From Candidatus Roizmanbacteria bacterium RIFCSPHIGHO2_12_FULL_38_13 (lineage in GTDB: Bacteria; Patescibacteriota; Microgenomatia; UBA1406; GWC2-37-13), in the NCBI GenBank assembly GCA_001789555.1, contig MFZZ01000009.1, positions 1,093 through 47,549 of the forward strand: 46,457 bases of DNA, read 5' to 3'. Below, piece after piece: positions 1 to 46,457 of this stretch (its first letter is position 1; each line of letters opens with the position of its first letter). The notes below the pieces were generated by a model. That model had not been told where the DNA came from. It was given only the letters and a program-made list of their open reading frames with translations, and did not search any database. The position numbers and the translations under genes are program-made.

Positions 1-643
1 CGAGAGTATTCATTTCTTTTCTAGTCTTTTCGATAAGTTCTTTCATACTTTTGGAAGTTTCAGGATCGACGCAGCGAATTTCCGGATCATTTTCATAGGT
101 CTTTTTGACATCTCCAAACGAATATCCTTTTTCAACTTTTATTTCGCCTATCTGCAATGTGTGACTTGCAATTTCAATTTTGTGCTGAAGTAAAAATTGT
201 TTAAAAATCGCACCGGCTGCGACGCGCGCCGCTGTCTCACGTGCACTTGCGCGCTCAAGGACATTTCTGACATCATCAAAACCGTACTTTTGTACGCCGG
301 TTAAATCGGCATGGCCGGGACGTGGTTGTGTAACACGAGCAGATTCAACAACCTCTTTTGGTTGGGGATCCACACTCATCTTAACATCCCAATTTTTGTA
401 ATCCTTATTTTCAATTAACAAAGCAATCGGGCTTCCGATCGTTTTTCCAAAACGGATTCCGGACAATATTTCTACTTTGTCTTCTTCAATCAGCATCCGC
501 CCTCCGCTTCCCGATCCTTTCATACGTTTTTTCATTTCATGCGCAATGAATACTTGAGAAACTGGCACACCCGCAGGCATACCCTCGATAATGACAGTTA
601 ATGCTTTGCCGTGTGATTCACCGGCTGTTAGAAAACGCAACAT
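1..643 (-). CDS. aroC: Chorismate synthase, C-terminus cut by window edge
   Basis: Converts EPSP to chorismate, the last common step of aromatic synthesis, using reduced FMN. This ORF is not in the track; I read it on the minus strand from the ATG at 641-643. It begins MLRFLTAGESHGKAL and carries the family signatures GESHG, PRPGHADL and ERASARETAARVAAG. About 214 residues are present of roughly 360 expected; the rest lies beyond position 1. It is the last visible gene of the aromatic operon, separated from aroD by a 175-base gap full of hairpin repeats. Confidence 0.96.
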   Translation of the reverse strand, partial: MLRFLTAGESHGKALTVIIEGMPAGVPVSQVFIAHEMKKRMKGSGSGGRMLIEEDKVEILSGIRFGKTIGSPIALLIENKDYKNWDVKMSVDPQPKEVVESARVTQPRPGHADLTGVQKYGFDDVRNVLERASARETAARVAAGAIFKQFLLQHKIEIASHTLQIGEIKVEKGYSFGDVKKTYENDPEIRCVDPETSKSMKELIEKTRKEMNTL

Positions 644-818
644 AAATCGTATAGCGTGTAACGTATAACGCGAAACGTTAGAACTTATAACTCTTTATAT
701 ATTAACCAACGGAACAGGTGGCGTGAGCCAGAGACCTTGACCAAATGCGGGCTATCGTTACGCATTTGTCGAGGTGGCGAGCGACAGAATCTGGAACGCG
801 ACTATACTGGATTCCGGA
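644..818. repeat. Intergenic hairpin repeats between aroD and aroC
   Basis: The gap holds degenerate short phrases (GTATAGCGTGTAACGTATAACG type) at 646-700. Next is a long imperfect hairpin at about 720-790, whose arms include CCTTGACCAAATGCG and CGCATTTGTCGAGG. Last is a palindrome at 811-831, ATTCCGGA-tcaag-TCCGGAAT, flanked by CTGG and GACA. The last part belongs to the same hairpin family seen at 18250, 19368 and 28174, and it runs into the 3' end of aroD. Confidence 0.75.
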
Positions 819-1496
819 TCAAGTCCGGAATGACAATATTGTATTGTAAATATTTTTTAATTCTTCGATGCCAATCTGCCCCGGCGCCGACTCTCCAAAC
901 TCCGTTGACGCATATGTCAAATAACTTCCAAGCAAAGGTACCAATATTCTCGTCACTCTCCCTTTTTCTCCCATCCCAATTACAATCCTTTCTTCGTTAT
1001 GCGGTTTATTTGTAAGCAATCTATAAATTTTTGTGGTTTCATATTCTTCAGTTAAAACAGTTGCAATTTTTAAAATATCAGGTTTAAATTCATTCATCTC
1101 ATAAATGATGCTTTGCATGTCCCAATAACTTGGAGTTTCAACAAAATTGTGATAGGAAATAATCAGCTTAGTATTATCTCGTTTAAATTGATATTCTTTA
1201 ATCGTTGAAAGTTCAATATCAACATGATCAAATCCTAGCTCAATTGCTTTTTGTAAAATTCCTACACGGTTATTTTCGTCACCGTTAAATTTTCCACCTT
1301 CTTCTTTTTTTCTGCAAGTAAAAATAGATTGCACGTTTGTTTCTTTGCGAATGACTTCAACATTTGTTTCAGTAAAATCCTGAATATAATCGACTCGTAA
1401 TTCTACAAAATCCGATATTTCTTCTGTCTTTTTTAAGTTTGACAAAAAATCATCAAGTGTTGTTCCGATAACGGGTGTACAAATGCGTATATTCAT
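819..1496 (-). CDS. aroD: 3-dehydroquinate dehydratase, type I
   Basis: Dehydrates 3-dehydroquinate to 3-dehydroshikimate through a lysine Schiff base. At 225 residues it has the usual type I length. Visible family features are the ELRVDYI strand, TCRKKEEGG, the histidine segment ISYHNF and the Schiff-base lysine region DILKIAT, then the GESAPGQIG loop near the C-terminus. It starts 3 bases after aroE stops. The last codons (SFRT and the stop) lie inside the palindromic repeat at 811-831, so the repeat supplies the stop codon. Confidence 0.95.
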   Translation of the reverse strand: MNIRICTPVIGTTLDDFLSNLKKTEEISDFVELRVDYIQDFTETNVEVIRKETNVQSIFTCRKKEEGGKFNGDENNRVGILQKAIELGFDHVDIELSTIKEYQFKRDNTKLIISYHNFVETPSYWDMQSIIYEMNEFKPDILKIATVLTEEYETTKIYRLLTNKPHNEERIVIGMGEKGRVTRILVPLLGSYLTYASTEFGESAPGQIGIEELKNIYNTILSFRT

Positions 1497-1499
1497 AAG

Positions 1500-2390
1500 T
1501 CAACTCGTAACTCGCCTGCCTGCCGTCGAGGCAGGTAACTTATAACTCTCAACTAGTATTTCTCTCATAACTTTAACCGGTGCCTTTTTACCTGTATAAA
1601 GTTCAAACTGTACTATGCCCTGATATAAAAGCATTTCTGTCCCATGAATAATTCTTGCACCTTTTTCTTTTGCTTCCTTCAATAACCTTGTTTCATAAGG
1701 TACATACACGGCATCAAAAACTATATGATCTTTTTTAAGATATTTTTTGGGAACAGGAGTTTTATTCACATTCTTTCCCATGCCCAAACTGGTGGCATTA
1801 AGGATGATGTCGCAGTCTTCAACACCCTGTATATGAGAGAGATCGTAACAACTTACCAACGAAACCGATCGGCCGTTTTTAATCTTTAGAGTCTTTATCA
1901 GGTGCCATGCCTTCTCAAGCGTACGGTTAAAAATAACTACGCTGGCACCTTTTTTCAGAAGTCCGAAAACCATCGCATGGGCCGCGCCACCGGCTCCGAT
2001 AATCGCAGCCTTTTTTCCTTTCAAGCTTCCATATTTTTCAAGAGGTTTGACGACTCCAAGCCAGTCGGTGTTATATCCTTTTAACTTTCCATTATTATTA
2101 ACAACAGTATTTACGGCAACGATCTTTTTGGCTGTTTCATCTATTTCATCAAGATATTTCATAACCCTAATCTTGTGAGGTATCGTGCACGTCAAGCCAC
2201 GAATATTCATTGCGCGAACAGCTTTTATTACATCCTTAAGATCCTTCGGTTTTACCTTAGCAGCCGTAAATACAAATTGGTCGTCAATGTCAAGAGCCTC
2301 ATAACCGGCATTATGCATGAGCGGAGACAGTGAATGTTCGACCGGATCACCGACGATCATACAGATTTTTGTTTTAGCTGAAATTTTCAT
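1500..2390 (-). CDS. aroE: Shikimate dehydrogenase
   Basis: Reduces 3-dehydroshikimate to shikimate with NADPH. The N-terminal substrate site reads EHSLSPLMHNAGY, with NTDWLG further on. The Rossmann loop is GAGGAAHAMVFGLL followed by FNRT, typical of NADP binding. The end of the fold matches LLYQGIVQFELYTG. The final 16 or so residues (ESYKLPASTAGRRVTS) are encoded by an intergenic-type repeat containing CCTGCCT...AGGCAGG and are probably a secondary extension. The start overlaps the aroK end by 17 bases. Confidence 0.95.
   Translation of the reverse strand: MKISAKTKICMIVGDPVEHSLSPLMHNAGYEALDIDDQFVFTAAKVKPKDLKDVIKAVRAMNIRGLTCTIPHKIRVMKYLDEIDETAKKIVAVNTVVNNNGKLKGYNTDWLGVVKPLEKYGSLKGKKAAIIGAGGAAHAMVFGLLKKGASVVIFNRTLEKAWHLIKTLKIKNGRSVSLVSCYDLSHIQGVEDCDIILNATSLGMGKNVNKTPVPKKYLKKDHIVFDAVYVPYETRLLKEAKEKGARIIHGTEMLLYQGIVQFELYTGKKAPVKVMREILVESYKLPASTAGRRVTS
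1511..1556. repeat. Short inverted repeat plus degenerate phrase inside the aroE 3' end
   Basis: CCTGCCT (1515-1521) and AGGCAGG (1529-1535) form a stem. They are embedded in AACTCGTAACTCG / GTAACTTATAACTC phrases that elsewhere occur between genes (646-700, 2896-2920, 40869-40933). Here the unit is translated as the aroE C-terminus. Confidence 0.6.
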
Positions 2391-2895
2391 TGATTTGGGA
2401 TAATTTTGTTAAAATTTCCGTGGCTATAACATCAGGATCCTTACCATGTGACTTGATAGTTATGTCTGCATATCTTTTATACAATGGCAATCTATGAGAA
2501 AAAAGTTCAAACGCTTGCTTGACATTTTTGAAAAGCGGACGGGCGATCTGATCTGAAAAGACTCTTTTTTTAATCACCTCAAAAGGCACATCAAGAAATA
2601 TGACCGAACCAAAGGGTTGGCACAGATAATCAAGAATAATTTTGTTCATCACCACTCCACCTCCAGTAGATATTATGGCATTTTCCAGATCTCTCCATTC
2701 TTTGGCAAGTTTTATCTCCCATTCACGTAGTAACAATTCACCGCCGATTTTAAACAGTTCATCCATGTCCTTCAATTTGTTTCTTTCAAGCACGATTGCA
2801 TCCATCTCGATAACATCAAGATTTAGCCTTTTCCCAAGTTGTTGTCCAACCGCTGTTTTTCCCGATCCCATAAATCCGATGAGAATTATTTTCAT
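2374..2895 (-). CDS. aroK: Shikimate kinase
   Basis: Phosphorylates shikimate with ATP. The P-loop is GFMGSGKTAVGQQLG, and STGGGVV is the shikimate-binding loop. I start it at MKIILIGFMGSGK (ATG 2893-2895), giving 173 residues, the normal family length. The ORF-track version adds 21 upstream residues encoded by an intergenic phrase (AGTTACAAGTTACAAG) and would overlap aroA. The 3' end overlaps the aroE start, which suggests translational coupling. Confidence 0.93.
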   Translation of the reverse strand: MKIILIGFMGSGKTAVGQQLGKRLNLDVIEMDAIVLERNKLKDMDELFKIGGELLLREWEIKLAKEWRDLENAIISTGGGVVMNKIILDYLCQPFGSVIFLDVPFEVIKKRVFSDQIARPLFKNVKQAFELFSHRLPLYKRYADITIKSHGKDPDVIATEILTKLSQINENFS

Positions 2896-2918
2896 GTCTA
2901 ATCTTGTAACTTGTAACT

Positions 2919-4163
2919 TTATGTAAATTTTACTGCAATTTGAGCCAACTTCATCCAAAACTCCGGAAAAGTTTTATTAACAACTTCCGGATTTCTTATT
3001 TTAATCTCTGGAATGCTTGTTTGCGCAACCGCAAAACTCATCGCCATTCTATGATCGTTATACGTATCAATTTCTGCAGGTTTTGGACTCCCTCCAAAAA
3101 TTGCAAGTGTATCATGGTCAGGCGATTCTGTTATTATACTCATTTTACCAAGCTCTGCCTGAAGAGCCTTAACCCTTTCGGTTTCTTTGACACGAAGTGA
3201 ACGAACACCTGTGAGTACCGACTTCCCATCAGCAAAAGCGGCAAGAACAGCCAAAGTCTGCGCCTGATCAGGACATTCTTCCATATCAACTTCGACAGGT
3301 TTTACTCCATTGCCTTTAATTGTCACTTCGTTTGAGCCATAAATAATTTTGTTGCCCATTTCTTCTAAAATTTTTAAAAACCGGCGATCGCCCTGGACGG
3401 AGTTTGGATTTAAATTTTCGACTGTTAAAGTGAATTTGTTCAAGGCGGCTACCGCAAAAAAATACCCTGCGGCAGAATAATCGCCTTCGATAATGTATTT
3501 TTTCATTTTATAGTTCTGATTTTTGGCAATAACATACTTTTTATAATCAAAGTTTTCAACTTCGACTCCCCAATCCTTCATCATGGAAATGGTAATATCG
3601 ATATATGATTTTGAGATTTGATTTCCTGAAACTTCAATAGTAACGCCGTCAATAATCGGTGAAATCATAAGTAAAGCAGAGACGAACTGACTACTCACGC
3701 TTCCATTAATAACAATGTTTCCATTTGGTAAAAAAGAAGATTTTACGATAACTGGAGGGAAGCCTTGTTTGTCTTCATATTCGATTTGCGCGCCGGCAGT
3801 TTTTAATGCAAGAACCAAATCCTCTATAGGTCTTTTGTTCAGACCTTCTTTTCCAAATATCCTTTTTTGTCCTGGGACGATACAAGATAATGCAAGAATA
3901 AATCGGATTGTTGTCCCGGACAAATCGGCATCAAGTTCATGCCGTCGATCTTGAATTACACTAATATCATTTTCAACAATAAGTTTGTTTTTTTCTTTTT
4001 TAATCATAATGCCCAATTTTGTTAAACAGGTTATCATCGCCTCGGTATCGTCACTAAAAAGAGGATTTTCCAAAGTTACCTGACCTTTAGTTAACGCGGC
4101 CATAATAAGAGCACGGTTTGTGTAACTTTTGGAACCGGGCATAACAACAATTAAATTGTTCAT
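2919..4163 (-). CDS. aroA: 3-phosphoshikimate 1-carboxyvinyltransferase (EPSP synthase)
   Basis: Joins phosphoenolpyruvate to shikimate-3-phosphate. At 414 residues it is slightly shorter than the usual ~430. Motifs seen are PGSKSYTNRAL at the N-terminus, DADLSGTTIRF in place of the usual GNAGTAMR loop, VSSQFVSALL, and NDHRMAMSFA near the C-terminus. The GTTIR variant marks it as a divergent member, but the two-domain repeat pattern is intact. It is separated from aroB by the 4180-4250 hairpin. Confidence 0.94.
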   Translation of the reverse strand: MNNLIVVMPGSKSYTNRALIMAALTKGQVTLENPLFSDDTEAMITCLTKLGIMIKKEKNKLIVENDISVIQDRRHELDADLSGTTIRFILALSCIVPGQKRIFGKEGLNKRPIEDLVLALKTAGAQIEYEDKQGFPPVIVKSSFLPNGNIVINGSVSSQFVSALLMISPIIDGVTIEVSGNQISKSYIDITISMMKDWGVEVENFDYKKYVIAKNQNYKMKKYIIEGDYSAAGYFFAVAALNKFTLTVENLNPNSVQGDRRFLKILEEMGNKIIYGSNEVTIKGNGVKPVEVDMEECPDQAQTLAVLAAFADGKSVLTGVRSLRVKETERVKALQAELGKMSIITESPDHDTLAIFGGSPKPAEIDTYNDHRMAMSFAVAQTSIPEIKIRNPEVVNKTFPEFWMKLAQIAVKFT

Positions 4164-4179
4164 AATTTACTTGAACGAA

Positions 4180-4250
4180 GATATCCTTTTTATGCCGACT
4201 TGAGGACTTGCGCTGTATTTACCTCAAGGGAGGCAAAGAAAAAGGATATC
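4180..4250. repeat. Long hairpin between aroB and aroA
   Basis: GATATCCTTTTT (4180-4191) pairs perfectly with AAAAAGGATATC (4239-4250). Inside are GCC/GGC and CTTGAGG/CCTCAAG arms, so most of the 96-base gap folds into one interrupted stem. There is no T-run beyond it, so it is unlikely to be a terminator. It could be a small mobile palindrome or an RNA-processing site within the operon. Confidence 0.8.
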
Positions 4251-4259
4251 GAGCGAAAA

Positions 4260-5330
4260 TCATAATACATATTGAATTCCTTCACGTACAAACTTATCAT
4301 CAAACTGAATATTGTAATCACCGACTCCGATAGCAGAAAGAAGCGTCCATTTTATCTTTCCATGCTGACTCTTTTTATCTTTTTCAAGCAATGTGACCAC
4401 TTCGTCGACAGAGACACCACTCTCGTATCTGGTCGGTAGACCAAAATCGGCTATTGCCCGCTCGATGATTTTAAAATCTTTTTCGTTTATCATTCCAAGA
4501 TCAGCAGAAATCTTGGCCTCCGCCACCATGCCGATTGCTACCGCTTCACCGTGGAATAAAGGATTTTTCGACTTGAAACTTTGAGACTCAATGGCATGAC
4601 CAACTGTATGTCCGAAATTTAAAAGCTTTCGTAGACCGGTTTCCCTCTCATCTTGTTGTACGATTTCCCCCTTTATCCTGACCGACTCGGCAATGATTTC
4701 AACAAGTTCTTTTTGGGAAAACTGATTAGGTCTTTTTTTAGTCACCCGAAAAAAATAGAATTTATCTTGGATAAGACCATGTTTTATAACCTCGGCAAAA
4801 CCCTGAATAAACGATCTTTTTGGCATGGTCTTTAAAGTATCGATATCGGCAACCACTGCTTTTGGTTGATTGAAAGTGCCAACGTAATTTTTATAATGTC
4901 CCAGATTGACTCCGTTCTTACCTCCAAAACTGGCGTCGACCATAGCTTCAACAGTTGTTGGAATATTGATAAAATCAATTCCCCGTAGATATGTCGAGGC
5001 AACAAAACCTCCCAAATCAGCAACTACACCTCCGCCCATGTTGATAATAAGTCCATGCCGATCGACATTTTTTTCAGCTAAAAATTCGTATGCTCCTTTT
5101 ACTGTTTGTAGATTTTTTGAGCTTTCACCTGATGAGAAGGTAAATACATTTGCTTTTTTTATTGATAAATTTTTCCCGTGCAAACCGTAAACAGTATTAT
5201 CTGAAATCAGATTAACTGATGAATAACGGTCAATGTCGACAAATTCGCCAATTTGTTTTAAGATCTTTGATCCGATAAAAACCGGATAATTAAATGTTTT
5301 TTTAAAGATGCAAATTTGGACTTTTTCCAT
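4260..5330 (-). CDS. aroB: 3-dehydroquinate synthase
   Basis: Cyclises DAHP to 3-dehydroquinate using NAD and a divalent metal. The signature GGGVVADLGGFVASTYLRGI, the metal-site segment NFGHTVGHAIES and FHGEAVAIGM are all present. I choose the ATG at 5328-5330 (MEKVQICIFKK), giving 356 residues; the track start is a TTG that would overlap pheA. The spacing from pheA is 8 bases. Confidence 0.96.
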   Translation of the reverse strand: MEKVQICIFKKTFNYPVFIGSKILKQIGEFVDIDRYSSVNLISDNTVYGLHGKNLSIKKANVFTFSSGESSKNLQTVKGAYEFLAEKNVDRHGLIINMGGGVVADLGGFVASTYLRGIDFINIPTTVEAMVDASFGGKNGVNLGHYKNYVGTFNQPKAVVADIDTLKTMPKRSFIQGFAEVIKHGLIQDKFYFFRVTKKRPNQFSQKELVEIIAESVRIKGEIVQQDERETGLRKLLNFGHTVGHAIESQSFKSKNPLFHGEAVAIGMVAEAKISADLGMINEKDFKIIERAIADFGLPTRYESGVSVDEVVTLLEKDKKSQHGKIKWTLLSAIGVGDYNIQFDDKFVREGIQYVL

Positions 5331-5338
5331 AAGTAAAA

Positions 5339-6157
5339 TCAACTGTTATATAGTTTACCTCTCGAGTATGCGCCAAGCAGACGATACTCAAGAGTTTCCT
5401 TTTTCATTAAACTTAAAAAATCTTTTGCTTTAGTTTGACCAACTTCAACATCAACCCAGAACTCGTACTCCCAATTGGTGCCAGGCAGTGGCCGCGACTC
5501 GATTTTAGTCAAATTACCATTCATTTTAGCGATCTTATCGAGTACTTTAACCAGACTGCCAGCCAAATGTTTTACTTTGAAAATAACTGTCAGTTTATCG
5601 GCGTTATTAATGTCCAAATGTGAATTATTGGCGATCATAATCCACCTCGACATGTTGTGTTTCACATTGGCAACATCAGACTCGATTACCTGAAGTCCCA
5701 TAATCTTTGCAAGATACTTACTGCCGATGGCGGCACAAATTTTTTTATTTGATTTTTTGACCAAGTCTGCAGCCGAGGCCGTACTCTGCTCGACTAAAAC
5801 ATTTAGGTTATTTTTTTTTATAAACCTGCTACATTGGGCAAAAGCCTGCGGATGTGAATAGACTTTTTTGAGATTGTTGATCTTTGTACCGGGTATTCCA
5901 ATAAGATCAAGACTGATTTCCATAAAGGCTTCACCGATGATTTTGGCGCGGCTTTCAAACATGAGGTCAACAGACTGGTGAACCGAACTACTGATCGAAT
6001 TTTCGATCACAAGTAGTCCGACCGAGTTTGAGTCGTCTTCGACTTTTTCCACAATTTCGGAAAAGGTCTGTAGTGAAATCAGTTCGTGACCGATGTAAAT
6101 CTTTTTCGCGATTTGCTCGCTGAAAGATCCGGTTGGTCCCAAGTAGTAAATTTTCAT
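5339..6157 (-). CDS. pheA: Prephenate dehydratase with ACT domain
   Basis: Decarboxylates and dehydrates prephenate to phenylpyruvate, the Phe precursor. It begins MKIYYLGPTGSFSEQ and has no fused chorismate mutase; the mutase is a separate gene upstream. The C-terminal part (about residues 185-270) is an ACT domain with LAGSLVKVLDKIA and ESRPLPG, the usual Phe feedback site. Where most family members have a catalytic TRF, this one reads NMSRW, a Thr-to-Ser change at the key position; whether it stays active cannot be told from sequence. Confidence 0.93.
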   Translation of the reverse strand: MKIYYLGPTGSFSEQIAKKIYIGHELISLQTFSEIVEKVEDDSNSVGLLVIENSISSSVHQSVDLMFESRAKIIGEAFMEISLDLIGIPGTKINNLKKVYSHPQAFAQCSRFIKKNNLNVLVEQSTASAADLVKKSNKKICAAIGSKYLAKIMGLQVIESDVANVKHNMSRWIMIANNSHLDINNADKLTVIFKVKHLAGSLVKVLDKIAKMNGNLTKIESRPLPGTNWEYEFWVDVEVGQTKAKDFLSLMKKETLEYRLLGAYSRGKLYNS

Positions 6158-6160
6158 AAT

Positions 6161-6898
6161 TTATGTCTCGAGATATTTTGTAATTTTTTGAAAAGCATTT
6201 TTTGTATTTTGCAACCAAACCTTACTATACGGATTATAAACGTACATATCTTTAAGTAGCTGTTTATCAGTCTGAATGATATCAAGAAAACTATTAAAAA
6301 TCTGACTAGATTTCGTATCTAAATGATTGGGAGCAACATCAAGCTCATGTGCAAGATGAGCAATGATGTGGGCAGTAAACTGTGATCTGACAATATTTTC
6401 ATCGTGTGTTTTTGCGTTGGTTTCGATAATCTTAAATCCAAATTTGGAAAACAAATTTTTTACGGCTATATATTTAAGTCTTTCTCCTCTCACAAAATCC
6501 AAAGCTATGGAAAGTTCGCCAAATTTCGGATTTAAATTGAGGAAAGTTCCAGGGCCAAACAAAGGATGTGAGCCGATAATGGTGTTTGCGCGGGACACGT
6601 ATTTTTTCATGATCTCGATCGGAAACTTTTTTACCGAACAGACATCCATAATGATCGCATCCTTCGGCAATTTTTTTGAGCAATTTTTAATTACTTTTTC
6701 AAAAACTCTGATCGGTACTGCAACGATGATGAGATCATTTTCAAGAGCCTTCTTCAATGATGTAAATCCCGAACGGCTTTTTTGATGTCGAGAAAAAACC
6801 TTGACGTCAAGTTTTGGATTTTTTTTTAGGATATCAACAAGCAGTCTACCAAATCTGCCATAACCGACTACGCCGATAGTGCAAATATTATTTTTCAT
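6161..6898 (-). CDS. tyrA: Prephenate (or arogenate) dehydrogenase
   Basis: Oxidatively decarboxylates prephenate to 4-hydroxyphenylpyruvate, the Tyr precursor. The NAD loop is GVVGYGRFGRLL. GSHPLFGPG and the helix SQFTAHIIAHL are typical of the TyrA family. I start at the ATG at 6896-6898; the track start is an upstream TTG. It overlaps the end of the chorismate mutase gene by 11 bases. No ACT domain is seen at 245 residues, so feedback control may differ from PheA. Sequence alone does not separate prephenate from arogenate use. Confidence 0.92.
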   Translation of the reverse strand: MKNNICTIGVVGYGRFGRLLVDILKKNPKLDVKVFSRHQKSRSGFTSLKKALENDLIIVAVPIRVFEKVIKNCSKKLPKDAIIMDVCSVKKFPIEIMKKYVSRANTIIGSHPLFGPGTFLNLNPKFGELSIALDFVRGERLKYIAVKNLFSKFGFKIIETNAKTHDENIVRSQFTAHIIAHLAHELDVAPNHLDTKSSQIFNSFLDIIQTDKQLLKDMYVYNPYSKVWLQNTKNAFQKITKYLET

Positions 6899-7163
6899 GA
6901 TCTGATTCAATGATTAATGACTGCCTGTGAATTCTTTTCCAGACGTCCTGGACAAAATTTTTGTCTAAATTGAATCCTTTTGCGAGCTTCAGACGATTGG
7001 ATATAAGTTTCTCCCATCTTTTCTTATCAAGCGGTTTTTTAGAACTTGACTTCTTTATTGCGCCAATTTCTTGAACAATTGAGAAACGCTTGGCCAAAAG
7101 TTCGATGATCTGACCATCAACAAAATCTATCTGTTTTCTTAGCGATTTTAATTTTTTTTTCAT
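6888..7163 (-). CDS. aroQ: Chorismate mutase, AroQ class
   Basis: Rearranges chorismate to prephenate, feeding the neighbouring tyrA and pheA. At 91 residues it is a free-standing all-helical AroQ domain: LRKQIDFVDGQIIELLAKRFSIV is the characteristic first helix with its conserved arginines and the KR pair, followed by AIKK. It follows the DAHP synthase by 3 bases and overlaps tyrA. Free-standing mutase is commonly fused to pheA or to DAHP synthase in other bacteria; here it is separate. Confidence 0.9.
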   Translation of the reverse strand: MKKKLKSLRKQIDFVDGQIIELLAKRFSIVQEIGAIKKSSSKKPLDKKRWEKLISNRLKLAKGFNLDKNFVQDVWKRIHRQSLIIESDHEK

Positions 7164-7166
7164 ATT

Positions 7167-8099
7167 TTATGGTGCTACCAAATCACGAAACTTGGCTAAC
7201 TTGGCGACTAATAATTGTAGTTCGGCAATAGTGATGTGCTGATCGGTATCGGTCGATGATGTCCCGGTTTCGATCAGTACACCGTCATAGAGAAATTCAT
7301 TTTTCTCAATTTTCATTTTCATCGCCTCGATAACGGCGTCGACAATATGATCACGCAGTTTTGGACCATATGTATGACTGGGATCGAAAAAAAGCTTAAC
7401 TTTTGTATCCTTCTTAACTCTTTTGGCTATGGCGTGTACAGGCGCGTTGCGGAAATTTTCTTTACCGGGTACATCTACTCCACGATGTATCAAAATAACA
7501 TCACCGTCAATTCCTGTCGCATATTTGACCAACCCTGCCCAAGTTTTTTCCATAGTGGTTTTTCCAAGATATTCATCCGTGTTTGAGGTGTGGATATGAT
7601 CCCCGATCCATTTGCCGTTTTTGATCCCGATATGCCAGCCATTTCTTTTGGCAAAAGCAACCGTTTGTTCTATCTGCCAGCCAAGCTGGTTAACAGCCGG
7701 GTTCCAGGGCAGTAGTTTTCTGTGTGGAATACGTTTTTCATATGAAGGCAACTGGATAATCGGATTCATGACTTCGGTTGCGATCATAAGACCGGTTTTT
7801 TCTACCAATTTTTCGGCGATATATGCGCTTGGCAAAACTTTGAAATCCGAAAGAGTACCGCCTTTTAAAAGGATCTCCATATTTTTCTTGTACACCTCAA
7901 AATCCATGCCCATTCCTTTGCCGGACATATCAAGCTCTGTGCGCGACTTGAGACCGACCACCCGTGTGCCGGCAACTGCTTTTTGTTTTTTTCCACTTCT
8001 ATTACGAATGGTGATCTTCGCAATCTCCATAATCTCGTTGATGTTGTTATCATCAATCGAACAAGGCCCGGCAATGATGGTGATTTTTTGATTTTTCAT
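7167..8099 (-). CDS. aroF: 3-deoxy-7-phosphoheptulonate (DAHP) synthase, divergent class I
   Basis: Condenses PEP and erythrose-4-phosphate, the committed step. Class I motifs are AGPCSI near the N-terminus, the arginine loop as LKSRTE, ATEVM, HIGIKNGKW (matching the VGFKNGTDG region), ILIHRG and FFDPSHTYGP. At 310 residues it lacks the N-terminal regulatory extension of the enteric enzymes. First gene of the operon: its ATG follows directly after the T-run of an intrinsic terminator, so expression depends on read-through of the leader. The only plausible ribosome site, AAGGCGGG, lies inside the terminator stem. Confidence 0.9.
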   Translation of the reverse strand: MKNQKITIIAGPCSIDDNNINEIMEIAKITIRNRSGKKQKAVAGTRVVGLKSRTELDMSGKGMGMDFEVYKKNMEILLKGGTLSDFKVLPSAYIAEKLVEKTGLMIATEVMNPIIQLPSYEKRIPHRKLLPWNPAVNQLGWQIEQTVAFAKRNGWHIGIKNGKWIGDHIHTSNTDEYLGKTTMEKTWAGLVKYATGIDGDVILIHRGVDVPGKENFRNAPVHAIAKRVKKDTKVKLFFDPSHTYGPKLRDHIVDAVIEAMKMKIEKNEFLYDGVLIETGTSSTDTDQHITIAELQLLVAKLAKFRDLVAP

Positions 8100-8123
8100 A
8101 AAAAAAACCCGCCTTATGGCGGG
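8100..8123 (-). terminator. Intrinsic terminator (attenuator) in the aro leader
   Basis: On the minus strand CCCGCC-ATAA-GGCGGG is followed by eight T residues and then directly by the DAHP synthase ATG. It lies after the operon promoter and before the first enzyme gene, so it can only act as a conditional terminator. Confidence 0.88.
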
Positions 8124-8151
8124 ATGTGGACTTAACTTTAAAAATTATGTG

Positions 8152-8229
8152 TCAGACATAACTTTCCACCCCGCCTGAAGCGGTAAAGTAAAAATAAAAA
8201 TAAAACCGGTGGAAAGGTTTCTTTGACAT
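8152..8229 (-). CDS. Aromatic operon leader peptide (Phe/Tyr-rich)
   Basis: A 25-codon ORF too short for the track. It starts MSKKPFHRFYFYFYF and ends with TGA at 8152-8154. Ten of its residues are Phe, Tyr or His, with seven consecutive alternating Phe and Tyr codons and no Trp. This matches the operon, which makes Phe and Tyr precursors but has no trp genes. The ATG lies about 9 bases after the -10 box, so the mRNA would be nearly leaderless. Its role is inferred to be sensing charged tRNA-Phe and tRNA-Tyr, as in the pheL-pheA system of enterics. Confidence 0.88.
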   Translation of the reverse strand: MSKKPFHRFYFYFYFTASGGVESYV

Positions 8230-8238
8230 GTAAAATTT

Positions 8239-8266
8239 ATTTTAACAGAAAAAAAGTGTCTGTCAA
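8239..8266 (-). promoter_or_regulatory. Sigma-70-type promoter of the aro operon
   Basis: Minus strand TTGACA (8261-8266), 16-base spacer, TAAAAT (8239-8244). The -35 is perfect and the -10 differs from consensus by one base. Expected transcript start is about 8232, three bases before the leader-peptide ATG. Confidence 0.82.
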
Positions 8267-8294
8267 CTCTTACAGCGAAAAAGATTTAAGTCTT

Positions 8295-9635
8295 CTATAA
8301 AGCCAAAAACAATCCCGCGCCAATAATTACCAATCCGATGCTGGTCACAAATATCGGCACCATATCGATACCACTGACTGGCGGAGGAGGTGTCGGGGTT
8401 GTTGTCAAAGTAGTATCAACAATTTCTGTAGGCTCCGGTGTTGGCGATTCTTGCCGGGTCGGAGTCAGGGATCCTGTAGGAGTTAGCGATCCCGTCGGAC
8501 TCATTATTGGAGTAACCGAGCCTGACGGAGTTGCGGTTGTAGCTAACACTTGCTCACCGCTTTTAATGATCGTAAAACGTCTTGACATATTTATAGTCTG
8601 GCCTCGCTCGTTCTTGGTGTTTAAGATCAAGGTATATGCTCCGGGACGAAAAGTGGTTTTAGCTTCTATCAGCCAGTTGCCCTCTTGATCGACTTTTACT
8701 TTGCGTGAAAAAACAGGATTAGCGTCAATACTCACGGTCACATACTCATTGGGGATACCCTTGCCATTGATGATCGGAGAGGAGCCGGGAATGACAGCGT
8801 TTTGTTTTGGATAGCGTATTTCTACACGATAACCGGAGTTGTTTGATTTTGTTGGTTTATCGGTCGTGGAAAGTACATTATCGCCCTCTAAAAAAGAATA
8901 ATTTTTACCTATGATAACTGTTTGTGGTAACGGACTGGCTTTCGAAATTGTGGACTTAACGACAGATTGCTGATTTTCAGAATAAACGTTGATTGTTAAA
9001 ATTGTATTTAATTCTACCGTCGATGGGCGCAGTGTCTCCTTTTGGACAATATGCTGCATGGGCACGAGCCATTCGCCCGTTTGACCTGTAGTTGATGCCA
9101 GTGGTACCGCACCTCCTATGTTCACCAAAACTACTGCTTCTTCAAGCGGTTGTCCATCTGGTAAAACGATTGTGCCATATGCAGGTGATAAAGTATTTCC
9201 CGGCAAAGATTCTGGCAGTGTTCGCAGCGTAAACGGTGCACCTGCAGGATCGGATATTAATTCACTATTGCTTATTAATCTATAGTAGTAAAGCGTGTCT
9301 GGTTTTAAATTTTTTAGGACAACATAATGATACAGCCGTTCTTTTCTTTTATCGATATCGCGTTCGTCAACTGCAACTTGATCTAGTTTTGAAGGATTTT
9401 CCCCATAGGTCACCCAGCCCTGATCGACAGTCGGCACCTCCCAGAATACACCCGATTGTTGTGGTAATACGTTGACTACCTGATGTTTTGAGACTGTTTG
9501 TTTGGAGGCTCTCGTAAACTTCACACTCGAGCTATAGTAAACAATTACTGCCGAAACAGCAACGATCACCGCAGCAATAACCATGTACCTTGACGGTCTT
9601 GATTGAGATTGAAAATAAAGATCACTATATGACAT
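8295..9635 (-). CDS. Membrane-anchored surface protein with FnIII-like and Ig-like domains
   Basis: At 446 residues it is not recognised as a named family. It has an N-terminal transmembrane helix (about 18-36, YMVIAAVIVAVSAVIVYY). A fibronectin type III-like module follows (residues about 55-140, ending LKNLKPDTLYYYRLIS). Then comes a carboxypeptidase-regulatory-like stretch, and an Ig-like domain near 275-365 (PGSSPIINGKGIPNEYVTVSI). After this come a Ser/Thr/Pro-rich linker with repeated SPTGSLTPTGSLTPT units and a C-terminal hydrophobic helix (MVPIFVTSIGLVIIGAGLFLAL). It sits 3 bases after the small membrane ORF, so it is the last gene of the rpsT-pilN-pilO group. A surface or pilus-associated role is likely. 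Confidence 0.82.
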   Translation of the reverse strand: MSYSDLYFQSQSRPSRYMVIAAVIVAVSAVIVYYSSSVKFTRASKQTVSKHQVVNVLPQQSGVFWEVPTVDQGWVTYGENPSKLDQVAVDERDIDKRKERLYHYVVLKNLKPDTLYYYRLISNSELISDPAGAPFTLRTLPESLPGNTLSPAYGTIVLPDGQPLEEAVVLVNIGGAVPLASTTGQTGEWLVPMQHIVQKETLRPSTVELNTILTINVYSENQQSVVKSTISKASPLPQTVIIGKNYSFLEGDNVLSTTDKPTKSNNSGYRVEIRYPKQNAVIPGSSPIINGKGIPNEYVTVSIDANPVFSRKVKVDQEGNWLIEAKTTFRPGAYTLILNTKNERGQTINMSRRFTIIKSGEQVLATTATPSGSVTPIMSPTGSLTPTGSLTPTRQESPTPEPTEIVDTTLTTTPTPPPPVSGIDMVPIFVTSIGLVIIGAGLFLAL

Positions 9636-9638
9636 ATT

Positions 9639-9821
9639 TTAGGGTGTTTTTCTTTGCAAAGTTTCTATGACCTTCGTATCAATAGAATAGTCTACCGAAA
9701 ACGACTGAATGTCCCCTTCAGTTGGTGTGCTCTTGTGAATTAGATAAAGTTCAGAAATCACCCATACTATAATGGTAACAAATATTGCGACAGCAATTAG
9801 TAGTAGTTCTTTTTGATTCAT
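9639..9821 (-). CDS. Small single-helix membrane protein of the pilus operon
   Basis: 60 residues with one hydrophobic helix (LLLIAVAIFVTIIVWVISELYLI) and a short polar C-terminal tail. It overlaps the pilO stop by 4 bases (ATGA) and is followed 3 bases later by the FnIII-like protein, so it is very probably translated. Its function is not recognised; position suggests a small inner-membrane partner of the PilN/PilO complex. Confidence 0.7.
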   Translation of the reverse strand: MNQKELLLIAVAIFVTIIVWVISELYLIHKSTPTEGDIQSFSVDYSIDTKVIETLQRKTP

Positions 9822-10396
9822 AGATATAATCCCTTAATCAACATTGTAATTGTAAACTGTTCGACTGTAGCTCCATCTTGAGAATCTTTCGAAATTTCTA
9901 AATTCTCAATAGTCTTGATTCTGCGTTGATCTGTCAGTGCATTCAAAAAATTCTGGAGCCCAAATATATCGCTTTGTGCATTTAAAGTCATATTATATCC
10001 TTTCAAACCCTCCAACTTTTCCTCCGACTTGATTTTGACTTCTTCGACGTTTATAGAATTTAGGATCACTGCCGAGTCTGTAGCACTTTTCCGTAAATCT
10101 TCAAACACCTTGGCTACTGCCGGACTTGCGGGAAGGGCTTCGTCCAACAAGTAAAACTGGTCACGATACTGCTCCACTTTGGTCTGATAGTCGACAATTT
10201 TCTGAATTTCGACCTCGAACTCCTGGCTTTTGAGCTTCAGGTCTTGAAGTTCTTTTTGTAGGTTAAATGCCGTCATAAGATTTGGTCTAATCGCAAATAC
10301 CAAAAAGAACGCGAAGATAATGAAAAAAAAGATGTTGTAAGAATAGTTTTGAATTTTTTGATCCTTTAGCTGATCAAGTATTTTCTTGCTGTCCAT
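9818..10396 (-). CDS. pilO: Type IV pilus assembly protein PilO-like
   Basis: 192 residues: short cytoplasmic N-terminus, one membrane helix (NIFFFIIFAFFLVFAI), a coiled-coil segment (LQKELQDLKLKSQEFEVEIQKIVDYQTKV), then a ferredoxin-like C-terminal domain (GYNMTLNAQSDIFGLQNFLNALT). This is the PilO plan: an inner-membrane alignment protein that pairs with PilN. It overlaps pilN by 23 bases. No pilM is found beside it, which is unusual for the module. Confidence 0.82.
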   Translation of the reverse strand: MDSKKILDQLKDQKIQNYSYNIFFFIIFAFFLVFAIRPNLMTAFNLQKELQDLKLKSQEFEVEIQKIVDYQTKVEQYRDQFYLLDEALPASPAVAKVFEDLRKSATDSAVILNSINVEEVKIKSEEKLEGLKGYNMTLNAQSDIFGLQNFLNALTDQRRIKTIENLEISKDSQDGATVEQFTITMLIKGLYL

Positions 10397-10922
10397 TTGT
10401 TGGTATAAACTCTGTTAACTCAAGACTAAAATCATAACCAGTTTCGGTTTTGGTTATATTTGTAAGGGTTGTGCTTTTAAATCTTTTATCCTGTTGGAGT
10501 TTTTCATAAAATACCTTGACCGAATCAATGTTGGCTGCCGAACCTTCAAATTGGGTCAATTCGACGCCAAAGGAAATCGAATTAATGGTGAGATCCGAAG
10601 GCAGTGATTGAAAAAAATATGAATAAAGCTGCTGCATTGTAGTTTGTTTTTCATAAAGAGATTTAATATTTTTTATTTTTGTATCAAGCTCTTTTACCTT
10701 TTCAAGAAGGGTGCTGGTGGCATCAACTATCGCTTTTTTTTGCAAAAGAAGATCGCGGGTATCTACAATATCTTGATCCACCTTAAATCTATAAAAAAAA
10801 ACGCAGATCGTAACAAACTGGGTGATGACAAGGATATAGCGTAGATAATGAAGCGAAAAGTAAGTAATTTTGTCTAACGTGCTTTTGTGCTTCTCGGAAA
10901 GCAAATTTAACTGGTATTTCAT
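10374..10922 (-). CDS. pilN: Type IV pilus assembly protein PilN-like
   Basis: 182 residues. The N-terminus MKYQLNLLSEKHK resembles the PilN cytoplasmic INLLP-type peptide that binds PilM. One membrane helix (YILVITQFVTICVFFY), a coiled coil and a periplasmic-type domain (LPSDLTINSISFGVELTQFEG) follow. The start codon overlaps the rpsT stop (TAATG) and the 3' end overlaps pilO. It likely forms the inner-membrane alignment subcomplex with PilO. Confidence 0.82.
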   Translation of the reverse strand: MKYQLNLLSEKHKSTLDKITYFSLHYLRYILVITQFVTICVFFYRFKVDQDIVDTRDLLLQKKAIVDATSTLLEKVKELDTKIKNIKSLYEKQTTMQQLYSYFFQSLPSDLTINSISFGVELTQFEGSAANIDSVKVFYEKLQQDKRFKSTTLTNITKTETGYDFSLELTEFIPTNGQQENT

Positions 10923-11173
10923 TATTTTGACTGACTCAATCTACTAACTCTTCCTTTTAATCTCGCTCCTTTGTTTTTATGGATAACGCGCATTTTAACC
11001 GCCTTGTCGATAACAGAATAGGCTTTCGAGACAGTGGTCTCTACTTTTTTAGTTTTTTTTCCTGCCTTCATATTCTTCATTATATCTTTTATCGCAGTTT
11101 CATATCTTGCATTTCTTGATGCACGCATCACATCTTGGCGCATCTTCTTTTTAGCTGATTTTATTCGTGGCAT
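10922..11173 (-). CDS. rpsT: 30S ribosomal protein S20
   Basis: Small basic 16S-binding protein. Family pattern is MPRIKSAKKKMRQDVMRASRNA then KNKGARLKGRVSRL at the end. I use the ATG at 11171-11173 rather than the upstream GTG in the track, since S20 starts with this peptide. The purine run AAGGGGGG lies upstream. It is followed without gap by pilN, so a ribosomal gene and pilus genes appear cotranscribed. Confidence 0.95.
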   Translation of the reverse strand: MPRIKSAKKKMRQDVMRASRNARYETAIKDIMKNMKAGKKTKKVETTVSKAYSVIDKAVKMRVIHKNKGARLKGRVSRLSQSK

Positions 11174-11240
11174 AATTATCTTCACACCCCCCTTATTTAA
11201 AAACTATTAACTAGTAATCTCTGCAAATAAATATTAAAGC

Positions 11241-11699
11241 TTATACCTTAAACTCTTTCTCTAACAATCTTTTTCCGTATGACCCGCTAAACTTAAACGT
11301 GCCTTTGACGGGTCCTTCAATCGAATGATAACGACAGACTCCAGACGAACAGGTTCCAAAAGTTATATCTTCGGTCACGGTTGATTTTCCATTCACGTCG
11401 ATACTGCCAAAAACTCCTTCAATACTTCCTGAAGTCGTATTGTAAGAAAGCTCGTACTCGATTTTTTTGGTGCCGCTTGGTACTGCGGAAATAGTAATCA
11501 CTGCGTCTTTGTCGCCTTTGACTTGGGCTTTAACCGAAGAATCAACAGTTGGGATCACCTCGACTGGTTCACCAAAAACTGTTTCCTTATCCTCTGCTGT
11601 TTCTGAAGCCTTTCGACCAAAAGTGAAAAAACCAATTATAACAAGAAGCACAACGATTACCCCTGCAACAATGAGATATTGGCGTGGTATTGATTTCAT
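11241..11699 (-). CDS. Membrane-anchored protein of unknown function
   Basis: 152 residues, no family recognised. There is an N-terminal signal-anchor helix (QYLIVAGVIVVLLVIIGFFTFG), an acidic linker, then a probable beta-sandwich domain with two cysteines close together (FGTCSSGVCRYH) that could form a disulfide on the outside. It lies between glyS and rpsT on the same strand. A cell-surface role is inferred only from topology. Confidence 0.7.
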   Translation of the reverse strand: MKSIPRQYLIVAGVIVVLLVIIGFFTFGRKASETAEDKETVFGEPVEVIPTVDSSVKAQVKGDKDAVITISAVPSGTKKIEYELSYNTTSGSIEGVFGSIDVNGKSTVTEDITFGTCSSGVCRYHSIEGPVKGTFKFSGSYGKRLLEKEFKV

Positions 11700-11730
11700 G
11701 GATTAAAAAAAATTTTAACGAATAAAAATA

Positions 11731-13086
11731 CTATAACACTTTTGCAAAATATGAGGAAATTGCATCCAAAGCCAATCGTTCTTGTTTCATCGAGTCTCGA
11801 TGACGTATAGTTACCGTTGCGTCATCAATCGTTTGATAATCGATTGTTATACAATACGGTGTACCGATCTCGTCCTGTCTGCGATACATCTTTCCAATAT
11901 TTCCTGCGTTGTCGTATTCGACAACAAACTCGTGTCTCAAATCATTGTACAAGTTCGCGGCGATTTTTTGAAGCTTTTCATCTTTCTGTAACGGAAAAAT
12001 CGCCGCCTTTATCGGCGCTATTTTAGGATCAAAAGCAAGATAGGTACGCATTTTTCCTTTAATTTCCGAAACACGGTAGGCATTATGTAGGATAACCAAT
12101 ATGAGTCGTGAAAGTCCGAATGTCGGCTCGATAACGTGAGGAATATATGATTCTCCCGATTGTTGATCACGATAGGCAAGATTTACTCCGGAATGTTTCA
12201 TATGATTTGCCAGGTCAAAATCGGTGCGATACGCAACTGCCCAGATCTCTTTCCAGCCAAAAGGAAACTGGTATTCCAGATCTACTGTGCGTGTTGAATA
12301 ATGAGATCGTTCATGCTCCTCATGCTCACGCCAACGCAAACGTTGCTCATCAATACCAAGTATTTTTGCAAATTTTTTGAGCTCCTCCTGCCAATAAGAA
12401 AAAGTTTTTTTCCACTCGTTTTTCCGAATAAAGTACTCAAACTCCATTAAGTCAAACTCGAGTGTTCGAAACACCGCCTGTCCCATGGTAATCTCATTTC
12501 TGAATGCTTTTCCGACTTGAGCGATTCCAAACGGGATCTGCACGCGCATCGTATCTAATACATTTTTGTAGTTTAAAAATATTCCCTGCGCAATTTCACC
12601 CCGCAGGTAAGCTTTTGATTTTGCCTCCTCAACAATACCAATTGAGGTTTCAAAAAGAAGGTTGAATTTCCGAACATCGGTAAAATCGCTTGATCCGCAA
12701 CGCGGACATTTGAGTTTATGTGTTTTTATAATTTCGGTAAGTTTTTCGATAGGAAGTCCCTCGACTTTGGTGTCTGGGAGCTGATCCTCGATGAGATGAT
12801 CGGCGCGAGTGCGAAATTTACATTTTTTACAATCTATAAGAGCGTCGGTAAAACCGGACACATGACCGGACGCTTCCCAGACTTTCGGGTTTAAAAAAAT
12901 GCTGGCCTCTATGCCGACCATGTTTGTGCGAGTTGTGACAAAGAACTTCCACCAAAGATCACGCAGATTGTTTTTTAGTAATGTTCCATAGTGGCCGAAA
13001 TCCCACGTATTGGCGAGACCTCCGTAGATCTCGGATGAAGGATAAAAAAAACCGCGGCGTTTTGCCAAAGATATTATATCGTCCAT
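11731..13086 (-). CDS. glyS: Glycyl-tRNA synthetase, single-chain class II
   Basis: Charges tRNA-Gly. 451 residues of the homodimeric alpha2 type. Features are GGLANTWDFGHYGTLLKNNL near the N-terminus, a zinc-type pair CKKC and CPRCGSSDF, RGEIAQGIF, motif 2 as FGIAQVGKAFRNEIT, motif 3 near EPTFGLSRLIL, and a C-terminal anticodon-binding domain (residues about 350-451). There is no sign of a T-box in the short upstream gap. Confidence 0.95.
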   Translation of the reverse strand: MDDIISLAKRRGFFYPSSEIYGGLANTWDFGHYGTLLKNNLRDLWWKFFVTTRTNMVGIEASIFLNPKVWEASGHVSGFTDALIDCKKCKFRTRADHLIEDQLPDTKVEGLPIEKLTEIIKTHKLKCPRCGSSDFTDVRKFNLLFETSIGIVEEAKSKAYLRGEIAQGIFLNYKNVLDTMRVQIPFGIAQVGKAFRNEITMGQAVFRTLEFDLMEFEYFIRKNEWKKTFSYWQEELKKFAKILGIDEQRLRWREHEEHERSHYSTRTVDLEYQFPFGWKEIWAVAYRTDFDLANHMKHSGVNLAYRDQQSGESYIPHVIEPTFGLSRLILVILHNAYRVSEIKGKMRTYLAFDPKIAPIKAAIFPLQKDEKLQKIAANLYNDLRHEFVVEYDNAGNIGKMYRRQDEIGTPYCITIDYQTIDDATVTIRHRDSMKQERLALDAISSYFAKVL

Positions 13087-13128
13087 ATGTTTATATTCCC
13101 TATCCCCTATGCGCTATTTTCTAATAAG

Positions 13129-13656
13129 CTAAAGTATATCATGATACGGCAGCTTTTCTTCAATATTGTTTTCCACTATTTGCAGCAGCTGCGGCAGTTT
13201 GTGTTTTTGATCACCGTAGCCCAAGATATTTAATGTCTTTTGTAATATCTTTGTGAGTGTCGCCTTAACATGAGCATCCGGCTTTGAAACCTCGATAAAA
13301 AACTTTTTAGTCAGCTTGTAAATTTCGTACTCGTTTTGTTCTTCTGGCAAAAGACGGTCAAGAGTGAATAAATATAAATAGACTGCATCGGACTTGACTT
13401 TATTCCTTACTTTAATAAAGCCGGAGATAAGTTCGGTAGAGCGCAAATACCAGATCTCATGAGATTTTTGCATTTGGATGTTGATAAGATTTCCGGTCTG
13501 TATATGGGCCGCCCTTCGCGAAGTCAGTTTTTTTACGCCTTTTGCAATCGCAGTAATTTTGCCAAAATCCGCAGAAAAAAACGTCACCAAAACGTCTTTA
13601 TGAAGAAGAGATTTTTTCTTGAGTACAAAACCGTCTGTTTTTATCCTGTCGTCCAT
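13129..13656 (-). CDS. recO: DNA repair protein RecO, short form
   Basis: Mediator that helps load RecA on SSB-coated DNA. The N-terminal OB-fold reads TDGFVLKKKSLLHKDVLVTFFSADFGKITAIAKGVKK, a clear RecO pattern. At 175 residues it is shorter than the usual ~240, and the cysteine-bearing C-terminal part of many RecO proteins is missing. It starts 4 bases after the DUF4012 gene stops, so the two are probably cotranscribed. Confidence 0.85.
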   Translation of the reverse strand: MDDRIKTDGFVLKKKSLLHKDVLVTFFSADFGKITAIAKGVKKLTSRRAAHIQTGNLINIQMQKSHEIWYLRSTELISGFIKVRNKVKSDAVYLYLFTLDRLLPEEQNEYEIYKLTKKFFIEVSKPDAHVKATLTKILQKTLNILGYGDQKHKLPQLLQIVENNIEEKLPYHDIL

Positions 13657-13660
13657 GATT

Positions 13661-15568
13661 TTATTTTAGCTCTTTGTCGGTTTTTAGTAGTCCTTCAAAA
13701 GCTGTTTTACCATCGACTTTTACCTCCCAAGTCTGCTTTTCGACACCAGGCTGTTTCTGGATAAGCAGTTTGTAATCTTTGCTACTTATCGAGCTTGGCA
13801 AGGTATACTCAACCGTCACTGTGGCCGAACCTTTTGGATCAACAGTCATAAAACCTTCAAACACGGTTTTTCCAAGTTCGTCATAGGTCAGAGTTTTTGT
13901 TTTTGATCCTTTGAAACTCACAAGTTTCGAACCTTCGGGAACATAGAATCTGATCCAGTTGCGAAGTGTGGCGTTCAGACAGAGTCCGCCTCGTTCCAAA
14001 TTACAATCGGATGGTGGATGTGGATTTTTAAACTGAATTGTCACGGTACGTTTTATCTCACCACCAAGTGTAGTTTCGGAGGTTACTTTTTCATCGATGA
14101 ACATATTGGACTTGGCGCCGGCGAAGTTCACGTTATTTATGTGAATAAAGTCGCCCTCGTAATCACGGATGCGTCCTGCATAGTTTAGTTTGGTTACAGC
14201 CTCTTGAGATGCTTTATCTGTAAAATAAAGCAAGATATGTTTTTCATCAAGATTGGTAAACATTGTCTGCGCAAGCTGTCCCCAGTATTTTGAGGGTGAA
14301 AAACCAACGGCTTTATAAAAAAGTTCAAGCATCAGATTTCCCAGAATCCTTTTGCGATCAACCTTCACATAATTGACCGGTCGATCGACAATGTCAAAAA
14401 GGGTGTAAATAACCTGCGGACAGTCACAGCGTTTATCTTTCTCTGCCGAAAAATTTATGCCGTTGACCTGTGTATCACCGAAAATTTTGAGCATGTCTAC
14501 GAGTACTTTGGAATCCATGGTAATAATCCCGTCGTAATCGATACTATTTCCCGCTTTCGAATAAAGTGACTCAAAAAGCCTGACCGACTCAACAAAGTCG
14601 GGGGAAAGGTTACTGTCACGAATATAAAATCGTGTTACATCTTTGTGATAATCCAGTATCTTTTCAGGTGCTGCCGGATGGGACGCAATGTTATTATCGA
14701 TGTCGTACATATCACTTGATTCTTTGATCGATATCTTACCCTTGTTTATGTTAAAAACGGCATAAAAAGTAAAAAATCCGCCCGTTGCACGGCGCTCGGC
14801 GGTGTTTTGGAACAGGATAAGATAATTCTTTTCTTCCTCTGACCCGAGGATGTTAGGAAGCTGTTTTAAGAAAGGTTTGGAGTCGACAAAAAGTGTCGCC
14901 ATGCCTTCAAATTGGTTTTTAGCTTGCTCCAGATTTTCTCTTATTACATATTTACCTAACTGCTTTGGATAACGTTTTGGATTTATAGTTTCAATGCGTT
15001 TTTCGGCTTCGTCGATGTTTTTGGCCACGCTGTCAATGCGCGTCAACATTTTGTCAAGCGTGAGAACCGCCGTCTGTAGCCTTTCCTCGGCTGATTTTTC
15101 GTAAAAATTTTGCTCACCTTTTTTAAGACCGATAAGATCGGCATAAGGATAGATCGCCGTTATCGACTCGTCCCCTGCTTTGATAATATAACGACCCGCT
15201 TCAACACCATTTTTAAAATCGGAAACGTAAGGAATAAACGTCGCCCAGTAAACACTGCTTGACTCTTTTTCAAATGCCTCATATTTTTTTGATACAACGG
15301 CAATATGTTTTTTGATGAGATCAATGTCGTTTGACTTTATATCCTTTTTAAGAAGCTGCGCCTCTTTGGCAAGCTCCATGCCAGCTGCTCGTATCCGCAT
15401 AACGGGCGAAACTATGAGAAAATATCCGATGACTCCTAAAATTAAGACAACGGCAAGACTTATGCCTCCGATCCGCTTTAATTTCTTTTTATCTCCCTTA
15501 AAAAAATTTGAAAAATTAAAACTGCTTTTTTTTGTTCCCGATTTAAATGTTGACGAAAATTTATACAT
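13661..15568 (-). CDS. DUF4012-family membrane protein
   Basis: 635 residues. Cytoplasmic basic N-terminus, one membrane helix (IGGISLAVVLILGVIGYFLIV), then a large outside region that starts with helical, coiled-coil-like sequence. The core matches the DUF4012 pattern: ILFQNTAERRATGGFFTFYAVFNINKGKI, then TDKASQEAVTKLNYAG further on. This family is frequent in Patescibacteria and Chloroflexi beside polysaccharide genes, as here. Its biochemical role is not known. Confidence 0.85.
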   Translation of the reverse strand: MYKFSSTFKSGTKKSSFNFSNFFKGDKKKLKRIGGISLAVVLILGVIGYFLIVSPVMRIRAAGMELAKEAQLLKKDIKSNDIDLIKKHIAVVSKKYEAFEKESSSVYWATFIPYVSDFKNGVEAGRYIIKAGDESITAIYPYADLIGLKKGEQNFYEKSAEERLQTAVLTLDKMLTRIDSVAKNIDEAEKRIETINPKRYPKQLGKYVIRENLEQAKNQFEGMATLFVDSKPFLKQLPNILGSEEEKNYLILFQNTAERRATGGFFTFYAVFNINKGKISIKESSDMYDIDNNIASHPAAPEKILDYHKDVTRFYIRDSNLSPDFVESVRLFESLYSKAGNSIDYDGIITMDSKVLVDMLKIFGDTQVNGINFSAEKDKRCDCPQVIYTLFDIVDRPVNYVKVDRKRILGNLMLELFYKAVGFSPSKYWGQLAQTMFTNLDEKHILLYFTDKASQEAVTKLNYAGRIRDYEGDFIHINNVNFAGAKSNMFIDEKVTSETTLGGEIKRTVTIQFKNPHPPSDCNLERGGLCLNATLRNWIRFYVPEGSKLVSFKGSKTKTLTYDELGKTVFEGFMTVDPKGSATVTVEYTLPSSISSKDYKLLIQKQPGVEKQTWEVKVDGKTAFEGLLKTDKELK

Positions 15569-15659
15569 ATGAATATCTACTAATAAAAGTTAATGATACC
15601 TGATTTTACCAAACTTTGTAAATATATACTGATAACCCAAATTCCGACAAATGACCACT

Positions 15660-16331
15660 CTAAACTGCTCCCTTTCCGGTCAGCATGACTAGCGGTGTTT
15701 TTAAAATTATCATCAGGTCATTTTTGAGTGAAATTTCATCGACATACATCGAATCCATGACAATTCGCTCGTCAAAATTGATTTCCGACCGACCCGAGAC
15801 CTGCCAAAGTCCGGTTATGCCCGGCTTCACAGACAGTACTTTTTTCATGAGCTTTTGGGTGTGGGGATATGCTCTTTGCTGGTTTTTCAGCTCGTCGGGA
15901 TAATATGCCCTTGGCCCAACCAAACTCATATCGCCCATGAAAACATTGACAAACTGGGGCAACTCGTCAAGTGAGTGTTTGCGTATAAATTTGCCCACCG
16001 TGGTGACTCTGGGGTCGTTATAAAGTTTGTAACTGCCTCTTTTATATTCATAATAAAGTTTTTTAAAACGCGGGTCGGTACGAAGAAGGTTGTGAGCATT
16101 TTCGATCATCGAACGAAACTTGTACATTTTGAATTTTTGGGCTTTTTCACCGATACGTTCCGGCACATCGGCAAATACTGGACCTTTTGAAGTGAGTTTA
16201 ATAAGTATCATGATGATGACGGCCGGAATTGCAAAAATAGCAATAGCAATTAATGACAAGACAATATCCATAACCCGCTTTGTGTACGTTTTATAGATTT
16301 TTCCGTAAACCATTGAGGATTTTTTTGCCAT
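15660..16331 (-). CDS. Undecaprenyl-phosphate sugar (phospho)transferase
   Basis: 223 residues of the bacterial sugar transferase family. One N-terminal membrane helix (VLSLIAIAIFAIPAVIIMILI), then KMYKFRSM, RKHSLDELPQFVNVFMGDMSLVGPRAYYP and KPGITGLWQVSGRSEINFDER. It transfers a sugar phosphate to the lipid carrier, starting a surface polysaccharide repeat. It lies 22 bases after manC, suggesting a shared transcript. The sugar substrate cannot be told. Confidence 0.92.
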   Translation of the reverse strand: MAKKSSMVYGKIYKTYTKRVMDIVLSLIAIAIFAIPAVIIMILIKLTSKGPVFADVPERIGEKAQKFKMYKFRSMIENAHNLLRTDPRFKKLYYEYKRGSYKLYNDPRVTTVGKFIRKHSLDELPQFVNVFMGDMSLVGPRAYYPDELKNQQRAYPHTQKLMKKVLSVKPGITGLWQVSGRSEINFDERIVMDSMYVDEISLKNDLMIILKTPLVMLTGKGAV

Positions 16332-16353
16332 GCAGATATAGTTTCAACGATTA

Positions 16354-17442
16354 TTACGTAAGGTGTTCGTTTTTTGTACCTTGGAAACTTTCAACCAACT
16401 TTTTAATTTCTTTCACCGCTGATTTTTTTGCAACCAGGACAACATCATGTGTGTTTACTACTAGTATATCATCTAGACAAACGCCGACAACTAACTTTTT
16501 ATCTTCATAATTGTAAACCAGATTATCTTCGGATTTCTGCAACAAGACATGACCTTTCGTAATATTGTCATTACGCTCCTGTTCCAGAGCTTCTTTCAAA
16601 GCCTCCCAGGCCCCTACATCGCTCCACCCTATATCTTCAACGACCACATAAGCTTTTTCCTTATCAAGTTGTTCAAGAATAGCGTTATCAAAACTGATCT
16701 CGGGCATTTCCGAGTAATGATTGGCAAGTCTGTCTCTAAAAGCTTTATTTTCGTGATCGTTGCCAATAATTTTTTGCATAACTTCATAAATATTTGGAGA
16801 GTACCGCTTAAATAAGCTGTAGATAAAGGATGGAGTCGAGACAAAATAACCTAAGTTCCAGCAATGATGTTTGTCCTTAAAATATTCATCTGCTGTCGTC
16901 TGGTCGGGTCGATATTTAAAACCTTCAAAACTATGAAATGCCACATCGCCCTCATTCATTATCTTCGCACCTGTCTGTATCCAGCCAAGATTCTCCGAGG
17001 CGAACCTAGGTTTTTGTCCGATAAATATTATGCGTTCCGCGTCTTTTTTGATCAGTTTACTGGATTCGAAAATGATATGCTTAAAAACTTCAATTTGTTT
17101 GACCAGATGATCGCTCCAGAGGATAATGACAGGCTCATGAGGGAAACGTAAAGAGAGATATCCCATCATCAGGGCAACTGCCGGACCAACGTCCTTTTTA
17201 GCAGGTTCGGCAATGATATTTTCATGAGGTACAAAAGGCAGCTGTTCTTTGATAAAATTGACATATTCTCCTCCAGTTGAGATAAAGATGTCTTCGGGTG
17301 CAAACTCGGGCAACAACCTTTCGGTCGCAAGCTGTAAAGTAGATTTATCACCAATTACTTTTTCAAACTGCTTGGGAGATTTTTTCCTTGAAAGAGGCCA
17401 AAGCCTCGTGCCAACACCGCCTGCAAATATTACTGCCTTCAT
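16354..17442 (-). CDS. manC: Mannose-1-phosphate guanylyltransferase
   Basis: Makes GDP-mannose from GTP and mannose-1-phosphate. Nucleotidyltransferase signature FAGGVGTRLWPLSRKKSPKQF at the N-terminus, later NLGYFVSTPSF, SFDNAILEQ and DIGWSDVGAWEAL. At 362 residues it has only the pyrophosphorylase domain, not the fused isomerase of long ManC/AlgA proteins. It supplies the nucleotide sugar for the neighbouring glycosyltransferases. Confidence 0.93.
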   Translation of the reverse strand: MKAVIFAGGVGTRLWPLSRKKSPKQFEKVIGDKSTLQLATERLLPEFAPEDIFISTGGEYVNFIKEQLPFVPHENIIAEPAKKDVGPAVALMMGYLSLRFPHEPVIILWSDHLVKQIEVFKHIIFESSKLIKKDAERIIFIGQKPRFASENLGWIQTGAKIMNEGDVAFHSFEGFKYRPDQTTADEYFKDKHHCWNLGYFVSTPSFIYSLFKRYSPNIYEVMQKIIGNDHENKAFRDRLANHYSEMPEISFDNAILEQLDKEKAYVVVEDIGWSDVGAWEALKEALEQERNDNITKGHVLLQKSEDNLVYNYEDKKLVVGVCLDDILVVNTHDVVLVAKKSAVKEIKKLVESFQGTKNEHLT

Positions 17443-17486
17443 ATGTTTAATAATATTAATTTAATCTACAAGCTACCGACTATCAG

Positions 17487-18683
17487 CTACAATCTACTGA
17501 CATTGTTTTTAAAGCTATCAATAAACTTTATTTTGGAAAATTTCTCAAAAAACTTAACATTAACCTTTCTATTGTATGACACTTTCATAAATCTTTCAAA
17601 CCCATCTCGAAGTGCGGACGTTGTCTGCTTGTCAAAAAAAATTCCCGACATTTTTTCGCTGACTGTTTCCAAAGCTCCGCCCCCCAGATAGGCTATCACC
17701 GGACAGCCAAAAAACTGCGCTTCAAGTGCCACATATCCGAAATCTTCCTCCTGCAGCATGATGAGCGCTTTGGCATTTGAGTAAAGTTGTGCCAACTCAA
17801 GATCGGTGATATTTTCGAAAAAACGGATATTTTTTCCGGCTAGATTTTGGAGTTTTGGTTTTTGCGAACCTGTACCGACAATAATCAGCTGTTCTTTACG
17901 TTCATTAAAAAATTCAATCACAAGATCGACCATTTTGTAAGGCTCAAGTCGAGAGACTGCAAGATAATAATTTTCATGAATGTCATTGCGGACTTGATCC
18001 GGAATCTCCTTAGATCCTGAAATCAGCTTCGGCGAGGTTTCAGCGAGACGAGCGAGTTCAGGATGACAATTTAATGAATTTTTGAGACCGCTCCAATAAT
18101 CAATATCAAACGGCGGATACAAAATTTCGGACTCGCGTCGATAATATTTTTCACAGCGTTGAGCGACATTTTTTGAAATTGAAATAATCCGATCCGGCCT
18201 TTGTGCCGCCACATAGTCCCACTCTCTCAATTTTGACATATACGGCGATGTCATTCCCGCGAAGGCGGGAATCCAGTTTTTTGTATAAATATCATGCTGC
18301 GACCAAAGCCACCTCGTCGGAGTGAGTAAATAACAAATATGTTGCGTCCCTGGTTTGGTAATAATGCCTTTGGCAAAAGATGATGTAATAGAGATTAGCA
18401 GATCATAATGCGAAAAATCAAAACTTTCAAACGCATAAGAATAAAAAGGAAGAGAAAGGATTCTATTATTTTTTATGAAAGAAGGAAGTTTTTGAATAAA
18501 TGAAGTATGAATTTTACTATTCTTAAATCTTAAATCATAAATCCAAGTGGCTTTTTTCTCATCAACATACGAGGTAAACCAATCAGCTTCAGGAAACATT
18601 TCATGAAAAGTAAGAAGTACCCGCTCGACTCCACCCCACTTGTCAAGCCAATCATAGACTATAGCTATCTTTTTGCCCGTCAT
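17487..18683 (-). CDS. GT4-type glycosyltransferase with two repeat-derived insertions
   Basis: 398 residues, WbaZ-like mannosyltransferase group by pattern. The N-terminus is IAIVYDWLDKWGGVERVLLTFHEMFP, then LLTPTRWLW, SISKNVAQR, LAVSRLEPYKMVDLVIEFF, and EEDFGYVALEAQFFGCPVIAYLGGGALETV at the C-terminal donor site. Two stretches look foreign: NWIPAFAGMT (residues about 136-145) and CHPELARLAETSPKLISGSK...IPDQVRNDI (about 206-234). These are translations of palindromic repeats that fit loops between fold elements. A TATAAT lies 5 bases before the ATG. Confidence 0.9.
   Translation of the reverse strand: MTGKKIAIVYDWLDKWGGVERVLLTFHEMFPEADWFTSYVDEKKATWIYDLRFKNSKIHTSFIQKLPSFIKNNRILSLPFYSYAFESFDFSHYDLLISITSSFAKGIITKPGTQHICYLLTPTRWLWSQHDIYTKNWIPAFAGMTSPYMSKLREWDYVAAQRPDRIISISKNVAQRCEKYYRRESEILYPPFDIDYWSGLKNSLNCHPELARLAETSPKLISGSKEIPDQVRNDIHENYYLAVSRLEPYKMVDLVIEFFNERKEQLIIVGTGSQKPKLQNLAGKNIRFFENITDLELAQLYSNAKALIMLQEEDFGYVALEAQFFGCPVIAYLGGGALETVSEKMSGIFFDKQTTSALRDGFERFMKVSYNRKVNVKFFEKFSKIKFIDSFKNNVSRL
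17981..18068. repeat. 88-base palindromic element inside the glycosyltransferase gene
   Basis: Ends are TGTCATTGCGGACTTGATCC on the left and GAGTTCAGGATGACA on the right. The right end read in reverse (TGTCATCCTGAACTC) resembles the left, so the unit is an imperfect inverted repeat. It stays in frame and encodes the CHPEL...VRND peptide. Confidence 0.8.
18250..18276. repeat. Palindromic repeat inside the glycosyltransferase gene
   Basis: Core ATTCCCGC-gaag-GCGGGAAT at 18253-18272, flanked by GTC and CCAG. The same core is seen at 28174 (ATTCCCGCGCAGGCGGGAAT) and, diverged, at 19371. It is translated as NWIPAFAGMT. Confidence 0.88.
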
Positions 18684-18714
18684 AACAAATTATACCTTAG
18701 TTATGAGGATAAAA

Positions 18715-19260
18715 TCAGAATGGATAGCCTTTTAATCCTTGCACTCCTTTGATCGCCGATATCTCTCCGGCTAGATTGTTGATGTGGCCGATGACGACCA
18801 TTGACAAAGCCCATGAAAGAGGTTTTTTTCCCATCCCCCACGAACTAAAATCGATTTCATCAGTCAAATTATCGTCTGTTAAGGTGTCCAGATATTTATC
18901 AGTGGCTGCGTAAACTGCTTTTGCATATGTACGTGCTTTGGCAAGATCGACTTTGACTTTTTTTGACCAGTCGGCATGTTGTTTTGACCAGTCATCACTC
19001 GGCCCCGGCATCGGCTCGCTAAATCCGGTTTTATCTTTATATTCAGACATAAAAAGAGGTTGCGTCTTGCCCAACATCGAGGCAAATCCGTCCTCACTAA
19101 AAACCGCGTGTCCATAGGCGGCGCCAACCGGCAAAGCCGTGCCAATTTTTTGAAAATGGGCATGATCCTCGCCTGTCCCTTCAATAGTACCTTCAAGCAC
19201 CTCGTGCGCCATAGCTAACTGTTCTTTGAGAAGTTTGATACATTTTTTGTTGTCTTCCAT
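18715..19260 (-). CDS. DinB-like superfamily protein
   Basis: 181 residues. The four-helix pattern and the spaced histidines (AAYGHAVFSEDGF and VVIGHINNLAGEISAIKG near the C-terminus) fit the DinB/YfiT-like metal-binding superfamily, whose members often act as thiol-dependent transferases. The specific function is unknown. It stands alone between the glycosyltransferase and a MITE-like element. Confidence 0.65.
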   Translation of the reverse strand: MEDNKKCIKLLKEQLAMAHEVLEGTIEGTGEDHAHFQKIGTALPVGAAYGHAVFSEDGFASMLGKTQPLFMSEYKDKTGFSEPMPGPSDDWSKQHADWSKKVKVDLAKARTYAKAVYAATDKYLDTLTDDNLTDEIDFSSWGMGKKPLSWALSMVVIGHINNLAGEISAIKGVQGLKGYPF

Positions 19261-19331
19261 AAAGTTTTAATAATTAGTAATTTTTAACAATAGTAGTATA
19301 AAGCAAGAGAGGATTGTTTTTCAAGATATCA

Positions 19332-19518
19332 ACCAATTTGTGAGAGTTCACGGTCTCTGACACAGGTTGTCATTCCCTCGAAGGAGGGAATCCAGACTAA
19401 ATATACCTTTATAGGGTATTAATGGACTAGATCCCCGTCTTCACGGGGATGACACAAAATATTAATTGACATGTTATGATACAGTTTTGTCAAGATTTGT
19501 GAACTCTTACACCAATTT
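19332..19518. mobile_element. MITE-like element with terminal inverted repeats and 8-base target duplication
   Basis: Direct repeats ACCAATTT (19331-19338 and 19511-19518) flank inverted ends GTGAGAGTTCAC (from 19339) and GTGAACTCTTAC (to 19510), 11 of 12 matched. No transposase fits in the ~172 bases. Nested inside is the two-hairpin repeat at 19368-19454. The structure is seen directly; mobility is inferred. Confidence 0.72.
19368..19454. repeat. Two-hairpin palindromic repeat nested in the MITE-like element
   Basis: Left hairpin TGTCATTCCCTCGAAGGAGG... and right hairpin ...GATCCCCGTCTTCACGGG..ATGACA are inverted copies of each other, each a stem by itself. The plan is the same as the 28174-28233 unit. 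Confidence 0.85.
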
Positions 19519-19528
19519 GCTTTGAGGT

Positions 19529-19942
19529 TTACCTTCCACACAACAAAATCTTATCCTCGGTCATCCTGTAATCGTACTCTTTTCCATCAAGTTCCAAAAC
19601 AACACGATATCCAGGCTTTATAGGTGCAAGACTGATATATACCGTCGGACAGCCCAGCTCTATATCAGTATACGTTCTTTTTTCAAAAGACTTGACTGTT
19701 ATCATCTGTGGCTTGATGCGGTCATCTGTGGTGAGTAGCTCATTTATAGCTATATCTGCAATCCGCTGTTTATCGGTATTGAGATCGCCATAGTTTGCTC
19801 CCGTACTTTTTTGGTTTGTTTGATTTTGAATGCTTTGTCCTTGGTTGTTATAAAATTTCGACTTCAAAAATTTGTACCCAAAATTGAGTAAAACAATGAT
19901 TATTACGATCAGTAAAACTCTATACAAATTAACTTTTTTCAT
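19529..19942 (-). CDS. Membrane-anchored protein, diverged copy of a tandem pair
   Basis: 137 residues: N-terminal helix (LYRVLLIVIIIVLLNFGYKFL), polar Asn/Gln-rich linker, then a small domain shared with the next gene: YGDLNTDKQRIADIAINELL, a conserved LGCP, PGYRVVLELDGKEYDYR and a terminal LC. The motif block is like the upstream paralogue, but the YAQVITPGY stretch is eroded to LAPIKPGY. Exported by topology. The domain type is widespread but I cannot assign a function. Confidence 0.7.
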   Translation of the reverse strand: MKKVNLYRVLLIVIIIVLLNFGYKFLKSKFYNNQGQSIQNQTNQKSTGANYGDLNTDKQRIADIAINELLTTDDRIKPQMITVKSFEKRTYTDIELGCPTVYISLAPIKPGYRVVLELDGKEYDYRMTEDKILLCGR

Positions 19943-19952
19943 ACATTCTCAA

Positions 19953-20390
19953 CTACTTCTCACACAAAATAATATTCTTCTCATCTGTCAGTCTGTAGTC
20001 GTACTCATTGCCTTGAGCCTCGAGAATGACCTGATATCCCGGCGTTATAACCTGGGCATATGACATGCCTTCTTGAGGACAGCCAAGCGATGCATCGCTG
20101 AATTCTTTTTCCTCAAAATTGATGACTGAAATCATGGGAGGCGTGATACCTTCTGAATTATTAAGAAGATTTCCAACTGCGATGTCGACGATTTTTATTT
20201 GTTCCTCTGTAAGATCACCATAGTTAGGGTTAAAACCGGCAGGGTCGCCATTGGTTTTATCCTGAATGGGAGTAGGTGTTAATGTTTCCTCGTCTGCGAT
20301 CGTACCGGAACTTAGTGAAAAAAATATAAATACCATAAAACCGACGATGACTATTACGGCAAGAGTGAGATTTATATTTTCGCGGGTCAT
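19953..20390 (-). CDS. Membrane-anchored protein, first copy of a tandem pair
   Basis: 145 residues with an N-terminal signal anchor (LTLAVIVIVGFMVFIFFSLSSG), a Thr/Pro linker and a domain with FSDASLGCPQEGMSYAQVITPGY, then VILEAQGNEYDYR and a final LCEK. The two cysteines could pair outside the membrane. It is 10 bases upstream of its paralogue, consistent with tandem duplication followed by divergence. Confidence 0.72.
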   Translation of the reverse strand: MTRENINLTLAVIVIVGFMVFIFFSLSSGTIADEETLTPTPIQDKTNGDPAGFNPNYGDLTEEQIKIVDIAVGNLLNNSEGITPPMISVINFEEKEFSDASLGCPQEGMSYAQVITPGYQVILEAQGNEYDYRLTDEKNIILCEK

Positions 20391-20426
20391 AAACTTTATT
20401 TTAACAAATAAATTGAGGTTAAGACA

Positions 20427-20945
20427 TCAGTATCTTACTAATCTTGACAAGTCTGTCAATAGTCTTGCGTCAACTTCAGGCTGAACTCTATAGCAACTGT
20501 TATGACCACGAAAATATAAATTATTTATTAGCAGTTTTTGACCTGTCGGTACGATTATTTGTGGTGATAAAGGTAACCCAAAAGCTAGGACTTTTCCCGG
20601 CACATCTTCTGCTACCGCCGATAAATTACTTACTTTTGTGCTATACCAAAAAGATATTCTCTCATCGTCAGGTAAACTATAACGCAAATAATATGCTGCA
20701 TCACGATCTGCTAGCCAAACTTCGTTTAAAGGATATTGACCGCCTGTACTTTCGATTGCTTCCTGGAGTTCTTTTAAAGATTTATTGTAGTAATTTAAAT
20801 GCATCCTCATGCTCTCAAGCATTTCTGTAAAATTTGATCCTGTCTGATTGGATGACAATAAATGTTGAATCAACCAAAATGCATACTTATGGTCGATCAT
20901 ATCACTATAAGCTTGATCAAAATCAACTCTTCTCCCTTCTTTCAT
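20427..20945 (-). CDS. Uncharacterised soluble protein
   Basis: 172 residues, no family recognised and no membrane helix or signal. The sequence is mixed alpha/beta in look, with a helical first half (FWLIQHLLSSNQTGSNFTEMLESM) and a strand-rich second half (KVLAFGLPLSPQIIVPTGQKLLINNLYF). A TATAAT lies 6 bases before the ATG at 20943-20945, suggesting its own leaderless transcript. Confidence 0.65.
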   Translation of the reverse strand: MKEGRRVDFDQAYSDMIDHKYAFWLIQHLLSSNQTGSNFTEMLESMRMHLNYYNKSLKELQEAIESTGGQYPLNEVWLADRDAAYYLRYSLPDDERISFWYSTKVSNLSAVAEDVPGKVLAFGLPLSPQIIVPTGQKLLINNLYFRGHNSCYRVQPEVDARLLTDLSRLVRY

Positions 20946-20987
20946 GCAGTTATTATACTATGGGTTCATTAATTGAATTTTTCACTA

Positions 20988-21791
20988 TCATTTACTTGCA
21001 TAAAATCCATGCATATGTGAAGGCATCATACCTTTCAGCAACTGCATACAGTCTGCAGTAATTTCACGCGGATTGAAGTTATAACTTAACTGATCCATAG
21101 GTACTCCCTGTCCGATCCTGATCTCCAAAGGATCCAACGGTCTTTTTGAATATTTCCAGTTGAAACTTCGACTGAATTTTCCTGTAGGTATAATAGCCGC
21201 TGGAACTATGATTGCTGGCGGACTTTCAGAAGTGCTATTAAGTAAATAGTCTATTATTACATGTCCTACTCCGAGTCTTGCTCTTTGAAGTTTCCCATCT
21301 TTGCTCCTTGTGCCCTCTGGGGGATACATGAGTAATCCTCCAGGTGTATGTAGAGTACGATTAGTAATGTAAAATGCCAGATCTCTCAATCTCTTTGTCA
21401 GTTCTGGATCATATTTGCCGGTATCATATCCTTGTACCAATAAAGGCCTCTCAACTCCTATATATGGGAGTGCGTGTAATACTGCTGCATTAAAAAAACC
21501 TTCCCTTCCGTCAAACTGCTTTTTACCCACCGGCGCCGTTAACCGCTGTATAGATGTCCCCAGAGCATCGATCAGATATGCTTGCTCTAGAGGGATATCG
21601 TCTCCGGATAAATGATTTGGTATTACAAGCGCCGAGCCACCCCTGTCAAGATGTGCTCCAAGAGCCATTGTATTTTCGCGTGTTTCATCGGAAACTATAA
21701 TATCTGGGTAAGCATATTTTTCGGCTGCCCACCATAAAGTTTTCCCGACAACTGTTCGCCAATGACTTCGAGCATGTTCAAGTGGATTCAT
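20988..21791 (-). CDS. PlsC-like 1-acylglycerol-phosphate acyltransferase
   Basis: 267 residues. The acyltransferase block I motif appears as NHLSGDD (H-x4-D), the third block as YPPEGTRSKDG, and a proline-rich IIVPAAIIPTG block follows. It probably acylates a lipid or lipid-like acceptor at the membrane. No strong membrane helix is seen. TACAAT stands 7 bases before the ATG. It is divergent from the metalloprotease gene. Confidence 0.78.
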   Translation of the reverse strand: MNPLEHARSHWRTVVGKTLWWAAEKYAYPDIIVSDETRENTMALGAHLDRGGSALVIPNHLSGDDIPLEQAYLIDALGTSIQRLTAPVGKKQFDGREGFFNAAVLHALPYIGVERPLLVQGYDTGKYDPELTKRLRDLAFYITNRTLHTPGGLLMYPPEGTRSKDGKLQRARLGVGHVIIDYLLNSTSESPPAIIVPAAIIPTGKFSRSFNWKYSKRPLDPLEIRIGQGVPMDQLSYNFNPREITADCMQLLKGMMPSHMHGFYASK

Positions 21792-21886
21792 CAGGACTAT
21801 TGTACTTTAAGATCTAAAAAAAGCGTAAGTATTATATTATTTTTCAAAGCCCTACGCCATCTATCTTGTATTCTGAAGTAAACTGT

Positions 21887-23125
21887 ATGTATTTAAATAT
21901 AAATATGGGTGAATCATCAGAACATCCTCGTCCAAAGGAAAAGAAAAAATCTTCGCAGAAGCTAAGACTTGTTCAAAAAGAAACAAAAAAGCAACCAGTT
22001 TATAAAAATAGTTCTCCGCTACCATCACATTTCACAAGAAGACAATTTCTTCGTTTAGGTGGAGCTACTGCTGCGACAGCTGTAATAGCTGCTGCTGGCT
22101 ATGCAGTTTCACAAGATCAAGGAGCTGGTACTCCGACAGAACTGGCTAAAGCAACTGCGGAACTTGCTGAAGAATACCCTGTAGAAAAATACGACATAAT
22201 TGTAGCCGAATTAAAAGCTCTCGAGAGTAAATATCCACCGGGTGTCATGCCCAATGTTGAGGATCCGGAATTTATAAAAGATGCAAAAAATACCTTAAAA
22301 CTTACTTACAGCATGTGTAACTTAGCAATTCCAGAATGGACATCCGAAAGTATATATGACGATTCTGAACTTTATTTTACTCAAGAAAAATTTATTGAAA
22401 AAGCTAACACCTATGACCCAACAGGTCAACTTGCTGGGACAATAGCAGGACAAGTTGGAGCTGTAGTATTTGAAAATGCTAATACGCATAAAATTTTATT
22501 TAATACATTTGAGCCTGTGGGACTTGCTACTGTAGGTAGATCTGGTCTGGGTCCTCTTTCTTATCTTCGAAATACTGCTGCACATGAATGGGGTCATTAT
22601 GTAGAACGTCAACAGTTAATTCCTGAAGATAAAATTTTTGTATTTGATAACTTGGAATATACGACAACAGATGGTGCTGCATTTGCACCAAAACCAGCTA
22701 CTGATGGCACTGCTCAAGGAAGACTTTTATCTGGTTTGGAGGAAGCTCTAGTAGATGAAGAAATGAGGGAAGTACAAATGAAAGAAGGTTTTGATCTTAT
22801 TCAACAGCCCACTTATACTGAATACGGTCGTCGTTTAGATGAATTATATAGAATGGTAGGTCAAAATCGACATCAACATAAGGAATTATTATATAAATTA
22901 AGAAAGGAGGGTGATCCTATAGGAATTCTATCTCAATTTTCTGGCTTTGCAGACAAATCCAAAGTATTACCAGAAAGAGATAAGCTACGTTGGGGAGTTG
23001 CTACTTTTGAATTTACACTAAGAGGAATGGATGTATATCGAGATATGCTATTAAATGATCCTACTACAATAAGTCAGGTCGCCTTGGCTCCGCCACAGCC
23101 GACTTATACTGCGATGCGAATTTAA
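21887..23125 (+). CDS. Tat-exported HExxH metalloprotease-like protein
   Basis: 412 residues from the ATG at 21887; another ATG at 21905 is also possible, and the track start is a TTG. The N-terminal 45 residues are highly charged, followed by a twin-arginine signal (TRRQFLRLGGATAATAVIAAAGYA). The HEWGH zinc motif sits at about residues 233-237 (NTAAHEWGHYVE). A possible third ligand is a glutamate in GLEEALVDEE, about 50 residues later. The protein family is not recognised. It is one of two plus-strand genes and lies next to the AT-rich restriction-modification pair. Confidence 0.75.
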   Translation: MYLNINMGESSEHPRPKEKKKSSQKLRLVQKETKKQPVYKNSSPLPSHFTRRQFLRLGGATAATAVIAAAGYAVSQDQGAGTPTELAKATAELAEEYPVEKYDIIVAELKALESKYPPGVMPNVEDPEFIKDAKNTLKLTYSMCNLAIPEWTSESIYDDSELYFTQEKFIEKANTYDPTGQLAGTIAGQVGAVVFENANTHKILFNTFEPVGLATVGRSGLGPLSYLRNTAAHEWGHYVERQQLIPEDKIFVFDNLEYTTTDGAAFAPKPATDGTAQGRLLSGLEEALVDEEMREVQMKEGFDLIQQPTYTEYGRRLDELYRMVGQNRHQHKELLYKLRKEGDPIGILSQFSGFADKSKVLPERDKLRWGVATFEFTLRGMDVYRDMLLNDPTTISQVALAPPQPTYTAMRI

Positions 23126-23191
23126 GATTTCCGGCATAGTAAAAGTATTATATTGATTATTTGGGAGGGTGGAAAATCGAAGATAAATTAT

Positions 23192-24007
23192 TTAATTTTT
23201 GTGAATTTTCTCTATTGTTTTTGTGATTATTTCAAAAATTTGTTCCATTGTATGTGATTGCCCTGAGAGATGATCCCATAATTCTGATGATATCAATACT
23301 TCTTTCGGGCTAAAAAACTTTTTAAACTCTACAAGGTAATTGAAAAATCTTTCTTTATCATAACTTATAGCATCTTTTGCAGTTGGATCGAACGGGAAAC
23401 CTATAAAATATTTTATATCTTTACTTGGATTAAGTTTCTTAAACGCAGCTTTTGCGTACAAGATTTTTTGTTTTTCACCTCTACCTTCCCCTGAATTTGG
23501 TCTAACTGATTTAAGTTCAATTCCTTCTATGTAATTTTTAGTTTCTAAATAATTATCTACAGTAAATTCTAGCGCATTTACTTCATTTTCATCATGTTTA
23601 AATTTAAAGATTTGCTCGTTCTCTTTTACCAAATTTGGAGATCTTACTTTATGTCCAGCTTTTAATTCTCGTACGATATTTTCAATATTTGCAGCCTGAG
23701 ATACTTTTACTTTTAAGGTAAATTCCTGTGTAAACTTTCTTTTGTAGCCTCCCGAAAGAATATGCGCTAAAGATTCATACCCACTTCCAAGTGAAGTACT
23801 TAGTCCATGAAGCCAACTCGCTATTGCAATTAAATGCGGAGTCGTTATCTTAATATTTCGCAACTCTTTATCAAAGGTTTTCAATATTATGTCATGAAAA
23901 GGAGCGTTCCTATTCTGCTGATCAATTTTTGGGAATTTACTTACTCTAGAAATTGATATAGCTTTTATTACCTCTGAAATTCTATTTTTTTGATCTTCAG
24001 ATAACAT
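23192..24007 (-). CDS. Type II restriction endonuclease, TdeIII-like
   Basis: 271 residues. The PD-(D/E)xK core is visible as D151 then E164-L-K166 (EFTVDNYLETKNYIEGIELKSV). The stretches ASWLHGLSTSLGSGYE, LSGGYKRKFT and RPNSGEGRGEKQKILY resemble the TdeIII family as I remember it; if right, the site would be GGNCC-like, but this is not proven. The start is 1 base beyond the methyltransferase stop, so the two form a tight pair. The stretch is noticeably AT-rich compared with the neighbours, suggesting acquisition. Confidence 0.75.
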   Translation of the reverse strand: MLSEDQKNRISEVIKAISISRVSKFPKIDQQNRNAPFHDIILKTFDKELRNIKITTPHLIAIASWLHGLSTSLGSGYESLAHILSGGYKRKFTQEFTLKVKVSQAANIENIVRELKAGHKVRSPNLVKENEQIFKFKHDENEVNALEFTVDNYLETKNYIEGIELKSVRPNSGEGRGEKQKILYAKAAFKKLNPSKDIKYFIGFPFDPTAKDAISYDKERFFNYLVEFKKFFSPKEVLISSELWDHLSGQSHTMEQIFEIITKTIEKIHKN

Positions 24008-24008
24008 A

Positions 24009-25589
24009 TTATTTTTTTTTAAAATGAAATATGATTTCAGAATAAGGAGACTTATCTCTCTCTGTTCTATTCAAAACTGGTCTTTTAAATGTATTGATAA
24101 TTTTTAATCCTGATTTTTCAGCTATTCTAGGATATAAATTATATTTGTCGTTTGCAACAAGTAAAATATTAAAATCGTCTGCTAAGTATTTTTTACAATT
24201 TAAAAGAACTTCAGAAATACCTTCAATATAAGATTTTTTTGCTTCCTCACCTTGACCTTTATAAAGAGGTCCTATTTCTAATTCATCTTTTCTCTTGAAT
24301 CCAAATAAATCATATGCATAGGCATGCTGTTCATGATAGTCTATTTGCCCTACATACGGTGGCGAGGTAAAAATTCCACTTATTTTTTGTTTCTTGAATA
24401 TTTCATAAAGATGTTTATCTCGTTTCTTTAATTCCTCTTCAATGTTAACAGTTCTAGAATCTGAAGAAATAACTGAAAATCTTGCATTTGTCTTAATTTT
24501 CTTAAACTCTTGCAAGCGGCTAAGAGTGTCATTTGCATATCTTGCAAACCAATATTTAATCGAAAATAAAGGTTTACAAATTTTTTTATGCTTATAACAA
24601 TAATATGTTGCCAATTGTGGTTCTATTAGAGTAGCTAGATCAGAATGAGTAGTGGCCCGGCAAGATCTTATTGTCCTACTAAGAACAACGGCTATAATAC
24701 GCCTGTTATTTCTATTCTTGATTTTTTTTACTAAACTGAAAGCAAAATCTATTTCGTCTCGTACGTTTTTAATATACCATTTATCTAAAAAAGATTTATC
24801 AAACTGTTGTTTTAACTTAATATTATATTTCTTTACAAGGTTGTTGTAAATATTTAAAAATTCATGCTCATTTATCCTTGCGTACTTATTTTCATTAATG
24901 ACTCCCTTGTTTAAATCATATTTAAATTTAGGAGACGGAAAAAATCTTGAATTGAATTCATAAAGCTTATTATAAAGCTCCCGCTCAAAATTATTTATAT
25001 TTTCATTCGTTTCAAAAGTGGTAATTCTATATATAATGTGCTCAATTTCTTTTTCTAAAGAATTAAAGTCATAATCGTTTAGCTTAACTTCAGTTATCAA
25101 ACTATTAAATCTGGAAATATCTACACCCACAGAGTGCATCCCCAACTCATTACCTTGGACTAATGTTGTTCCAGATCCTGCAAATGGATCAAGAATTATG
25201 TCTCCTTTGCTAAAATAAATCTTTTTTTTAAAATTATCAGTATGATCGTCAATAAAATATCCAACAAGTTGAGGAATAAACTTACCTTTATAAGGATGGA
25301 GTCTATGAACATGTTTTGTAGTGTCTTTCTCTCTCAAGTGATCAAATGAAAGCTCCCAATTTAAATCTTGCCCTAATTTTTTTTTCCAATTTATTTCACG
25401 AAAACCATTAAACGATTTATAGTAACCCTTTAGATCTTCAATATTTACTAATGTACCTCCATTATCTCCATGCTTTTTTATTTTTCCATACTGGATAAGG
25501 TAAGAAATATTAGATGAAGTAATATCTCGTGATAAATATTCACTTGCCCATTTGCTTGCTTCATTGATGGATACTAAATTCTGACTCAT
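24009..25589 (-). CDS. Type II DNA methyltransferase (N4-cytosine or N6-adenine)
   Basis: 526 residues. An N-terminal helix-turn-helix-like segment (ISYLIQYGKIKKHGDNG) comes first. The SAM site is DPFAGSGTTLVQGNELG at 134-150. About 265 residues of probable target recognition sequence come next. The catalytic motif SPPY is at 409-412 (GIFTSPPYVGQIDYHEQ). Motif I before recognition domain before motif IV is the alpha-class order. It protects the host from the partner nuclease. TACAAT lies 8 bases before the ATG. Confidence 0.88.
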   Translation of the reverse strand: MSQNLVSINEASKWASEYLSRDITSSNISYLIQYGKIKKHGDNGGTLVNIEDLKGYYKSFNGFREINWKKKLGQDLNWELSFDHLREKDTTKHVHRLHPYKGKFIPQLVGYFIDDHTDNFKKKIYFSKGDIILDPFAGSGTTLVQGNELGMHSVGVDISRFNSLITEVKLNDYDFNSLEKEIEHIIYRITTFETNENINNFERELYNKLYEFNSRFFPSPKFKYDLNKGVINENKYARINEHEFLNIYNNLVKKYNIKLKQQFDKSFLDKWYIKNVRDEIDFAFSLVKKIKNRNNRRIIAVVLSRTIRSCRATTHSDLATLIEPQLATYYCYKHKKICKPLFSIKYWFARYANDTLSRLQEFKKIKTNARFSVISSDSRTVNIEEELKKRDKHLYEIFKKQKISGIFTSPPYVGQIDYHEQHAYAYDLFGFKRKDELEIGPLYKGQGEEAKKSYIEGISEVLLNCKKYLADDFNILLVANDKYNLYPRIAEKSGLKIINTFKRPVLNRTERDKSPYSEIIFHFKKK

Positions 25590-26061
25590 ATTGATTTATT
25601 GTAACAAAATCTACAATAGAATTTATGTTATTACATCATAGAACAATTCTCACCCTCTCCTAAAATAATAAATCGCCGAGCAATGGCAAGGGTTACCGCA
25701 TAATTGTGAGAATGCTATCAAATCCGAGATTAGTAAAAAGCGGTTGAGATGAATCAGATTCGATAAATATTTGTTCCGCCATTTCAAGTATATTTTACAA
25801 CAACGTTGCATCATAGGAGTTCGACCGAGCGCCGATGCCAGTCTTTTTTCAATACTAGCTTAATGGCTCCTCTATCGTTTTTTTCGATCAAGTCGGAAAA
25901 AGGATGGGACCTGCAGATTACAAATAGAACCGCAACTCCAGGAGCAATAATCACTATCACTATGCCACGAAACGATAGAAACACTTCATAACAAAAAAAC
26001 AACCCACCCTTTCAGGTGAGTTGTTAAACTAATTAAATTAGTTTATGTGAATCTGACACAC
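25590..26061. other. 472-base gene-poor gap
   Basis: No credible gene, tRNA or CRISPR is seen. It contains an 8-base inverted repeat ATTCTCAC (25646-25653) / GTGAGAAT (25706-25713) and, at its right end, the terminator of the 26062 gene. The short ORFs here (25806 plus, 25811 minus) lack ribosome sites and overlap each other; they could be decayed remnants. Confidence 0.6.
25993..26025 (-). terminator. Intrinsic terminator after the secreted-protein gene
   Basis: Minus strand AACAACTCACC-TGAA-AGGGTGGGTTGTT followed by seven T residues. It is 36 bases past the stop of the 26062 gene. Confidence 0.85.
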
Positions 26062-26514
26062 TTATGGGTGAATCTGTGAACCTTGTCCACCAATTGAGTA
26101 AACGTATGGAGTTGCTCCATAAGCATCGTCTGCATCAAATCGATCTCCCCATATCTCAACGTATCCGTTGGAACATTTTGTGTTATTAAAGACTGTTCCA
26201 AAATCAAGATAAGGTGTTTGTCCATAGTCACCAGACCATTTTACGAGTATTTTGCATGTACCGTAATCCGCAGGATAACCGAAAAGTGTGGCGGGGCCAT
26301 TTAATGTATAAATTCCCTGCTCCTCACCAGAATTACCGATAGGCTTACAACCATACAATTCAGCTCGTGTTCCTGTTCCAAGAATACCGTAAGGATCAGT
26401 TACAGTCGTACTACAATCTATGTCTGCACTTGGATTAGCCGCAAATGACGGAATAGCCATGCCAAGCATCACTGCAGTTGCAGTTGCTCCTATTAATATT
26501 TTTTTGAAATTCAT
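26062..26514 (-). CDS. Small secreted protein of unknown function
   Basis: 150 residues with a clear Sec signal peptide (MNFKKILIGATATAVMLGMAIPSFA, cleavage probably after FAA). The mature part is Gly/Asp/Tyr-rich with several cysteines (DCSTT, LYGCKP, YGTCKI, TKCSNGY) that could form two disulfides. A full AAGGAGGTGA ribosome site precedes the ATG and a terminator follows, so it is a monocistronic, probably well-expressed gene. No family recognised. Confidence 0.8.
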   Translation of the reverse strand: MNFKKILIGATATAVMLGMAIPSFAANPSADIDCSTTVTDPYGILGTGTRAELYGCKPIGNSGEEQGIYTLNGPATLFGYPADYGTCKILVKWSGDYGQTPYLDFGTVFNNTKCSNGYVEIWGDRFDADDAYGATPYVYSIGGQGSQIHP

Positions 26515-26585
26515 TTTTTTTCACCTCCTTTCTTTTTCATAGTAAAAAAAGTATACTATATTCGATGTTACTATGTTTCGATTTC

Positions 26586-26614
26586 TTACCTATTTCCTAA
26601 ATATCATGTATAAT
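26586..26614 (+). promoter_or_regulatory. Candidate promoter of the RRM gene
   Basis: TTACCT (26586-26591), 17-base spacer, TATAAT (26609-26614). The -10 is perfect and the -35 is weak. It would give a leader of about 105 bases before the RRM gene. Confidence 0.55.
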
Positions 26615-26727
26615 GTAGGGTATATACGTGAACCAACTTCTAAAATGCTTTCTAATAAATACGTTTTAAAGGAACTTCAATGTATTTTTAATCATTCAAA
26701 CTAATGTGAAAGGAGGTGTTAGCAATA

Positions 26728-27033
26728 ATGGATAAAAACAAACTATTTGTAGGCAGTCTGCCTTGGTCTGTTACTGGTGACCAGCTACGTGAACTTTTCG
26801 CAACATATGGCGAAATCACAGACGCAGTCGTCATCTCTGACCGAGATACAGGACGCTCAAAAGGATTTGGGTTCGTAACATTTGCTTCCGAAGAAAGTGC
26901 CCAAAAAGCACTTGAAATGGACGGCAAAGAAGTAGAAGGACGAACAATCGTCGTCAACGTCGCCAAACCTCGTGTTGATCGTGGAGGATTTAGAGGAGGC
27001 AATCGTAGTGGTGGTTTTAGACGAGATCGATAA
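26728..27033 (+). CDS. RRM-type RNA-binding protein
   Basis: 101 residues: one RNA recognition motif with RNP2 LFVGSLPW and RNP1 KGFGFVTF, then a Gly/Arg-rich tail (DRGGFRGGNRSGGFRRDR). This is the small Rbp type of cyanobacteria and other bacteria, thought to bind single-stranded RNA. I choose the ATG at 26728-26730, preceded by AAAGGAGGTG at normal distance; the track GTG overlaps that ribosome site. Flanked by its own promoter and terminator. Confidence 0.93.
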   Translation: MDKNKLFVGSLPWSVTGDQLRELFATYGEITDAVVISDRDTGRSKGFGFVTFASEESAQKALEMDGKEVEGRTIVVNVAKPRVDRGGFRGGNRSGGFRRDR

Positions 27034-27052
27034 AATCAAAACAACAATAAAA

Positions 27053-27104
27053 GGGGTGTGTGTGGAATCAAAAGATTTTACTATACACCCCGATTATTTT
27101 TTTT
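27053..27104 (+). terminator. Intrinsic terminator after the RRM gene
   Basis: GGGGTGT (27053-27059) pairs with ACACCCC (27085-27091), with an inner AATC/GATT stem, followed by eight T residues at 27097-27104. It overlaps the 3' end of the convergent glycosyltransferase gene. Confidence 0.78.
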
Positions 27105-28162
27105 GTCATATCTTCAAACGAAAACATTTTCGTTATATCGGGGTAATGAAATGCTTGCGGGTTTTTCAGAAATGTCATCAGTTTTTCGGTAATATCATCT
27201 ACATTTTTTGGGTCAAAGGTCAAATAACTATCTCCTAAAAGCTCATGAAACACAGGTAAGTCCGAGGCGATGATCGGAGTATCGAAATATGCAGCTTCAA
27301 CAAGCGGAAGTCCGAAGCCTTCGGAAAGACTCGGATTAACGAGCGCCATCGCCTTTTTATAAAAAAATACCAGGTCTTTCATATTTCCGGTGTGGTAAAA
27401 ATGGATGCTTTCAATTCCGCTTTGCTCGACGTCGGATTGCATTTTGTCGGCAAAATAATTATCGGGTCCGACTAAAATGAGATCGATGTTGTTTTGATCA
27501 AGTTTTATGAATGCTTCAATCAGTTTATCAACATTTTTGTGCGGGTAAAAATTGCCGACATATAGAAAAAAAGGTTTCTTAAACTTGTGCCGAAGTTCCA
27601 GATTTTCAGAAGACTGCATGAGCCGATAACTCACTCCCTCGTAAATCGGCAGTAATTTTTTTTCATACTTTTTCCCAAAGATTGTTATTATCTGATCTTT
27701 TACCCACTGGGTTGGAGTGATGATCGTCATGGCATTTTTTACTTGTGAACCAAGGACATAGCGAAACGCCGCGTGTTTGAGTTCGTATGCCAGCCATGGC
27801 ATGGTCGAGGCACGTCCGGTTTTGTGAACGAGCGGAGTAATGTCGTGAATGGTCGCGACAAATGGCCGACGATAAAGAACCGGGTAACTGAAGTAAGTAA
27901 AATGCATGAGGTCCAAATGATCATTCATTAGGCTGTTATAAAACACCGTCTGCTCGGAAAAAGTATGCCATTTGGAGGTGACGATACGTTTGGTAAACAG
28001 CTTGTTACTGATCTCTACTTGGCTGGCATCCTGCTCCATCACATAAACATAGAACAACATTTCATCGGGTGCGAGTTTTTGCAGATAATAAAGAAAGTTA
28101 TTGAGATAAACTCCGACACCTGTTTGGAAATATAGCCGCGCATCAATACCGATTTTTTTCAT
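27068..28162 (-). CDS. GT4-family glycosyltransferase
   Basis: 364 residues from the ATG at 28160-28162 (MKKIGIDARLYFQTGVGVYLNNFL). The C-terminal donor domain shows LYVGNFYPHKNVDKLIEAF, then PSLSEGFGLPLVEAAYFDTPIIASDLPVFHE with the EGFGLP glutamate pattern. It transfers a nucleotide-activated sugar in surface glycan assembly. The track start is a TTG inside the upstream repeat. The 3' end overlaps the RRM terminator. Confidence 0.92.
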   Translation of the reverse strand: MKKIGIDARLYFQTGVGVYLNNFLYYLQKLAPDEMLFYVYVMEQDASQVEISNKLFTKRIVTSKWHTFSEQTVFYNSLMNDHLDLMHFTYFSYPVLYRRPFVATIHDITPLVHKTGRASTMPWLAYELKHAAFRYVLGSQVKNAMTIITPTQWVKDQIITIFGKKYEKKLLPIYEGVSYRLMQSSENLELRHKFKKPFFLYVGNFYPHKNVDKLIEAFIKLDQNNIDLILVGPDNYFADKMQSDVEQSGIESIHFYHTGNMKDLVFFYKKAMALVNPSLSEGFGLPLVEAAYFDTPIIASDLPVFHELLGDSYLTFDPKNVDDITEKLMTFLKNPQAFHYPDITKMFSFEDMTKKIIGVYSKIF

Positions 28163-28173
28163 AGTTGTCAATC

Positions 28174-28233
28174 GTCATTCCCGCGCAGGCGGGAATCTAA
28201 TAACTGGATCCCGGATCGAAAGTCCGGGATGAC
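28174..28233. repeat. Two-hairpin palindromic repeat between two glycosyltransferase genes
   Basis: Left stem ATTCCCGC-gcag-GCGGGAAT and right stem ATCCCGGA..TCCGGGAT, bounded by GTCAT and ATGAC. It fills nearly the whole gap between the genes and shares its plan with 19368-19454. Confidence 0.88.
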
Positions 28234-28236
28234 GGG

Positions 28237-29133
28237 TTAGGAAATTTGTGATTTGAGTTTAATCAAATTATAAATTAACTGATTCGTAATCCATGCGTGT
28301 TTTGGCGCATAATGTTTTTTGTAAAATATTTTCATGGCATCGTAGAAGTACCTTTTCGTCATTTCATGAGTTTTCTTATCCTGTGTTCCCAGTCCACTTT
28401 GGTACTTGAGATGCAAAACCGAGTATTTTGGATAATAAACAATTTTATAACCCTTTTCCTTTAATCTGAATGAAAGATCGAGATCCTCACCGTACATAAA
28501 AAAATCTTCGTCAAAACCCGAGACTTCTTCAAAAAGTTTCTTCTTGACCAAATAAAATGCTCCGCTTGGCGAATCGATCTCATGAGTTTTTGTCAGGTCA
28601 TGATATGTCAGGTGATAACCTCCGAAAATCTCGTTTATGGCAGGGATCGATTTTGTCAGCGCCTCGAGTTTGCTGTAGTAACAAAAAGAATTCCAGATAG
28701 TTGGAAAACCGCGGTGTGAAGCAGGATCGATGCTTTTATTTTCGAGGATGACCTTCACGGTCAGCGCCGCTATGCTACCGTCAGAGTCAAGATGATCCAA
28801 AAGCTCCTGCCAGTTTATAGAGTCTATGATCACGTCGGAGTTTAGAAACAGCAAATTCTCCCCTTTTGCGAGACGTGCCGCCTGATTATTGCCTCGGGTA
28901 AAACCCGAATTTTTGGAATTAAAAATTATTTGAACATTTATATGACTTGTGTTTACAGTTTTTTTAAAATCAGCAAGTATGTCTTGTGAACCGTCTGAAG
29001 AGGCATTGTCGACAACGATGATTTCGCTTTCAAGTGATGGAGTTTTTTTAAGAGTTTTGAAAGCCGATTGTAAACAGCTTTTGGTGATGTCACGCGTATT
29101 ATACGAAAGAACGATGATCGAGAGTTTGGGCAT
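28237..29133 (-). CDS. GT2-family glycosyltransferase
   Basis: 298 residues, GT-A fold. Starts LSIIVLSYNTRDITKSCLQSA; IIVVDNASSDGSQD is the nucleotide site, LLFLNSDVII is the DxD-like position, and ASHRGFPTIWNSF then GAFYLVKKKLFEEVSGFDEDFFMYGEDLDLSFRLKEKGYKI follow, a rhamnosyltransferase-like signature. No membrane helix. Probably acts with the adjacent GT4 on a surface polysaccharide. Confidence 0.92.
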   Translation of the reverse strand: MPKLSIIVLSYNTRDITKSCLQSAFKTLKKTPSLESEIIVVDNASSDGSQDILADFKKTVNTSHINVQIIFNSKNSGFTRGNNQAARLAKGENLLFLNSDVIIDSINWQELLDHLDSDGSIAALTVKVILENKSIDPASHRGFPTIWNSFCYYSKLEALTKSIPAINEIFGGYHLTYHDLTKTHEIDSPSGAFYLVKKKLFEEVSGFDEDFFMYGEDLDLSFRLKEKGYKIVYYPKYSVLHLKYQSGLGTQDKKTHEMTKRYFYDAMKIFYKKHYAPKHAWITNQLIYNLIKLKSQIS

Positions 29134-29153
29134 ACGATACTATGATAACATCT

Positions 29154-29603
29154 TTAGCGTTTCGGTGATTGCTTTTGTCTTCGTGCCTTACCGCCAGTGC
29201 CGACTTTGCGTCGCTCGCGGACACGCGGATCACGAGTAAGCAGACCTTGGGTCTTGAGAACGGGTCGATACTCTTCACCGGCTTTACAAAGGGCTCTCGA
29301 GATACCAAGGATGATGGCCTCAAGTTGGCCATTTGGTCCGCCACCAGATACTTTGATACTAATGGCAAATCTGTCGGCATTTTTTGTCAGGGTAAGCGGT
29401 TCCATATATCTTTTCTCTTCATATTGGTGAAGAAAAATTTGTTTTGCCTGTTTTCCGTTTATGACCATATCACCGGCCTTGATCTTGGTACCTTTTAAGG
29501 TAATACTGCCCTTGGTAGCAAGATACAGTCTGACTCGAGCAACAGATTCTTTGCGCCTTCCGACTGCTTCATAATATTTGACGTCTTTAGATTTCTTTGG
29601 CAT
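29154..29603 (-). CDS. rpsI: 30S ribosomal protein S9
   Basis: Its C-terminal tail (RKVGTGGKARRQKQSPKR) reaches the P site of the 30S. Family landmarks are YEAVGRRKESVARVRLY, VSGGGPNGQLEAIILGISRAL and LLTRDPRVRERRKVG. 149 residues, with a short N-terminal extension. The normal last two basic residues are KR. It follows rplM by 2 bases, the usual L13-S9 pair. Confidence 0.96.
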   Translation of the reverse strand: MPKKSKDVKYYEAVGRRKESVARVRLYLATKGSITLKGTKIKAGDMVINGKQAKQIFLHQYEEKRYMEPLTLTKNADRFAISIKVSGGGPNGQLEAIILGISRALCKAGEEYRPVLKTQGLLTRDPRVRERRKVGTGGKARRQKQSPKR

Positions 29604-29605
29604 AT

Positions 29606-30037
29606 TTATTTTTGGAACTTATTGACATAAGTGTGCTCCGACGCTTCAAAAATATATAATCTTGCAAGTCGCGGATCGCGAAACTTGTTTTTCGGCAACA
29701 TACCGGTAACCGCATGTCTTATGATTTCGCGGGGATTTGTACTCTGCATGCGAGAAAAGGTGGTTTTACGCTGACCACCTGGATAACCGGAATAATATGT
29801 ATATGTTTTTTCCAGTTCCTTTTTTCCCGATACTTCAATATTTTTTGCATTTATGACAACCACATAATCTCCTTGATCAAGATATGGTGCATAAGTAACC
29901 TTACTTTTGCCAATGAGATGTTTGGCTATCTGGGTCACTGCTCTTCCCAAGGTCTGATCTTTGACATCAACAAGATGCCAAGATCTTGCGATTTCTTTTT
30001 CCTTGATCGATCTGGTTGATGTTGTCTTTTGTATCAT
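29606..30037 (-). CDS. rplM: 50S ribosomal protein L13
   Basis: Early 23S-binding assembly protein. Landmarks: RSWHLVDVKDQTLGRAVTQIAKHLIGK, DYVVVINAKNIEVSGKK, RKTTFSRMQSTNPREIIRHAVTGMLPKN. 143 residues, normal length. Located 18 bases after rplQ in the common alpha-operon continuation. Confidence 0.96.
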   Translation of the reverse strand: MIQKTTSTRSIKEKEIARSWHLVDVKDQTLGRAVTQIAKHLIGKSKVTYAPYLDQGDYVVVINAKNIEVSGKKELEKTYTYYSGYPGGQRKTTFSRMQSTNPREIIRHAVTGMLPKNKFRDPRLARLYIFEASEHTYVNKFQK

Positions 30038-30055
30038 ATTTTATTCAATATTCAA

Positions 30056-30565
30056 TTAAATCTTCTCTTCTTTAGTCTTTTTAGTTTTAGCTTTAGATTT
30101 TTTATTTTCAACAGCTTGTGGTTTTTCTTCCTTGTCCTTCGTAGCTTTTCCTCCAGAGGCGGATCCGCCTGTGGCGGAAGCGGATGAGGATTTTTCCCAC
30201 TCGACGACAATCGGATGTGCCCACTCTACTCTCGAGATCTGTGCCCCATCGGTCACCCTTGAGTTCAGTCTGATAACTCGTACATATCCGCCGGCGATCT
30301 TGGCAAAAGCCGGGCCAACCTGTTTAAACATGATCTCGCTTACAATCTGTTTTGGAAAAAACTGCAAAAGATAATTTTTATTGCTTTCCGTCTTTTCCCG
30401 ACTTTTTGAGATCACGCGTTCAAGATGACTTTTCAAAGCTTTAGCTCTTGCATGCGTGGTTGTAAGTTTCGCATTTTGCAAAAAATTCAACATCATTTTG
30501 CGAAACATCATCCTGTTAGCATCAACGCCCTGTCTGAATTTTGTGTTTTTTACTCTATGTCTCAT
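30056..30565 (-). CDS. rplQ: 50S ribosomal protein L17 with repeat-encoded tail
   Basis: 169 residues; the core (RHRVKNTKFRQGVDANRMMFRKMMLNFL, RAKALKSHLERVISKSR, RVIRLNSRVTDGAQ) is the usual ~115. The last 50 residues are an extra Ser/Gly then Lys/Glu-rich tail. The Ser/Gly part (SSSASATGGSASGGK) is encoded by a near-perfect palindrome at 30153-30174. The tail probably extends from the ribosome surface. Confidence 0.93.
   Translation of the reverse strand: MRHRVKNTKFRQGVDANRMMFRKMMLNFLQNAKLTTTHARAKALKSHLERVISKSREKTESNKNYLLQFFPKQIVSEIMFKQVGPAFAKIAGGYVRVIRLNSRVTDGAQISRVEWAHPIVVEWEKSSSASATGGSASGGKATKDKEEKPQAVENKKSKAKTKKTKEEKI
30153..30174. repeat. 22-base palindrome inside rplQ
   Basis: CCAGAGGCGGATCCGCCTGTGG is self-complementary at all but one symmetrical position pair. 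It sits inside the coding sequence of the L17 tail and remains in frame. Confidence 0.88.
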
Positions 30566-30571
30566 AAAAAT

Positions 30572-31492
30572 TTACTGTAACTCTACTTCCATTTTCTTGA
30601 GTTCTTCTTCGATAAGATCTATAGATTTTTTACCTACGCCCTTCAAGTTACTTAGATCTTCGCGTCCACGAGTGACTAAGTCAGCGACGGTTTCGATATT
30701 TTCGCGAAGCAAAGCATTTATGACTCGTGATGGTAAGTTTAACTCATCAATGATGGTCTCATAAGCTTTTGGGTTCTTTTTCTCAAGCCGGGCCGCCTCT
30801 TCTTCCTCGGTCATCTGTTCGGTGGCGCTTTTTCCTTCAAAAATATTCTTAAAATGCTCCATCAATACTTGTGAAGTTTCTTTCATGGCCTCTTGCGGAT
30901 TCATACTGCCGTTGGTCCAAACTTCGACTATAAGTCTGTCATAGTTTGATTTTCGACCGACACGTGCCTCTTCGACTTGGAAATTTACCTTGGTGACAGG
31001 TGAAAATGAGGAATCGATTGCAATATAGCCAGTTTTTACTTCCTTTTCCTCTGAAGGTTCGTAACCATAACCGACCTCGACAATCGCTTCAAGATCAATT
31101 GCACCTTTTGCATCGGTTACCTCGGCGATATACTGATCGCCGTTTACAGTCTCGACTTCTCCGGTTATATCTTTGGCATAAACTTTTTTTACACCCTTTA
31201 CATTTAATTTAACTATGAATGGGCCTTCGGAAGTTGCTTTAAATCTGATCTGCTTTAAATTTAAGACAATATCAAGAACAGACTCTTTAACACCCGGAAT
31301 AGTTGTAAAAAAATGGGATGCCTTGGCAAACTTTACATACCCGATTGAGACGCCTGACAGCGAGGAAAGCAACGTCCTTCGAATGGCATTGCCGATGCTG
31401 TTGCCGAAACTTGTATGTAACGGCTCATAAATAAACTTGCCGTAAGTAGCCTCTTGTTTCTCGATCGTAATATTGAAAATTGGTTCTAACAT
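30572..31492 (-). CDS. rpoA: RNA polymerase alpha subunit
   Basis: 306 residues. The N-terminal dimer domain shows YEPLHTSFGNSIGNAIRRTLLSSLSG and LDIVLNLKQIRFK. A helical linker follows, and a C-terminal domain with LPSRVINALLRENIETVADLVTRGREDLSNLKGVGKKSIDLIEEEL is complete, so upstream-element and activator contacts are possible. Located between rpsD and rplQ as in most bacteria. Confidence 0.97.
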   Translation of the reverse strand: MLEPIFNITIEKQEATYGKFIYEPLHTSFGNSIGNAIRRTLLSSLSGVSIGYVKFAKASHFFTTIPGVKESVLDIVLNLKQIRFKATSEGPFIVKLNVKGVKKVYAKDITGEVETVNGDQYIAEVTDAKGAIDLEAIVEVGYGYEPSEEKEVKTGYIAIDSSFSPVTKVNFQVEEARVGRKSNYDRLIVEVWTNGSMNPQEAMKETSQVLMEHFKNIFEGKSATEQMTEEEEAARLEKKNPKAYETIIDELNLPSRVINALLRENIETVADLVTRGREDLSNLKGVGKKSIDLIEEELKKMEVELQ

Positions 31493-31518
31493 ATGAAAAT
31501 AAATATGTAACTTTTAAA

Positions 31519-32139
31519 TTATCGCGAATAGAATTCAACAACTAATCGCAGATTTACTTGTTTGTCAATGAGTGAACTGTCTGGTTTGCCGACCATGGTG
31601 CCGGTATCTTTTTTTAGCTCCAGCCATTCCGGCAAAATCACTTCGTTTTGCTCTCTGAATACATCAATGTAAGGAATTTTTTTTGAGTCTTCTTTAAAAA
31701 ATCCGATCTCATCTTTTGCTGAAACTCTATAAGATGCAATTGTGACCTTTTTTTTGTTGACACTGATATGTCCATGGGAAACCAGCTGTCTTGCTGCGGC
31801 ACGTGTTGGCGCAAAACCCAGACGATAGATCACATTATCGAGCCTTTTTTCCAGTAACTCCGACAAAAATACCGCCGTATTTCCGCGTTTTCTTGAGGCG
31901 ATTTTAAAATATCTTTTCAGTTGTTTTTCCGAAACATCAAAAGAGAAACGCAGTTTTTGTTTTTCACGCAGCTGTCGGCTATGCTCCGATTGTTTTCTTC
32001 GACCTTTGACTCCATGCTGTCCTGGTAAAATATTTATCTTCTTCAATAATGTAGCATGAGACTTTGAGCCCGGAGTCTTAAGTCCAAGATCGATGTTCTC
32101 ACGTCGTGACAATCTGTTTTTTGGTCCTGTATAACGCAT
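31519..32139 (-). CDS. rpsD: 30S ribosomal protein S4
   Basis: 206 residues, primary 16S binder. RYTGPKNRLSRRENIDLG at the start, the S4 RNA-binding domain with KRLDNVIYRLGFAPTRAAARQLVSHGHISVNKKKV, and a final VNLRLVVEFYSR. It is the cysteine-free form, without a zinc knuckle. In many bacteria S4 is the autoregulator of this operon. Confidence 0.97.
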   Translation of the reverse strand: MRYTGPKNRLSRRENIDLGLKTPGSKSHATLLKKINILPGQHGVKGRRKQSEHSRQLREKQKLRFSFDVSEKQLKRYFKIASRKRGNTAVFLSELLEKRLDNVIYRLGFAPTRAAARQLVSHGHISVNKKKVTIASYRVSAKDEIGFFKEDSKKIPYIDVFREQNEVILPEWLELKKDTGTMVGKPDSSLIDKQVNLRLVVEFYSR

Positions 32140-32171
32140 TATTAATTCGTAATTGATAATTTGTAATTAGA

Positions 32172-32555
32172 CTATACTCTCCTCACCTTTGGTGGCCTGA
32201 CACCATTATGTGGAATTGGTGTAATATCAACTATCTTTCCAACATCAACTGTCGAGCCTCTGATCGCTCTAAGCGAAGCCTCACGTCCCGGCCCGATGCC
32301 TTTGACAAATATGTCGGCTTTGCGAAATCCGTACTCTTCAGTCGCCTTTTTTAGCGCAAACTCCATAGTGACGGTACCGGCATAAGGAGTAGACTTGCGT
32401 GTCCCCGAAAATCCGTGCATTCCGCACGAGCTGACCACGATAGTCATACCCTTTTCATCGGTTATAGTAACCAAGGTATTGTTGAAGGTGGCGGTAATAA
32501 AAATTCTACCGTTTTCAACCGTTCTTATTATTTTTGCTCTTTTGATAGGTGCCAT
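32172..32555 (-). CDS. rpsK: 30S ribosomal protein S11
   Basis: 127 residues. Landmarks: GRIFITATFNNTLVTITDEKG, SCGMHGFSGTRKSTPYAG, FVKGIGPGREASLRAIRGS and the C-terminal DITPIPHNGVRPPKVRRV, all standard S11. It binds the 16S platform with S18 and S6. Between rpsM and rpsD as expected. Confidence 0.97.
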   Translation of the reverse strand: MAPIKRAKIIRTVENGRIFITATFNNTLVTITDEKGMTIVVSSCGMHGFSGTRKSTPYAGTVTMEFALKKATEEYGFRKADIFVKGIGPGREASLRAIRGSTVDVGKIVDITPIPHNGVRPPKVRRV

Positions 32556-32576
32556 GTGTTTGTCTATAATAATGCA

Positions 32577-33065
32577 TTATTTTGCTTTAGGCGCTGGTGT
32601 TGTTGTCGCTCCTGTAGCTCCCGAAGCAGTCGGTGCAGCTTTCGGTGATGCCGCAGTTGGGGCTGCACCCGTTTGCTGCTCCATCTTAGCCCAGATTTCC
32701 TTACTCAATGCACCTACGGTCTTGCGTTTGCCACGTTTGGTGCGGGCATTTGATCTGGTGCGCTGTCCACGTACCGGTAACCCCAAACGATGCCGAAAAC
32801 CGCGATAGGTACCAATATCTTTTAATTTTTTAATATTGTCGTTTTGTTGTTCTCTCAACTCTCCCTCGATATTGTAACTCTTGTCTATAACGGCGACTAT
32901 CGACTTAATCTGATCGTCGGTCATGTTTTTGACTCTAGTGCTTTTATCTATTTTGGTTGTTTGCAGGATCTTGTTTGCCGATGGCCAACCTATACCATAG
33001 ATTGTGGTCAAGGCAAAATCAATGCGCTTATCATCCGGTAATACTATTCCAACTATTCTATGCAT
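32577..33065 (-). CDS. rpsM: 30S ribosomal protein S13 with Ala/Pro-rich tail
   Basis: Head protein contacting the P-site tRNA. Core motifs RIVGIVLPDDKRIDFALTTIYGIG, LREQQNDNIKKLKDIGTYRGFRHRLGLPVRGQRTRSNARTKRG are typical. 162 residues instead of ~125: the extra C-terminal part (AAPTAASPKAAPTASGATGATTTPAPKAK) is a low-complexity Ala/Pro/Thr tail, presumably flexible. Confidence 0.95.
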   Translation of the reverse strand: MHRIVGIVLPDDKRIDFALTTIYGIGWPSANKILQTTKIDKSTRVKNMTDDQIKSIVAVIDKSYNIEGELREQQNDNIKKLKDIGTYRGFRHRLGLPVRGQRTRSNARTKRGKRKTVGALSKEIWAKMEQQTGAAPTAASPKAAPTASGATGATTTPAPKAK

Positions 33066-33098
33066 AATAGAAAATTTCTAAATTCCAATTTTCAAACT

Positions 33099-33215
33099 TC
33101 ATCCCTGCTTCTGTTTGTGTTTCGGGTTTCTTTTGCATATGACATAAAGCGTGCCTTTGCGCACAACCAGTTTGCAACCTCCACACAATTTTGTAACTGA
33201 CGATCTGACATTCAT
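33099..33215 (-). CDS. rpmJ: 50S ribosomal protein L36
   Basis: Too short for the track. Read on the minus strand from the ATG at 33213-33215: 38 residues beginning [20 protein letters not shown] and ending NPKHKQKQG before TGA. The zinc ribbon is CGGC ... C-x4-H (CKRNPKH), the usual C-type L36. It fits the standard infA-rpmJ-rpsM order. Confidence 0.96.
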
Positions 33216-33222
33216 AATAAAA

Positions 33223-33438
33223 TTAAGTTCGATAAATTATTCTCCCTCGATTGAGGTCATAAGCCGTTAGCTCAATTTTTACACGATCACCCGGTAAAAT
33301 CTTGATGTAATGTTTTCGCATCTTACCAGATAGATATGCAATAATTACTTTTTGATTCTCATCTAACTGTACTTTAAACAGGGTGTTTGGTAAATTTTCG
33401 ATTACCTCGCCCTCAACCACTACAACATCTTCTTTCAT
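33223..33438 (-). CDS. infA: Translation initiation factor IF-1
   Basis: 71 residues, a single OB fold: [61 protein letters not shown]. It blocks the 30S A site during initiation. The loop reads [13 protein letters not shown] as in the family. Located 7 bases before rpmJ. Confidence 0.96.
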
Positions 33439-33461
33439 AAGAGATATATTTTAGCACGAAA

Positions 33462-34214
33462 CTAGGTTAAAATAAAGGTTTTTTTGTCAGAGACGGCAAT
33501 AGTCCTCTCAAAACATGCCGCCAAACTCCGATCTGCTGCGACAATCGACCAGTGATTATCTTGTTCGTAGGCTATTTGTTCTGTGCCTATGCTATAAATA
33601 ATCTCAAGTGCAATCACCAAACCGGATCTGATTTTATATGTTTTTTCAACTTCACGATCCAAATAATTTAAGACATATGGATCTTCATGAAGTGATCTTC
33701 CTATTCCGTGACCGGTCAGATCTTTTAAAATAAAATAACCGTTTGACTCTACTTCTGTCTGGACAAACTTTGAAACAGTACCCAAATATTCATCGTTTTT
33801 GACCATGGTTATTGCTTTTTCAAGAGTTTCTTTACCTGTTTCTAAAAATTTGGTAACCCGATCGTCCACCTTTCCAACAGCGACTGTCACGGCATAATCG
33901 GTGTGAAATCCACGATAATATACTCCTATATCAAGTGTCACAATGTCTCCAATTTTTAAAGTGCGGGAAGATGGTGGCGTATGCACTGCCTGTTCATTAA
34001 CAGGCAGACAAGTTGCCCAATTGTACCCTCTTACCTTTTTGAACGATGCTTCGGCGCCATTTTTACTAATCAGTTTATCTGCTATTGCGTCGATCTCATT
34101 GGTCGTGACACCGGGTTTTATATACGTCACAACTTCGTCGGCGACTGTTTTTAATATACGTCCGCCCTCCGCCATTGTCTCTATCTCTTTATTTGTTTTC
34201 AAGAGTACCTTCAT
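33462..34214 (-). CDS. map: Methionine aminopeptidase, type I
   Basis: Removes N-terminal Met from nascent proteins, using two metal ions. 250 residues from the ATG at 34212-34214; the track TTG is less likely. Metal ligands are visible in the context TLDIGVYYRGFHTDYAVTV (two Asp), GHGIGRSLHEDP (His), LVIALEIIYSIG (Glu) and a later Glu in EQIAYEQDNHW. Substrate-site NWATCLPVNEQAVHTPPSS is typical. Located between adk and infA. Confidence 0.95.
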   Translation of the reverse strand: MKVLLKTNKEIETMAEGGRILKTVADEVVTYIKPGVTTNEIDAIADKLISKNGAEASFKKVRGYNWATCLPVNEQAVHTPPSSRTLKIGDIVTLDIGVYYRGFHTDYAVTVAVGKVDDRVTKFLETGKETLEKAITMVKNDEYLGTVSKFVQTEVESNGYFILKDLTGHGIGRSLHEDPYVLNYLDREVEKTYKIRSGLVIALEIIYSIGTEQIAYEQDNHWSIVAADRSLAACFERTIAVSDKKTFILT

Positions 34215-34229
34215 CAAAATTTATGAAAT

Positions 34230-35354
34230 TTATGAAAAATATATCTCACCATATACTTCATCGAGTTTATGATATAGATCCTCGCGTGAGAAATTATTTT
34301 TGATAAGATAATCTGCAAAGGCGATGGTCGGTCCCATGTTGGTCTGAATCAGCTCATCAACGTCGCGTTTTTCACCGCCAAGATTTGACCTCTGTTTTCT
34401 TTTTTTAATTCTTTGATAGCGTCTATCTTTGTCCGCATATAACGCTAGAATGTATATTTTTACATCTGGAAAATTTTTTTTGAGATAAAGGTATTCCTCC
34501 CAGGATCTTATACCCTCAAGGACTATGATCTTGTGTTGCTTAAATGTCTCTACGATTTTTTTATGATTTAATAATGCCATTGCCTCATAACCATATTTAT
34601 CACGAAACTCTTGCCTGACACGATGATGGACTTCCAAACTATGAGGCAGTTTATGTGAGTCAATATGGTTGTTGATGATCTCGTTGACGGAAATAACCGG
34701 CAACTTCAGTCTTTTTAAATAATTAGCAGCTTCGGTCTTGCCGCTTCCCGGCATACCGACAAGGGCGATAATAGCCTTTTCTTTATGTTCCCAGGCCTTT
34801 ATCTGATTTTCGATAACTTGTTTGCCTAAAGATTTAAGAATTTCATCGTTTACCTCTTTGATACTTTGAGTTCCATCTATGGTGACCAGTTTCCCCTCTT
34901 TTTTATAGTAGGCCAAAACCGGATTGGTAAACTTTTTAAAAAGTTCAATGCGTTTTTTAATAGCTTCGATAGTATCGTCATCACGTTTTTCATTACGATA
35001 GGCCAGTCGCCAGAGCGCCTCTTTGTCAGGTATCTTGATAAGAACAACACGATCAACATTGTTTTTAAACTTCTTTGCCTGTTCTACAGTGCGCGGGAAA
35101 CCATCCAAAATATAGCCGTTTTTATATGTAGATTTTGACAGATAGGCGTTAACAATCTCGATAACCCTGTCATCCGGGACCAGTTTTCCCGAAGTCATAA
35201 GCAGCTTGACGTTTTTACCAAGAGGAGTTGTTTCCTTGGCGATTTCTCGGAAAATGTGACCCGTTGACAGATACGGTATTTTCAGCTGTTTTGACAATAA
35301 ATTGCCTTGCGTCGATTTGCCTGCTCCTTGTATGCCGATCAGTACTAATTTCAT
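34230..35354 (-). CDS. adk: Adenylate kinase fused to a second NMP-kinase-like P-loop domain
   Basis: 374 residues instead of ~190-215. Residues 1-185 are adenylate kinase: P-loop GIQGAGKST (7-15), STGHIFRE, GYILDGFPRTVEQA; the LID is the short type. A linker leads to a second kinase domain at about 190-374 with P-loop GMPGSGKTEAA (200-210), EFRDKYGYEAMALLN, VLEGIRSWEEYLYLKKNF, DRRYQRIKKRKQ and FADYLIKNNFSRE. The second half looks like UPF0200/dephospho-CoA-kinase-like proteins best known from archaea. Substrate of the second domain is unknown. It lies between rpmG and map, the normal adk place. Confidence 0.9.
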   Translation of the reverse strand: MKLVLIGIQGAGKSTQGNLLSKQLKIPYLSTGHIFREIAKETTPLGKNVKLLMTSGKLVPDDRVIEIVNAYLSKSTYKNGYILDGFPRTVEQAKKFKNNVDRVVLIKIPDKEALWRLAYRNEKRDDDTIEAIKKRIELFKKFTNPVLAYYKKEGKLVTIDGTQSIKEVNDEILKSLGKQVIENQIKAWEHKEKAIIALVGMPGSGKTEAANYLKRLKLPVISVNEIINNHIDSHKLPHSLEVHHRVRQEFRDKYGYEAMALLNHKKIVETFKQHKIIVLEGIRSWEEYLYLKKNFPDVKIYILALYADKDRRYQRIKKRKQRSNLGGEKRDVDELIQTNMGPTIAFADYLIKNNFSREDLYHKLDEVYGEIYFS

Positions 35355-35371
35355 ATATATTTAAGCCATTC

Positions 35372-35545
35372 TCAATCCAATTTTTTTGATTCTTTGTGTT
35401 TACGCATGATTTTGCATTTTTTGCAATACTTCTTGAGCGTCAACCCTTCGGTCGTATTCAGTTTGTTTTTTTCGGTGACATAGTTTTGCGTCTTGCAAAC
35501 TTCGCAAACGAGCCCTACCAATATTCGTGAACTTCGCTTAGCCAT
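35372..35545 (-). CDS. rpmG: 50S ribosomal protein L33
   Basis: Missing from the track. Read from the ATG at 35543-35545: 57 residues starting MAKRSSRILVGLVCEVCKTQNYV and ending in TGA. Zinc ribbon CEVC ... CKKC, followed by RKHKE, as in L33. A place between secY and adk is unusual for rpmG, which more often pairs with secE/nusG or rpmB. Confidence 0.93.
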   Translation of the reverse strand: MAKRSSRILVGLVCEVCKTQNYVTEKNKLNTTEGLTLKKYCKKCKIMRKHKESKKLD

Positions 35546-35558
35546 ATTTTCTTAACTT

Positions 35559-36845
35559 CTAAATTGTAAATTTATCATAATTTTTCATCACCAGCTGTGC
35601 GTCAATTGCTTTGAAAGTTTCCAACACTACGGAAACAACAATAAGTATTCCTGTGCCGCCGATAACCAGTCCCGAAATACCGGTCATAAGCGAAACCAGT
35701 GCCGGCAAAATAGCTATCGCACCTAGGAAAATGGCGCCAAAGATGGTGATACGGTAGACAAGTTTTTGTAAATAATCTTTTGTCGCGCTGCCTGGACGAA
35801 TACCAGGAATAAATCCGCCGTTCTTTTGGATCTCATCGGCAATTTTCTGTGGATTAAAAACAACAATGGTATAAAAAAATGTAAATGCCACCACCAGGAG
35901 AAAATATAATGTGTTATAAACAAATCCTGTTGGGTTAAATGCCTCTGCCAGAAATGCACCGATGTTGGCAAAAGTGCTGTTTGGTAAATATCTCAAAAAA
36001 TTTCCGATGATCTGTGGGAACAATACAAACGAGATGGCAAAAATGATCGGTATCACTCCGGCCTGATTGAGTTTAAGTGGTAAATAGTTGTTGGCCGCCT
36101 GATACATACGATTGCCTTTTATTCGTCTTGCATAGTATACCGGGATTCTTCTTACGGCCTCATTTATAAACACAACCGCAGCAATAACAAAAACCGCGAT
36201 CACGATAAAAGCTAGAATATTGAAGACCATTTCCTGATTTAGTGTCGATAATGTACGTCCAAGAATTACCGGTATCCGACCAACAATCCCGGCAAAAATG
36301 AGCAATGATATGCCGTTGCCGAGTCCAAACTCTGATATGAGCTCACCCATCCACACGATGATAAATGTTCCCGCAAGTAGTGTAACCACGAATGAAAAAA
36401 ACTCAAGTGGTGAGAGTGTACCGATAATGTTTTGATTGCGAAGTAGCACATAAATACCTACTGCCTGTATCAGAGTAAGCGGTATCGTCAAAAATCGAGT
36501 GTATTGATTTATCTTGAACCTACCATACTCTCCCTCTTTGGTTAAAGCTTCAAGTTGAGGAATGACGATAGTTAAAAGTTGAATGATGATGGAGGCATTG
36601 ATGTATGGACCAAGACCGAGGGCCATGACAGAAAAATTGACCAGGGTTCCACCGGAAAAAATGTCAAGTAAAGATAAAAACTGGCTCGAAGCAAATATAT
36701 CGCGTAGTCTTTCAAGGTCAATTGCCGGAACCGGAAGATAGGCAAAAATCCTAAAAGCCAAGATTATAAGTAACGTTACGATGACTTTTTTTCGTAGTTG
36801 TGGATCTTTAAAAAGTAATGATAATTTTTGTAAATACTGTTTCAT
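35559..36845 (-). CDS. secY: Protein translocase subunit SecY
   Basis: 428 residues, ten membrane helices. Landmarks: the plug region SLLDIFSGGTLVNFSVMALGLGPYINASIIIQLL, GNGISLLIFAGIV, FNPQKIADEIQKNGGFIPGIRPG and the C-terminal MKNYDKFTI. It is the pore of the Sec system used by the secreted and membrane proteins in this window. Its start overlaps rplO by 4 bases. Confidence 0.97.
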   Translation of the reverse strand: MKQYLQKLSLLFKDPQLRKKVIVTLLIILAFRIFAYLPVPAIDLERLRDIFASSQFLSLLDIFSGGTLVNFSVMALGLGPYINASIIIQLLTIVIPQLEALTKEGEYGRFKINQYTRFLTIPLTLIQAVGIYVLLRNQNIIGTLSPLEFFSFVVTLLAGTFIIVWMGELISEFGLGNGISLLIFAGIVGRIPVILGRTLSTLNQEMVFNILAFIVIAVFVIAAVVFINEAVRRIPVYYARRIKGNRMYQAANNYLPLKLNQAGVIPIIFAISFVLFPQIIGNFLRYLPNSTFANIGAFLAEAFNPTGFVYNTLYFLLVVAFTFFYTIVVFNPQKIADEIQKNGGFIPGIRPGSATKDYLQKLVYRITIFGAIFLGAIAILPALVSLMTGISGLVIGGTGILIVVSVVLETFKAIDAQLVMKNYDKFTI

Positions 36846-37282
36846 TGCACCTTGCCACCGGCCTTTTCAATGATATTTTTAGCTTTATCAGAAACTGGTA
36901 ACGCTACAGTCAACGCTTTATCAATTTTACCATTTGCTAGTACCTTGACGCCAAATCTTTTTTGTCTTTCAGTAATGATTTTTTCCTTAATCAGTGCTTC
37001 AATATCGATAATTGATTTTTCCTTAAATTTGTTTAGCATATCAAGGGAGATTAAAACCGGTCTTATCGAAGACGGCTTGTTTCTGCCACGACCGCGAATT
37101 AGAGGGAACTTTTTCACCAATCGATTTTGACCACCCTCAAAATGTATTGGAATATCGCCACGTGCCGCTTGATGACGAGTCGTACCGCGTCCGGACTTTG
37201 CACCGGCACCCGAACCCACACCGCGACCAAGTCGTTTGCTTCGTTTGTGAACTGTTTTTTTTAAATTAGATAAAATATTCAT
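36842..37282 (-). CDS. rplO: 50S ribosomal protein L15
   Basis: 146 residues: RSKRLGRGVGSGAGAKSGRGTTRHQAARG, FEGGQNRLVKKFPLIRGRGR and a C-terminal KVLANGKIDKALTVALPVSDKAKNIIEKAGGKV. It follows rpsE by 12 bases, so there is no room for rpmD (L30), which is absent, as generally seen in CPR bacteria. Confidence 0.97.
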   Translation of the reverse strand: MNILSNLKKTVHKRSKRLGRGVGSGAGAKSGRGTTRHQAARGDIPIHFEGGQNRLVKKFPLIRGRGRNKPSSIRPVLISLDMLNKFKEKSIIDIEALIKEKIITERQKRFGVKVLANGKIDKALTVALPVSDKAKNIIEKAGGKVQ

Positions 37283-37294
37283 GAATTAAAAAAT

Positions 37295-37777
37295 TTAAGA
37301 TTTTTTTTCATTTGTAATTCTCGGTTTCATACGTTTTATAGCTTCCATGACTGCATATGCATTGGTGATTTGATTTCTCGTTCCGATGATCTTACCAGAC
37401 GCATTGTTGACTCCTGCAACATCAAGTATTACCCTGACTACCCCACCAACCTTAAGACCTGTACCAGGCGGCGCCGGCTTCAAAAGAAGCAAAGAGGCTT
37501 TGTACTTTAAAAGTATCTCATGAGGTAATGTATCATTGTAGATGGGCAAGGTAATCATATTTTTCTTGGCCTGGGCGATCCCTTTTTTGATCGCCGGTGG
37601 CACCTCAAGTCCCCGACCGAGTCCAAGACCTACCTGACCTTTACCGTCACCCACAACTACAAGAGCCGAAAAAGATATATAGTTACCTCCCGTCGTTTTT
37701 TTGGAAACGCGACGCAGGTGTAAAATCCTTTCGTTAAATTTTTTGTCAGATTGTTGATTTTGTCTGCGGTTGTACAT
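37295..37777 (-). CDS. rpsE: 30S ribosomal protein S5
   Basis: 160 residues: ERILHLRRVSKKTTGGNYISFSALVVVGDGKGQVGLGLGRGLEVPPAIKKGIAQAKK, then LLLKPAPPGTGLKVGGVVRVILDVAGV. It shapes decoding accuracy and mRNA unwinding at the entry tunnel. Complete; normal position after rplR. Confidence 0.97.
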   Translation of the reverse strand: MYNRRQNQQSDKKFNERILHLRRVSKKTTGGNYISFSALVVVGDGKGQVGLGLGRGLEVPPAIKKGIAQAKKNMITLPIYNDTLPHEILLKYKASLLLLKPAPPGTGLKVGGVVRVILDVAGVNNASGKIIGTRNQITNAYAVMEAIKRMKPRITNEKKS

Positions 37778-37793
37778 TTGTTTGTAAATAATT

Positions 37794-38141
37794 TTATACT
37801 TTTATAGTATTTTCACGTAATCCCTCGACCAAAGCCTTGACTCTTCCTTTATATATATAACTTCCTCTATCAAATAGAACGTTACTTATTTTATGTTTTT
37901 TTAAAATCTCTGCAAGTTGTTTTCCCACCTCTTTAGCTTGATCCATCTTGGTGCCCTTTACTTTGACAGTAAGGCTACTGTAGGAGGCAATGGTTTTTGC
38001 GGAAGTATCATCGATAACCTGCGCATAAATGTATTTATTCGATCTTGCGACACTAATTCGTGGCCGAGTTTTAGTCCCCAGCATCTTGGCACGTGCTCTT
38101 GCCTGTCTTCGAATTTTCCGTTTTAGATTTGAATTTTTCAT
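37794..38141 (-). CDS. rplR: 50S ribosomal protein L18
   Basis: 115 residues: RARAKMLGTKTRPRISVARSNKYIYAQVIDD, GKQLAEILKKHKISNVLFDRGSYIYKGRVKALVEGLRENTIKV. Binds 5S rRNA. Its start codon overlaps the rplF stop (TAATG), pointing to coupled translation. Confidence 0.96.
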   Translation of the reverse strand: MKNSNLKRKIRRQARARAKMLGTKTRPRISVARSNKYIYAQVIDDTSAKTIASYSSLTVKVKGTKMDQAKEVGKQLAEILKKHKISNVLFDRGSYIYKGRVKALVEGLRENTIKV

Positions 38142-38686
38142 TATGCTTCTGTTTTTACCTTTTTACCCGGCTTGAGGCGAATATGCTCACCCTGGTAACG
38201 AATACCCTTACCTTTGTAAGGATCGGGTTTTTTTATAGATTTTATCTGATAAGCAACCTGGCCGACCAGCTGTCTATCGGCTCCGGAGACAATAATAATG
38301 TTATTTTCTTCGGTCGCCAACTGGATACCGGCCGGCGGTTTGAACTGGACCGGATGGGAAAAACCAAGTCGGAGGACAACTCCCGTGCCCTGCATCTTGA
38401 CGTTAAAACCGGTTCCTACTATCTCAAGTCGTCTGGTCCAAGGTTTTTCAATACCGCGGGCGGCATTGGCGATGAGACTGCGATACAGACCGTGACTGGC
38501 TTTTTGATAAGATGAATCCTTATCTCTTTTTACCACGAGTGTATCATCCTTTTTTTCGATACTCAAAAATTTGGGCAAAGTAAAAGACATGCTGTCTTTC
38601 AAACCTTTTACAGTAACCATTTTACCTTGAATGTCTACTTGAATAGATGTCGGTAGCGGTATCGCTTTTTGACCAATTTTTGACAT
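38141..38686 (-). CDS. rplF: 50S ribosomal protein L6
   Basis: 181 residues from MSKIGQKAIPLP (start 38686); the track adds three residues that would overlap rpsH. Core motifs: GLYRSLIANAARGIEKPWTRRLEIVGTGFNVKMQG, LRLGFSHPVQF, and the C-terminal KSIKKPDPYKGKGIRYQGEHIRLKPGKK. Sits near the GTPase-associated site. Confidence 0.96.
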   Translation of the reverse strand: MSKIGQKAIPLPTSIQVDIQGKMVTVKGLKDSMSFTLPKFLSIEKKDDTLVVKRDKDSSYQKASHGLYRSLIANAARGIEKPWTRRLEIVGTGFNVKMQGTGVVLRLGFSHPVQFKPPAGIQLATEENNIIIVSGADRQLVGQVAYQIKSIKKPDPYKGKGIRYQGEHIRLKPGKKVKTEA

Positions 38687-38688
38687 AA

Positions 38689-39069
38689 TTACCAAACTGA
38701 AAATAATAACTCCCCACCAATTCTATTTTTTTTAGTTTCGGCTGCCGTCATGACCCCTTTCGAGGTCGAAACAAGTGATGTACCCATGCCTCCAAGTACC
38801 GGTCTTATGTCTTTGTAATTGACATACCAGCGTCTGCCCGGTCTTGAAAAAATTTTCACATCGGTGATCGCGGCAACGTCTTCATCATATTTAAGCTTTA
38901 CTTTTAGAGTTCTTTTTTTATCTCCTTCAATATCGTAGTCGTTGATGTACTTTAAAGCCTTGAGCTTTGTCAACATTGATTCATTGAGCTTTGAGTACGG
39001 CACATCGACACTGTCCCTTTTGGCCATATATCCATTTTTTAAGCGAATTATAAAATCTGCAACTGTCAT
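38689..39069 (-). CDS. rpsH: 30S ribosomal protein S8
   Basis: 126 residues: VADFIIRLKNGYMAKRDSVDVPYSKLNESMLTKLKALKYI and the C-terminal GRRWYVNYKDIRPVLGGMGTSLVSTSKGVMTAAETKKNRIGGELLFSVW. Central 16S binder. In this window rpsS, not rpsN, lies immediately upstream. Confidence 0.96.
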   Translation of the reverse strand: MTVADFIIRLKNGYMAKRDSVDVPYSKLNESMLTKLKALKYINDYDIEGDKKRTLKVKLKYDEDVAAITDVKIFSRPGRRWYVNYKDIRPVLGGMGTSLVSTSKGVMTAAETKKNRIGGELLFSVW

Positions 39070-39087
39070 ATTTATAAAACTTTCAAA

Positions 39088-39372
39088 TTAGGTCTTTTCC
39101 GCCGTTCTCTTCGTGACCTTGCCATGACCGCGGAATATTCTGGTTGGCGCAAACTCACCGAGCCTGTAGCCCACCATGGCTTCGACGATAAAAACTTCTA
39201 TAAATCTTTTGCCGTTGTGAACTGCAAGACGGTGACCAACAAAGTCCGGATGGATTTGTGATCGTCTTGCCCAGGTTTTAATCGGACTGCGATCAGATCC
39301 TGACTTTTGGTTTAAAATTTTTTTATGCAATTTTTCGTCGATGTATGGACCTTTTTTGATTGATCGTGACAT
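39088..39372 (-). CDS. rpsS: 30S ribosomal protein S19, at a displaced position
   Basis: 94 residues with the full S19 pattern: [68 protein letters not shown]. Binds the 30S head with S13. In almost all bacteria rpsS is between rplB and rplV; here it is between rpsN and rpsH, and the rplB-rplV gap is 6 bases. It starts 1 base after rpsN ends. Confidence 0.96.
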
Positions 39373-39373
39373 A

Positions 39374-39559
39374 TTACCAAGAAATTTTATGAACTCCGGG
39401 TATTTCTCCCTTTAATGCCTTTTCGCGAAAACACAGACGACACAAACCAAATCTTCTGATATATCCCCGTGATCGGCCACAGAGAGGACAACGGTTTACC
39501 TGACGCACCGGAAATTTCTGTTTTTTCAGAAATTTTACTTCATCTGATGTCTTTGCCAT
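39374..39559 (-). CDS. rpsN: 30S ribosomal protein S14, zinc-binding type
   Basis: 61 residues of the short type Z form: [41 protein letters not shown], with two CxxC pairs for zinc. Located after rplE as usual. Confidence 0.96.
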
Positions 39560-39609
39560 ATTTTTTCAATTATCAATTAGCAATGCCGAATTTTAGTCAT
39601 TCGTAATTT

Positions 39610-40155
39610 CTAATTAACCTTATTAAAGGGAATTCCTAACATCTCAAAAAGTTTTTTTCCCGATTGTATGTTTTTTGCTGTTGTAACAATAGTTATCTCT
39701 AGTCCGCGAATTTTGTCAATTTTATCATATTCTATCTCCGGGAAAATGGTTTGTTCGGTAAAACCGATATTAAGATTGCCGTGCTGATCTATAGATTTGC
39801 TCAAAATTCCGCGAAAGTCACGCAGTCGTGGAATAACTATATTTATCAGCTTATCAAGAAACAAATACATGCGTTCTCCTCGTAACGTGACTTTTACACC
39901 GATTGGCACTCCTTTTCTGATCTTAAATGCTGCAATCGATTTTCGAGCCAGCGTCACTACCGATTTCTGACCAGCAATAAGCTCGATCTGTTCTTGTACA
40001 TTGTGAATTGCCTTTTTATTAACTAGCGCCTCGCCTACACCAACGTTGATAGCAACTTTTATTACTCTTGGCACAGCATAGATATTGTCGAGCTTAAGCT
40101 CTTTCATAAGTTTCTCTTTAACTTCTGAATTGTATTTATCTTTTAAACGTGCCAT
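39610..40155 (-). CDS. rplE: 50S ribosomal protein L5
   Basis: 181 residues from MARLKDKYNSEVKEKLMKELKLDN (ATG 40153-40155); the track version adds 20 residues and would overlap rplX. Core: VPRVIKVAINVGVGEA, ELIAGQKSVVTLARKSIAAFKIRKGVPIGVKVTLRG, RDFRGILSKSIDQHGNLNIGFTEQTIFPEI. Binds 5S rRNA. Confidence 0.96.
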   Translation of the reverse strand: MARLKDKYNSEVKEKLMKELKLDNIYAVPRVIKVAINVGVGEALVNKKAIHNVQEQIELIAGQKSVVTLARKSIAAFKIRKGVPIGVKVTLRGERMYLFLDKLINIVIPRLRDFRGILSKSIDQHGNLNIGFTEQTIFPEIEYDKIDKIRGLEITIVTTAKNIQSGKKLFEMLGIPFNKVN

Positions 40156-40168
40156 GAGATTATTCAAT

Positions 40169-40474
40169 TTATATTCTCTTATTACATTTTTTACACACTC
40201 GATATTTTTTATCATCGACTATTTCATAACCGATGCGTGCCGGTTTTTTACATTTTGGACAAACCAACATCACATTTGAAATTTTAAGAGGTCGCGGGAC
40301 TTCGACAACTCCACCTTGAGGGTTGCTTTCAGATTTCTTCATGTGTTTTTTATACTTGTTCACGGTTGGCGCCAAAACCTTGCCCGATTTTGGATACACA
40401 CGTTCGACCTTGGCTTTGATGCCTTTATCTTTTCCTTTAATCACTACAATGGTGTCGTTTGATTTTATTTTCAT
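40169..40474 (-). CDS. rplX: 50S ribosomal protein L24 with zinc-ribbon-like C-terminus
   Basis: 101 residues. KOW start: KIKSNDTIVVIKGKDKGIKAKVERVYPKSGKVLAPTVNKYKKH. The C-terminus has four cysteines in two CxxC pairs (VCPKCKKPARIGYEI...RVCKKCNKRI), the zinc-ribbon variant of L24. Standard place between rplN and rplE. Confidence 0.95.
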   Translation of the reverse strand: MKIKSNDTIVVIKGKDKGIKAKVERVYPKSGKVLAPTVNKYKKHMKKSESNPQGGVVEVPRPLKISNVMLVCPKCKKPARIGYEIVDDKKYRVCKKCNKRI

Positions 40475-40480
40475 TAAAAT

Positions 40481-40855
40481 TCAATAAATTTCTTCGGCCA
40501 AACTGGCAATCTTGTTAAAACCCTTATTTTTAAGTTCATATCCGATAGGTCCAAAAATACGGGTACCTTTAGGGTCCTTGACGTCATTTGCCAGTAAAAC
40601 AACACAGGCATTTTCATCAAAACGGATATAACTACCGTCCTTTCTTCGTGTTTCTTTTTTTGTTCTGACTACGACGGCTCTTACAACCTCACCGTTTTGG
40701 ACTTGGCCGTATGGTAAAGCCTGCTTGACAACACCTGTAAATACTTCACCAAGATATACATACTTGCGGTTACCTTTTGTAGGTACACCGATAAGCTGTA
40801 CCTTTTTGGCTCCGGAGTTGTCGGCTACATTGAGCATTGATCTTAATTGCAACAT
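40481..40855 (-). CDS. rplN: 50S ribosomal protein L14
   Basis: 124 residues: MLQLRSMLNVADNSGAKKVQLIGV, GEVVRAVVVRTKKETRRKDGSYIRFDENACVVL, KGTRIFGPIGYELK. It contacts 16S at the subunit bridge. An 81-base gap containing a phrase repeat separates it from rpsQ. Confidence 0.97.
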   Translation of the reverse strand: MLQLRSMLNVADNSGAKKVQLIGVPTKGNRKYVYLGEVFTGVVKQALPYGQVQNGEVVRAVVVRTKKETRRKDGSYIRFDENACVVLLANDVKDPKGTRIFGPIGYELKNKGFNKIASLAEEIY

Positions 40856-40868
40856 GTTTAATTTTATT

Positions 40869-40933
40869 CTTGTAACTTATAACTTATAACACGAAACTTG
40901 AAATGCTACGAGCTACAAGTTGCGAGTTACAAG
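40869..40933. repeat. Degenerate phrase repeat with inverted ends between rpsQ and rplN
   Basis: CTTGTAACT (40869-40877) and AGTTACAAG (40925-40933) are perfect inverted ends of a 65-base tract of variants such as AACTTATAACTTATAAC and ACGAGCTACAAGTTGCG. Related phrases occur at 646-700, 1500-1556 and 2896-2920. Confidence 0.7.
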
Positions 40934-40936
40934 GTT

Positions 40937-41182
40937 TTACTTTATTGACTGATTTAACTTTTTAACAACAATAAAATGTTTTTGTTTTGACAGTGGTCGA
41001 GTTTGTGTAATAGTGACAACATCTCCTTCTTTAATATCAGGAAGATCGTTGTGGGCCATAAATTTTTTATGTTTTGTGATGACCTTGTGATACACAGGAT
41101 GGCGGAATTTGGTCTCTACCCGAACCACGACCGTTTTTTGCATTCGTGTTGAAACAACAGTACCGGTGAATATTATATTCAT
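40937..41182 (-). CDS. rpsQ: 30S ribosomal protein S17
   Basis: 81 residues: FTGTVVSTRMQKTVVVRVETKFRHPVYHKVITKHKKFMAHND, then EGDVVTITQTRPLSKQKHFIVVKKL. OB fold binding 16S helix 11. Starts 4 bases after rpmC. Confidence 0.96.
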   Translation of the reverse strand: MNIIFTGTVVSTRMQKTVVVRVETKFRHPVYHKVITKHKKFMAHNDLPDIKEGDVVTITQTRPLSKQKHFIVVKKLNQSIK

Positions 41183-41186
41183 AAAA

Positions 41187-41423
41187 TTATTGTTTTTGTC
41201 CAGAGGACAACCCGCCTTTTGCGGAAACTTCTGACTCCTTATTTGTAATCATTGTCAAAATTGCGGCCAGTCTTTTTTGCTTTTTAAAAAGCCAATTTGT
41301 ATCTTTTTCCTGTTTTACTTTGCGTTCTACTTTCAATTTAGCAATCTCACTGCCAAGCGCAACTACTTCTTTGTTTAGATCATCAATGGATTTTGCGTAC
41401 AGCTCCTTGGTTAATTTTTTCAT
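41187..41423 (-). CDS. rpmC: 50S ribosomal protein L29
   Basis: 78 residues: two-helix protein MKKLTKELYAKSIDDLNKEVVALGSEIAKLKVERKVKQEKDTNWLFKKQKRLAAILTMITNKE, near the tunnel exit. The last ~12 residues (SAKGGLSSGQKQ) are encoded by GTCCAGAGG...CCCGCC...GCGG, which looks like a decayed copy of the palindrome in rplQ. Overlaps rplP by 4 bases. Confidence 0.92.
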   Translation of the reverse strand: MKKLTKELYAKSIDDLNKEVVALGSEIAKLKVERKVKQEKDTNWLFKKQKRLAAILTMITNKESEVSAKGGLSSGQKQ

Positions 41424-41830
41424 ACGTTACGTGAAACAACTTTTGTACGTACCGACAGTTTTGAGCCAACACTTTTTAATACTGCGTGACTTGATGCATT
41501 GTCAAGACCGTCTATCTCAAAAAGCACCTTTCCCGGCACTACAGAGGCCACAAAATAGGCGACATCGCCCTTGCCTGCCCCCATCGTTACTTCCGGAGGT
41601 TTTTTTGAATAAGGTTTGTCGGGAAAAATCCTGATCCAAAACTTACCTTCTTTACGCGTTGCACGGGCAAGCACCACACGAGCGGCCTCAATCTGTCGAT
41701 CTTTGATCCATCCAGGCTCGGTTGCCTTCAGTCCATGGCTTGCAAAATTAAGGGTATTGCCTTTAACGGCAATAGTCCGCCATGAACCTCTGAACTGTTT
41801 TCTATATTTCTGTCTTTTTGGTGCTAACAT
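41420..41830 (-). CDS. rplP: 50S ribosomal protein L16
   Basis: 136 residues from MLAPKRQKYRKQFRG (ATG 41828-41830); the track adds 11 residues that overlap rpsC. Core: LNFASHGLKATEPGWIKDRQIEAARVVLARATRKEGKFWIRIFPDKPYSKKPPEVTMGAGKGDVAYFVASVVPGKVLFEIDG. Binds near the A and P tRNAs. Confidence 0.97.
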   Translation of the reverse strand: MLAPKRQKYRKQFRGSWRTIAVKGNTLNFASHGLKATEPGWIKDRQIEAARVVLARATRKEGKFWIRIFPDKPYSKKPPEVTMGAGKGDVAYFVASVVPGKVLFEIDGLDNASSHAVLKSVGSKLSVRTKVVSRNV

Positions 41831-41834
41831 ATTT

Positions 41835-42482
41835 TTATGCCTGACATATCCAAACTTTAACACCCACGTATCCAGATTTGGTCAAAGCAGGATACTTGGC
41901 AAACTCTACTCGTTCCCTAATAGTTGAGTTTGGGATAGTCCCTTTAAAATATTTTTCTCTTCGTGAAATCTCCGCTCCCGAGATACGTCCTCCAAGTTGA
42001 ATACGTACTCCACGGGCTCCGGCTTCCATGACGCGGCTCATCGTGCTGTGTACCACTGCGCGGTGAGGGAAATTACGTGCCAATTTCTCGGCTATCGATT
42101 GAGCAACATAATAAGGGTGTGTGTATGGTTTCTTTACAGGTTCAATTTTCAGTTCAATCCGCGATTGTTTTTGCTTCTCGTCTTTTAGGTTTTTGATATG
42201 GGAAACAATAATTTTCTTTACATCCTCAAGACCTTTTCCGCCACGACCGATGATCATACCCGGCTTAACCGAATAAATAATCACGGTTATTTTTTTTATA
42301 GCACGTTCTATCATGATATCGGTTACACCGGCATAACTATACTTATCCATGAGCTGCTTTCTGATCTTTGCATCCTCATAAACAGACTCACGATATGTTT
42401 TTTTATTTGAAAAAAACCACCGCGAGCTCCAGTTATAGATTATTCCCAATCGTAGTCCGTGTGGATGTACTTTTTGACCCAT
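41835..42482 (-). CDS. rpsC: 30S ribosomal protein S3
   Basis: 215 residues: MGQKVHPHGLRLGIIYNWSSRWFF, KH domain with VIIYSVKPGMIIGRGGKGLEDVKKII, then RRAVVHSTMSR-type segment and GRISGAEISRREKYFKGTIPNSTIRERVEFA. Forms the mRNA entry site with S4 and S5. Confidence 0.97.
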   Translation of the reverse strand: MGQKVHPHGLRLGIIYNWSSRWFFSNKKTYRESVYEDAKIRKQLMDKYSYAGVTDIMIERAIKKITVIIYSVKPGMIIGRGGKGLEDVKKIIVSHIKNLKDEKQKQSRIELKIEPVKKPYTHPYYVAQSIAEKLARNFPHRAVVHSTMSRVMEAGARGVRIQLGGRISGAEISRREKYFKGTIPNSTIRERVEFAKYPALTKSGYVGVKVWICQA

Positions 42483-42484
42483 AT

Positions 42485-42922
42485 TTATTTACTAATTTTT
42501 TTACTTTCAACCTTAGTCTTTTTAATTTCCTTGTCCGCCGACTTCGTCTGCCCAGAGGCTAGCTTCTTCGGGCCGACGGCCGAAGCGGATTTTTTTTCAA
42601 CAATTATTATCTTTATATGGGACATGCGTCTTTTTATAGGTTTTGCCATTCCGCGAGATCCCGGCTTATGCCTTTTTAACACATTACCTTCCTCTACAGC
42701 GAAAAGCTTAAATTCTAACATATCATCCTTGAGTTTTAAAGTATTTGTCGCGTTGGAAATCGCCGATTTAATAACTTTATAAAAAACCCTTGCCTGTTCA
42801 TTTGAGGTATACATCAAAAAATCTAGAGCCAAGTGAGGCGGCATGCTTTTGATCCTGTTTAGCATCATGCGCAACTTTTTTGGTGAGGCTTTTAGATTTT
42901 TGAAATATGTTAAAGATTCCAT
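42485..42922 (-). CDS. rplV: 50S ribosomal protein L22 with repeat-encoded tail
   Basis: 145 residues. Core: KNLKASPKKLRMMLNRIKSMPPHLALDFLMYTSNEQARVFYKVIKSAISNA and the tunnel hairpin KRHKPGSRGMAKPIKRRMSHIKIIIVEK. The extra tail (about 35 residues, SASAVGPKKLASGQTKSADKE...) overlaps the near-palindrome at 42566-42585. Precedes rpsC directly; rpsS is missing from its usual place upstream. Confidence 0.95.
   Translation of the reverse strand: MESLTYFKNLKASPKKLRMMLNRIKSMPPHLALDFLMYTSNEQARVFYKVIKSAISNATNTLKLKDDMLEFKLFAVEEGNVLKRHKPGSRGMAKPIKRRMSHIKIIIVEKKSASAVGPKKLASGQTKSADKEIKKTKVESKKISK
42535..42592. repeat. Composite palindromic repeat inside the rplV tail
   Basis: Core CTTCGGGCCGACGGCCGAAG at 42566-42585 is a near-palindrome. 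The outer ends TCCGCCGACTTC and GAAGCGGA are also roughly inverted. The unit is in frame. Confidence 0.68.
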
Positions 42923-42928
42923 GTTGTT

Positions 42929-43693
42929 TTAGCTACGAGACGAAACAATTAACTTTGAACTCCATTTATTTGGTTTTCGCGTCTTTTTGCCACGAGCTGG
43001 TTTGCCCCACGGTGTTTTTGGATGCATTCCCTCGCCGCTTCGGCCTTCACCACCACCATGAGGATGCGTCCTCGGGTTTTGCGCCGTTCCTCGAACAGTT
43101 GGACGTATTCCCATTAGACGACTGCGTCCGGCTCTGCCGATAACTTCGTCTTTGTGGGTAATGTTTGACACGCGACCAACAGTCGCAAAACATTCACTCT
43201 GAAATCGGCGAACCTCACCCGAAGAAAGTTTTATGTGAACATAAGGTCCTTCCTTGGCGATAACAGTGGCGAATGTACCGGCTCCTCGTGTCATCATGCC
43301 CCCCTGTCCCGGATACATCTCTATATTGTGAACTTCAACACCGACTGGAATATTCTTAAGCTGAAGCGCATTGCCGATTTTTATTTCAGCTTTTTCTTTT
43401 GAAACCACTTTATCTCCTATCTGTAAATTCGTCGGTGCGAGAATATACCTTTTTTCTTTATCTTCATAAGTTACCAAAGCAATAAATGCATTTCTGTTCG
43501 GATCAAATTCGAGATGATTTACAGTGGCGACTATATCGCGTTTGTCACGCTTGAAATCTATCAATCGATAATAACGTTTTTGTCTTTTGCCTTGATGTCT
43601 AACTGTAATTTTTCCACTTGAGTCACGACCGCTGTGTTTTTTCAGGATCTTGATCAAACCTTTTTGTGGATTTTGTGTTTTTGGTATTTGCAT
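42929..43693 (-). CDS. rplB: 50S ribosomal protein L2
   Basis: 254 residues: DSSGKITVRHQGKRQKRYYRLIDFKR, IGNALQLKNIPVGVEVHNIEMYPGQGGMMTRGAGTFATVI, VSNITHKDEVIGRAGRSRLMGIRPTVRGTAQNPRTHPHGGGEGRSGEGM. The C-terminal HPHGGG site near the peptidyl transferase centre is intact. The N-terminus is about 20 residues shorter than in E. coli. Confidence 0.97.
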   Translation of the reverse strand: MQIPKTQNPQKGLIKILKKHSGRDSSGKITVRHQGKRQKRYYRLIDFKRDKRDIVATVNHLEFDPNRNAFIALVTYEDKEKRYILAPTNLQIGDKVVSKEKAEIKIGNALQLKNIPVGVEVHNIEMYPGQGGMMTRGAGTFATVIAKEGPYVHIKLSSGEVRRFQSECFATVGRVSNITHKDEVIGRAGRSRLMGIRPTVRGTAQNPRTHPHGGGEGRSGEGMHPKTPWGKPARGKKTRKPNKWSSKLIVSSRS

Positions 43694-43727
43694 TTTATTT
43701 TTATTAATCTATGCGCTATCCGCTTAT

Positions 43728-44015
43728 TTATGATTGCGGGAAAAGATCTATCGTGCCTTTTGTAACTTTGATATAGGCAATTTTTTTGTCGGGAAGGATA
43801 CGAGGCACCATGCGTCGACCGATCCGTTTTTCCTTGCCTTTTCGAGTTATTACCGAAACAGATGAAATCGAAACCTTATATAAATCTTCCAAGGCTTTGG
43901 AAATTTGATGTTTATTTGCACGCTTGTTAACCTCAAATGCATAAACACTAGCCTGTGCCAGGGTGCTTGATTTTTCGGTAATTATCGGGCGGATTATAAC
44001 TTCGTTTGATTTCAT
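43728..44015 (-). CDS. rplW: 50S ribosomal protein L23
   Basis: 95 residues: VIIRPIITEKSSTLAQASVYAFEVNKRANKHQISKALEDLYKVSISSVSVI, RKGKEKRIGRRM, KKAYIKV-type end. Docking site for trigger factor and SRP at the tunnel exit. Overlaps rplD by 4 bases. Confidence 0.95.
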   Translation of the reverse strand: MKSNEVIIRPIITEKSSTLAQASVYAFEVNKRANKHQISKALEDLYKVSISSVSVITRKGKEKRIGRRMVPRILPDKKIAYIKVTKGTIDLFPQS

Positions 44016-44707
44016 TTTTTTACGGTCAAATGCTTAACTAATACATCTAGTGCATCACCTACGAAAACCAATACATCACTTTGAAACACTTCATAAGGAT
44101 TTAAGGTTGTCGCTCCTATGAGCGAGATTCGGGCAATATTGCGACTTGACAATACAAATCCATTTTTTGATAACTGTGGCAGAACAAACAAGATTTTTTT
44201 GCCACTAAGTTTTAATGTGTTTAGGAGATCAGCAATTTTTTTGGTTTTTGGTTTCATGGAAAGTGCATCCTTGTCAACGCCAATTACGGCTTTTTGCTTT
44301 GCTTTATAACTCAAAGATATACAAAGCGCCTGTCTCCTTTGTTTTTTGTTTAGGCTTTTAGAAAAAACTCTGGGTTTTGGACCAAAAGCAACACCGCCAC
44401 CAACAAAGATCGGCTCTTTACCCGATCCATGACGTGCTCGACCCGTACCTTTTTGGCGATACATTTTTGCCGTTGTACCGACAACCTCCGCACGAGTTTT
44501 TGTTGAAACTGTTCCTTGGCGTTGGTTCTGACTATAAACACGCATGTATTGTGCAATAAGCGCATCATTTTCCTTGTGTCCGAAAATATCAGGTGTAAGA
44601 TCCGCGGTTGATCCTGATTTACCAGTTAAATCATATATCGGTATCTCTAACCTTTTGGTTTCACTGGCTTTAGTCTTTGCTGGTATTTTTTGTTTAACTT
44701 TATCCAT
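44012..44707 (-). CDS. rplD: 50S ribosomal protein L4
   Basis: 231 residues: YMRVYSQNQRQGTVSTKTRAEVVGTTAKMYRQKGTGRARHGSGKEPIFVGGGVAFGPKPRVFSKSLNKKQRRQALCISL, the tunnel loop and globular core. In enterics L4 represses the S10 operon through leader attenuation and initiation; whether it acts on the terminator-bearing leader upstream of rplC here is unknown. Confidence 0.96.
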   Translation of the reverse strand: MDKVKQKIPAKTKASETKRLEIPIYDLTGKSGSTADLTPDIFGHKENDALIAQYMRVYSQNQRQGTVSTKTRAEVVGTTAKMYRQKGTGRARHGSGKEPIFVGGGVAFGPKPRVFSKSLNKKQRRQALCISLSYKAKQKAVIGVDKDALSMKPKTKKIADLLNTLKLSGKKILFVLPQLSKNGFVLSSRNIARISLIGATTLNPYEVFQSDVLVFVGDALDVLVKHLTVKK

Positions 44708-44715
44708 AGTGTCTA

Positions 44716-45390
44716 TTATGATAACGAACGAACTTCAACCAAAGCTCCCGTTGCGCCGGGTATCAAACCCGAAACAGTCATTGACTCATCTGCGACTTGG
44801 ACAACGTGTAAGTTTTTTACCGTCTTTCGGCCGCCGCCCATGCGACCGGCCATACGTCGACCTTTAAATACTCGGCCCGGCGTAGTACCCGAACCTATCG
44901 ATCCTGGTGCTCGTTCACGGTCGGATTGACCATGTGTACGAGGACCTCCCGAAAACTTATGTCGACGGACAACTCCTTGAAAACCTTTTCCTTTTGCGGT
45001 TGCAGAAACATCGACCAAGTCACCGATCTTAAATAATACAGCCGGTTTTACCTCGTCACCGATAAATAATTTTGTCTCGCCAAGCTGAATTCCAGTCTTT
45101 TTTTCTTCATCTATTTTTTGGATCGTCTTGTCATTTGCTTCAAAACGGAACTCCTTTAAATGAAGAAGCGGGGTTTTTTTCCCCGCTTTTATGTATTGTC
45201 CTGCTACTGATTTGACAATTTTTTTAGTTATGCCGAAACCAAGTTGTATAGCAGCATAGCCATCAACTTGTGGCCATTTAACATTGACGAGTATACATGA
45301 AGCAGTCGTCAACTTTGTTACAGGTACTCTCATACCTTTTTCGTTAATAACCTGTGTTTGACTGGTTTTTTTTCCTAAAATTGCTTTCAT
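44716..45390 (-). CDS. rplC: 50S ribosomal protein L3
   Basis: 224 residues from MKAILGKKTSQTQ (ATG 45388-45390), the usual L3 start; an in-frame ATG at 45397-45399 is also possible. Core: YAAIQLGFG, KGKGFQGVVRRHKFSGGPRTHGQSDRERAPGSIGSGTTPGRVFKGRRMAGRMGGG. First gene after the promoter and leader at 45400-45612. Confidence 0.95.
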   Translation of the reverse strand: MKAILGKKTSQTQVINEKGMRVPVTKLTTASCILVNVKWPQVDGYAAIQLGFGITKKIVKSVAGQYIKAGKKTPLLHLKEFRFEANDKTIQKIDEEKKTGIQLGETKLFIGDEVKPAVLFKIGDLVDVSATAKGKGFQGVVRRHKFSGGPRTHGQSDRERAPGSIGSGTTPGRVFKGRRMAGRMGGGRKTVKNLHVVQVADESMTVSGLIPGATGALVEVRSLS

Positions 45391-45484
45391 AATTTTCATT
45401 GATAAAGTTAAAGTTCCCCGAATACTATATTCGGAGAGCTAAAAATCGCCCAAATCCCGATTTTAGTTCGGGAGATGAGGATTT

Positions 45485-45510
45485 AAAAAAAATAGCCCCA
45501 GACTGGGGCT
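45485..45510 (-). terminator. Intrinsic terminator in the rplC leader
   Basis: Minus strand AGCCCCA-GTC-TGGGGCT followed by A and eight T residues. It lies between a promoter (45584-45612) and rplC, so it is a possible attenuator. CCAGA just upstream (in ACCAGATGG) could compete for TCTGG of the stem. Confidence 0.78.
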
Positions 45511-45583
45511 TTGGTCGCGGACCATCTGGTTCTTGTAATTAGTACAATTTCTTACAAAAAATTGACATGTACATTAAGTTTAG

Positions 45584-45612
45584 ATTATATAATACGTAAC
45601 CTTTATGTTCAA
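45584..45612 (-). promoter_or_regulatory. Sigma-70-type promoter upstream of rplC
   Basis: TTGAAC (45607-45612), 17-base spacer, TATAAT (45584-45589) on the minus strand. The -10 and spacing are consensus. The -10 overlaps the self-complementary ATTATATAAT, and a plus-strand TTGACA at 45562-45567 lies on the other side. Confidence 0.8.
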
Positions 45613-45638
45613 GTAGATTTCAAAATTGAGATAAGCGT

Positions 45639-45947
45639 TCACATTTTTACCTCTACCTCAACACCCGCCGGTAGTTCGAGATGCATGAGTGAATCAATTG
45701 TTTGGTTAGTGGGATTAACTATTTCAAGAAGTCGTTTATGAATTATGAGCCCAAAGTGTTCCCGAGAATCTTTGTCAGTAAAAGGAGATTTGTTGACTAC
45801 ATAAACCTCTTTTCTTGTAGGGAGTGGCACAGGACCGACCACCGAGGCACCGGTCTTTATCGCCGTGTCAACAAGTTTTTGACAGGTCTCGTCTATGAGA
45901 CGATGATCATACGACTTTAATCTAATACGAATTTTACCCTTGGGCAT
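45639..45947 (-). CDS. rpsJ: 30S ribosomal protein S10
   Basis: 102 residues: KIRIRLKSYDHRLIDETCQKLVDTAIKTGASVVGPVPLPTRKEVYVVNKSPFTDKDSREHFGLIIHKRLLEI, LPAGVEVEVKM. Also the NusE partner in antitermination. Here it lies with tuf, cut off from the rest of the S10 genes by a promoter and a terminator. Confidence 0.97.
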   Translation of the reverse strand: MPKGKIRIRLKSYDHRLIDETCQKLVDTAIKTGASVVGPVPLPTRKEVYVVNKSPFTDKDSREHFGLIIHKRLLEIVNPTNQTIDSLMHLELPAGVEVEVKM

Positions 45948-45974
45948 TGTAAAAGTGCAAAAAAATGAAAATGT

Positions 45975-46457
45975 TTACTTTGTTACTTTGGTTACGACTC
46001 CAGCTCCGACAGTGTGACCACCCTCGCGGATAGCAAACTTCAAGCCTTCTTCAAGCGCAATCGGATAGATCAGCTTGGCGCTAATTTTGATATTATCGCC
46101 CGGCATGACCATTTCTACACCTGATGGCAACTGAATTTCACCGGTTACATCAGTTGTTCTGATATAAAACTGTGGTCTATATCCTTTGAAAAATGGAGTA
46201 TGACGTCCGCCTTCTTCTTTTTTCAAAACATAGATTTCAGCTTCAAATTCGGTGTGAGGGGTAACACTGCCTGGTTTGGCAATGACCTGACCTCTTTCAA
46301 CATCATCTTTTTCTACTCCTCTAAGCAAAAGACCTGTGTTGTCTCCCGCTCTTGCCTCATCAAGTGTTTTGCGGAACATCTCAATTCCGGTGACGACTGT
46401 TTTACTGGAAGCTTTAATACCAACGATCTCAACTTCGTCATTAACTTTAAGTTCACT
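45975..46457 (-). CDS. tuf: Elongation factor Tu, C-terminal part (5' end outside the window)
   Basis: About 160 residues of domains 2 and 3: reading runs to the window edge ([14 protein letters not shown] before the [14 protein letters not shown] of the track). [81 protein letters not shown] are EF-Tu hallmarks. Delivers aminoacyl-tRNA to the ribosome. The GTPase domain lies beyond the end of the window. Confidence 0.97.

Follow-up and report, generated by a model that had tools for sequence, protein, structure and literature searches.

Two REP-type palindromic repeats lie in frame in predicted loops of a glycosyltransferase gene of a Roizmanbacteria-like genome

The window analysed here, a stretch of 46,457 nucleotides, contains a glycosyltransferase gene that carries two palindromic repeats at sites termed loop 1 and loop 2 (Table 1). 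At loop 1, positions 18249–18278 of the minus strand encode NWIPAFAGMT (residues 136–145) around a family A hairpin that is perfect over 28 bp and folds with a z score of −3.75. At loop 2, positions 17982–18068 encode CHPELARLAETSPKLISGSKEIPDQVRND (residues 206–234) within a dimer in which a family B element faces a family C element, both ends reading TGTCAT from the outside inward. An earlier note had claimed two palindromic repeats translated in frame inside this one gene; both are present at these positions, and the reading frame is uninterrupted and open across them. The extra apical segment of the family C half was not found as an exact copy among the other fetched repeat loci. The stability of the whole 88-nt dimer is unremarkable (folding z = −1.0), so its status as a repeat rests on recurrence, and folding was dropped as evidence for it.

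Table 1. Repeats and host gene in the window
Feature	Coordinates	Strand	Basis
Host gene, GT-B fold, family-4-like glycosyltransferase, 398 aa, intact ORF	17487..18683	-	ORF reading, Pfam, AlphaFold, Foldseek
Family A REP-type hairpin (TGTCATTCCCGCGAAGGCGGGAATCCAG on the plus strand), read as WIPAFAGMT (residues 137–145), loop 1	18249..18276	-	Recurrence, folding, translation
REP dimer, 88 bp, outward TGTCAT ends, loop 2 between two Rossmann domains	17981..18068	-	Recurrence, translation
Family B half of dimer (TCATTGCGGACTTGATCCGGAATC); minus strand encodes EIPDQVRND	17983..18006	+	Copies elsewhere in genome
Family C half of dimer (TCATCCTGAACTCG...TTTCAGGATC), ~30 extra nt in apical loop; encodes CHPELARLAETSPKLISGS	18014..18068	-	Copies elsewhere in genome
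Family A pair, opposite orientations, intergenic, upstream of minus-strand gene 18715–19260	19368..19454		Pattern search
Family A copy, intergenic	28173..28200	+	Pattern search
Family B copy, 3' end of minus-strand 225-aa ORF 819–1496	810..835	-	Pattern search

The assignment to a GT4 fold with intact flanking motifs largely holds. Foldseek searches with the host-gene model return GT-B/GT4 enzymes (MshA, BshA, HepE), and the Pfam glycosyltransferase domain is intact on the C-terminal side but matches only weakly on the N-terminal side. The AlphaFold2 model, built from an alignment of 77 sequences, has a mean pLDDT of 91 and a pTM of 0.90. Confidence drops in the linker between the Rossmann domains, where mean pLDDT is 46–51 for residues 211–230 (below 50 for residues 213–224) and 46–69 across residues 211–240, and the loop-2 peptide is accordingly predicted to be a disordered linker. 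Around loop 1 (residues 131–150) pLDDT is 82–85, and the end of WIPAFAGMT forms the start of a long, fairly confident modelled helix. Judged by pLDDT, the model places both peptides in a putative surface or linker loop, as the earlier note had expected.

All three repeat families are dispersed through the genome, which measures 1.2 Mb and is represented by a metagenome bin of 46 contigs, 89% complete. The window holds four copies of the family A core, where shuffling predicts 0.00 (none in 100 shuffles). Genome-wide there are 23 matches to family A (up to three mismatches allowed), six to the family B half and 53 to a generic family C pattern, with zero matches for the reversed-pattern control in each case. 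Absence of the repeats elsewhere in the genome, which the earlier note had named as grounds for giving up its reading, is therefore not what is seen. The families differ in their end tetranucleotide, which is CGTC in 45 of 48 family C copies, TGTC in 18 of 21 family A copies (CGTC in one), and split 3 and 3 between CGTC and TGTC in family B.

Mapping from fetched stretches around the copies yielded 75 distinct copies of families A, B and C, 52 of them outside long ORFs and 23 inside. Given a coding density of ~0.86 (ORF proxy), genes are depleted of copies (p ~6e-27), and intergenic sites are strongly preferred. Of the 23 intragenic copies, 22 are in frame with ORFs 190 aa or longer; one of these 22, in TsaD, probably precedes the true start. 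The copies are read in several frames, each of them open; family A appears as WIPAFAGMT, SFPRRRES, DSRLRGND or VIPAxAGIQ, and family C as HPELxSGS or HPEFISGS in 8 of 12 cases.

The proteins that carry these peptides include TrmD, LeuRS, YchF, RecJ and TatD, which were identified by sequence recognition together with PDB matches, and whose alignments to PDB structures gap or break at the REP peptides. Further carriers, named by sequence recognition, are transketolase, a P-type ATPase, a PurN/PurH-like fusion, a PolX-like protein, ribosomal protein L1 (in an N-terminal extension), and ComEC-like and SpoU-like proteins. The search for the peptides in other proteins of the genome, which the earlier note had proposed, is thus positive, and with it the likeness to the coding palindromes of Rickettsia stands: the repeats recur genome-wide, many conserved proteins contain them in frame, and most homologues lack these particular peptides. 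The double occurrence in one gene is real for the glycosyltransferase but not unique to it, as a methyltransferase carries two family C repeats, YchF (L076:776-1987) two or three separate repeat-derived peptides, and TatD (L077:963-1886) three adjacent ones. Peptides of the latter two proteins include GDPGSESGMTQ, RHPELVSGSKRDPDLHRDDD and SSSAKASERRGEV.

The family A peptide DSRLRGND occupies matching positions in two O-antigen-ligase-like paralogues (L007:781-2916 and L010:3-1328), which suggests that this insertion is older than the gene duplication; one of the two has additional repeat-derived residues. A second class of dispersed repeat, a 7-bp tandem of TTACGAG/TTACGAA, occurs at ~10 loci genome-wide and is translated in frame (LRVTSYE-type) in a transketolase-like gene (L068; G000:C15:1975-2042 and 2221-2247).

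Homologues of the glycosyltransferase are found in 94 of the 96 genomes searched, the present genome included. Eighty named loci, mostly from Candidatus Roizmanbacteria and Woesebacteria, were fetched, and 78 distinct homologues were aligned and scanned with a library of REP cores. It yields 19 matches, spread over 12 genes (reversed cores, 0), all near residues 47, 129–137 or 201–226; the other 66 homologues have none. Loop 1 holds family A in four genes, with the same WIPAFAGMT-like peptide and frame in all four and the same place in three. Loop 2 holds families B/C, D, E and F in different lineages, and family B occurs near residue 47 in two homologues. Most of these repeats recur within their own genomes, with the exceptions of a family D element found once only (G043) and a weak match (G057). 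The earlier note had counted the same peptide at the same positions in homologues from unrelated organisms against its reading; some homologues of the same family do share it or carry other REP peptides in these loops, so that this refuting outcome is in part observed, but most lack it.

The sites of these repeats mostly coincide with regions where the protein varies in length. Length-variable regions defined on the 66 REP-free homologues cover 19% of core columns, and 12 of 15 gene-site combinations start within them (binomial 5e-7, with homologues counted as independent), the remaining three lying within four residues of such a region. Families A, B/C, D, E and F, clearly different from one another, thus share the same length-variable loops. 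In two homologues (L031, L042) a YELR-type sequence, similar to the product of the 7-bp tandem, fills loop 1. In five homologues with no REP match (L043, L109, L114, L125, L131), loop 2 is often low-complexity sequence of the NSKFEIRNSKF type (AAATTCGAAATTC), so seemingly empty homologues may hold a repeat-derived loop 2 as well. One relative encodes the glycosyltransferase and a C-terminal part in a single 772-aa frame (L105:3001-5316); that part resembles the neighbouring mannose-1-phosphate guanylyltransferase-like gene (window 16354–17442).

Comparison with homologues lacking the peptides, also proposed in the earlier note, gives different results at the two loops. Loop 2 is longer where a REP is present (25–42 aa versus a mean of 20; p = 2e-6). 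Loop 1 is not (24, 26, 28 and 38 versus a mean of 26; p 0.15): homologues read YxKN, seven residues, SPY, and the window gene reads YTKN-WIPAFAGMT-SPY. Against L056, for example, YFKN-PLIKFAL-SPYLSEL stands opposite YTKN-WIPAFAGMT-SPYMSKL, an exchange of seven residues for nine with a net gain of two. The near length-neutrality of loop 1 misfits a simple insertion model, and a clean insertion there is rejected; an exchange of this kind would follow from an insertion offset by a later deletion, or from a repair-type swap.

Taken together, the observations are best explained if both stretches are dispersed CGTC/TGTC-tagged REP-type repeats that landed in a glycosyltransferase of this Roizmanbacteria-like (Microgenomates) genome, a reading to which we assign a probability of roughly 0.88. 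Such palindromes would land inside the gene and persist where the frame used is free of stops and the receiving surface or linker loop tolerates changes in length. They would behave as small non-autonomous selfish elements, most of them intergenic and a minority surviving as in-frame loop segments of conserved proteins; related lineages would have taken repeated hits in the same loops. The peptides would then be translated as parts of an enzyme that stays active, most likely as neutral passengers with no catalytic role, and the mobilising enzyme may have been lost or may not be encoded beside the repeats. That the palindromes arose by chance, or through faulty assembly of the metagenome bin, is scarcely credible: the idea can point to incompleteness (89%) and fragmentation into 46 contigs, but the shuffled and reversed controls, which yield zero matches, reject it, the ORF is unbroken, and repeats of this kind recur in the same gene of related genomes that were assembled independently. 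A functional role, with the peptides recruited from repeats and selected as regulatory, binding or localisation sequences, is very improbable. It could draw on the WIPAFAGMT-like peptide that four genes share at loop 1 and on the fairly confident helix that part of it is predicted to begin. Most homologues lack WIPAFAGMT, however, elsewhere the frames and families differ, unrelated proteins contain the same peptides, and the loop-2 peptide is modelled with low confidence, as expected of a disordered linker. The occurrence of the same and other REP peptides in the loops of homologues is in keeping with selfish repeats having inserted again and again where loops are tolerant, not with a conserved functional peptide.

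A single REP insertion per loop in the ancestor of the clade, followed by vertical inheritance and divergence instead of repeated hits, appears unlikely. A glycosyltransferase tree from which the loops were left out places the window gene as sister to a clade of seven (SH-aLRT 88), which comprises the three other genes with family A at loop 1 and four without it. This grouping, together with the shared frame and, in three genes, the shared place of the repeat, favours one ancestral event, as does the preference for common origin in the case of the Rickettsia elements RPE-4/-6/-7 (PMC3767692). Against it, four clade members have a loop 1 free of family A, and at loop 2 the lineages carry unrelated families (B/C, D, E and F). 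The window gene and one homologue (L057) are, moreover, identical at 25 of 25 repeat bases within flanks only 60–69% identical (third positions 37–43%); at 0.64–0.66 identity per site, such a match has a chance of 1–3e-5. An identical 25-bp stretch in such diverged flanks argues for recurrent insertion or for homogenisation between repeats, and independent insertion or homogenisation accounts for it more readily than would neutral inheritance from a common ancestor. That four homologues all read loop 1 in the WIPAFAGMT frame might point to selection acting on the peptide, or to a lone ancestral insertion maintained through homogenisation. We consider it reasonably likely that these loops are recurrent landing sites in Roizmanbacteria, which families A, B/C, D, E and F, and possibly the 7-bp tandem, have independently replaced or lengthened many times by both swap and insertion.

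How the repeats spread is a separate matter, compatible with the preferred reading of selfish REP-type repeats. Mobilisation by a RAYT (Y1 transposase), as thought for GTAG REPs, seems rather improbable here. Y1_Tnp is present in 69 of 92 genomes in the search of relatives, and the number of family A copies, patchily present in 44 of the 92, correlates weakly with the Y1 count (Spearman 0.33). Yet no Y1 transposase (PF01797) was found in the present 89%-complete genome, although the missing 11% might contain one. G021 and G056, with 6–11 copies, likewise lack a Y1 match; genomes that combine five or more family A copies with no such match number three. Across 20 RAYT neighbourhoods in relatives rich in family A, 61 kb contain two repeats of the scanned families, and two of the five RAYT genes inspected have other palindromes on both sides. 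The relatives' RAYTs are thus not flanked by the repeats described here. RAYT-like genes of relatives have palindromes of their own close by (L199:1990-2014 and 1187-1235; L205:1248-1278), TTTCCCGACCG/CGGTCGGGAAA and AGGGTCTGTCCCGA/TCGGGACAGACCCT, unlike the families studied here. The absence of a Y1 match and the neighbourhood result agree with the report of CGTC REPs without a dedicated transposase (PMC3733652).

Protein-coding palindromes are known from Rickettsia, Wolbachia and some other bacteria; the present repeats widen that range to the Candidate Phyla Radiation (CPR), and they sit in proteins that are essential to a reduced genome. The glycosyltransferase family spans many lineages and combines near-perfect repeats with strongly diverged surroundings, and so offers a test of independent hits against one diverged insertion. 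If the loops are indeed recurrent landing sites, protein loops would keep a continuing record of repeat activity. The choice between hotspot and common origin raised for RPE-4/-6/-7 would then lean toward a hotspot, as clearly different families at one loop favour that side. For annotation, IPAFAGMT, HPELVSGS and PDQVRND in CPR proteins should be recognised as repeat-derived, as they can mislead motif and homology searches. No relevant report of REPs or palindromes in CPR was found among the open-access papers searched.

Among known systems, the elements described here resemble neither RPE-1 of Rickettsia nor the GTAG REPs/REPINs in full. RPE-1 shares the property of a palindrome translated inside conserved proteins, and the enzyme Gmk retains its activity with such an insert (PMC2229807), but RPE-1 is a 105–146 bp element of another kind with no REP dimer; the present elements, at 28 and 88 bp in a Microgenomates genome, fall outside it. 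GTAG REPs/REPINs with RAYTs are likewise dispersed non-autonomous hairpins, but they bear another tag, and the combination of a GTAG tag and a REP-flanked RAYT that defines them was not found in this genome.

The kind of element is known from CGTC-tagged REPs and from RPE-4/-6 of Rickettsia. CGTC-tagged REPs are palindromes of 20–40 bp with CGTC at one end, found as singles and dimers, mainly intergenic (BMC Genomics 2013, PMC3733652), with no dedicated transposase and with intragenic copies, some in frame in conserved genes (PMC3733652). Double REP insertions in one gene have been published for R. conorii and O. terrae, as has the case of Xanthomonas recB, where different REPs occupy roughly one position. 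The present repeats match in being short palindromes in many dispersed copies, single or dimeric, predominantly intergenic, sometimes genic in frame, doubly inserted in some genes, and with no dedicated repeat-flanked transposase seen in this genome or in the RAYT neighbourhoods of relatives; they differ in the CPR host, the mostly TGTC tag of family A and the expanded apical loop of one element. For Rickettsia palindromic elements, PMC2229807 cites Ogata et al. (2000, 2002), and that review of in-frame RPEs describes an RPE-bearing enzyme, Gmk, that stays active (PMC2229807). For RPE-4/-6/-7, hotspot and common origin are both stated, common origin being favoured and hotspots not excluded (PMC3767692). 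The likeness extends to short palindromes with an ATGAC end motif, an in-frame position within conserved ORFs, probable solvent-exposed placement and different groups at nearby sites in orthologues. Homologues without the peptide are likewise found, namely 66 of the 78 glycosyltransferases and the PDB homologues of five other proteins. The differences lie in the phylum, the shorter single elements and the clearly distinct families at one loop. To these known systems, the present repeats add a CPR host, breadth across essential genes, the replacement seen at loop 1 and loops that have been used repeatedly.
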